Virus record (IMG/VR): IMGVR_UViG_3300005613_000202
Location: 1 to 36,505 of that record
DNA length: 36,505 bases
Direction: 5' to 3' (one strand)
Source: a virus
The notes below the pieces were generated by a model, which saw only the letters and a list, made by a program, of their open reading frames with translations, was not told the DNA's origin and ran no database searches. Each line of letters starts with the position of its first letter. The first letter of the stretch is position 1. Both the position numbers and the translations under genes were made by a program. Positions 1 through 36,505 of this stretch are shown in pieces.

Positions 1-60
1 ATCGGCTATAAAATCATTGCCGTTTTGCTGCTTATCCGAAGGTTTGTTCTCTTTACTCAT
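1..60 (-). CDS. Partial copy of the 36188-36442 gene (first 20 codons)
   Basis: The start codon lies at 60-58 on the minus strand and the frame runs off the left edge after 20 codons. The sequence is identical to the beginning of the gene at 36188-36442 because it sits in the terminal repeat. In the circular molecule this is the same gene, not a second one. No function is recognised. Confidence 0.85.
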   Translation of the reverse strand, partial: MSKENKPSDKQQNGNDFIAD

Positions 61-123
61 TTTGTTTCTAATTTAAAATTTAATGCGTTTTAATCGGCAA
101 CGCTTCATAGCCGTAGCCATTAT
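1..123. repeat. Terminal direct repeat, left copy
   Basis: These 123 bases are identical to 36383-36505. The repeat cuts the 36188-36442 gene at the left edge and restores it at the right edge. It therefore reads as the overlap of a circular or circularly permuted genome, not as two functional copies. A true packaged direct terminal repeat of this length is possible but less likely. An overlap of this size could also be an assembler k-mer overlap. Confidence 0.9.
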
Positions 124-131
124 GTGTAATA

Positions 132-440
132 CTAATCCTCGTTTTCAAAAGAATCTTTTACACCACATATTTTACATTGGTCATATAGGCAAGGGTCAAA
201 CCCCATATATCCCACATAAGTACACGCAACGCCTTTTGTCTTTGGTGTGCTTCTGTAATACTTGCAAGGTTTTATCCAATATCCATCAGTAGGCTCTTTA
301 GCGTTGCGTTCTTCATCGTACTCGTAACAATACATTCCGTCAGGTATGCAATCCGTACTACGCATAACACCAAATAAACGCAATAATTTTGCGTACCTTG
401 TTTCAAGCCAATACCATAATAATCTAAGTTTCGTTCTCAT
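132..440 (-). CDS. Hypothetical cysteine-rich small protein (102 aa)
   Basis: I do not recognise this protein. It has a basic N-terminal 25 residues, followed by a section rich in Cys, Tyr and Gly with at least seven cysteines, including a final CxxC-type cluster (DQCKIC). This suggests a small metal-binding or disulphide fold, which is inference. It is the last gene of the leftward early run before the circle junction. It lies about 40 bp downstream of the 480-809 gene and has a conventional ATG start. The composition is slightly less AT-rich than the ERF/SSB genes. Confidence 0.7.
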   Translation of the reverse strand: MRTKLRLLWYWLETRYAKLLRLFGVMRSTDCIPDGMYCYEYDEERNAKEPTDGYWIKPCKYYRSTPKTKGVACTYVGYMGFDPCLYDQCKICGVKDSFENED

Positions 441-479
441 ATCTATATTTGTGTTAAATTACTGCGTTTATTCAAACCG

Positions 480-809
480 TTATAAAGCATCATAAATATT
501 TTTTTCATCCTTACTTAAATCTTCATAGCTTGGTGCTACATAATCTAACATCATCTCGCTTTCTGTAAAGTAGCTTTCATCTTTATAACCTAAATCAACT
601 TTCAAAGCTGGAGTATAAATCTTTATTCTATTTCGATACGATTTAATACGTTTAACGATTACTGAATTTTCTTTGTGAAATTTATTATTTCTTAGCTTTC
701 TAAAATCAATTTGAATCTGAGTTAACAAGTCATCTGTAACAGCAATTTCTTTGCTTATCGCTTCGTTTATCTTCTTCGTTAAGTATTCGGTGTAATGTAA
801 TGCTTTCAT
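480..809 (-). CDS. Hypothetical protein (109 aa)
   Basis: Unrecognised, charged, mostly helical-looking protein with no membrane segment. The N-terminal half is rich in Lys and Asn (residues 10-60) and the C-terminal third is acidic. Its ATG overlaps the stop of the 806-946 gene as ATGA, so the two are probably translationally coupled. Probably an early accessory protein; function unknown. Confidence 0.7.
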   Translation of the reverse strand: MKALHYTEYLTKKINEAISKEIAVTDDLLTQIQIDFRKLRNNKFHKENSVIVKRIKSYRNRIKIYTPALKVDLGYKDESYFTESEMMLDYVAPSYEDLSKDEKNIYDAL

Positions 810-946
810 TTGTTAATAGCGTTTAAGTATTGAAGATAAAGGTCTACATTAAAAGAACCCCCTTTTGTTTCTGCTGAACTTTTTTTAGTCCAATATTTTA
901 CTATTTTTCCTAAATTACCTCCGATGTATGTGTTTTGCTTTTTCAT
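806..946 (-). CDS. Hypothetical small basic protein (46 aa)
   Basis: The frame stays open up to 1024, but I place the start at 946 (MKKQNTYIGG). That ATG is preceded by the AAACATTTAAAA leader seen before several other leftward genes (956-967), and it avoids overlap with the 981-1307 gene. The product is lysine-rich with no recognised domain. It is coupled through ATGA to the 480-809 gene. Confidence 0.6.
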   Translation of the reverse strand: MKKQNTYIGGNLGKIVKYWTKKSSAETKGGSFNVDLYLQYLNAINK

Positions 947-980
947 AACTTTGTTTTTTAAATGTTTGTAAATATAATAA

Positions 981-1307
981 TTAATCTTCGTTAAAATAAT
1001 CTTCTTCGTCAAATCCATCAACAAAATTAATGATTTCGCTATCTATTCTATTTGATAGTTTTTTTGTTAGTCCTGTAAAACCATTTTCAATTCTCATGTA
1101 TTCAAGTCCTCCAGTTGTTGGAAAGCTTAACTCATTTTGATATTCATCTTCAAATGTTACTTCGTTTAAAGAAACTCTAATATCAATGGTTTCTGATTCC
1201 GTTTCATTTAGCTTTACGGTGTACAAACTTAAATCGTCTGCACCGTTAATTATTGCTAAATCTTTGCTTAAATAAGCTACTCCGTTGTGTACATAAAGTG
1301 TTTCCAT
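981..1307 (-). CDS. Hypothetical acidic protein (108 aa)
   Basis: Unrecognised. The sequence alternates short hydrophobic and polar stretches typical of a beta-rich fold and ends in a strongly acidic tail (last ten residues mainly D, E and N). It starts two bases after the 1310-1513 gene ends, so the two form an operon and may act together. No signal peptide or membrane segment is visible. Confidence 0.7.
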   Translation of the reverse strand: METLYVHNGVAYLSKDLAIINGADDLSLYTVKLNETESETIDIRVSLNEVTFEDEYQNELSFPTTGGLEYMRIENGFTGLTKKLSNRIDSEIINFVDGFDEEDYFNED

Positions 1308-1309
1308 AA

Positions 1310-1513
1310 TTAATCGTTTTTTGGTTGTTTTATTTGTTCTTTAATTTTTGTTTCAATATCTTCAATCTGATCATACAAAACTTCATAAAAATTTGTTCCT
1401 TTAAATTCGATTGATTCAAGGTTAATAAAAAAGTCTGATGAATTATCACTATCCATTGTATAGGTTATATCAAACTCAACGTAACCTAATGTTATTTTTC
1501 CTGTGTACTCCAT
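1310..1513 (-). CDS. Hypothetical protein (67 aa)
   Basis: Unrecognised small acidic protein. The first 40 residues look beta-stranded and the last 25 form a charged helix. The start is supported by the shared AAACATTTAAAA leader at 1524-1535. It is closely followed by the 981-1307 gene. Confidence 0.65.
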   Translation of the reverse strand: MEYTGKITLGYVEFDITYTMDSDNSSDFFINLESIEFKGTNFYEVLYDQIEDIETKIKEQIKQPKND

Positions 1514-1542
1514 AATTGTTTTTTTTTAAATGTTTAATTTAT

Positions 1543-1776
1543 TTATTGCACACCATTAAATTTGTTAGCGAAAAAAGATTTAATACCAAAACAAAATAAA
1601 TTCTCTCCCATGTTTTTCATTTGAAATGCTGACTTTGGAAACCAATTTTTGCTTCCATGAATATCTATCAATACTGCTTTTTCAGTAGATTTTTCAACAA
1701 AAGCGAAAAAATTACCTACCATGTGAATACAACCGTTAGCTTGTATTTGTTTGTTTAACTCATCTAATGCTTTCAT
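1543..1776 (-). CDS. Hypothetical protein (77 aa)
   Basis: The open frame extends to 1803, but the start is set at 1776 (MKALDEL). The upstream bases hold a promoter (1801-1832) whose expected transcription start and leader motif (1786-1797) would otherwise lie inside the gene. The protein has a short N-terminal helix and an aromatic-rich centre (VGNFFAFV, KNWFPKSAF). It resembles small phage proteins of unknown role. It is independently transcribed, because a terminator sits upstream at 1842-1869. Confidence 0.65.
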   Translation of the reverse strand: MKALDELNKQIQANGCIHMVGNFFAFVEKSTEKAVLIDIHGSKNWFPKSAFQMKNMGENLFCFGIKSFFANKFNGVQ

Positions 1777-1800
1777 AATCTTTAATTTTAAATATTTCAA

Positions 1801-1832
1801 CAAATATACAAAAACTTATTTGAATAAAACAA
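1801..1832 (-). promoter_or_regulatory. Leftward Bacteroidota-type promoter
   Basis: On the minus strand there is TTG (1832-1830), a 21-bp spacer, and TATATTTG (1808-1801). This matches the TTG / TAnnTTTG consensus of Bacteroidota promoters. It sits about 25 bp upstream of the 1543-1776 start and just after the terminator of the preceding operon. Confidence 0.7.
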
Positions 1833-1841
1833 GCATAAAAT

Positions 1842-1869
1842 AAAAAAAGGCTAAAATTAATTAGCCTTT
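1842..1869 (-). terminator. Rho-independent terminator of the ERF-SSB operon
   Basis: Perfect 9-bp stem AAAGGCTAA (1846-1854) / TTAGCCTTT (1861-1869) with a 6-base loop. On the minus strand it is followed by a run of Ts (1848-1842). It lies downstream of the SSB-like gene. Confidence 0.8.
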
Positions 1870-1930
1870 AATTGTTAAATAGAATGTAAAGTGTTAATAT
1901 TTAATTAGTTACTTAATTTATTTATTTTTA

Positions 1931-2233
1931 TTAAAAAGGTAGATCGTCTGAAGATTCACTACTTTGCGATACTTCTGGAGTAGTTTCTTCTTTAGTTGCT
2001 ACAACTATTGTACCATCAGTCCATGCTACTTTTCCGTTACCTATAAACGTTTTATTTGCTTTTGCATCACGTTCTTCTTTACTTTGGCTTAATGCTATTC
2101 CTACATTGTTACCGTACTTTGTTTCATCGTTAATACTAATAGAAAGGCTTAACCATTTCTTACCATCTTTCTCAAAGATTCTTGACTTATCTACCTTAGA
2201 CAAATCGATACTTGCATTAATTATTGCACTCAT
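1931..2233 (-). CDS. Probable single-stranded DNA-binding protein (100 aa)
   Basis: A short beta-rich N-terminal region of about 75 residues is followed by a Ser/Glu-rich linker and the C-terminal tail SSDDLPF. That tail closely resembles the acidic DDxPF tip by which bacterial and phage SSBs recruit partner proteins. The body is shorter than a classical OB-fold SSB (about 110 residues before the tail) and I see no diagnostic OB motif, so the call rests on the tail and on context. It shares an operon with the ERF annealing protein. Together they would protect and anneal single strands during replication and recombination. Confidence 0.65.
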   Translation of the reverse strand: MSAIINASIDLSKVDKSRIFEKDGKKWLSLSISINDETKYGNNVGIALSQSKEERDAKANKTFIGNGKVAWTDGTIVVATKEETTPEVSQSSESSDDLPF

Positions 2234-2239
2234 ATTTAT

Positions 2240-2398
2240 TTATTTGATTGTTAAAAATTCTTGACTAAAAATATATTCTCTGATTATTTCGTATTTTGTT
2301 TTTCCAGTTTCGATTGAATAAAAAGCTAATGCTTTCAACTCCTCCTCCGTGAATGGAATGTTTAAGGTTCTGTTACCTTTGTACTTTACTTTTTTCAT
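2240..2398 (-). CDS. Small ribbon-helix-helix-like protein (52 aa)
   Basis: Begins MKKVKYKGNRTLNIPFTEEE. A basic strand (RTLNIPF) followed by two helices (EEELKALAFYSIETG and TKYEIIREYIF) matches the layout of MetJ/Arc/CopG ribbon-helix-helix DNA-binding proteins. It fills the only gap in the ERF-SSB operon, 2 bp after the 2401-2910 gene and 6 bp before the SSB-like gene, which supports its being real. As a dimer it could bind operator DNA and is the best visible candidate for an early transcription regulator. The fold is inferred from pattern only. Confidence 0.6.
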   Translation of the reverse strand: MKKVKYKGNRTLNIPFTEEELKALAFYSIETGKTKYEIIREYIFSQEFLTIK

Positions 2399-2400
2399 AT

Positions 2401-2910
2401 TTACTTTTTTACGATTAAACTTGACTTGCTTTGTGTTACTGTTGGAAGTTCTATTACTTCTCCAGTTTCTTGATCTATTAATGATAAATTCATTTTCGCA
2501 TACGACTTGTAAGCAGTCTTATATTTTTCTTCTATTGCTTTTAACTCAGAGTTTTTTTCTTCCCATTCTGAAATTCCTTTAAATGAAAACCTGGTCGCAC
2601 CGTTTCTAACTTCATACTTTTGACCGTTAAATTCAAATGAAGATTGACCAAACTTTTCAGCTTCATCTATTGCGAATGTATCAATGCTTTTTTTAGCTTC
2701 GTTAAATACTGACTCCATTTTTTTAAAGATAGTATAAGCATCTAATGGGTTTATATTACCAATTTCAACGTCTTTAACGATGTTATTCACTATATTAGAT
2801 ACATTTGTTAGTCCAACTGTTTTAACTTGTTCTAATGCGTTTTGTGATTCTTGAGGAGTGTTTTCGTAATAATCTTCCTGTTCTCTGTCTATGTCGTAAT
2901 TTTCTCTCAT
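2401..2910 (-). CDS. Hypothetical protein of the recombination operon (169 aa)
   Basis: Unrecognised by domain. The N-terminal 35 residues are acidic and probably disordered, followed by a long helical middle (residues 40-95, 115-145) and a C-terminal segment with SLIDQETGEVIELPTV. Similar-looking proteins sit next to ERF or SSB genes in other phages, so a role in recombination or replication is likely but inferred. Its start overlaps the end of the ERF gene by four bases (ATGA). Confidence 0.65.
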   Translation of the reverse strand: MRENYDIDREQEDYYENTPQESQNALEQVKTVGLTNVSNIVNNIVKDVEIGNINPLDAYTIFKKMESVFNEAKKSIDTFAIDEAEKFGQSSFEFNGQKYEVRNGATRFSFKGISEWEEKNSELKAIEEKYKTAYKSYAKMNLSLIDQETGEVIELPTVTQSKSSLIVKK

Positions 2911-3428
2911 AATAATAATAATGCTTTAGTTTGTAATTCTGTTAACTCAAAACTTGATTTAAGTTTTTCTACTGTGTATTTACCCGTTTTTATTTGTTCT
3001 AGTGCTTTCTCAAATCTAGCATTGTCAATAGGTTGTTTAGAATGGTCGTTTGTTGCGTCAGCATCTTTTGTGTCATCAATTAAAAATAAACCGTTTAATG
3101 CGTACTTTCTAGCATAACTAGACGAACTTCCAAAACTTTGAGCAACATCCATTCCTTTACGATTAATATCTATTCCAGCTTGTGCAGTTACATTTAATTC
3201 AACTTCTGGACAATCATTGTCCCAAAATCTAGCTGAAGATTCTACAAATGTTATTCCTCCAACTTCTTTTACCTCATCAGATACATTTAAGCTACAATTA
3301 TACTTTAATAATAAAGGCTTGACAGCTTCTAGTATATCCTCACAACTTCTGTAATTATACTTTCCAAATGTGTTCCGTTGGTTTTTCGGTGCTTTTAATT
3401 CGCTTTGAATTTTTACTAATTTTTCCAT
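2907..3428 (-). CDS. erf: ERF-family single-strand annealing protein (173 aa)
   Basis: The N-terminal 130 residues fit the ERF superfamily: an initial helix with KIQSELKAPKNQ, the central NYRSCEDILEAVKPLL segment, and the hallmark SSYARKYALNGLFLIDDTKDAD near residues 115-136. ERF proteins anneal complementary single strands and promote recombination-dependent replication or genome circularisation. The start is set at 3428 (MEKLVKIQ) rather than the longer frame to 3473, because the promoter and shared leader (3437-3448) lie between. It is the first gene of an operon leading to the SSB-like gene. Confidence 0.88.
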   Translation of the reverse strand: MEKLVKIQSELKAPKNQRNTFGKYNYRSCEDILEAVKPLLLKYNCSLNVSDEVKEVGGITFVESSARFWDNDCPEVELNVTAQAGIDINRKGMDVAQSFGSSSSYARKYALNGLFLIDDTKDADATNDHSKQPIDNARFEKALEQIKTGKYTVEKLKSSFELTELQTKALLLL

Positions 3429-3451
3429 AATATACGTTTTAAATATTTCTA

Positions 3452-3481
3452 CAAAGTTAATATAAAAATACATATAAACAA
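3452..3481 (-). promoter_or_regulatory. Leftward early promoter of the ERF operon
   Basis: On the minus strand: TTG (3481-3479), 19-bp spacer, TAACTTTG (3459-3452), which is a TAnnTTTG match. It is followed by the leader motif AAATATTTAAAA (3448-3437) and then the ERF start at 3428. Confidence 0.75.
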
Positions 3482-3875
3482 GGTTTTTTTATTATTTATA
3501 ATCATTCTAAATAATTATGTAAAACCGTAAAAAAGTAAAAACTTGTAAAAACTTGAGGTGTTTTTTAACTTGTTGATTTACAATGTTTTAGTGAAAGTTG
3601 TTTTTTAGTAAGTGTTTGATTAATAACGTTTTAATGGAAATGTTAAAACTTTTTTACCTATATTGCTCTATAACAAAATATTTTTTTTTCAAAAAACACG
3701 AAATATTTTTACCTTTTCATTACTTTCTATGATTATCAATAAGTTAGACCGTAAAAACTTGTTAAACTTTTTACATCAAGTTTATACCTTTTTTACGTTT
3801 TGACTGTTTTTATTTAGAATCAATATAAATAACGATATTTTTTAATTAAAGTATTTTAAATATAAAATAATGTAG
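3482..3875. other. Gene-free AT-rich region with iteron-like repeats; candidate replication origin
   Basis: No plausible gene lies here. The motif GTAAAAACTTG occurs at 3535-3545, 3545-3555 and 3751-3761. An inverted near-copy, CAAGTTTATAC, lies at 3777-3787. The shorter core CGTAAAAAA/GGTAAAAA recurs at 3527-3534, and inverted at 3650-3658, 3706-3713 and 3789-3797. The region lies between divergent operons for recombination and replication, next to a primase/helicase gene. Iteron origin and operator array are both possible. Confidence 0.5.
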
Positions 3876-3883
3876 TATATTTG
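3876..3883 (+). promoter_or_regulatory. Rightward promoter -7 element (replication operon)
   Basis: TATATTTG matches the Bacteroidota -7 element. No clear TTG is found 19-21 bp upstream, so it may need an activator, or the AT-rich upstream repeats may compensate. Transcription would begin close to 3889, which is the first base of the structured leader. Confidence 0.55.
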
Positions 3884-3888
3884 TAAAA

Positions 3889-3972
3889 GGAACGGTCAAT
3901 TCCATATAAAGAAATTATTGTAAAATCCTTATTAAAAATGCTGTTTGACCGTGGCTTTTTAATAGGGATTTT
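3889..3972 (+). ncRNA. Structured 5' leader RNA with two hairpins and complementary loops
   Basis: Hairpin I is GGAA (3889-3892) / TTCC (3900-3903) around the 7-base loop CGGTCAA (3893-3899). Hairpin II is a 17-bp stem, 3922-3938 with 3956-3972, with one G-U pair and two more G-C pairs (3940-3941 / 3954-3955) after a bulged T. Its 12-base loop contains TTGACCG (3945-3951), the exact complement of loop I. A kissing-loop or pseudoknot interaction is therefore possible. Hairpin II has no T-run after it, so it is not a simple terminator. It precedes the endonuclease start by 24 bases. No known RNA family is recognised. Confidence 0.65.
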
Positions 3973-3996
3973 CGTGTTATATAAAAACGGTTAAAT

Positions 3997-4509
3997 ATGA
4001 GTGAAGAAGTTTGGAAAGATATACCTAATTATGAAGGTATATATCAAGTCAGTAATTTAGGAAATGTTAAAAGTTTACCAAGATTAATTATTAATAGTAA
4101 AAATAGTTTTATATCAAAAGAAAGAATATTAAAACCTGGAAAATCAAATAATGGTTATTTATTAGTTGTTTTATGTAATAATTCTAATAGAGAAACAAAA
4201 AAAATTCATCAATTAGTAGCTATTTGTTTTTTAAATCATAAAACTTGTGGTCTACAATTAGTAGTAGACCATATAAATGATGACAAATTAGATAATAGAG
4301 TTGAAAATTTACAAGTTATCACACAAAGAGAAAATTCACATAAAACTCAAGGTAAATATTCATCTAATTTTAAAGGAGTTTATTTTCACAAGAAATATAA
4401 AAAATTTTCTGCAAGTATATATATACATGGAAAAAATAATCATTTAGGTTATTTTAATACAGAACAAGAAGCAAATGAAATATATAAATTAAAAACTATT
4501 GAAATATGA
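3997..4509 (+). CDS. NUMOD4/HNH homing endonuclease (170 aa)
   Basis: An N-terminal NUMOD4 motif (EVWKDIPNYEGIYQVSNLG, residues 4-22) is followed by an HNH nuclease core. That core includes the LVAICFLNH segment, VVDHINDDKLDNR with the central His/Asn, and NLQVITQRENSHK (about residues 71-115). A C-terminal AP2-like DNA-binding segment follows (FKGVYFHKKYKKFSASI ... GYFNTEQEA). Such free-standing enzymes cut intron-less or endonuclease-less alleles and spread by repair. It lies between the leader RNA and the primase/helicase gene and overlaps the latter by ATGA. No intron halves are visible in the gene downstream. Confidence 0.9.
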   Translation: MSEEVWKDIPNYEGIYQVSNLGNVKSLPRLIINSKNSFISKERILKPGKSNNGYLLVVLCNNSNRETKKIHQLVAICFLNHKTCGLQLVVDHINDDKLDNRVENLQVITQRENSHKTQGKYSSNFKGVYFHKKYKKFSASIYIHGKNNHLGYFNTEQEANEIYKLKTIEI

Positions 4510-5936
4510 ATGATAATAATACACAACCATTCTGGTCTGTAAATCAAAATGGTAAAATTGATTTGAATAATTATCTTTTCAAAAAGTTTCTTGAAGCAAA
4601 TGACTATTTTAAAAATAAACCAAACTCAAACAGTTCATTTAATATAATAAAGAAAAATGATATTTTTTTAGAGATTAAAGATGAAACTGATTTAAAAGAT
4701 TTTATACTTAATTACATAGAAGAAAATGATTTAGGAGTAGGGGTTTATAATTTAATGTCTGGAAATCTTAAATACTTTAAGCGTGATTTTCTGTCAATGA
4801 TTAAATCTAAGGACATAGAGATAATGAAAGATACTAAAGATGATGCTTTCTTTTTTTATAATAATTGCATTGTTAACGTAAAGAAAAATGAAAAGAAAAT
4901 AATTAACTATAAAGATGTAAATATTTCAATATGGAAAGACCAGGTTATTAATAGAGATTTTATTGAAGCAGATCATCATGAAAGTCAGTTTAGGACATTT
5001 ATATGGAAAGTAAGTGGTGAGAATGTTGAACGTTACAATACCATGCAATCGGTTTTAGGTTACTTACTACATTCATATAAGACTAATTCTAATAATAGAG
5101 CTATTATATTTAATGATGAAATGATAAGCGACAACCCTAATGGTAGAAGTGGAAAGGGTTTAATTTGGAACGCACTTAAACAACTTAAAAAAGTTCAATC
5201 ATTAGATGGTAAAACATTTACTTTTAATAAATCTTTTCCTTATCAAAACGTTTCAACTGATTGTCAAATATTAGTATTTGATGATGTTGAGAGAAACTTT
5301 CATTTTGAGAGTCTTTTTTCTGTAATTACTGAGGGTATAAATATAGAGTACAAGGGTAAAGATGCAATAAGATTATCAGTAGAAGAAAGTCCTAAAATAA
5401 TAATAACAACTAACTACACTATTAAGGGTGATGGTGGCTCTCATGATGCTAGAAAGTTTGAGGTTGAAATGTCAACTTTCTTTAATGCAGATTATACTCC
5501 AGAAATGTTTTTTGGTAATAAATTATTTAATGACTGGGACGACAATGAGTGGGCTAGGTTTGATAATTATATGATGGAATGTTTGAAGAAATATTTAAAC
5601 AGTGGATTGGTAAAATCAAATACTAAAAATTTAGAAGTTAGAAAATTAATTGATAAAATAGGTCATGAACTTCATACTTTTATAGAGTCAATAAAAAGGG
5701 ATGAATGGATTAATATAAAAGCTATTTACGATAATTTTTTAGATTCTTATCCTGAGTTAAGAAAATGGTATAAACAAAATAGTTTAACTATTGGTTTAAA
5801 ATCATATTGTAAACATTATAACATTGATTATAAAACATCTACAGCTGGTGGGGTTACAAAGATATTTATTGATAGTGGTAAACAAACAGATTCAGAAGAT
5901 GATATTTGGGATGAAATACAAAAAGGTTTAAAATGA
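4506..5936 (+). CDS. Phage primase/helicase-type ATPase (DUF5906/D5-like, 476 aa)
   Basis: The C-terminal half is an SF3-like AAA+ ATPase: Walker A NGRSGKG (about residue 212), Walker B LVFDDVER (about 256), and a sensor/motif C segment IIITTNYTIKGDGGSHDAR (about 298-316) with a following arginine. The first 170 residues have no clear primase motif. Family members unwind DNA at phage or plasmid origins and often carry primase activity. Position next to the repeat-rich gene-free region supports a role as replication initiator/helicase. It is the largest replication gene here, and no DNA polymerase accompanies it. Confidence 0.85.
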   Translation: MNDNNTQPFWSVNQNGKIDLNNYLFKKFLEANDYFKNKPNSNSSFNIIKKNDIFLEIKDETDLKDFILNYIEENDLGVGVYNLMSGNLKYFKRDFLSMIKSKDIEIMKDTKDDAFFFYNNCIVNVKKNEKKIINYKDVNISIWKDQVINRDFIEADHHESQFRTFIWKVSGENVERYNTMQSVLGYLLHSYKTNSNNRAIIFNDEMISDNPNGRSGKGLIWNALKQLKKVQSLDGKTFTFNKSFPYQNVSTDCQILVFDDVERNFHFESLFSVITEGINIEYKGKDAIRLSVEESPKIIITTNYTIKGDGGSHDARKFEVEMSTFFNADYTPEMFFGNKLFNDWDDNEWARFDNYMMECLKKYLNSGLVKSNTKNLEVRKLIDKIGHELHTFIESIKRDEWINIKAIYDNFLDSYPELRKWYKQNSLTIGLKSYCKHYNIDYKTSTAGGVTKIFIDSGKQTDSEDDIWDEIQKGLK

Positions 5937-6217
5937 AAAAATATACATTAGAAGAAGTAAGAGCTTTAAAAGGTTTACCTAATGGAATTTTACAAACTAA
6001 ATTTGGTGAAATTGATAATGCTTTAGCATCAAGTTATCTTAACAAGTTAATTGTTAGAACTCAAGTGAGGTCTATTAAAGAAAAAAAAGACTATCCTATT
6101 ATTTCTGAGTTTATTTTTATTCAAGAGCAAATGGAACAAATGGAGTTTACAATAATGAAGTTAAAACAAGAAAATGAAACTTTAAACATGAAAATAAAAT
6201 ATTTAACAAATGAATAA
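5933..6217 (+). CDS. Hypothetical coiled-coil protein (94 aa)
   Basis: Unrecognised. The N-terminal half is mixed helix. Residues 60-92 form a heptad-like coiled coil (QEQMEQMEFTIMKLKQENETL), so it is probably a dimer. It overlaps the primase/helicase by ATGA and the SF2 helicase by 8 bases. This tight coupling suggests an accessory factor of one of these enzymes. Confidence 0.7.
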   Translation: MKKYTLEEVRALKGLPNGILQTKFGEIDNALASSYLNKLIVRTQVRSIKEKKDYPIISEFIFIQEQMEQMEFTIMKLKQENETLNMKIKYLTNE

Positions 6218-7454
6218 AGAATTACGTTCGTACCAAATAGATTTATCTGAAAAAGCAGTTAAGATATTAAGAAGTAAAAAAATTGTTTATTTGTCGATGG
6301 AAGTTAGAACAGGTAAAACTTTAACTTCTTTAGAAATTGCTAAATTATATAATGCTAAAAAGGTTTTGTTTTTAACAAAGAAAAAAGCAATATCTAGTAT
6401 TTTAGATGATTATAATAATTTTGGTTATAACAATGAATTTGAATTAATAGTTATTAATGATGAGTCAATGAGTAAAGTTATTGGTAAATTTGATTTAATC
6501 ATTCATGATGAACATCATAGGTTTGGTGCTTTTCCAAAACCAGGCAAATACACTAAAGAATTTGCTCAAAGATTTTATAAATTACCAATGATATTTTTAT
6601 CAGGAACTCCAACACCTGAGTCATTTTCTCAGATTTATCATCAGTTTTGGGTATCAGATTATACCCCATTTGCTGAAATAAATTTTTATAAATGGGCTTC
6701 TAATTATGTTAATGTAAAGCAAAAAAGAGTTTCTTATGGTTTATTTAATGATTATTCAGATGCAAACGTTGAATTAATTAATGAAAAAATAAAAGATTAT
6801 CTAATAACATTCACGCAAAAAGAAGCTGGTTTTGAAACTGAAGTAAAAGAAAATATTTTACACTGTGAAATGAAACCTTTAACATATCAATTAATAAATA
6901 GACTTTCAAAAGATTTAGTAATAGAGGGTAAAGACGAAACAATTTTAGGAGATACAGCTGTTAAATTAATGAGTAAATTTCATCAAATGTATTCTGGAAC
7001 TATTAAATTTGAATCAGGCAATACAATGATAATTGATGATAGCAAAGCTTTATTTATTAAAGAAAAATTTAAAAATAATAAGATAGCTATTTTCTACAAA
7101 TTTAAAGCTGAATTAGAGTTATTACAGCAAACATTTAAGGATGAATTAACTACCGATTTAGATGAGTTTAACAATACAGATAAATCAATTGCTTATCAAA
7201 TTATTTCTGGTCGTGAGGGAGTTAATTTAAGTAAAGCTAAATATTTAATATATTTTAACATAGATTTTTCAGCAACATCTTATTTTCAAAGTAGGGATAG
7301 ATTAACAACGAAAGATAGATTAAGCAATGATGTATTTTGGATATTTTCAAAAGGTGGTATAGAAGATAACATTTATAAAGTTGTAAAAAATAAGAAAAAA
7401 TATACAAGTAACTATTTTAAAAAAGACTATGCTCGAATCAGTTATTCAAAGTAA
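6210..7454 (+). CDS. SF2 DEAD/DEAH-type helicase (414 aa)
   Basis: Motifs in order are Q-like LRSYQIDLSEKA (residues 5-16), Walker A VRTGKT (about 32-37), DEHH in the Walker B position (about 101-104), motif III SGTPTP (about 131), and a C-terminal RecA-like lobe with motif VI QSRDRLTTKDR (about 360-370). This layout is typical of phage SF2/SNF2-like helicases that remodel DNA during replication, recombination or repair. It overlaps the VRR-NUC gene by 26 bases, so helicase and nuclease probably work as a pair. Confidence 0.88.
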   Translation: MNKELRSYQIDLSEKAVKILRSKKIVYLSMEVRTGKTLTSLEIAKLYNAKKVLFLTKKKAISSILDDYNNFGYNNEFELIVINDESMSKVIGKFDLIIHDEHHRFGAFPKPGKYTKEFAQRFYKLPMIFLSGTPTPESFSQIYHQFWVSDYTPFAEINFYKWASNYVNVKQKRVSYGLFNDYSDANVELINEKIKDYLITFTQKEAGFETEVKENILHCEMKPLTYQLINRLSKDLVIEGKDETILGDTAVKLMSKFHQMYSGTIKFESGNTMIIDDSKALFIKEKFKNNKIAIFYKFKAELELLQQTFKDELTTDLDEFNNTDKSIAYQIISGREGVNLSKAKYLIYFNIDFSATSYFQSRDRLTTKDRLSNDVFWIFSKGGIEDNIYKVVKNKKKYTSNYFKKDYARISYSK

Positions 7455-7701
7455 AATAATAAGTGAAGCCAAAAAGAATGGTTATTTAGTGCTTAAAGTT
7501 GTAAAGTGTAATATAAATGGTTATCCTGACATTACTTTATTTAAAGATAATTTAACTATATTTGTAGAAGTTAAAAACGAAAAAGGAGTTCAAAGCGAAA
7601 TTCAAAAGTATGTTCAAAAACAACTTGAAAAGCAAGGATTCAAATATTATCTAGTTAGGTCGCTAGAAGAATTTAAACATATATTTTTAAAAGATGAGTG
7701 A
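7429..7701 (+). CDS. VRR-NUC domain nuclease (90 aa)
   Basis: A minimal VRR-NUC fold: an N-terminal helix with a conserved Glu (MLESVIQSKI), the GYPDI motif with the metal-binding Asp (about residue 30), and FVEVKNEKG with the catalytic E-x-K (about 46-50), followed by a Gln and a helix. VRR-NUC proteins are PD-(D/E)XK endonucleases acting on branched DNA. Stand-alone 90-100 aa versions are frequent in phages next to helicases. The start lies within the upstream helicase frame. Confidence 0.88.
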   Translation: MLESVIQSKIISEAKKNGYLVLKVVKCNINGYPDITLFKDNLTIFVEVKNEKGVQSEIQKYVQKQLEKQGFKYYLVRSLEEFKHIFLKDE

Positions 7702-7912
7702 ACAATACAAAGCACCAAAGCACTACGACAATTCAAGCGGAAGCCTTTATCTATTTGCAGAACAACAAAAACTTAATGCGTGGGAATTTGATTGCATAAA
7801 AAGGATTGTAAGGTCAAGAAAAAAAGGTAATTTTATCGAGGACATAAACAAAACTATTCACGTTTTAGAACTGTACAAAAAAGAATATGAAGAAAAAAAA
7901 ATCAATAATTGA
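7694..7912 (+). CDS. DUF3310-like protein (72 aa)
   Basis: PKHYDNSS near the N-terminus, then a helix and CIKRIVRSRKKGNFIEDINKTIHVLELYKKEY. This matches the pattern of DUF3310 proteins, in which an HY motif is followed by a K.I.R...KG...D..K...L helix pair. The family includes T7 gp1.7, involved in nucleotide metabolism, but most members are uncharacterised. It overlaps its neighbours on both sides. Confidence 0.7.
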   Translation: MSEQYKAPKHYDNSSGSLYLFAEQQKLNAWEFDCIKRIVRSRKKGNFIEDINKTIHVLELYKKEYEEKKINN

Positions 7913-8042
7913 AACAATAAACAAACTTTGTGATAAACATAACCTTAGCCACGAAGTAAAAGAGGATATAATTAAGCTATCAAAGAAATCATATACTCAA
8001 GGTTCTCACGATATGTTTAATGTTTTAAAAATACAAAATTAA
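7887..8042 (+). CDS. Small hypothetical protein (51 aa)
   Basis: Starts MKKKKSIIETINKLCDKHNL and ends at a TAA at 8040-8042. It overlaps the DUF3310-like gene by 26 bases and is followed 5 bases later by the next gene, so it fills an otherwise empty gap in a tightly packed operon. The product is lysine-rich and helical; function unknown. Confidence 0.6.
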   Translation: MKKKKSIIETINKLCDKHNLSHEVKEDIIKLSKKSYTQGSHDMFNVLKIQN

Positions 8043-8047
8043 TTATT

Positions 8048-8278
8048 ATGAGTCAAAAAAAATACACAATAATATTATTAAGCTTCTTAGCGTTCTTAGT
8101 TAGCTTAGTAATTTTTTTATACAGACTAGACGCTAAACAAAAAGAACAAGCTTTATTTAAAAAGTTTGATGAACAAATAGAATTAAGAAATAAAGAAATA
8201 CAAAGAATTGAAAGAGAAAACGAAAAACGTAAATCTTTAGATAGTCTTAATATTTTATTAATGAAATATAATTACTAA
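8048..8278 (+). CDS. Small membrane-anchored coiled-coil protein (76 aa)
   Basis: A hydrophobic segment at residues 7-25 is followed by a charged helix of about 45 residues (QKEQALFKKFDEQIELRN...) that looks like a coiled coil. The topology resembles a small inner-membrane protein with a soluble tail. It sits just upstream of terminase and far from the lysis block, so a lysis role is not supported. Function unknown. Confidence 0.7.
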   Translation: MSQKKYTIILLSFLAFLVSLVIFLYRLDAKQKEQALFKKFDEQIELRNKEIQRIERENEKRKSLDSLNILLMKYNY

Positions 8279-8287
8279 ATTTAAGTC

Positions 8288-8704
8288 ATGGCAAGACCTA
8301 TAGGAACTAAAAATATAAAAACTCCCGAGATACTTTGGGAGTTGTTTATTGAATATCGTGATGAGGTTAAAAGTAACCCTAGAAAAAAACACGTGTTTGT
8401 TGGTAAAGACGGTAATTCAGATTTTGAACAACTTGAAAGACCATTAACAATGGAAGGCTTCGAAAACTTTTGTTTTGAGAAAAATATAATTTCAGATTTA
8501 AGTCATTATTTTTGCAATTTAGATAATAGATATTCCGATTATGTCGCTATCTGTTCACGTATAAGGCAAAATATAAGACAAGACCAAATCGAGGGAGGTA
8601 TGGTTGGACAGTATAACCCTAGCATAACTCAAAGGTTAAATGGACTTAAAGAAAGCCAAGAAGTTGAATTAAAACAAGAGCCTAGGGTGTTTAACATTGA
8701 TTAA
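8288..8704 (+). CDS. terS: Terminase small subunit (138 aa)
   Basis: The basic N-terminus MARPIGTKNIKTPEILWELF is followed by helices and TMEGFENFCFEK, as in the gp3-like DNA-packaging/terminase small subunits of Bacteroidota phages. Later, the VAICSRIRQNIRQDQIEGGMVGQYNPSI-type region with GQYNPSITQRL is also typical of that family. TerS recognises the packaging site and hands DNA to the large subunit, which follows 5 bases downstream. Confidence 0.85.
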   Translation: MARPIGTKNIKTPEILWELFIEYRDEVKSNPRKKHVFVGKDGNSDFEQLERPLTMEGFENFCFEKNIISDLSHYFCNLDNRYSDYVAICSRIRQNIRQDQIEGGMVGQYNPSITQRLNGLKESQEVELKQEPRVFNID

Positions 8705-8709
8705 CTAAT

Positions 8710-9900
8710 ATGCCTTTATCTGTTACTACTTCATTAAAGAAGATGCTGAAGATGAAAGCTCGTAAAAAAGTTATTCAGGGAGCAACTTCTAGCGGTAAGA
8801 CATACGGTATCATTCCAATACTTTATGATAAATGTTTAGCAAATGATAGAATTAAAGTTACTGTAGTGGCTGAAACACTACCAGCAGTAAAAGAGGGTGC
8901 TTTAGAAATATTTAAGAATTTTATGTATGATGAATTTAGGTGGCGTGATAGTTGTTGGAATGCTTCAACTTTAACTTATACACTTCTTAACCGTTCAAAG
9001 ATTCAATTCAAATCATTTGATTCAGTTGGAAAAGCAAAGTCCGGTGGTAAACGTGATATTCTATTTATCAATGAAGCGAACCATGTACCTTATGAGATTG
9101 CAGATGCTTTAATCATTCGCTCGAAAGAGGTATGGCTAGACTTTAATGCTGATTCTGAATTTTGGGCACACACTCAAATCTTAAAGTCTGAAAATAGCGA
9201 GTTTTTAAAGTTGACATATTTAGACAATGAAGCTATACCAACTGAAACGCTAGAAGATTTATTAGAGCGTAAACGTAAAGCAGATGAAGAGGAAAGAAAA
9301 GGTTTAAAGGGTTATTGGTGGAATTGGTGGCAAGTATATGGATTAGGCGAAATAGGTTCTATTCAAGGTGTGGTGTTTAACAACTGGCAAACAATTGAAA
9401 CACTACCTAAAGAAGCTGAATTAGTAGGTCGTGGAATGGACTTTGGATTCACAAATGACCCTACAACAATAATAGATATTTACAAGTACAATCAAAAGTA
9501 TATATTAGACGAAAGGCTTTATAAAACAGGGTTAACAAATAGCGACATTTGGAACGAGTTTAAACGATTACAGTTAGATAATTCTATTGTAACTATTGCG
9601 GATAGTGCAGAGCCAAAATCTATAACCGAATTAAGTAGGTTAGGAATGAAGATACAAGGTGCAATAAAAGGTGCTGATTCAATTAAGTTCGGTATTCAAA
9701 AGATGCAACAAGAGAATTTTTTAGTTACAGATAGAAGCGTTAATTTAATCAAAGAATTAAGAATGTATAGTTGGGCTACTGATAGAGAAGGTAATTCACT
9801 AAACAAGCCTATTGATGACTATAACCATACGATTGATAGTGTTAGATATTACTTTAATTCAAAACCAAAAGCAAAAGCACCTAGAAGTAGATTGATATGA
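8710..9900 (+). CDS. terL: Terminase large subunit (396 aa)
   Basis: ATPase domain: Walker A GATSSGKT (residues 24-31) and Walker B RDILFINEANH (about 115-125). C-terminal RNase H-like nuclease: GMDFGFTNDPTT (about 240-251) with the first metal-binding Asp, IADSAEPKSI (about 297), and DDYNHTIDSVRYYF (about 370) with the last Asp. The length suits the family. It powers DNA into the prohead and cuts the concatemer. It is separated from the portal gene by about 16 kb, unlike the common terminase-portal order. Confidence 0.95.
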   Translation: MPLSVTTSLKKMLKMKARKKVIQGATSSGKTYGIIPILYDKCLANDRIKVTVVAETLPAVKEGALEIFKNFMYDEFRWRDSCWNASTLTYTLLNRSKIQFKSFDSVGKAKSGGKRDILFINEANHVPYEIADALIIRSKEVWLDFNADSEFWAHTQILKSENSEFLKLTYLDNEAIPTETLEDLLERKRKADEEERKGLKGYWWNWWQVYGLGEIGSIQGVVFNNWQTIETLPKEAELVGRGMDFGFTNDPTTIIDIYKYNQKYILDERLYKTGLTNSDIWNEFKRLQLDNSIVTIADSAEPKSITELSRLGMKIQGAIKGADSIKFGIQKMQQENFLVTDRSVNLIKELRMYSWATDREGNSLNKPIDDYNHTIDSVRYYFNSKPKAKAPRSRLI

Positions 9901-10562
9901 TTACATTTAAAACAAAATTAAAAACGTTTAGCGTTCCGAATAGTTGGTTAGACTTGACATTTAAGGAATATTTAGAGTTAACCAATATTGAAAGCCCTAT
10001 TGAACAAGTAAAGAAGTTAACAAGTCTTAATGACTTTGAACTAGCTACAATTGATATAGAGCCAATTTTAAACGCTTTGAGCTTCTTAAAAGATGAGATT
10101 GATACTATTGAACCAAACGACTATATAAACGAGTTTAAAACGATTCCTATTGATATTGGTGAACATTCATTCGAGAAGAAGATAAACGTTGTTGATGCAA
10201 TAGCAAACAATGATATTATTGAAACGATTAAAATCTATTCAGATGTTGATGTAAGTGAACATAATTGCTTCGATGTATTTGGGAACTTTAATTTTATCAC
10301 TAACCAAGTAAAAGAGATACTTACAAAAGAAAGCGAGTTACTTAAATCTAGTGTTACGTACGAACAACAATTGGCAGGAGTTGATGAGTTCGATAAGCTA
10401 GGACACTTCAATACGATTGATAACATAGCTCAAAAGTATAATTATACTCATGCAGAGGTTGAGCAATTACCATATAATTTAGTTTTCCTAATATTGTTAA
10501 AATCAAATATAAGTGCTAAATTTGAAGAAAGGTACGCAAAAGTAATACAGAATAAAAAATGA
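9897..10562 (+). CDS. Hypothetical virion-assembly protein (221 aa)
   Basis: Unrecognised. An acidic, mostly helical protein whose C-terminal 50 residues (DEFDKLGHFNTIDNIAQKYNYTH...) recall small tail-assembly proteins of Bacteroidota phages. It overlaps terL by ATGA and the next gene by four bases. The position ahead of tail genes suggests assembly chaperone or connector work, but this is context only. Confidence 0.6.
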   Translation: MITFKTKLKTFSVPNSWLDLTFKEYLELTNIESPIEQVKKLTSLNDFELATIDIEPILNALSFLKDEIDTIEPNDYINEFKTIPIDIGEHSFEKKINVVDAIANNDIIETIKIYSDVDVSEHNCFDVFGNFNFITNQVKEILTKESELLKSSVTYEQQLAGVDEFDKLGHFNTIDNIAQKYNYTHAEVEQLPYNLVFLILLKSNISAKFEERYAKVIQNKK

Positions 10563-10999
10563 CAGTAGAAAGTTTATTAAGTGGGTTAGTTAGTCAAATG
10601 ACAAGTAATGGTGAAAGTTACACGTTTTATTCGACATCTAGCGACATTCAGAATACAATTAGTGATGATGCTATTTTACCCGTAGTATTTTTAACTAGAC
10701 CTTTCAAAATAAAACCCGAAATTGTAACGGGTGGTCACTTCAAGCAAACATACTACTGTAATGTTCTAATATTGTTTAAAGATAGCTTTGAGAACACGGA
10801 AGCTCAAAAGAATAGTATCTACGAGAAAGCGTTATTAGCTCAAAGAGAATTACATTTACTACTTGACAATTCACCTTATGTTAAAAACTTAGTAGTGGAT
10901 ATTTGTCCAGAGATTGAACATTTATTTGATGCTGATATTAGTGGGGTAATGATGCCTTTTAGTTTTGAAATGAAAAATACAAATAGCGTATGCAGTTAA
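10559..10999 (+). CDS. Probable tail-completion/tail terminator-like protein (146 aa)
   Basis: A mixed alpha/beta protein of the size of tail terminator or neck proteins. A central strand pair, ILPVVFLTRPFKI, is followed by the conserved-looking QTYYCNVLILFKDSF. No diagnostic motif is seen. The assignment rests on length and on the place between terminase and tail genes. Alternative: another neck protein. Confidence 0.45.
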   Translation: MTVESLLSGLVSQMTSNGESYTFYSTSSDIQNTISDDAILPVVFLTRPFKIKPEIVTGGHFKQTYYCNVLILFKDSFENTEAQKNSIYEKALLAQRELHLLLDNSPYVKNLVVDICPEIEHLFDADISGVMMPFSFEMKNTNSVCS

Positions 11000-11190
11000 G
11001 TAGACAACAAAAAAGAGCGATGTTAAGAAGATTAAACGACAAAGCAAAAATGACAGAGGTAATGGATAGAATTGAGAAAGCAAGTATTGAAATTAAAGAT
11101 AAGCCTTATTTAAAGCGTTCAAAGATTGTTTACACTGTATTACAATGGTTACTAATTGGTGCAATAGTTATTTGGTTTGTCTTCGCTTAA
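10990..11190 (+). CDS. Small single-pass membrane protein (66 aa)
   Basis: The first 45 residues are strongly basic and helical (LSRQQKRAMLRRLNDKAK), followed by one transmembrane segment at the C-terminus (TVLQWLLIGAIVIWFVFA). It overlaps its upstream neighbour by 10 bases and its downstream neighbour by 14. A membrane protein embedded in a tail-gene run is unusual; function unknown. Confidence 0.7.
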   Translation: MQLSRQQKRAMLRRLNDKAKMTEVMDRIEKASIEIKDKPYLKRSKIVYTVLQWLLIGAIVIWFVFA

Positions 11191-11623
11191 AGAAATATTC
11201 CAACGCTTCATTGATGAGGTTGAGCCACAAATAAAGCAGGTAGTAGGAAGTTTTGCACCTACGATTGAAAGTGAGGTAAAAGACTATTCATTTACTATTT
11301 ATGCAAGTCCTTACATTCGTGTTTTAATTGACGGTAGAAAGCCAACAAGTCAAGGTGCTTCAAAAGGAAATCCAACTTTACAAATGGTTATTTTAGATTG
11401 GATAAGAAGAAAGTCAATACAACCTGATAAACCAAACATGACGCAAGAGGGTTTAAGTTGGGCTATTTCAAAATCAATTCATAAACGAGGTACTTTACTT
11501 TATCAACGTGGAGGAGGTAATAGAATATTTGATAACATATTGACAGTTGATAAAGAAGAAAAATTACTATCTTTAATATCAGACTATTATTACACTCAAA
11601 TAACAACGATAGCAAGAACATGA
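11177..11623 (+). CDS. Phage virion morphogenesis/tail protein-like (148 aa)
   Basis: No ATG is available until far inside the frame. The best start is a TTG at 11177 overlapping the end of the previous gene. The protein has a beta-rich centre (SFTIYASPYIRVLIDGRKP) and a SKSIHKRGTLLYQRGGG segment that recalls HK97 gp10-like and virion morphogenesis proteins of the neck/tail. The next gene starts four bases before its end. Confidence 0.5.
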   Translation: MSSLKEIFQRFIDEVEPQIKQVVGSFAPTIESEVKDYSFTIYASPYIRVLIDGRKPTSQGASKGNPTLQMVILDWIRRKSIQPDKPNMTQEGLSWAISKSIHKRGTLLYQRGGGNRIFDNILTVDKEEKLLSLISDYYYTQITTIART

Positions 11624-12786
11624 TTAGCGTAATTTCAAAACCAATAACCAAAATAACTGGGGACACTTCAAATACTTCTAAGTGGGTAGGTATTCACCAG
11701 CCAGTTGAATTTGAAGTAAAAAGAAAAGATTATAACATATTATCAAAGGGAGGTGTTTATAACCAACCTCAAAATGATGGCACTACATTAGCCCTAACAT
11801 GGTTCAGAATTACCGATATTGGAGAAATAAAAGTTGGTGATGTTATTAATTTTCTTTGTGGACCGGATGAAAAAAAGCGGTCATTTACTTTAACGGTAGC
11901 AAAGATAAATTTAGTATCGACAGGTAACTACTCATTTATATTTTTTGATTTAAACAACGTTATTGATGCGGATAAAATAACAGCATATAAAGCTTATGTT
12001 AATGTTCAAAGAAAAGGTTACTACATTGAAACATTTGTGTATCAATCAATAAAGAATGCCAATTTAGACCTGGCTGGTGTAGTTAGGTCAAAGGTAGATG
12101 TTTGGGGAAACGCAAAGATTAACATTCAAAAGGTGCTTAGTTCTAACATTATCAATGAAAATAAATCTAGCTATACTAAAATAAACGAACCTGTATATAA
12201 CCAAGGAGGTATATATAACATTAAGATTCGAGAGGTTTACGATGGATTTGTCGGTGCTTTTACTACTTTGCTAAACACTGATAACCTTTACTTTGTTAAT
12301 GGTTCTAAACAACTTCAAGACCCTAACAATTATAACTTTGGGGAGTTTGTTCCAACTTTAAACGATAGTAGGGTAAGTAAAGCTAAATTTTTAAGTGTGT
12401 TTGATAAACCGACATACTTCAATAATTACCCTTTTGATATATCATTTATTTACTCAGATAATTTATTGAACAAACAAGTTGCGAGAGTTGAAACAATTAA
12501 CGGAGCTCCAACAAATACTAACTTATTAACTAACGGAAGAGGTTTTGTGAATAGATTAAAGTTAGCAGGGAGTTACGCCTCAAGTGTTAAAACTATTGAT
12601 TTACATTTAGATGCTTCAACAAGTGCTACAACTCAAAATCCAGCAACTGGAACAGGTACACTTGCAGGAGTTGGGACAATATTTAATCCTTTTAGTCCTA
12701 CGATAAGACATAAGTTAAGTGATTTAAACGCATGGTTAGAAGCGTATAATGACACTTTAAGACCAGTAACACATGAAAGATATTAA
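11620..12786 (+). CDS. Probable tail structural protein (388 aa)
   Basis: Unrecognised by domain. Mostly beta-strand with many Thr, Asn and Ser, repeated short Gly turns, and a low-complexity Thr/Gly linker near residues 335-355. It lies in the tail block between neck-like genes and the large tail protein. It could be a sheath-like, tube-like or baseplate component; no choice can be made from sequence alone. Confidence 0.55.
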   Translation: MISVISKPITKITGDTSNTSKWVGIHQPVEFEVKRKDYNILSKGGVYNQPQNDGTTLALTWFRITDIGEIKVGDVINFLCGPDEKKRSFTLTVAKINLVSTGNYSFIFFDLNNVIDADKITAYKAYVNVQRKGYYIETFVYQSIKNANLDLAGVVRSKVDVWGNAKINIQKVLSSNIINENKSSYTKINEPVYNQGGIYNIKIREVYDGFVGAFTTLLNTDNLYFVNGSKQLQDPNNYNFGEFVPTLNDSRVSKAKFLSVFDKPTYFNNYPFDISFIYSDNLLNKQVARVETINGAPTNTNLLTNGRGFVNRLKLAGSYASSVKTIDLHLDASTSATTQNPATGTGTLAGVGTIFNPFSPTIRHKLSDLNAWLEAYNDTLRPVTHERY

Positions 12787-12789
12787 TAT

Positions 12790-13233
12790 ATGAGAGCTAC
12801 AGAAATAAAAACAATAAAAGTTAGTCATGAGTGTTATGATAACCCTATTTATTTAAGTTGGTTAAATGTTTACGGAGGTCGTGAGTATTGGTTGTTTGGC
12901 AAGGTGCAGGACAAAGGTATTAACACTTCTGTTAATGATACATTTGAGCCTATTGTAACTAATAACACTTCGTCAAGAGGTTACTTTGAAGAAAGCTCAA
13001 GAAATGCTACTCCTACTTTAACATTGTACGCTAATTTAGACATTGAAGATATTGAAGGGGTTAAAACAATTTTATATTCAGCTAATGTAGAAATGCTAAT
13101 TAGTGAAAGTCCTTTAACGTGGCAAAATGTACGTCCTCAAGTAGGTAGTTTTAAGTTGTATGCTACTAATCAAACGAGTGCGACAATGTCATTCACTATT
13201 GAATTACCAAAAGTTAATATACAAGGTCAATGA
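12790..13233 (+). CDS. Hypothetical tail protein (147 aa)
   Basis: A beta-rich protein with an N-terminal ECYDNPIYLSWLNVYGGREYW segment and a C-terminal SFKLYATNQTSATMSFTIEL strand pair. Small beta-sandwich proteins beside the tape-measure neighbour often are tail-tip or tube-associated, but no family is recognised. It overlaps the next gene by ATGA. Confidence 0.55.
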   Translation: MRATEIKTIKVSHECYDNPIYLSWLNVYGGREYWLFGKVQDKGINTSVNDTFEPIVTNNTSSRGYFEESSRNATPTLTLYANLDIEDIEGVKTILYSANVEMLISESPLTWQNVRPQVGSFKLYATNQTSATMSFTIELPKVNIQGQ

Positions 13234-15164
13234 TTGAGTTAATAGTTAACAACGTTTCGCTAGATTTATCGAATAGAACAAGGATAGGTTTAACAATTCT
13301 TAGTTCAGACATAACTAGCTTAACCACTAGAACGGGTGATTTTACGAATAGCTTTACTATACCAGCGACTAAGCGAAATATGAAAGCCTTAGAACATGTT
13401 AACATGGTTACAAGTTCAAGTACATTACCTTATAGAGTTGTTAAAGCTACATTTAAAGAAGATGGCATTGAGATTGCAAGTGATGCCTATTGTGTTATTA
13501 GCTCGGTTACAAGTGACGATATTACATTAAACATATTTACAGGCAATCTAGATTTTATCAAAGCACTAGGTGACTTAAAAGTAAGTGACTTATATTTAGA
13601 TGAGCCTTCAATCGTTTGGAATAGAACCAATGTAATAAATGAAACAAGTCCTTTAGTTTTCCCATTAATTAAGTGGCGTGAGGATAGTACAATGTTTGCG
13701 ACTACTCCGAGCGTTGATGCTAGGGAGTTATTGCCTTGTTTGAAATTTAATGACTTACTAGATAAGATAAGCGACTACACCAATTATCAAATAGAAGCTA
13801 ATTTACAAAGTGATATTATCGTAACTCCCAATAAATTTTCGGTTGATGTTGAAGAATTTGAGTTAAGAAAAGATAGCCATCCTATTAATTTTGGCGGTAG
13901 TTTTACTACAATTAACGAGGGGTCATCTACACAGACAATAACTAAGTCAACTGTTTTCGATACTCCTCAGAGTGGGGAGTTTTCAAATAATGAATTTGCA
14001 CCAACAATTAACAGATTTGGTACTTTGTCATTTACTGGTAAATTATATTACATTTGGAAAATTAGCCCTGCAGATGTTTATGGTATTTTCGAAAGTAAAA
14101 AAACAAGGAATTTAGAAATTATAACTTACATAAAAGACGATTTAGGAACTATAATTAAACAGATAAAGTTACCAACTATTGAAATGAAGCTAATGGATAG
14201 TGCTACTGTTTCATCAAATGAATACGTTGATATTTCAATAGAAAGTCCTTTAATGACATTCGATAGTGCTAGAACTTACAATGTATCTTATTCATGTAAA
14301 TTCCACCAACATGACAATATAGTTAGTGTCGCCAAGTTAGACAATAGAGGAGGTGACGTTTTAAAGTTTCAATCAAACGGTTCACTTGTATATGGTAACG
14401 ATTTAAAGGTTAGCAATCTATTCGACATGAAAGTAGTTGATGTAATTAAGGAAGTAATCAATAGTTATCAAATTATGATTAATACTGATAACTACATTAA
14501 GAAAGTAACGTTTAATTATTTAGATGAATTAATTGATAATAAAATAAAAGCTATTAATTGGAGTGATAAATTAATAGGTGTCGAAAGTGTTGGGTTTACA
14601 TTACCTAACATAGCTAAACGAAATCATTTAAAGTACAAAGAAAGTGATACTTTGCCTAATGATTCAAACAGTTACTTTGATGTAAGTAATGAAAATTTAA
14701 AAGATGAAACTAATTTAGTTCAACTATCTAGCGAAATGACTAGAACGTTTAAAGGTTATAATGATGAAACTATTTGTTTAATAAATGGTATTAATTCTGA
14801 GTATGAATTTCAAAACCCACCGTTTAGAATACTTGAATTAGACACTAGAAATTTACCTTATGATGTAACTTATTCAGATGCTTTAGGAAGTACAACAAAT
14901 AATACTAATGTACCTTTTGCTATATTTAGAAACTTTGAGTATTTAAAAGATAATTACTTTAATGTACTTGAAGAAATATCTATTGATGCTAAAGTAATAA
15001 ACGGTATTGTAAGAATTAGCCCTTTAGATTTGAATACAATTCGTTATTCATTCATACCTGTTTGGATATATTCAGCTAAATTTAACATTGACGGATATTT
15101 TCACGTAAACAAAATTGAAAATTATAAAAATAACATTGCTCAAGTTGAGCTAATAAGACTATAA
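13230..15164 (+). CDS. Large tail-tip/distal tail-like protein (644 aa)
   Basis: The N-terminal LDLSNRTRIGLTI ... TRTGDFTNSFTIPATKRN (residues 11-50) is a pattern I associate with large tail proteins of Bacteroidota siphoviruses. The rest is a mix of beta-rich domains. Position immediately before the tape measure and after small tail genes suggests a distal-tail or hub role. No enzymatic motif is seen. Confidence 0.6.
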   Translation: MIELIVNNVSLDLSNRTRIGLTILSSDITSLTTRTGDFTNSFTIPATKRNMKALEHVNMVTSSSTLPYRVVKATFKEDGIEIASDAYCVISSVTSDDITLNIFTGNLDFIKALGDLKVSDLYLDEPSIVWNRTNVINETSPLVFPLIKWREDSTMFATTPSVDARELLPCLKFNDLLDKISDYTNYQIEANLQSDIIVTPNKFSVDVEEFELRKDSHPINFGGSFTTINEGSSTQTITKSTVFDTPQSGEFSNNEFAPTINRFGTLSFTGKLYYIWKISPADVYGIFESKKTRNLEIITYIKDDLGTIIKQIKLPTIEMKLMDSATVSSNEYVDISIESPLMTFDSARTYNVSYSCKFHQHDNIVSVAKLDNRGGDVLKFQSNGSLVYGNDLKVSNLFDMKVVDVIKEVINSYQIMINTDNYIKKVTFNYLDELIDNKIKAINWSDKLIGVESVGFTLPNIAKRNHLKYKESDTLPNDSNSYFDVSNENLKDETNLVQLSSEMTRTFKGYNDETICLINGINSEYEFQNPPFRILELDTRNLPYDVTYSDALGSTTNNTNVPFAIFRNFEYLKDNYFNVLEEISIDAKVINGIVRISPLDLNTIRYSFIPVWIYSAKFNIDGYFHVNKIENYKNNIAQVELIRL

Positions 15165-15167
15165 AAC

Positions 15168-18035
15168 ATGGCAGAAAGAAGCGTATTATTCAATGTAGAA
15201 CTAAACATTGCAGACTTAGAAAAAAACAGTAAAGAAGCAAGTGAAAGACTAGAGGAGTTAAGGATAAAACAAGCGTTGTTAAAAGCGGATAACCAACAAG
15301 GCAGTGTTGAGTATGCTAAGCTATCAAATGAGATTAGAGCAACGTCTAAACAGCTAAAAGACAATGCAAGTGCTATTGAAATAAGTTCACGTTTAAACAA
15401 AAAAAATACTGGCTCACTTGCAGAAATGCGAGAGGCTTTAAAATCTGGTGTACTTGCGTATGCAAATCTATCTAAAGAACAGAGGGAAAACGACCAAGTA
15501 GGTGGAGAACTTCAAAGAAATAATTTAGCATTAAAGAAGTCGATTAATGAATTAGAACAAGGTTACGGAACTTTCACAGGTGTAGTAGGTGACTATGAAG
15601 GCAAAATGTCCAGTTCAGGTCGTGCAACTAGAATAGTTAAAGATGAGGTTGATGACTTAGGAGCAACTTTTGAGGAGGTTCACGGTGAAATGAAACCAAT
15701 GACTTCAAGAATAGGTGAGCTTGAAGACAGAATGTACGAGTTAGCTCTGGCAGGTCAGGCTGATACGGAGCAATTCAAGAAGCTACAAAAAGAAACTGTT
15801 GAGTTAAAGAAAACTATTTTAGAGGTTGATAAAGCTACGGATGCACTCGCTGAGAATACTGGAATAAGTGGGTTCGCTGGGTTAATCGGAGAAACTGGGG
15901 AAAGGTTACTAGCTTTAGATTTTAAAGGTGCAACTCAAAGAATAGAAGCCTTAAAATTAATGTCTAGTCAAACTACATTTAGTGGAATGATTGGGGGGAT
16001 TAAAAACATGGGTAGTTCTTTAGCTAGTTTAGGTCGTGTTATCCTTACAAATCCTTTATTCTTAATGGCTGGTATAATAACAGGTATTGTAGTGGCTTTG
16101 GTTAAGTTCAATGAAAATGTAGAAAAGAAAGCGGTTAAAGCTCAAGAAGCTCACACAGCAAGTATTAATAAAAACATTAAAGCCTTAGAGCGACAAAATG
16201 AAGTAAGAAATAAAATATCTAACCTTGAAATTGAATTGTTAGAATTAGAGGGTGCAACTGCTAGAGAAATATCTGAGGCTAAGTTAAAGGCATTTAAAGA
16301 AGAACAAAACGGTAGATTGAAAGAGATTGAAGCGGCTCAGAAAAAAGACAAAGATTTAAGAAAACAATTTTATGAAACTGAAAATGCTGAACGTAAAAAA
16401 GCTATAAATGAAGAGCTAAAAGAGAATAATGCTAAGTTAGAAGAGTTGGGGAAATCATTTGATGGTTATGCAGAAAAAGAAATAATTTTAACAAAACAAC
16501 TTCAAGCTAAAGTATCTGAGGAATATAAAAAAGGTCAAGAAGAACGTATTGCGAAAACCAAAGAAGCAAATGACAAATTAATAGCATTAAACAATACTTT
16601 GCAGGATATCATACTAGACAATGAAGATAAAACAAATGAAAACCAATTAGCAATCATAGAGGCTAAGTATGACGCTTTATTTAGATTAAATGAAAATAAT
16701 ACGGATGATTTAATCGAATTAGAAAAACAAAAGAATGATGAGTTAACAGCACTTGACGAACTTCAAAAAGAAGATGATTTAACACGTTTACAGGTCAATT
16801 TAGATAGGGAGTTAAAAGAGAATAAGGGTAATACTAAAATACAAGCTGAATTAAAGAAAGCGTTTGAACTTGACAAAGCAAAGATTGAAATAGATTATAC
16901 TAATTTAAAAACGCAAAGAGATAATGAGTTAATCGACAAAGAAAAACAACATAATTTAGATAGGATAGCAAACGAGCAAAAAACAGCGGATGAGTTAGCG
17001 TTAATTAATGCTGAATTGAATTATAAAAATAGTGCTGGACTATCTAACGAACAGCAAATGTTTAAAGCTTTTCAAGATGAGAAGATACGAATTATAAAAG
17101 CAAATGCTGAACGTGAAATTGAATTAAATAACTTAGTAGGTGCTGAAGCGGATAAGGTTAGGGCAAAGGCTTTATTAGATGTTAAGAATGTAGAGGACCA
17201 AAAATTCACAGCAACTGAAGTTAAGAATGAAAAGGAATTAACATCTGAACAATTAAAATTACAGAAACAAACAACGGTGGCTTTAAATAGTGCTAATCAA
17301 TTAAGTGGTGCTTTGTTTCAAGTTACTCAATCTAGATTAACTAAAGAGCTTAATTTGGTTACTGAGAATTACAACGCTCAAAGCGAAGCATTGAATAAAC
17401 AACTTGAGGATGGGTTAATAACCGAAAACGAATACTTAACACAAAAGGCAAACATTGATAAACAATTTAGAAAGCAAAGTGCAAAAATAAAAGAAGAGCA
17501 ATTTAAGAAGCAAAAACAGGCGGATTTAATTCAATCAATCATTAATACAGCGGTGGGCGTTACACAAGTAATTGCTAACCCTCCACTAGCTATATTAGCT
17601 GGAATATTAGGAGCAACGCAAACAGCGTTAATTGCTTCACAACCTACTCCGAAATTCGCAAAAGGTGGTGTGTTTGGTGGGAATAGTCACGCAAACGGTG
17701 GAACAAAAGGCGTGTTTTCAGATGGTACAAAAATTGAAGTTGAAAAAGATGAGGCTTTCTTTGTACTTAATAAAAAAGCAACTCAGAAAATAAGTGCATT
17801 AAGCAACCTTAACCAATCAACGGGTGGCGTTCCTTTAATGGCTAATGGTGGTAGTGTTAATTTCAATAGTGGAATGACAGCGAGTGTAGTGGCTTCAAAT
17901 GTAGATAGTCAAAATAACATGACTAATCAATTACTTTCTTTGATTACTAACCTACCTACTCCAGTAGTAGCTGTACAGGATATTAATAACGCTCAAAATA
18001 GTTTAATGAACGTTGTTAACTTTGCAAGTTTTTAA
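15168..18035 (+). CDS. Tape measure protein (955 aa)
   Basis: The longest gene in the window. Residues 10-280 and 320-780 are long charged coiled coils rich in Glu, Lys and Ala. A hydrophobic segment lies at about residues 290-312 (NPLFLMAGIITGIVVALV) and a second at about 790-825. The C-terminal KFAKGGVFGGNSHANGG motif is typical of tape measures in Bacteroidota phages. It sets tail length and threads through the tail tube. No lysozyme or peptidase domain is visible in it. Confidence 0.9.
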   Translation: MAERSVLFNVELNIADLEKNSKEASERLEELRIKQALLKADNQQGSVEYAKLSNEIRATSKQLKDNASAIEISSRLNKKNTGSLAEMREALKSGVLAYANLSKEQRENDQVGGELQRNNLALKKSINELEQGYGTFTGVVGDYEGKMSSSGRATRIVKDEVDDLGATFEEVHGEMKPMTSRIGELEDRMYELALAGQADTEQFKKLQKETVELKKTILEVDKATDALAENTGISGFAGLIGETGERLLALDFKGATQRIEALKLMSSQTTFSGMIGGIKNMGSSLASLGRVILTNPLFLMAGIITGIVVALVKFNENVEKKAVKAQEAHTASINKNIKALERQNEVRNKISNLEIELLELEGATAREISEAKLKAFKEEQNGRLKEIEAAQKKDKDLRKQFYETENAERKKAINEELKENNAKLEELGKSFDGYAEKEIILTKQLQAKVSEEYKKGQEERIAKTKEANDKLIALNNTLQDIILDNEDKTNENQLAIIEAKYDALFRLNENNTDDLIELEKQKNDELTALDELQKEDDLTRLQVNLDRELKENKGNTKIQAELKKAFELDKAKIEIDYTNLKTQRDNELIDKEKQHNLDRIANEQKTADELALINAELNYKNSAGLSNEQQMFKAFQDEKIRIIKANAEREIELNNLVGAEADKVRAKALLDVKNVEDQKFTATEVKNEKELTSEQLKLQKQTTVALNSANQLSGALFQVTQSRLTKELNLVTENYNAQSEALNKQLEDGLITENEYLTQKANIDKQFRKQSAKIKEEQFKKQKQADLIQSIINTAVGVTQVIANPPLAILAGILGATQTALIASQPTPKFAKGGVFGGNSHANGGTKGVFSDGTKIEVEKDEAFFVLNKKATQKISALSNLNQSTGGVPLMANGGSVNFNSGMTASVVASNVDSQNNMTNQLLSLITNLPTPVVAVQDINNAQNSLMNVVNFASF

Positions 18036-18049
18036 TTAACTTTATAAGC

Positions 18050-18277
18050 ATGAAAGCAATAGAGGTTTTAGATGAATTACACGACAACGGAAAACTAATT
18101 GAACTGGCAAAAGCTGGTTTAGTTTCCACGTCAATATTAATATACAGAAAGGTGTATCACGCTTATAATTTTCAGCTACTTAATGGAGTGGCAAAAACTC
18201 AAGCTATAACAGATGTTAGTGATGTTTTTGGAATAAGTGAAAGAATGACGTACAGAATTTTAAAAAAGTTTAAATAA
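18050..18277 (+). CDS. Small helix-turn-helix-like protein (75 aa)
   Basis: The C-terminal 30 residues (KTQAITDVSDVFGISERMTYRILKKFK) read as a helix-turn-helix: a helix, a glycine turn and a recognition-like helix ending in basic residues. The N-terminal half is helical. Small HTH-bearing proteins at this position occur in Bacteroidota phages, with unknown role. It might regulate late genes or recognise DNA during assembly. Confidence 0.6.
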   Translation: MKAIEVLDELHDNGKLIELAKAGLVSTSILIYRKVYHAYNFQLLNGVAKTQAITDVSDVFGISERMTYRILKKFK

Positions 18278-19683
18278 TGAAAATATACAAAAAAGGAAAT
18301 TACATTGTTTTCGATTCGGTTAACGGTGTGATGAAATTAGAACACGCTAACCAAGTAATGGTAAGTAAAAGTACAATTGATTCAAACGATTTTACTTTTG
18401 CTAGTGATGACCTAGGAATAATTAAAGTTTCATTTTCAGATATTACAGATGAAAACGGTGATTCTTATGGAAGTGTATCTTTGTTTAATGATTTTATACT
18501 AGATTCAACGGGTTTTAAGACGACCTCAGGCGGTAGTGAGGTTCAATATATTGGTAGTCTTTTTGGTTTCCCAGTTGCTGTAAACGGTGTTATAACACTA
18601 AAAGAAAATACAACTTATATAATAACTAAAGAAGTAGATTTATTAGGAAATAGATTAGTAGCAGGTGGCGTATGCAATTTATTCGGGTTATCTTCTGAAG
18701 TGTCATTTTTAACATCAACTGGGTTAGGAGTTGGAGTGCCTTTATTAACATCTGAATATACTATTGTTATAGAACGTATTTCATTTAAAGATGTAGACAC
18801 TTGTTTCTCGATTGATGGTAACACCAACCTTGTAGCGTTAGATTGGAAAGCTGTAAATTTTATTGATATTCCAAATGTAGGTGTAGTAAATAGTTGCGAC
18901 AATTTTATTTTTGATACTGGTGCTTTTTTAGGTTCGCAAGGTTTACGATTTACAGGAAGTATGGGAACAATAGGACTTAATAACTCATTGTTTAGAGGTT
19001 CGGGAAGCGCTGGGAACATATTAGAATTAGATGCTAGTTGTGTTATAACTAGACGTTTTAGAATTATTTACTCATCAATAATTGCTTTTGGTTCTACGGT
19101 AGGAATAAACGTAAACGCAAGTGCTACAATACCGACTGAAAGTTATATTTTAGATACGATTAATTTTAGTGGTGGAAGTACTTACATAAGTGGGGTAGAT
19201 AGCACTTCCAATAACTCATTGTTTTCAAATTGTAAAGGAATTACTAACACGGCTGTAAACGGTCAAATGTATATGCAAAACAATACAACAGCGACAACAA
19301 TAGCAAACACAACTGATTTTGTAAAGGTAGCAGGTACAACAATAGCAAGTGCTGACAATTCTAAGTACACAATGACAGATAATAGATTAACAAACAACGC
19401 TGTTATTCAAAGAAAGTATTTATTAACGTGTACACTTTCATTCGATGCAGGTGCAAACAATGTATGTCAATTTGGTTTTTATGATTCAAAATTAGGTGCT
19501 ATAAGAGAGCCTAGTAAAACTAAAGCGACTGCAAACACAGGGGGACGTGCTGAGAATTTAACAATGAGTTGTGTTGTTAGTCATTCGAATGATGACTACA
19601 TAGAAATTCATGCAAAAAATACAACTTCCACAACCAATATAACAGTTTCAGACATGAACGTAGTAATAACAGAAATCAAGTAA
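18277..19683 (+). CDS. Beta-rich tail fibre/appendage protein (468 aa)
   Basis: Rich in Gly, Ser, Thr and Asn with short repetitive strands. Residues 120-330 resemble a right-handed beta-helix of the type found in phage tailspikes. The C-terminal 110 residues look like a separate beta-sandwich. No catalytic residues can be assigned. Position after the tape measure and before the glycan genes suits a receptor-binding or appendage protein. Confidence 0.6.
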   Translation: MKIYKKGNYIVFDSVNGVMKLEHANQVMVSKSTIDSNDFTFASDDLGIIKVSFSDITDENGDSYGSVSLFNDFILDSTGFKTTSGGSEVQYIGSLFGFPVAVNGVITLKENTTYIITKEVDLLGNRLVAGGVCNLFGLSSEVSFLTSTGLGVGVPLLTSEYTIVIERISFKDVDTCFSIDGNTNLVALDWKAVNFIDIPNVGVVNSCDNFIFDTGAFLGSQGLRFTGSMGTIGLNNSLFRGSGSAGNILELDASCVITRRFRIIYSSIIAFGSTVGINVNASATIPTESYILDTINFSGGSTYISGVDSTSNNSLFSNCKGITNTAVNGQMYMQNNTTATTIANTTDFVKVAGTTIASADNSKYTMTDNRLTNNAVIQRKYLLTCTLSFDAGANNVCQFGFYDSKLGAIREPSKTKATANTGGRAENLTMSCVVSHSNDDYIEIHAKNTTSTTNITVSDMNVVITEIK

Positions 19684-20310
19684 ATGAAAGTAGGTGTAAT
19701 TATTCCAGACCGTAACGACAGACCGAAGTTTTTAGAACATTGCCTGAAAATGCTATCTAAACAAACAATGCAACCTACATTTATTGAGGATGTAAATTTT
19801 GTTAACCCTACTAATAACTTTGATTTAACGCAACGTGTTAGAATTGGTTTTGATAGGTTAAAAAATATTTGTGATTGCGTTTTAATAATTGAAAACGATG
19901 ATTACTATTCTGAAAACTATATTGAAACAATGGTTAATAAATGGATTGAATTAGGTAAACCCGAATTACTAGGTACTGATTATACTTACTACTACCATAT
20001 ATTTAAAAAGCAATACAGAAAGCTAGTGCATAAAGGCAGGGCGTCATTAATGAACACTTTGATTAATACTAAGTTAAACGTCAATTGGTGCGATAATAAT
20101 GATATTTTTTTAGATTTGCATTTATGGAATAAACACAAAGGGTTAACGTTCACCCCAGAAGTTCCTATTGCTGTAGGTATTAAGCATGGTATCGGTTTAT
20201 GTGGTGGCTCAGGTCATAACAGAATGGTGTTAACTGAAAATGATGAAAGTTTAGAAGTACTTAAATCTTTAGTAGATAAAGAAAGTTTTAATTTTTATAA
20301 AAGTTTATGA
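19684..20310 (+). CDS. Glycosyltransferase-like protein, GT-A type (208 aa)
   Basis: Begins KVGVIIPDRNDRPKFLEHCL, like the N-terminal nucleotide-binding strand and helix of GT2-type enzymes. An acidic ENDDYYSENYI (residues 70-80) sits where the metal-binding DxD lies. The C-terminus has CGGSGHNRM. It starts directly after the fibre stop and overlaps the LpxA-like gene by ATGA. It would transfer a sugar to a virion or host-surface glycan; the substrate is unknown. Confidence 0.65.
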   Translation: MKVGVIIPDRNDRPKFLEHCLKMLSKQTMQPTFIEDVNFVNPTNNFDLTQRVRIGFDRLKNICDCVLIIENDDYYSENYIETMVNKWIELGKPELLGTDYTYYYHIFKKQYRKLVHKGRASLMNTLINTKLNVNWCDNNDIFLDLHLWNKHKGLTFTPEVPIAVGIKHGIGLCGGSGHNRMVLTENDESLEVLKSLVDKESFNFYKSL

Positions 20311-20777
20311 TTCATCCAACAGCGATAATTTACCCAAATGTTACAATTGGGGAAAATGTAGAAATAGGAGCTTACTGCATTATCGGAGCGCCTGCAGAAA
20401 GTAAGAGATTTTGGGGTAAAGAGGGTAAAGGTGTAGTAATTAAAGACAATACTATTATAACAGGTCATTGCACTATTGATGCAGGAACGGAAAAGCCTAC
20501 GATTATAGGTAGTGATTGTTTTATAATGAAAGGCGTTCATATAGGTCATGATGCAACTATTAAAAAGGGTGTTACTTTATCCCCTCACGTTGTTGTCGGT
20601 GGTCATGTAACTATAGAAGAAAATGTAAACATGGGTATTGCTTCAGTTGTTCATCAAAGACAAATAATACCAAGAAATTGTATGATAGGAATGAACACAA
20701 CTATCACTAAGCAAACAAGAATGATTGAGAAAGGTTGTTATATTGGAAGCCCTGCGAGATGGATAAGAGAAAACTAA
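20307..20777 (+). CDS. LpxA-like left-handed beta-helix acyltransferase (156 aa)
   Basis: Hexapeptide repeats run through the whole protein, starting IHPTAIIYPNVTIGENVEIG. The segment VHIGHDATIKKGVTL matches the LpxA active-site region, with His81-Asp82 in the place of the catalytic His-Asp. GHVTIEE and SVVHQ (residues 112-117) match the later LpxA hallmark. It is only 156 residues against about 260 for LpxA and lacks the C-terminal helical domain. It probably transfers an acyl or acetyl group to a sugar nucleotide or glycan, together with the flanking glycosyltransferases. Confidence 0.85.
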   Translation: MIHPTAIIYPNVTIGENVEIGAYCIIGAPAESKRFWGKEGKGVVIKDNTIITGHCTIDAGTEKPTIIGSDCFIMKGVHIGHDATIKKGVTLSPHVVVGGHVTIEENVNMGIASVVHQRQIIPRNCMIGMNTTITKQTRMIEKGCYIGSPARWIREN

Positions 20778-21499
20778 TACTTTGTTATACCTACTTTAAC
20801 GGTATAGAGCAACTAAAACACTCATTTTCTAAAATGTCTGGACTTGTTGACGATGTTTTAATCTGTTACCAGGAAGTATCAAACACAGGTAACAAAAACG
20901 AAAATGTATTAAAAGAATTAGATCCATTCCACGCTCACAAATTTATTTATCATACAGACTTAAATCTAAACACAAAGGAAAACGAAAGAAGAAAGCATAA
21001 TCGAATGATACGAGAAGCTAAAAAGTTGGGTGCTACTCACTTTATACTTTCGGCTGTTGACCATGTGTATATCTATGACGATATTCAGAAAGCATTGAAT
21101 GAAGATGTAGATGTAACATTTACGAGAATGTACACGTATTACAAACAAGACAATTGGAGGGTTGAACCTCCTGAAGAATATTATATGCCTTTTGTTCATA
21201 AAATGTATGATAATACTTGTATAGCGACTAGAAACGATTACCCGGTATTAACCGACCCTAGTGTAAGAGTTAATACAATGAATAGCTTTAAAGTATACGA
21301 CATTAACGAATGTGTGTTACATCATTATAGTATGGTTAGAAATGACATATACAATAAGTTCAACAACTCTGCTAGTCGTGGCAATTGGTCAACTGAAAAG
21401 TTACAAGGCTTTATTGATGAATATGAAAATGCGAAAGTAGGTGATTCGATTAGTTATTTTAAAGGTCGAAAAATTGTTGAAAGTGAGCTATCACTATGA
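20759..21499 (+). CDS. Glycosyltransferase-like protein (246 aa)
   Basis: The start is set at 20759 (MDKRKLILCYTYFNG), overlapping the acyltransferase by 19 bases. An earlier in-frame ATG at 20735 would lie deeper in that gene. The fold looks GT-A-like: an N-terminal strand, then LSKM... and ILSAVDHVYIYDD (about residues 93-105), with an acidic pair where a DxD would be. Its 3' end overlaps the convergent gene 21454-21978 by 46 bases. It probably acts in the same glycan pathway. Confidence 0.6.
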   Translation: MDKRKLILCYTYFNGIEQLKHSFSKMSGLVDDVLICYQEVSNTGNKNENVLKELDPFHAHKFIYHTDLNLNTKENERRKHNRMIREAKKLGATHFILSAVDHVYIYDDIQKALNEDVDVTFTRMYTYYKQDNWRVEPPEEYYMPFVHKMYDNTCIATRNDYPVLTDPSVRVNTMNSFKVYDINECVLHHYSMVRNDIYNKFNNSASRGNWSTEKLQGFIDEYENAKVGDSISYFKGRKIVESELSL

Positions 21500-21978
21500 C
21501 CAACCGAAAGCGTAACTCCTCGTTTTTTAAACTCTTTGTAAAGTTCTTTGTAATCATTTAACGCTTTATCTCGGGAATTCCCGTTAATATGTGGGTGGTC
21601 GTTAAAATCTACTCCCCAAAGTACAATCTCTTTTGCCCCTAGCTTATACGCTAATATACAAGCAACGTAAGGCGAGTTATTAGAATAACAAAACTTATCA
21701 TTGTCTAACTCATGAAGCAACCCTCTACCATTATTGAATTGAATAAAATTAAAAGGCTTAATAACATCACGCCAGTCATTTACTTGAGAATAAAAACCTT
21801 TGCATTTTGTAGATGCTATTGAATGAAATCTTTTTGAATCAAATACACTAGGGTGGTCGACACAAACAACGTAATCAGTTTTAAAACGTGAGTGTATATC
21901 ATTTACTCCTATTGTTATATTTCCATCTTCTTTGAAATGGTTTAAAGTTTCTCCTAGTCCTAATATGTTAATCTTCAT
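21454..21978 (-). CDS. Rossmann-like putative glycosyltransferase / MptE-like protein (174 aa)
   Basis: Starts MKINILGLGETL, a glycine-rich nucleotide-binding loop, followed by IGVNDI and DYVVCVDHPSVF. Later comes NNSPYVACILAYKLGAKEIVLWGVDFNDH (residues about 95-125). This order recalls the DUF115/MptE-like and GT29-like proteins often found in phage glycan cassettes. It is inverted relative to its neighbours, belongs to a two-gene leftward operon, and ends inside the rightward glycosyltransferase gene. Confidence 0.5.
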   Translation of the reverse strand: MKINILGLGETLNHFKEDGNITIGVNDIHSRFKTDYVVCVDHPSVFDSKRFHSIASTKCKGFYSQVNDWRDVIKPFNFIQFNNGRGLLHELDNDKFCYSNNSPYVACILAYKLGAKEIVLWGVDFNDHPHINGNSRDKALNDYKELYKEFKKRGVTLSVGHSDSSLSTIFRPLK

Positions 21979-22252
21979 CTTGTAATAATTTGTTTATTTG
22001 TTCAGTTGCTATTTCTATGTCTTTTCTATACATATCAATTTTCACTTGTTTAAACTCTTCTTTTGAATATTTCCTTTTACAAACTAAACGTGTTTTCAAT
22101 GAATGTTCACCAATATCAACTTTTATTTCTGTATATCCTTTTTGTTTTGCAAACTCAAAAAACTCAAAAAAATCATTTATATTATTATTGTCGATATCAA
22201 TATAAATTAAATCGTATCCTTGAGTAAAACTTTTTATTTCAGTTATTTCCAT
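21968..22252 (-). CDS. Hypothetical protein, first gene of the inverted pair (94 aa)
   Basis: Unrecognised. A DLIYIDIDNNNINDF segment is followed by a charged helical C-terminal half. It overlaps the downstream Rossmann-like gene by 11 bases and has a Bacteroidota-type promoter upstream (22301-22331). Its association with the glycan genes suggests a shared task, but the sequence gives no function. Confidence 0.65.
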   Translation of the reverse strand: MEITEIKSFTQGYDLIYIDIDNNNINDFFEFFEFAKQKGYTEIKVDIGEHSLKTRLVCKRKYSKEEFKQVKIDMYRKDIEIATEQINKLLQDED

Positions 22253-22300
22253 ATTCTTTTTAAATTATTCAAAATTATATTATATAAAATAATATTTACG

Positions 22301-22331
22301 CAAATATGACAATTTAAGTTCAATAATACAA
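22301..22331 (-). promoter_or_regulatory. Leftward promoter of the inverted gene pair
   Basis: On the minus strand: TTG (22331-22329), 20-bp spacer, CATATTTG (22308-22301), one base off TAnnTTTG. It lies about 50 bp upstream of the 22252 start, in the gap divergent from the protease gene. No clear rightward promoter is seen for the protease in the same gap (22253-22357). Confidence 0.55.
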
Positions 22332-22357
22332 CTATTATACTAACTAATTTTAAACAT

Positions 22358-23431
22358 ATGATTGGAAATGTTTATATAATCGGTCAAATTGGTAGTTCTT
22401 ACGATGACAATGGTAACCTTATTAAAAAGGGGGTTGAAGTCATTGATGTAGTTCAACAATTATCTAGCATTCAAGATGCTGAAAGGGTTAACGTTTACAT
22501 TAATTCTGAGGGCGGTTTTGTTGATACAGGTAGACAAATAGCTGAATTGCTTAAGAATGTCCCTAATTGCTTTACTATTGCTTCAGAGCTTTGTGCTTCA
22601 ATAGCAACTGAAATTCATTTAGCTGTACCATTACAAAATCGTTTAATCGAAAAGGGTACTACATACATGATTCATAACCCTTTGTTTATGGGCGTGAGTG
22701 GTGATGCTGATACACTTAAAAGAATGAGTGAAAGCATTAAGAAGACTGAAGGCGAAATGGAAGCTATGTATTCAAAAGCTACAGGACTAAGCAAAGAAAT
22801 ACTTTCTAGTTTAATGCAAGTTGAGACACATTTAACGGATGAACAAGCGGTTAAATTAAACTTCGCTAGTAAAGTAATTGATAAAATGGAAAGAAAGGCG
22901 GTTGCCTTATTTAATAATCAAAAATCAAATATGAAAGAACAAGGAAAAAGTTTTTCAGAAAGGTTAGCCTTAGCAATGGCAGTCTTAACTGGAAAAGAAG
23001 AGGTAAACGAGCGTAATGCTCTAGCAATGGAAATACCAACTGACAAAGGATTGTTAGTTACTCCATTTGAAGATTTGCAAGTAGGTGACGAAGCAATGAT
23101 TGACGGTAACGCTATTGAGGGAACAGTTGAATTTGTTGCTGAAAACGGTAAAGTTATCGTAGTAGTTGACGGTTTAGTTGCTGAAATCAAAGAAATGGTT
23201 GAACCTGCAAATGAAGAGTTAGCACAGTTGAAAGCTGAAAACGAAAGTTTAAAAGCTCAAATTTCGGAACTTCAAACAGTTTCAGAAAGTGCATTAGCTA
23301 AGTTAGAAGAGTTAGCACAAAAAGGAAGTTCTTACACTCCTCCAGCTTCAGCTCAAACGTTTAGAAAAGTAGAAGCTCCAAAAGTAGAAAGCTACGAAGA
23401 GAGAAAACAAAGATTGTATTCAAATAAATAA
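22358..23431 (+). CDS. ClpP-like head maturation protease with scaffold-like C-terminus (357 aa)
   Basis: Residues 1-180 form an S14/ClpP-type protease: oxyanion EGG (51-53), nucleophile Ser81 in CASIA, His106 in MIHNP, and Asp161 in HLTDEQA. Residues 190-357 are charged. They include a long coiled coil (EELAQLKAENESLKAQ, about 273-310) and a Pro/Lys-rich end, as expected of a capsid scaffold. The protease would cleave the scaffold and capsid precursor during head maturation. The capsid gene follows 12 bases later. Confidence 0.85.
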   Translation: MIGNVYIIGQIGSSYDDNGNLIKKGVEVIDVVQQLSSIQDAERVNVYINSEGGFVDTGRQIAELLKNVPNCFTIASELCASIATEIHLAVPLQNRLIEKGTTYMIHNPLFMGVSGDADTLKRMSESIKKTEGEMEAMYSKATGLSKEILSSLMQVETHLTDEQAVKLNFASKVIDKMERKAVALFNNQKSNMKEQGKSFSERLALAMAVLTGKEEVNERNALAMEIPTDKGLLVTPFEDLQVGDEAMIDGNAIEGTVEFVAENGKVIVVVDGLVAEIKEMVEPANEELAQLKAENESLKAQISELQTVSESALAKLEELAQKGSSYTPPASAQTFRKVEAPKVESYEERKQRLYSNK

Positions 23432-23443
23432 TAAATAGAAAAA

Positions 23444-24526
23444 ATGGCGGTAATAACAGCATCAGATTTAACATGGAATGGAGAAGAGATAAAGTCAATC
23501 TCTGAGGCTCTATTCGTAGGTGGTTTTAAAAAACCAGAAATAGCACAATTTCACTCATTAGCTGAAGGAATTGTAGCAAAAAAACAAATTGCAATCTTAG
23601 GTAGATTGAATGGTTACTTAGGTAAAGGGACAAACGCTTGTGGCGAATCAGACGCTACAAACGGAATAACAAACACTGAGAAGTTTTGGGATCCAGCAAC
23701 AATTTCTGATAGACTTCCTTTCTGTTGGACAGACTTAAAAGAAACTTTCTTTATTTGGGGTTTAAACAAAGGTATTGCAAAAGGTGACTTAACTTCAACT
23801 GACCTTTTAATTTACTTAGAAGAGTTGGTAAAAGATGCAATTGTAGAAACGGTTTATCGTTTGGCATACTTTGGGGATAAAGATGCTGCGGATGTTGACG
23901 CTTCACCTGCTGGAGTTTTAACAAGTGGTACAGATGTTCTTTACTTCAACAAAATCAATGGATTCTTTAAACAACTTTTTGCAATTGCAACAGCAGACAC
24001 GGATAGATTAACTACTGATTTAGCTTCAAGAAACGGTCAGTCATCTTATGCGGCTCAAAAATTCACGTCAACAGATACAACTAACAAAGTAGTTACAAAC
24101 GCTTTGCAAAATATGTATTATGATGCTGACATGAGATTGAGAGAGCAAACAGATTTAGTTTACATTGTTACTCAATCGGTTGCTGATCAATACGCAAAAG
24201 AATTGAAAGCGGCTAATCAAGCATTCACAACTGAGCGTTTAGAAAACGGTATTACTTTATTGTTATCAGATGGTATTGAAGTTTTAGGTTTCCCATTCTT
24301 AGATAGAATTATCAAAACTTCTTATGATAACGGTACTAAATATTACTTACCTCACAGAGCTATTTTGACTACTAAAACTAATTTACAGTTAGGTGCTGAA
24401 GAGTCAGGAAGTTTGACAGAAACGGATGTATGGTATGACAAAACAGCTAACAAGACTTACTTAAAATTCTCGTTAACTATGGATGCTAAGGTTTTACTTG
24501 ACCACTTAGTACAAGTAGCTTACTAA
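23444..24526 (+). CDS. Major capsid protein (360 aa)
   Basis: Directly follows the protease-scaffold gene and is followed by a strong terminator, as expected for a very highly expressed gene. The composition is even, with few cysteines. The N-terminal 100 residues are helical and loop-rich (SISEALFVGGFKKPEI), and long beta strands follow, with VLGFPFLDRIIKTSYDNG and a C-terminal strand pair. I recognise it as an HK97-like capsid candidate mainly by size and context; no delta-domain cleavage site can be fixed. Confidence 0.8.
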   Translation: MAVITASDLTWNGEEIKSISEALFVGGFKKPEIAQFHSLAEGIVAKKQIAILGRLNGYLGKGTNACGESDATNGITNTEKFWDPATISDRLPFCWTDLKETFFIWGLNKGIAKGDLTSTDLLIYLEELVKDAIVETVYRLAYFGDKDAADVDASPAGVLTSGTDVLYFNKINGFFKQLFAIATADTDRLTTDLASRNGQSSYAAQKFTSTDTTNKVVTNALQNMYYDADMRLREQTDLVYIVTQSVADQYAKELKAANQAFTTERLENGITLLLSDGIEVLGFPFLDRIIKTSYDNGTKYYLPHRAILTTKTNLQLGAEESGSLTETDVWYDKTANKTYLKFSLTMDAKVLLDHLVQVAY

Positions 24527-24538
24527 TATTAATCATTT

Positions 24539-24565
24539 AGGGGAGCGTTAAAAACTCCCCTTTTT
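24539..24565 (+). terminator. Rho-independent terminator after the capsid gene
   Basis: Stem AGGGGAG (24539-24545) / CTCCCCT (24555-24561), 9-base loop, and Ts to 24565. It lies 13 bases after the capsid stop and 14 bases before the next start. It would boost capsid mRNA relative to downstream genes. Confidence 0.85.
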
Positions 24566-24579
24566 AAACTCATAGAAAA

Positions 24580-25149
24580 ATGGCAACAATTTGCGGTAAA
24601 ATAAATGCAAGTATAGCGAAATCATGTGTTACTCCATTACAAGGTGGGACAGAAGATAGAGCATGGATAATTAATAAAGCTGACATTGCTTCAGTATCTT
24701 ATGAAGCTGGTGGTGAAATAGTAGAGGATATTGTTTTAAACTCAGGAGCAACAGCTTTTTACATTGACGGAAAAAATAACTCAATCGAGCCTAACTCTGC
24801 AATGGTAGATGTAGGTTTCTTTAATATGTTTGACCACACGGTAACATTTAAAGGTTTTGATATTTCACCAGATATTAAAGCTCAATTGAATTCAGCTAAA
24901 GATGGTAAATATGTAGTAATCGTTGAAAATTACTTTAAAGGTGCAACAGGGAATTCAGCATTTGAGGTGTACGGTTTAACAACTGGTTTAGAGTTCTCAG
25001 AATTAACTAGAACAGCTAACGATGAAGCAACACAAGGAGCTTTCCACTTCGTGTTAACTACTAAGGTTAATAAGGAAGCTAAGTTACCAAATCCTTTATT
25101 CGTAACTTCTTATGCTGCAACTAAAGCTGTAGTAGAAGGTTTATTGTAA
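24580..25149 (+). CDS. Probable tail tube (major tail) protein (189 aa)
   Basis: A beta-rich protein of about the size of siphovirus tube subunits, with long strands (GEIVEDIVLN, HTVTFKGFDIS, KYVVIVENYF, AFHFVLTTKV). It is flanked by two terminators, a sign of high expression that suits a major virion protein. It lies between capsid and portal, away from the other tail genes. Alternatives are a capsid decoration or head-fibre protein; the sequence does not exclude these. Confidence 0.5.
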   Translation: MATICGKINASIAKSCVTPLQGGTEDRAWIINKADIASVSYEAGGEIVEDIVLNSGATAFYIDGKNNSIEPNSAMVDVGFFNMFDHTVTFKGFDISPDIKAQLNSAKDGKYVVIVENYFKGATGNSAFEVYGLTTGLEFSELTRTANDEATQGAFHFVLTTKVNKEAKLPNPLFVTSYAATKAVVEGLL

Positions 25150-25172
25150 TATCAAATAATTTTAGTAAATTT

Positions 25173-25201
25173 AAGGGTGTTAATTATAGCACCCTTTTTT
25201 T
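25173..25201 (+). terminator. Rho-independent terminator after the probable tube gene
   Basis: Stem AAGGGTG (25173-25179) / CACCCTT (25190-25196) with a 10-base loop and a T-tract to 25201. The ATG of the next gene begins at 25202, immediately after the last T. Confidence 0.8.
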
Positions 25202-25630
25202 ATGACAACATTATTAGACATAGTTAAGCAAAGCGAGAAAACAAAGAATATTTGGCGTGAAAATTACAATTCTACTGAGTGGAAAAATGCTAATAAGCTA
25301 AACATTCTACTTTACGGAATGTCATTAAATCAAAAGCCTAAATGTTCGTGTTTGGAAGACTTGTTTTTTATGTTGAAATCAAATAATATTAATCAAAAAT
25401 TCAAAGATAAAATGGAGCAAAAATTCAAAATCAAAAAAGGTAAGTTAGTTAGTTCGTTTAAGTTTGGTTTTCATTTAAGTGAGCAGTCGAATGACGAGCA
25501 AATAAAAGAAGCTTTAAAGTTAGACCCTAGCTTAATAGTGTATTTCGATGAGTTTCCCGAAGATTGGAAAGTAATTGTAGGGCTTGAGAAAAAACAACGT
25601 GCAAAAAGAAAGGTAAATGGCAAAGCTTAA
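25202..25630 (+). CDS. Hypothetical protein between tube and portal genes (142 aa)
   Basis: Unrecognised. Helical and lysine-rich, with a CSC pair near residue 49. The C-terminal third holds LDPSLIVYFDEFPEDWKVIV and a very basic tail. Its ATG abuts the T-tract of the upstream terminator, so it has almost no independent leader. It overlaps the portal gene by 14 bases. A tail-assembly or head-tail joining role would fit the position, without direct evidence. Confidence 0.6.
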   Translation: MTTLLDIVKQSEKTKNIWRENYNSTEWKNANKLNILLYGMSLNQKPKCSCLEDLFFMLKSNNINQKFKDKMEQKFKIKKGKLVSSFKFGFHLSEQSNDEQIKEALKLDPSLIVYFDEFPEDWKVIVGLEKKQRAKRKVNGKA

Positions 25631-26783
25631 AGCAACAGCAATAAAAGTTGAACCCCGTTTAGATTATAAGGAAAATAAGTCGTTAAATATCTATCCGTAT
25701 GACTTTGATAATAAATATCCTCAAAGGGTAACTGATATAATTAACGATTCACCAACTTCAAAGACTTGTTTAAAATTAAAGGATAAGTTTGTTTTTGGTG
25801 GGGGGTTCAAAGACTTAACATTTTATAAGTCTAATGTAAATGATAGGCAAACGGTAGATTCTTTTTTAAGACGTTTAATTAAGGACTTTTCACGTTTTGG
25901 AGGGTTTGCAATTCATGTTAATTATAACGGATTAGGACAAAAAATATCTAGTCATGTAGTGCCTTTTGAATATGTTAGACGTAGCATGGACAAAGGAATG
26001 TTCAAAGTGTATGATGATTGGGGTAACGTTAAGAGAAAGTCAGTTGATGAAAAGTTGATTGATGAATTGAACGAGTATAACCCCGACAATGCTATTCGTG
26101 AGGGTGAAGCAATCGGTTGGGAAAATTACAAAGGTCAACTATTCTATTACAACGGTAATGAAGAGGGTTATCCTATTTCTCCTTTAGATGCTATTCTTGA
26201 AAATATGTTAACTGAGGGGCAACTAAAGAAATTTAAACATTCTATAAGTGCTAAAAACTTCATGGCTTCTCACTTGCTTGTAATGGGGAAACAAGAAAGC
26301 GAAGAAGCTCAGGATGAATTTGATGAAAACTTAAGACAGTTTCAAGGTGGCGAGGGTGCTGGAACAATTATGATTGTTGAGCGTGAAAGCAATGAAGAAA
26401 TTATTGAACTTAAAAAAGTTGAGATTCAAAATTATGACGGGCTTTATGAATATACTGAAAATTCAAGCCGTGACATTATTATAAATCAATTCTTAATACC
26501 TCCTGTATTACTTTTAAGAGTTGCTGGAACGTTGGGAACGTCTAAAGAAATTGCAGATGCCTTTGATTACTATAATGCTATTACAAGCGATGAAAGGTTA
26601 GTTATTGAAGAAACATTTAAGGAGTTATTTAATAATTGGTACGCACCTATTAACCCTAGTAATGACTATTCAATTATTCCTTTGAAGTATGCGAAGCCAA
26701 TAGATACTGCATATCTTCAATATTTTACTGAGGATGAAATAAGAATGTCATTTGGTTTTGAACCTAAAAAAATACAAAGATGA
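25617..26783 (+). CDS. Portal protein (388 aa)
   Basis: The N-terminal half holds LNIYPYDFDNKYPQRV and SPTSKTCLKLKDKFVFGGGF. Further on come LRRLIKDFSRFGGFAIHVNYN and VVPFEYVRRSMDKG. The C-terminal part has PPVLLLRVAGTLGTSKEIADAF with a following helix, the stem/crown region of HK97-like portals. The portal forms the dodecameric ring through which DNA is packaged by the 8710-9900 motor. It is short but within the range of compact portals. It lies downstream of the capsid gene, reversed from the usual order. Confidence 0.85.
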   Translation: MAKLKATAIKVEPRLDYKENKSLNIYPYDFDNKYPQRVTDIINDSPTSKTCLKLKDKFVFGGGFKDLTFYKSNVNDRQTVDSFLRRLIKDFSRFGGFAIHVNYNGLGQKISSHVVPFEYVRRSMDKGMFKVYDDWGNVKRKSVDEKLIDELNEYNPDNAIREGEAIGWENYKGQLFYYNGNEEGYPISPLDAILENMLTEGQLKKFKHSISAKNFMASHLLVMGKQESEEAQDEFDENLRQFQGGEGAGTIMIVERESNEEIIELKKVEIQNYDGLYEYTENSSRDIIINQFLIPPVLLLRVAGTLGTSKEIADAFDYYNAITSDERLVIEETFKELFNNWYAPINPSNDYSIIPLKYAKPIDTAYLQYFTEDEIRMSFGFEPKKIQR

Positions 26784-27307
26784 TAACAACTCAATTAATT
26801 ACATTAGCAAATATTAGGGCTGTCAAATCGATTGCCCTAAATGTGCAACAAGAGAAGGAGTTAATTCCTTATATATTAGAAGCTCAAAACTTTGATTTAG
26901 TTAAATTCTTAGGTGACGCTTTTTACTTAGCCTTAGTTGATGACTTTAACGCAAGTCCTAGTTTATCAACTTATTCAACTTTATTTAACGGTGGCTCATA
27001 CATTCATAATGGTGTTAATTACCAACTATACGGAGTTAAAGACTTAATTGTTTACTATGCTTATGCGAGGTATGTTAATAACAGCAATGTAATTGCAACT
27101 CCTACGGGCTTTGTAAATAAAACGAACCCTTATAGTGAGCAGGTTACTGACAAAACTATTTCACGTTTAGTCGATAATGCAAGGGCGGGGGCTTCATTTA
27201 TTGAGGATTCTTTAAAAAACTACTTAAATCGTAAAAATAGTGACTATCCATTATGGTTAAGTTGCGAAAAAACAACTAACTTTAGAACTAGAATAAGACA
27301 AGTATGA
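26780..27307 (+). CDS. Head-tail connector-like protein (175 aa)
   Basis: Helical protein: TLANIRAVKSIALNVQQEKELIPYILEAQ, then LKNYLNRKN and a basic tail. Both the position just after the portal and the layout suit the gp6-like/DUF6712-type connector of Bacteroidota phages. It overlaps the portal and the next gene by ATGA. Confidence 0.6.
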   Translation: MITTQLITLANIRAVKSIALNVQQEKELIPYILEAQNFDLVKFLGDAFYLALVDDFNASPSLSTYSTLFNGGSYIHNGVNYQLYGVKDLIVYYAYARYVNNSNVIATPTGFVNKTNPYSEQVTDKTISRLVDNARAGASFIEDSLKNYLNRKNSDYPLWLSCEKTTNFRTRIRQV

Positions 27308-28359
27308 ACAGCGAAAATTTAATACTACGAGAAACGGACAATTTACCGTTAATAAATAAAAATGACTTCATTGAAAATGCTGATTTTGATAGTAATTTTA
27401 TCAATATATTCAATGATTTTTTAGCACTTTGCGACACTAATTATATAGATGCTTATTCAGGTGCCACAACATATAATTTGGGGGAATTTGTTGTGTATGA
27501 TAATAAGCTTTGGGAAAGTGTATCAACGGATGCTTTTACAAATGTAACTCCAGGAACTGATACGGATTATTGGGTTGATAGGTTTCCAACTATTTTAGGA
27601 CATATTAAAAACTCAGATAGTAAACTAGCCGAAAATACAGCGGATGAAGTTACAGCATCTGAAATAAGATCGTTTATTGATGCAGGTTTAACAAGTACAA
27701 CCAATTTAAGTATTACTGAAAATACGGGAGTATCTTTAAAGATTAACAGCTCAACGGGTACAGATGTTACTTTAACAATTGCTAGTGAAACAATAGCAGG
27801 TTTACTGAGTGCTGCTGATAAGATTAAGCTAAATAATTTAAGCGGTGTTAATACTGGTGACCAAACACTAGGAAGTTTAGGAGCTGAAGCGGTGTCTAAC
27901 AAAGCAACTGATTTTTCAGTATTAAATGACGTTCTATATCCAACAACTTCGGCTGTTAATGCTTTACTTACAACTGGAGTATCTGATGCGGTTGAAAGTT
28001 TTATTGGTGACAATTACGCTTTAAAAAGATTAAGCGTTGCGAGTGCAATTACGACTTCAAGAAGCTTAACACAAGAAGATGAAAGTAAAGTTATACCATT
28101 AAGCGGTGCGGGTATTACAACGCCTATTGTTGTGACTTTACCAAATAACGATACAGAAGCTATTGCTGTAGGTAGTCAATTTATGTTTTACCTAGTTTCA
28201 GATAGTGCTACTGTATCATTTGTTGCAGAGGTGGAAAGCCCACAAGTAGTAACTTTGATTAGTGCGGGTGACTTAGTAGCAATGGACACTATCGGAGCGG
28301 TTGTTTCTTTAGTTAAGGTTGCAACGAATGAATGGTTATTAACTGGTAAATTAGCTTAA
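27304..28359 (+). CDS. Tail fibre/appendage protein with carbohydrate-binding-like segment (351 aa)
   Basis: Residues 51-90 contain YNLGEFVVYDNKLWESV ... GTDTDYW, resembling type-3 chitin-binding/CBM5-12 modules. The middle has GLLSAADKIKLNNLSGVNTG, a recurrent motif of Bacteroidota phage fibres. The C-terminal 110 residues look like a beta-structured knob (VIPLSGAGITTPIVVTLPN). Adsorption to a host glycan is the likely role. Confidence 0.7.
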   Translation: MNSENLILRETDNLPLINKNDFIENADFDSNFINIFNDFLALCDTNYIDAYSGATTYNLGEFVVYDNKLWESVSTDAFTNVTPGTDTDYWVDRFPTILGHIKNSDSKLAENTADEVTASEIRSFIDAGLTSTTNLSITENTGVSLKINSSTGTDVTLTIASETIAGLLSAADKIKLNNLSGVNTGDQTLGSLGAEAVSNKATDFSVLNDVLYPTTSAVNALLTTGVSDAVESFIGDNYALKRLSVASAITTSRSLTQEDESKVIPLSGAGITTPIVVTLPNNDTEAIAVGSQFMFYLVSDSATVSFVAEVESPQVVTLISAGDLVAMDTIGAVVSLVKVATNEWLLTGKLA

Positions 28360-28361
28360 TT

Positions 28362-29243
28362 ATGTACGCTTTTCAACATGGCATTATTGCAAGTGGTAGT
28401 GGTGGTGGTTCTACTCCTTTGCCTATCTCAAACCTTATCGCTTATTCTTTTAGAAAGGTATTACCAACGGCAACAGTATCATTTAGAGTTAGGCGTTCTA
28501 GCGACAATGCAGAACAAGATATAGGATTTGTTGGTAACGATTTAGATACTGCTAGTTTATTAAGTTTTGTTGGTGCTAATAATGGTTTTGTCACTAAAAT
28601 ATACGAGCAAAGTGGTGGGGGTATTGACTTAACGCAAACTGTTGCAACGGGACAATTTCAAATAGTTGCAAGTGGCGTTGTTAACACTATGAACGGGAAG
28701 CCTAGCTGTATAACAGGCACAACACTTTCTAAATATATGTTAACTACTAGTTTATTCAATCCTAGTGTGGTAAATGGTGTATCTATTTTTAGTGTCACAA
28801 AACCTATAACACATTTAGGTGGTGGTTTTGCTGTTGATTGGCTGTATTCAATAGGTGCTGGTGGTGCTTTTACACCTAGTAGATTTTTTGATAATAATAT
28901 TCCTGGTACTGCTGGAAATCCCACAACTTATAATCATAACACTCAAAATGGAGGCTCATTAATAACTACACCATACACAAGTGGAACTAAGCTACAAGGA
29001 CATTTAATTAAAAGTGGTGATAATAAATATTATCAAAACAATGTATTAGTAGGTTCTAACACAAATAGCTTAGTAACTCCTAGTATTAATCAAAGACTAG
29101 TTATTAACGGAATTTCATGGACGGTTGGGAGTACAGCTTCAGCTAATCAGTATTTTTCAGAAATCTTAATTTATAATTCAGATGAAAGCTCAAATTTAAC
29201 AACAATTCAAAATAATATTAACTCATACTATTCAATATACTAA
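28362..29243 (+). CDS. Arabinofuranosidase B-like (ConA-like) appendage protein (293 aa)
   Basis: After a Gly/Ser-rich N-terminus, residues 30-95 contain AYSFRKVLPTATVSFRVRRS, SDNAEQDIGFVGNDLDTASL and GFVTKIYEQSGGGIDLTQ. These match the start of the AbfB/GH54 alpha-L-arabinofuranosidase catalytic fold. The rest is a beta-sandwich like LamG/ConA domains. The catalytic Glu and Asp cannot be assigned with certainty, so it may bind sugars only. It adjoins the fibre gene and probably sits on the tail tip. Confidence 0.6.
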   Translation: MYAFQHGIIASGSGGGSTPLPISNLIAYSFRKVLPTATVSFRVRRSSDNAEQDIGFVGNDLDTASLLSFVGANNGFVTKIYEQSGGGIDLTQTVATGQFQIVASGVVNTMNGKPSCITGTTLSKYMLTTSLFNPSVVNGVSIFSVTKPITHLGGGFAVDWLYSIGAGGAFTPSRFFDNNIPGTAGNPTTYNHNTQNGGSLITTPYTSGTKLQGHLIKSGDNKYYQNNVLVGSNTNSLVTPSINQRLVINGISWTVGSTASANQYFSEILIYNSDESSNLTTIQNNINSYYSIY

Positions 29244-29244
29244 A

Positions 29245-29457
29245 ATGAACGGATATAAATTCACAACTATAGCTGAAGTAAACACAGCTATTCAGACAAT
29301 TAATAATGCTAACAACTTTATTCCTATCGATGGGAATGTAACGCAAACACTTGTAACAGCTTCAATTCAAACATATAACGGTGAAAGTTTTTATGTTATT
29401 AGATTTGATGAATATAGTCAAGTTTTGGGAGAACATTTAGAAATATTAGTTGACTAA
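29245..29457 (+). CDS. Hypothetical protein (70 aa)
   Basis: Unrecognised acidic small protein, beginning MNGYKFTTIAEVNTAIQTIN. It lies 1 base after the arabinofuranosidase-like gene and directly before the holin-like genes. It may be a chaperone or tip component of the neighbouring appendages; that is inference from position. Confidence 0.65.
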   Translation: MNGYKFTTIAEVNTAIQTINNANNFIPIDGNVTQTLVTASIQTYNGESFYVIRFDEYSQVLGEHLEILVD

Positions 29458-29790
29458 ATGGAAGCACCTAACTACATATTCGTGGGACTTATTACGGTAC
29501 TTTTTGGAGTTGTAAGATACTTCTTTAAAGACCTACATAATAAGTTCATAGAAAGCGAAAAGAAAAGCGAAGATTTGCACGATAAGGTAGTTAAATTGGA
29601 GGGTAAGGTGGAGAGATTGGATGAGAAGATGCCTAGCGAGATAGCTAATTTAGAGCGTATAATGGAATTGAAGTTTGAACAGTTTAATAAGCAATTTGAG
29701 GAGCTAACAAAAGCTATTCGACACGCTGAAAGAACAATGACATCACAAGCTGAAGCATTTGTTAAGCTACTTCAAGAGGTTAAGAAATGA
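29458..29790 (+). CDS. Holin/XhlA-like membrane protein with coiled coil (110 aa)
   Basis: A single membrane segment at residues 7-24 (IFVGLITVLFGVVRYFF) is followed by a long coiled coil (LHDKVVKLEGKVERLDEK and on to the end). The layout resembles haemolysin XhlA-like proteins linked to phage lysis, with the segment order reversed. The next gene overlaps by four bases. Confidence 0.6.
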   Translation: MEAPNYIFVGLITVLFGVVRYFFKDLHNKFIESEKKSEDLHDKVVKLEGKVERLDEKMPSEIANLERIMELKFEQFNKQFEELTKAIRHAERTMTSQAEAFVKLLQEVKK

Positions 29791-30008
29791 AACAAATCAT
29801 TGAAGATACATTAAAGAAAAACGGTAAGTGGAGTAGAACATCACTTACCATGTTTTCAGCGTGGTTAATTGTTGTGTTTATGGTATTCTTTGACTTATGC
29901 AAAGAGGGTTTTAGATTCGATGTATTTGTTACTATGGTAGGTGTAGCATTAGGAAGTAAATTAACGGATAGTATTGGTAAAAGATTTGAGAAAAATGAAA
30001 GTAAATAA
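29787..30008 (+). CDS. Holin-like membrane protein (73 aa)
   Basis: Two hydrophobic segments (about residues 20-37 and 44-60) with charged ends, typical of a small class II-type phage holin. It would form pores or depolarise the inner membrane to release or activate the M15 endolysin two genes downstream. Confidence 0.7.
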   Translation: MKQIIEDTLKKNGKWSRTSLTMFSAWLIVVFMVFFDLCKEGFRFDVFVTMVGVALGSKLTDSIGKRFEKNESK

Positions 30009-30459
30009 CATAATTATAGCTTTATTAATCGGTATTTTGATTTATCTACTATTTCAGAAACGACCGTTACACGAGCCAATAAAGTACATCAATAGATATG
30101 AAACTAGAATTGATACTTTGTTAAAAGATACAACTATTTTTAAGACTAAAATAAGACGTTTTAAAGACACTATTTACATTTATAAGGATAGTATAACAAT
30201 AGCCAAAGAAAACAAAGATACAGTCAAAATAATAGCGTTTCAAGATAGTGTAATAATTCAACAAGATTATACAATAAAATGGCAGGATACATTGATTGGT
30301 CAAATGGATAGCATTGTAATGTATCAAAATAAAGTAAGTGATAAACAAAAAGCAACTATTCAAGAACTTAAAAAAGATTCTCAAAAGAATAAAAAAAGAA
30401 ATAGAATAAAATCAATTGTTGCAGGAATTGGATTATTAACTTTATTAATTATTAAGTAA
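29995..30459 (+). CDS. Spanin/Rz-like membrane protein (154 aa)
   Basis: The start is set at 29995 (MKVNNIIIALL), overlapping the holin by 14 bases; an earlier start at 29974 adds seven residues. An N-terminal anchor (residues 5-18) is followed by a long charged helical periplasmic stretch and a second hydrophobic C-terminal segment (VAGIGLLTLLII). The layout and place in the lysis block suggest a spanin-type protein linking inner and outer membranes. The C-terminal hydrophobic segment is unusual for Rz. Confidence 0.55.
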   Translation: MKVNNIIIALLIGILIYLLFQKRPLHEPIKYINRYETRIDTLLKDTTIFKTKIRRFKDTIYIYKDSITIAKENKDTVKIIAFQDSVIIQQDYTIKWQDTLIGQMDSIVMYQNKVSDKQKATIQELKKDSQKNKKRNRIKSIVAGIGLLTLLIIK

Positions 30460-30869
30460 TGGAAAATATAAGTAAGCATATTAGTTTTAAAGAAGCTACT
30501 CACTCGAATACTGCAATAGCTAGGAAAATTAAAAACGTTCCAGATGCTGATACGATTGTTAGAATGAAATTAGTAGCGGAAAAATGCTTTGAGCCGGTTA
30601 GAGTTTGGTACGGAAAACCGATTAAAATAAATTCATTCTATCGTAGTGAAAAATTAAATGTTGCTATTGGTGGAGCTAAAAAAAGCCAACACGTGAAAGG
30701 TGAAGCAATAGATTTGACAGCAGGAAGTGTTGAGGAAAATAAGAAGCTTTATGATTGGATGACAAAGAATATAGATTTTGACCAATTAATTTGGGAGTAT
30801 GGGGGTCGTTGGATTCACGTTTCTTATAAAATTAATGGTAATCGTAATATGAAATTCAATATTAATTAG
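30459..30869 (+). CDS. M15-family peptidase endolysin (136 aa)
   Basis: A peptidase M15 fold with zinc ligands His78 and Asp85 in SQHVKGEAIDL and His120 in WIHVSY. Glu113 is a likely catalytic residue, and FYRSEKLN (60-67) is the usual upstream motif. M15 enzymes cleave peptidoglycan stem peptides. No signal peptide is present, so export would depend on the holin-like proteins. It is the last gene of the rightward run. Confidence 0.9.
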   Translation: MENISKHISFKEATHSNTAIARKIKNVPDADTIVRMKLVAEKCFEPVRVWYGKPIKINSFYRSEKLNVAIGGAKKSQHVKGEAIDLTAGSVEENKKLYDWMTKNIDFDQLIWEYGGRWIHVSYKINGNRNMKFNIN

Positions 30870-30911
30870 TATATTTACTTATTCATAATTTTTTAGGTGT
30901 TTTAAATGTTT

Positions 30912-30939
30912 AAGGGAGGTGTTAAAGCCTCCCTTTTTT
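30912..30939. terminator. Bidirectional terminator between convergent operons
   Basis: Stem AAGGGAGG (30912-30919) / CCTCCCTT (30928-30935) with a T-tract to 30939 for the rightward transcript. The AA at 30912-30913 gives only a weak T-run on the other strand. It lies between the endolysin and the leftward helicase-methyltransferase gene. Confidence 0.85.
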
Positions 30940-30944
30940 GTTAG

Positions 30945-33128
30945 TTAAAATAATGTTAAAGTGCTGTTTTTTTCAGCTACAATATCTGAATGATTTTTAG
31001 CATTTATCTTAAAGTAACTTTCTTTTAATTCAATCGATATACTTTTACGATTCATTTTTAAAGCTGTAAAACCCTCACTACCTATACCTCCAAATGGACT
31101 TAATACTGTTTCCCCCTCATTTGTATATAAATGTAATATCCTTTCAATAGTATCTAATTGTAATGGGCATATATGTTTTTCATCGTTTCCGTCACGTCCA
31201 GAACGATATTGTAATGTTCTTGAATAATCAATATCATGCCAAACAGGAGAAGCATATTTTTGCCACAAGTCAACAGGTAAATAATCGCTTTTACTTTGGT
31301 CTTTATCTTGATGAGTAATTGGAACTAAATTTTCTCCCTCGTTCCTAAAAAATAAAATATAGTCAGGAATACCTACTCTTGTCATTGAGCTATCTTTTTT
31401 AATCGTTTTATGCAATAAACCTAGTGCTTTTGTACGTTGCATTTCAGTAACTGGGTTCTTCCATATAGTTGTTCTTGAATGATAAATAAATCCTTGTTCT
31501 TGAAACCATTGAGTAATCATACCGCTAAAATCACGCAAACCGATATACCCCTCTTTACCTTTTTGAATTGGTAAATCCATACAATGAATAGCACAAATAC
31601 GACCTGGTTTCAATGTTCTTTTTAATTCAGGAATTAAGTATTTAAAATGTTCTTCAAATTGCTTATAATCTGAAACATTACCCATATCCTCTTCTTTATC
31701 AGAATAAACATATAACTCAGCAAATGGAGGAGAAAAAACAACTATATCAGCTTTATTATCTTCTATTTTTTTAATTTCAGAAACGCAATCACCATTTAAC
31801 AAATGATAGTTTTCTGTTTTAATTTCTTTATTATTTATCATAACTTTTGTTTTATTTGCTTTATAATCGTTTTCAGCTGAATATTTAGACATCTCTTTTA
31901 TCATTTCAAAATGTCTTTGTTGTTTTTCTAAAATTGTACTTCTTACATTAGTTTGAGATTCAGGTATTAAAATATGAACTGTTACTTTATTCTTTTGCCC
32001 AAATCTATAACAACGTCTTACTGCTTGATAAAATGCCTCAAATTTAAAATCATAAGACATAAATACCATTTGATTACAGTTTTGATAGTTCATACCAAAA
32101 GAAGCAATAGAAGTCTTTGTTATTAAAGTTTTAAAATCATTATTTGCAAAGCCATTTAAATGTTTAGCTTTATATTCTGGTTTATCAGAACCTTGTACAT
32201 TTACACTATCTTTAAGTAACTTTGACAATGTATCTGTTTCATTATTTTTTAACCCCCAAACTATCCATTGATTATTGTTTGAGTTAACTAATTCAATAGT
32301 TTTTTCAATACGTTTTTCAAATGAACGGTTTAAATCTTTATGCAAGTCAGTAGCACTTACTGCAACATCACCGAATAAAGAATCAGTATTATTTTCAACT
32401 GGTATAATATGTTCAATAAATTCTATTTCTGGTAAATCATAACCATTATGACAAAAACCTAAAGTATCAGGACTATCACAAGCCATTGACCATGTAGATA
32501 CGTATTTCCAGAATGGGTCTTTTGCATGTTTTCTTAATCTCCATTTAGAAGTTTCACCGCCATCATGAACAAAGTACATAGCTAACATTTCTAAGTAACT
32601 CATAGCCCCTAAAAATTGAGAATGATTACCTAACTCCATATGGTCGTTTGGTGATGGTGTAGCTGTACAAGCTAATTTATAAGGTGTAGATTTAAAACTT
32701 TCAATAATTAATTGACTTGTTTTTCCTGAGTTATTTTTTAATATTGAACTTTCATCTAAAACTACTCCTACATATTTTGAAGTATCTATATTTTGAAGTT
32801 GGTCATAATTTAAAACTTCAATATTAGTGCTATCGATGTTAAATTTACTAAATTCTTTTTTTGTTTGTTCAACTACTGCTAGAGCTGTTAAAACTAAAAC
32901 ATTACCTTTTGTTTCTCTAACAACTTGATAAGCCCATTCTAATTGCATTAAAGTTTTTCCTAAACCACAATCAAAAAATAAAGCAAATCTACCTTTATTT
33001 AATGCTGTTTTAACTGCAAATCTTTGAAAATCAAATAAGTTTTTATTTAATTCTATTTCATCAATTTCAAATCCACTCGAAATAAATGTTTTTTTCTTTG
33101 TTTCTAAAAATTTTTCGTAATCGTTCAT
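30945..33128 (-). CDS. SNF2-type helicase fused to a beta-class DNA methyltransferase (727 aa)
   Basis: N-terminal SF2/SNF2 helicase: Walker A DCGLGKT (53-59), DESS in the Walker B position (125-128), TATPSPND (155-162), and motif VI QAVRRCYRFGQ (about 370). C-terminal methyltransferase: catalytic SPPF (about 465), a target-recognition region, and the SAM-binding LSPFGGIGSEG (about 676) last, the beta-class order. SPPF occurs mainly in N4-cytosine and some N6-adenine enzymes. No restriction enzyme is seen, so it is probably an orphan that protects or marks phage DNA. The start at 33128 (MNDYEKF) is preferred to 33155 because the promoter leader lies between. Confidence 0.88.
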   Translation of the reverse strand: MNDYEKFLETKKKTFISSGFEIDEIELNKNLFDFQRFAVKTALNKGRFALFFDCGLGKTLMQLEWAYQVVRETKGNVLVLTALAVVEQTKKEFSKFNIDSTNIEVLNYDQLQNIDTSKYVGVVLDESSILKNNSGKTSQLIIESFKSTPYKLACTATPSPNDHMELGNHSQFLGAMSYLEMLAMYFVHDGGETSKWRLRKHAKDPFWKYVSTWSMACDSPDTLGFCHNGYDLPEIEFIEHIIPVENNTDSLFGDVAVSATDLHKDLNRSFEKRIEKTIELVNSNNNQWIVWGLKNNETDTLSKLLKDSVNVQGSDKPEYKAKHLNGFANNDFKTLITKTSIASFGMNYQNCNQMVFMSYDFKFEAFYQAVRRCYRFGQKNKVTVHILIPESQTNVRSTILEKQQRHFEMIKEMSKYSAENDYKANKTKVMINNKEIKTENYHLLNGDCVSEIKKIEDNKADIVVFSPPFAELYVYSDKEEDMGNVSDYKQFEEHFKYLIPELKRTLKPGRICAIHCMDLPIQKGKEGYIGLRDFSGMITQWFQEQGFIYHSRTTIWKNPVTEMQRTKALGLLHKTIKKDSSMTRVGIPDYILFFRNEGENLVPITHQDKDQSKSDYLPVDLWQKYASPVWHDIDYSRTLQYRSGRDGNDEKHICPLQLDTIERILHLYTNEGETVLSPFGGIGSEGFTALKMNRKSISIELKESYFKINAKNHSDIVAEKNSTLTLF

Positions 33129-33152
33129 AATTGTTTGTTTTAAATGTTTCAA

Positions 33153-33184
33153 CAAATATAGTATTAATTTCTATATAAATTCAA
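33153..33184 (-). promoter_or_regulatory. Leftward promoter of the helicase-methyltransferase gene
   Basis: On the minus strand: TTG (33184-33182), 21-bp spacer, TATATTTG (33160-33153), followed by the shared leader AAACATTTAAAA (33149-33138). It overlaps the 3' end of the 33171-33464 gene. Confidence 0.75.
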
Positions 33185-33464
33185 GTTTATCAATAAATTT
33201 TCTAAATACTTCAGCGACATCGTTATGCTGGTCACTTACTCCTTTCTCGACCTTACCATTGTAAAGACTGTTTAAGAAGTCTTCAATGGTGTATTTAAGT
33301 TTATCAGTAAAAACATTCGGTGCTACTTTGTTAGCTTCTTCTATGTGGTCTATTAATGCTAATAGTCCTCCTGTTGCTATTACTATAGACTTATCAAAGT
33401 TAGGTTTATCACTTAAGTATAACCTTAAACGTTCTTCTTCTAGTTGTGCTTTGCTTTTAATCAT
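33171..33464 (-). CDS. Hypothetical protein (97 aa)
   Basis: The start is set at the ATG at 33464 (MIKSKAQLEEE), which overlaps the stop of the 33457-33567 gene as ATGATTAA; a TTG at 33485 is a weaker alternative. Helical and acidic, with a hydrophobic stretch IVIATGGLLALIDHI near residues 27-41. Function unknown. Its 3' end carries the promoter of the next gene. Confidence 0.7.
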   Translation of the reverse strand: MIKSKAQLEEERLRLYLSDKPNFDKSIVIATGGLLALIDHIEEANKVAPNVFTDKLKYTIEDFLNSLYNGKVEKGVSDQHNDVAEVFRKFIDKLEFI

Positions 33465-33567
33465 GATTTCTGTATTTATGTTCAAAATATGCTATTGCTA
33501 ATCTTATCACTCCGTATGCTAGGACTATCCCAAAACATACACTAAAGCTAATTATTATCATTTTCAT
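33457..33567 (-). CDS. Small single-pass membrane protein (36 aa)
   Basis: Begins MKMIIISFSVCFGIVLAYGV: a hydrophobic segment covering residues 3-26, then a short basic tail (YFEHKYRNHD). Its stop overlaps the start of the 33171-33464 gene, and its start lies inside the 33548-33664 gene. This chain of overlaps supports translation. Function unknown. Confidence 0.55.
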   Translation of the reverse strand: MKMIIISFSVCFGIVLAYGVIRLAIAYFEHKYRNHD

Positions 33568-33664
33568 GTTTATAAAATTTTAATTGTTTTAAAATCATTG
33601 AATGTTCTTTTTTTAACGCTCTAAAGTAGTGCTTCATTAACACGTTTCCTTTTCTTTTTCTCAT
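33548..33664 (-). CDS. Small basic protein (38 aa)
   Basis: Begins MRKRKGNVLMKHYFRALKKE. A strongly basic, helical peptide that could bind nucleic acid. Its ATG overlaps the TGA of the 33661-33849 gene as ATGA, the typical coupling seen elsewhere in this genome. Function unknown. Confidence 0.55.
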   Translation of the reverse strand: MRKRKGNVLMKHYFRALKKEHSMILKQLKFYKHENDNN

Positions 33665-33849
33665 ACTTCTAAATTGGTTACTTGTTCAAAACTTTCTTTG
33701 TCTAGGTACTGGAAAGAGTTATTAGCTATATCAACAGCTAATTTAATAAGTCCTTGTTTTGATGTGTTTCGATTGTTTTTTTTCGCTATCACTTCTAAAT
33801 GTTGCAAGTCAATGTTAGCGAAGTCAATGATACTTTTTCCTTTCTTCAT
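33661..33849 (-). CDS. Hypothetical protein (62 aa)
   Basis: Begins MKKGKSIIDFANIDLQHLEV. The second half (NTSKQGLIKLAVDIAN) has a helix layout loosely like a small DNA-binding protein, without a diagnostic motif. It is the first gene of a leftward four-gene chain (33849 down to 33171) and has the clearest promoter in the window just upstream (33876-33905). Confidence 0.65.
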   Translation of the reverse strand: MKKGKSIIDFANIDLQHLEVIAKKNNRNTSKQGLIKLAVDIANNSFQYLDKESFEQVTNLEV

Positions 33850-33875
33850 AATATTAGTTATTTATTTTGTTACTG

Positions 33876-33905
33876 CAAATATAACTATTATTTATTAAAT
33901 AACAA
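33876..33905 (-). promoter_or_regulatory. Leftward Bacteroidota-type promoter
   Basis: On the minus strand: TTG (33905-33903), 19-bp spacer, TATATTTG (33883-33876). It lies 26 bp upstream of the 33849 start and directly downstream of the methyltransferase terminator. Confidence 0.8.
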
Positions 33906-33922
33906 GTTTTATTATATATTTT

Positions 33923-33970
33923 ACTACATTAAATAAAAAACCCCTTGAAAATCAAAGGGTTTAATGTAGT
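33923..33970 (-). terminator. Long hairpin terminator after the methyltransferase gene
   Basis: Inner stem 33938-33948 / 33952-33962 (11 bp with one wobble), followed on the minus strand by a T-run. An outer stem ACTACATTAA (33923-33932) / TTAATGTAGT (33961-33970) encloses it and shares two bases with the inner arm. A downstream block at 33972-33995 contains a further inverted pair (GTGTA / TACAC). Confidence 0.75.
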
Positions 33971-34002
33971 TGCGTGTATATAGTTGTTGTACACAATATG
34001 GC

Positions 34003-34707
34003 TTAGGTCTGTACATTAAATAAAGTTTCGTGCATAGAATTTTTAAAAGCCTTAATTCGGTCATTTGCTATATTAAAGTATTTCTCATCCATTTCAATAC
34101 CTATAAAGTTTCTGTTAAACTCAACACAAGCAAGTGCAGTCGTTCCGCTTCCCATAAAGGGGTCTATTATTGTGTAATCTTCAGGAAGAATACCTATAAT
34201 TCTTTTCATCACTTCATAAGGCATTTGGCAAGGGTGTTCAGTTTTTTCCTTGCTTACATTTTTAACTTGGTTTATTTCCCACCAGTCATATAACCTCGCT
34301 TTTTTTCCTTCGGCTATTCGTTTTGCTATTCGCTTATCTGTTGGGTTTTTATATGGTTGTCCTACTTTCCTAAAGTCAGGTTTTACGCCAAAAAAAGCTA
34401 TATCCCTATGCTGTTTACCAGTGTTTGAGTTATAAACCCAGCTTACTACTTTTTCAGGAAATAAACCAATGTTAAAAGAGTGCTTGTACAGGTATTCAGG
34501 ATAATGTATTATCACTTGCTTGTTTACACCAAAGATATTTTTTAAGAAGTCGTAATATTCATCTTCCTTCATTTTATCTTTATAGGTATTGTAGTGGTAT
34601 CCAATATTAAAAGGTGGGTCGCTTACAAAAATGACCTTACTAAAGTCAATATCTAAATTCTTTAGTTCTTCAATAGAGTTCCCGTTTATAGTTTTAATTT
34701 CGTTCAT
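34003..34707 (-). CDS. Beta-class N6-adenine-type DNA methyltransferase (234 aa)
   Basis: Catalytic motif IV SDPPFNIGY (about residues 29-37) comes first and the SAM-binding IDPFMGSGTTALA (about 178-190) last, followed by FIGIEMDEKYF. This is the beta-class arrangement with a DPPF motif typical of N6-adenine enzymes. No cognate restriction endonuclease is nearby. It probably methylates phage DNA to evade host restriction. It shows no close resemblance in motifs to the fused methyltransferase, so the two likely modify different sites. Confidence 0.9.
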   Translation of the reverse strand: MNEIKTINGNSIEELKNLDIDFSKVIFVSDPPFNIGYHYNTYKDKMKEDEYYDFLKNIFGVNKQVIIHYPEYLYKHSFNIGLFPEKVVSWVYNSNTGKQHRDIAFFGVKPDFRKVGQPYKNPTDKRIAKRIAEGKKARLYDWWEINQVKNVSKEKTEHPCQMPYEVMKRIIGILPEDYTIIDPFMGSGTTALACVEFNRNFIGIEMDEKYFNIANDRIKAFKNSMHETLFNVQT

Positions 34708-34781
34708 AAGGCTTTTAAAAATTCTTTATTAGTTCTGTTCTTTTATTAAGGTTAGTGCTTCAATGTCGCCATACAGTGTAC

Positions 34782-34842
34782 AACAATGTATAAAAAACAT
34801 TAAAACGATTTTTTATACGAGTACGTTGTAGGCAATTGCCTA
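34782..34842. other. Palindromic intergenic block with hairpin and 14-bp palindrome
   Basis: The gap 34708-34839 has no gene. A perfect 10-bp stem, GTATAAAAAA (34788-34797) / TTTTTTATAC (34809-34818), has the loop CATTAAAACGA. Outside it are ACAAC and GTTGT arms, followed by the perfect palindrome TAGGCAATTGCCTA (34829-34842), which overlaps the stop of the next gene. The loop sequence recurs in the hairpin at 36142-36185. Confidence 0.65.
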
Positions 34843-35079
34843 AACTTGACTATCCCACCATTCAACAAAATCTTCGTATCTTAAAGTTTTTGCCTTTTTA
34901 TAAGCCTCATTGCTTAATCGTTTAGGCAACTGTTCGCTTTGCCCTACAACATCGTGTATGCGTAAGGCTTGCTCCCGTTCATTAATAAAGTTTTCAATTC
35001 TTGATTGTATTGTTTCATCACAGCAATCTGTCGCTATCAAAAATCTAACATCCTTTACAACTTGTTTTATATTATCCAT
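34840..35079 (-). CDS. Hypothetical protein (79 aa)
   Basis: Unrecognised. Helical, with a CC pair near residue 19, ERIENFINEREQAL-like charged helix, and a C-terminal YEDFVEWWDSQV. Its stop codon lies in the 14-bp palindrome of the downstream intergenic block. It stands alone between structured gaps. Confidence 0.6.
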   Translation of the reverse strand: MDNIKQVVKDVRFLIATDCCDETIQSRIENFINEREQALRIHDVVGQSEQLPKRLSNEAYKKAKTLRYEDFVEWWDSQV

Positions 35080-35119
35080 TTCAATTTAATTTTATCGTTA
35101 ATAAATCGCCCTACGCATA

Positions 35120-35176
35120 CACGAGAACCGGTTATAAGAAATGCCTTAGTTCATCTTTCTAATTGAGATTCTCGTG
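35120..35176. other. Inverted-repeat intergenic block
   Basis: CACGAGAA (35120-35127) and TTCTCGTG (35169-35176) form a perfect 8-bp inverted pair around 41 bases. CTACGCA occurs on either side (35111-35117 and again after 35200). The gap 35080-35217 holds no gene; no T-run makes a terminator certain. Confidence 0.5.
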
Positions 35177-35217
35177 AGAAAAACAAAAAGAAAATTTTGC
35201 CTACGCACTTTTTAAAA

Positions 35218-36081
35218 TTACTTATACACCTCACAAGATTCGCTACAACCATCTAATTTGTATTCTTGTGCAAATAAATCTAACTGTTCTTCTGAAAGCA
35301 TACCCATTTCAAATAATTCTTTAATTGATTTACCACCTCTAAAAAAAGAAATAACTTTATCTGAATTTCTGCTTAAATGGGAATATTTATTAATCATACT
35401 TTGCCACCATTCAAATCTTTGTGGGTAATCTTTTGTGTTTTGCACTAATACTTTAAAAGATTTTTTCCAACAAATATCGCAATTACCTAAATTTATTGGA
35501 ACTTTTAAGTTAAATTTATATCCACTCCACCATCTAAGTATATCTATTTTTTTCGTTGGATAATCTTTCACTAAAGGATATAATATTTTTTTCTTAATTC
35601 TATTCTCATTCATTCTATCAATTTCATCAACTCTAATTCCTATTGCTTTCCAATAACCTTTCCATCCTATAGATTTAAGATATTTTTCAATAGGCTTTCT
35701 TTTTAATTGGTCAGAACAGAAAGGAGCGGAGGAGCAAGGTATGCCAATAGCTGAAATCATTTCTTCAAATGGTTCTCCATTTCTTGATGCTGTTTCAAAA
35801 GTAACTTCTTTAAAAGATACTCCCCACCCTTTTTTTGTAATCAAAGTTCCATCTTCTTTTCTGTGCTTAGATTCAATCCAATGTATTTTTACACCGAAAT
35901 TTATTTCACAATCCCTTACAAATTCAAGTGTTCCTTCATGTTCTTTTCCTGTGTTTGCAAAAACAACTATAAATTCATATTTTTCATTATATTCTTTTGA
36001 ATCAAGTATTCTTTTTAGCATATAAGCAGAAGTTCTTCCACCTGAGAATGATATAAGTAATTTTTCTTTTCCCTCGCTCAT
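35218..36081 (-). CDS. PAPS-reductase/ATP-pyrophosphatase superfamily protein (287 aa)
   Basis: The N-terminal LISFSGGRTSAYML (9-22) is the SGGxxS pyrophosphate-binding loop of the adenine nucleotide alpha-hydrolase fold; FVVFANTGKEHEGTLEFV-type strands follow. Later are IPCSSAPFCSDQLKRKPI (about 113-130) and GNCDICWKKS (about 197), plus a C-terminal CSESC, which could bind iron-sulphur or zinc. Phage members of this family are common but mostly uncharacterised. Some relatives (DndC) act in DNA phosphorothioation. It stands between two structured gaps near two DNA methyltransferases. Confidence 0.85.
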   Translation of the reverse strand: MSEGKEKLLISFSGGRTSAYMLKRILDSKEYNEKYEFIVVFANTGKEHEGTLEFVRDCEINFGVKIHWIESKHRKEDGTLITKKGWGVSFKEVTFETASRNGEPFEEMISAIGIPCSSAPFCSDQLKRKPIEKYLKSIGWKGYWKAIGIRVDEIDRMNENRIKKKILYPLVKDYPTKKIDILRWWSGYKFNLKVPINLGNCDICWKKSFKVLVQNTKDYPQRFEWWQSMINKYSHLSRNSDKVISFFRGGKSIKELFEMGMLSEEQLDLFAQEYKLDGCSESCEVYK

Positions 36082-36141
36082 TTTCTTTTTGTTTAGTTTA
36101 TCGTTCTATTAATATTTTCCATTTAAAGTCGGCACTTCTTA

Positions 36142-36185
36142 TAACACCATATTAGAAAACATTAAAACGTTTCCAATATGGGTTA
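36142..36185. other. Long hairpin in the gap before the 36188 gene
   Basis: Arms CCATATT (36147-36153) / AATATGG (36175-36181), extended by GAAA/TTTC inside and TAAC/GTTA outside. The loop is ACATTAAAACG (36159-36169), identical to that in the hairpin at 34788-34818. The gap 36082-36187 contains no gene. Confidence 0.65.
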
Positions 36186-36187
36186 CG

Positions 36188-36442
36188 TTAGCGCACATTT
36201 TGAAACTCGTTGTTAAATGGCACAAAGCAAGGGGCGTAATACTCATCTTTCCCATTGTGATGCCTGCAAATTGGTTGATATATCCACCCACCAGGCACTC
36301 TTGTAATATCTGTTCTTACGCCCCACTTCATATCAGCGTGTAATGTTTCATTCAATCCAAGTGAATATAAACGTGCGCTAACATCGGCTATAAAATCATT
36401 GCCGTTTTGCTGCTTATCCGAAGGTTTGTTCTCTTTACTCAT
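36188..36442 (-). CDS. Hypothetical protein (84 aa)
   Basis: Unrecognised. A polar N-terminus of about 20 residues (lying in the terminal repeat) is followed by a compact domain with RVPGGWIYQPICRHHNG and a C-terminal YYAPCFVPFNNEF. The PGGWIY motif and the Cys/His pairs suggest a small beta-rich, possibly metal-binding protein. In the circle it lies downstream of the 132-440 gene. Confidence 0.65.
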   Translation of the reverse strand: MSKENKPSDKQQNGNDFIADVSARLYSLGLNETLHADMKWGVRTDITRVPGGWIYQPICRHHNGKDEYYAPCFVPFNNEFQNVR

Positions 36443-36505
36443 TTTGTTTCTAATTTAAAATTTAATGCGTTTTAATCGGCAACGCTTCATAGCCGTAGCC
36501 ATTAT
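36383..36505. repeat. Terminal direct repeat, right copy
   Basis: Identical to 1-123. See the left copy for interpretation. Joining the two gives a circle of about 36.4 kb in which the leftward early genes continue without a break. Confidence 0.9.

Follow-up and report, generated by a model that had tools for sequence, protein, structure and literature searches.

Comparative sequence evidence for an apparently undescribed kissing-hairpin leader RNA in phages of Flavobacterium-like bacteria

A two-hairpin leader upstream of phage replication genes

Does a phage leader RNA with two hairpins whose loops are exactly complementary use that complementarity, and what would such pairing do at the head of a replication operon? 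The question is raised by a 36.5-kb stretch of viral DNA (the window, meaning the whole stretch that was analysed), in which the encoded large terminase has its nearest relatives in Flavobacterium phages (~45% identity). All parts of the leader lie on the plus strand. A Bacteroidota −7 promoter box TATATTTG (TAnnTTTG; 3876–3883) sits 5 nucleotides upstream of hairpin I (GGAA-CGGTCAA-TTCC; 3889–3903), with which the transcript is predicted to begin and whose stem pairs covary among relatives. The loop of hairpin I and its closing A together form the first kissing arm ACGGTCAA (3892–3899), an 8-mer that serves as kissing arm in a second phage as well (L044:1013–1110). A single-stranded, A/U-rich linker (3904–3921) containing the motif AAAGAAATTATT, semi-conserved according to a motif count over 52 linkers, leads to hairpin II (3922–3972), which folds into about 20 bp with a 10-nucleotide loop and ends in GGGATTTT at its 3’ side. 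The second kissing arm TTGACCGT (3945–3952) is the perfect complement of the first, with two unpaired nucleotides on its 5’ side and none on its 3’ side. The sequence is thus as the first-pass annotation had described it, with the complement extending over 8 nucleotides.

Judging from the spacing in relatives, an unstructured translation initiation region (3973–3996) follows and places the ATG at 3997 of a NUMOD4/HNH endonuclease gene (3997–4509; Pfam NUMOD4 6.6e-16, HNH_3 2e-9) 24 nucleotides past hairpin II. The second gene (4506–5936) encodes a replication-type (VirE/D5-like) protein (phrog_28855, 1.6e-96) that presumably acts in replication, given its annotated relatives and context. The earlier picture of a structured 5’-terminal leader heading the replication operon is supported; the usual spacing predicts a transcription start about 1–4 nucleotides ahead of hairpin I, not precisely at its first base.

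The minimum-energy fold contains the long hairpin at 3922–3972 (−21.7 kcal/mol, z = −2.5; 4 of 200 shuffles were equally stable). Two kissing-loop hairpins of equal total stability arose at 0.06 per window in 400 dinucleotide shuffles, and at 0.0025 per window when the promoter was required to be in place. No family reached gathering score in Rfam 15 for the window leader and 13 relatives, and matches at E ≤ 5 were at chance level, in agreement with the first-pass statement that no known RNA family is recognised.

Other promoters of the window phage have plain short leaders of 20–30 nucleotides, among them the recurrent form TTTGTTGAAAYATTTAAAA..ATTATG on the minus strand at 33883, 33160, 3459 and 1808. 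Upstream of the kissing-hairpin leader, the divergent intergenic region at 3511–3766 contains the blocks ACCGTAAAAA and GTAAAAACTTGTAAAA, each in two copies about 220 bp apart, which are possible origin iterons or repressor sites.

Distribution and genomic setting

Searching with the Rep protein yielded 40 loci, whose leaders were compared with that of the window. Almost no sequence was shared with the window leader, yet a descriptor scan that required promoter, hairpin I, hairpin II and complementary loops recovered its plan at many of these loci. The commonest class of element reads TATATTTG-n4-8-GAAGC...GAACTTC; this pattern occurred in 52 stretches among 2.9 million viral contigs, and 51 of the 52 are followed by another hairpin that carries the complement of the first loop. 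The common plan is shared by no fewer than 50 distinct elements, which use at least 23 different kissing sequences and come from uncultivated phages as well as named isolates. In bacterial and archaeal genomes (257 Gb), the commonest-class pattern gave 15 matches in unrelated taxa, approximately the number expected by chance according to our estimate. The covariance model R1, which is weak on divergent members, matched none of 395 Bacteroidota genomes; because of this weakness it may overlook divergent copies or those in prophages, and the element is so far viral.

Since sequences differ though the plan is equal, comparison of the window leader with named phages by DNA similarity gave no match, and plain blastn with class-1 elements likewise offered no route to them. 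Isolates were reached through a neighbouring protein, leading to Cellulophaga phages phi19:1, phi10:1 and Nekkels (Nekkels_1) and Flavobacterium phage morran (morran9-1), and from there to Lillamyvirus and Muminvirus isolates, phages of Flavobacterium sp. LMO6/LMO9 that include lillamy and mumin. Elements are present in all of these, and Olleya phage Harreka (Harreka_1) probably has a copy as well. Model R1 recovered one of the first four isolate elements, and its weak matches in phi4:1, 6H, Leef_1, FCL-2 and P2559S were rejected, as the architecture was not seen there. By DNA similarity about 50 records of cultured phages match, seven of which were read base by base.

The setting of the element is uniform at its borders. 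Of 47 distinct elements, 44 have the −7 box 4–8 nucleotides upstream of hairpin I, and the first start codon follows hairpin II mostly after 13–25 nucleotides within a standard A/U-rich start region. In several isolates (L169, L171, L177, L052 and L179) a conserved AATAGTTATnGGTAATCTTAAAACC stands between hairpin II and the start codon, and the GGT/ACC within this region could form a small third hairpin. The first genes, labelled by similarity and by eye (with Pfam and PHROGs for the window genes only), are mutually unrelated and encode NUMOD4/HNH and GIY-YIG endonucleases, Rep, DnaD-like proteins, helicase-methylases or methylases, and small ORFs. Together with the plain leaders at other promoters, this points to a general cis module heading replication-region transcripts rather than to a gene-specific autoregulator. 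Very often an HNH or GIY-YIG endonuclease gene is directly behind the element (L053, L065, L068, L028, L011, the window and others); such genes may home into the site behind the leader, or may travel with their own promoter and leader.

Hypothetical short ORFs that overlap or abut the element are annotated in several isolate genomes (L171:2619–2762, L178:1359–1478, L180:1468–1563). They are probably spurious gene calls, and their annotation across the element suggests that it has been overlooked. A palindromic Bacteroidetes candidate, HMP_4078, was reported as a structured RNA near phage D5 and integrase domains (Fremin and Bhatt 2021; PMC8040213); the published description is of one palindrome in human microbiomes and mentions no loop-loop helix (PMC8040213). 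No earlier description of the phage leader was found in the openly searchable literature, so that a prior mention elsewhere is possible. The leader, present in many phages of Flavobacterium-like bacteria, is a real and apparently undescribed RNA control element.

Covariation and geometry of the loop-loop helix

If the two loops pair, changes in one should be matched in the other. In an alignment of 24 elements, RNAalifold chose the loop-loop helix unprompted and with compensatory changes. An all-class MAFFT alignment misaligned divergent members, and a class-1 alignment took its place. Pair counts gave 92–96% paired positions for the kissing helix; in alignment A3, for which the fitting model contained no kissing pairs, the value was 95.8%, and 44 cells were double-changed. 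For the structure as a whole, the covariation score was 0.46 compared with 0.16 for shuffled alignments, and none of 500 shuffles reached 0.46, counts that are not probabilities because the sequences count lineages more than once. Sliding the partners by a single column lowered the score to 0.13 or less. In the stem of hairpin II, compensatory changes were likewise seen at 8 of the 9 lower pairs and at all 6 upper ones.

Individual pairs of phages tell the same story. L043 and L047 differ at 4 positions in 82 nucleotides, all four within the kissing arms and all four compensated. Among isolates, the kissing arms of morran (GTGAGAAG), lillamy (GTGAGACG) and mumin (GTGGAACG) differ, with the exact complement present in each. 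Over 51 elements with 23 kissing sequences, complementary runs averaged 7.8 nucleotides between cognate loops and 3.3 between non-cognate ones. Six contigs have two elements each, whose loops differ and whose cross-pairing never exceeds 4 nucleotides. The isolate Flavobacterium phage mumin6-1 has two elements (L178; 499–600 and 1534–1640, with loops GTCGTCG and GTGGAACG), and the one at 499–600 directly precedes a NUMOD4 endonuclease gene. The compensated pairs are direct evidence for a selected loop-loop helix. The covariation analysis of homologous leaders that the first-pass annotation had named as a check came out in favour of the loop-loop contact.

No column of the loops is invariant across the 23 kissing sequences. 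In the linkers, GA[AC]ATT occurs in 18 of 52 as compared with 1.4 in shuffles, an excess that is inflated because the linkers are related.

The dimensions of the parts bear on the kind of contact. Loop II has 10 nucleotides in most members, namely two unpaired 5’ nucleotides and an 8-nucleotide arm followed directly by the 3’ arm of the stem; the 5’ flank is exactly 2 nucleotides in 33 of 56 and the 3’ flank 0 nucleotides in 47 of 56. Loop I usually has 7–8 nucleotides, and the helix between the loops comprises 7–9 bp. Known kissing complexes such as those of ColE1 and the HIV-1 DIS have loops of these dimensions, making a loop-loop contact more likely than a classical pseudoknot, and the loop dimensions and conserved flanks bear out the first-pass preference for the former. 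Linkers are typically 12–18 nucleotides in length, a reach that approximates the length of a coaxial rod (typically ~93 Å available for 84 Å needed, both values being model-dependent). With 6.2 Å assumed per nucleotide and an unbroken rod, the strain estimate requires no pair to be opened in 44 of 55 cases, which counts against the conditional-terminator reading given below.

Possible functions of the kissing leader

Comparative sequence analysis demonstrates a promoter, a 5’-terminal hairpin I, a linker, hairpin II, a loop-loop helix and a standard start region in these leaders; termination, the direction of the effect and any signal are what we infer. In many elements hairpin II has the build of an intrinsic terminator and lies 10–25 nucleotides ahead of the start codon. 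Among 47 elements, 19 have 7–8 T in the 8 nucleotides after hairpin II (12% in shuffles) and 10 more have 6 of 8 T, while the U-tract is weak or absent in the remainder, the window included. The hairpin of the window ends in GGGATTTTCG and thereby differs from clear GC-rich terminators at other sites of this phage, and its GGGATTTT end is weakly terminator-like where many relatives have T7–T8. No U-tract whatever is present at L046 12950, L056 3735 and L044 3669. In one mumin6-1 element, in the leader of an endonuclease gene, the 3’ end reads CTTGGTGG-TTTTTATTTT-ATG. As a separate observation, the structural operon of the window contains clear GC-rich intrinsic terminators and also finishes with one (24544–24569, 25173–25203 and ~30905–30935), and the one at 25173 leads directly into a start codon (TTTTTTTATG).

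At close to an even chance, in our judgement, the element is a cis-acting 5’-leader RNA module of Bacteroidota phages that works as a conditional intrinsic terminator, its outcome being set by kissing of the loops. Such a terminator would decide whether RNA polymerase enters the early/replication operon. Hairpin I would fold first, and since loop II emerges from the polymerase earlier than the 3’ arm of its own stem, the kiss could form ahead of terminator completion. The kissed complex would be a nearly straight rod that the linker is barely long enough to span, so the basal pairs of hairpin II would be hindered or slowed in closing and read-through would be favoured. By contrast, absence or displacement of the kiss would allow hairpin II to close and transcription to stop just upstream of the first gene. 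The leaders show no conserved pocket for a ligand, and any signal that tips the balance would therefore have to come from a protein, from the speed of the polymerase, from temperature or ions, or from an RNA; the lack of any conserved loop nucleotide makes an arrangement without a ligand pocket the best reading. Loops could then drift freely as long as complementarity is kept, and different loops for different elements in one phage would avoid cross-pairing. The fuller proposal, a ligand-free intramolecular kissing switch of termination or polymerase processivity that represents a new leader class with freely evolving, mutually orthogonal loops and a distinct code per copy against cross-talk, is possible though somewhat short of an even chance.

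The closest known architecture is that of the guanidine-IV riboswitch (GGAM-1). That riboswitch and its Gd4v variant likewise consist of two hairpins joined by a loop-loop pseudoknot, and in the riboswitch the 3’ hairpin is a Rho-independent terminator that immediately precedes the start codon (PMC7736828, PMC9788692). Its authors propose that kissing pulls the linker taut and thereby prevents closure of the terminator, with termination controlled by stabilisation of the kissed form (PMC7736828, PMC9788692); the mechanism put forward here for the phage leader has the same mechanics. However, the guanidine-IV loop nucleotides are ~97% conserved and bind guanidine, whereas the phage loops vary with compensation and conserve no such pocket; the riboswitch precedes transporter and similar genes in bacteria of many phyla, whereas the leader precedes replication and endonuclease genes in phages, and guanidine-related genes were absent among the first genes behind the elements. 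Lacking the defining loop nucleotides, the phage leader is not a guanidine-IV riboswitch.

The weak terminator end of the window and the absence of one in some relatives keep two rivals of the conditional terminator in play. In the first, which we regard as unlikely, the kissed hairpins form a compact 5’-terminal cap that stabilises the mRNA against 5’-end-dependent decay (RppH, endonucleases) and leaves the A/U-rich start region open for ribosomes. The spacing between −7 box and hairpin I would place the cap at the transcript end, the translation start region is left intact, shape is conserved rather than sequence, some elements lack a U-tract, and the plain leaders at other promoters of the window phage fit as well. 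However, a stabiliser explains neither the U-tract enrichment nor the loop complementarity, as stable hairpins alone would suffice.

In the second, more doubtful still, the folded leader binds the host polymerase in the manner of a put element, so that terminators in the long downstream operon are ignored; put RNA of HK022 contacts the β’ zinc-binding domain of RNA polymerase and suppresses terminators at a distance. HK022 putL and putR resemble the leader in size (~70–85 nucleotides), in having two stem-loops and in heading early phage operons, putL (~70 nucleotides) directly after the early promoter (PMC9378689). The plus-strand operon of the window, which extends over at least 17 kb, shows no clear promoter in its interior and has terminator-like hairpins further downstream at ~24544 and 25173, would suit such processive antitermination. 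By contrast, cryo-EM of put revealed a V-shape with an RNA triplex and no loop-loop helix (PMC9378689), no sequence that a polymerase surface could read is conserved across classes, and elements also precede lone endonuclease genes that are closely followed by another element (L053, mumin6-1).

The loops of ColE1 RNA I/RNA II and of other antisense copy-control systems are 7–8 nucleotides long and fully complementary, can kiss, and diversify in pairs. The likeness to plasmid copy-control leaders, drawn in the first-pass annotation, would imply that the opposite strand gives rise to an antisense RNA which, by pairing with the loops, restricts how much replication protein is made. Kissing loops, a downstream replication gene and a loop diversification reminiscent of incompatibility groups agree with it. 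However, ColE1 pairing takes place in trans between sense and antisense RNA, whereas both loops here belong to one RNA, and only 3 of 47 elements have an opposite-strand TAnnTTTG within or behind them; the first genes have no relation to each other, and two elements with different loops on each of six contigs are unexpected for a single circuit. An antisense copy-control leader is accordingly disfavoured and, as we see it, very improbable. Even less credible is a DNA-level inverted repeat acting as operator or replication origin with incidental RNA folding, for although CGGTCAA/TTGACCG is also an inverted DNA repeat adjoining replication genes, its halves are always in loops of hairpins with independently covarying stems, no half-site sequence is common to the 23 kissing types, and the order promoter-element-ATG is fixed. 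Two further candidates were set aside, a terminator for the upstream operon because the promoter lies between, and sequestration of the start region because that region stays outside the structure.

Taken together, these results add an RNA element supported by covariation, and absent from Rfam, to the replication-region messages of many Bacteroidota phages. With about 50 records of cultured phages carrying it, the element is testable now, and the natural compensatory series (morran, lillamy and mumin; L043 and L047) represents a ready-made mutational proof of the loop-loop contact. If the terminator reading is true, the leader would be a minimal natural two-hairpin switch with a programmable code, and would offer a useful regulatory part for Bacteroidota, where known RNA parts are few.
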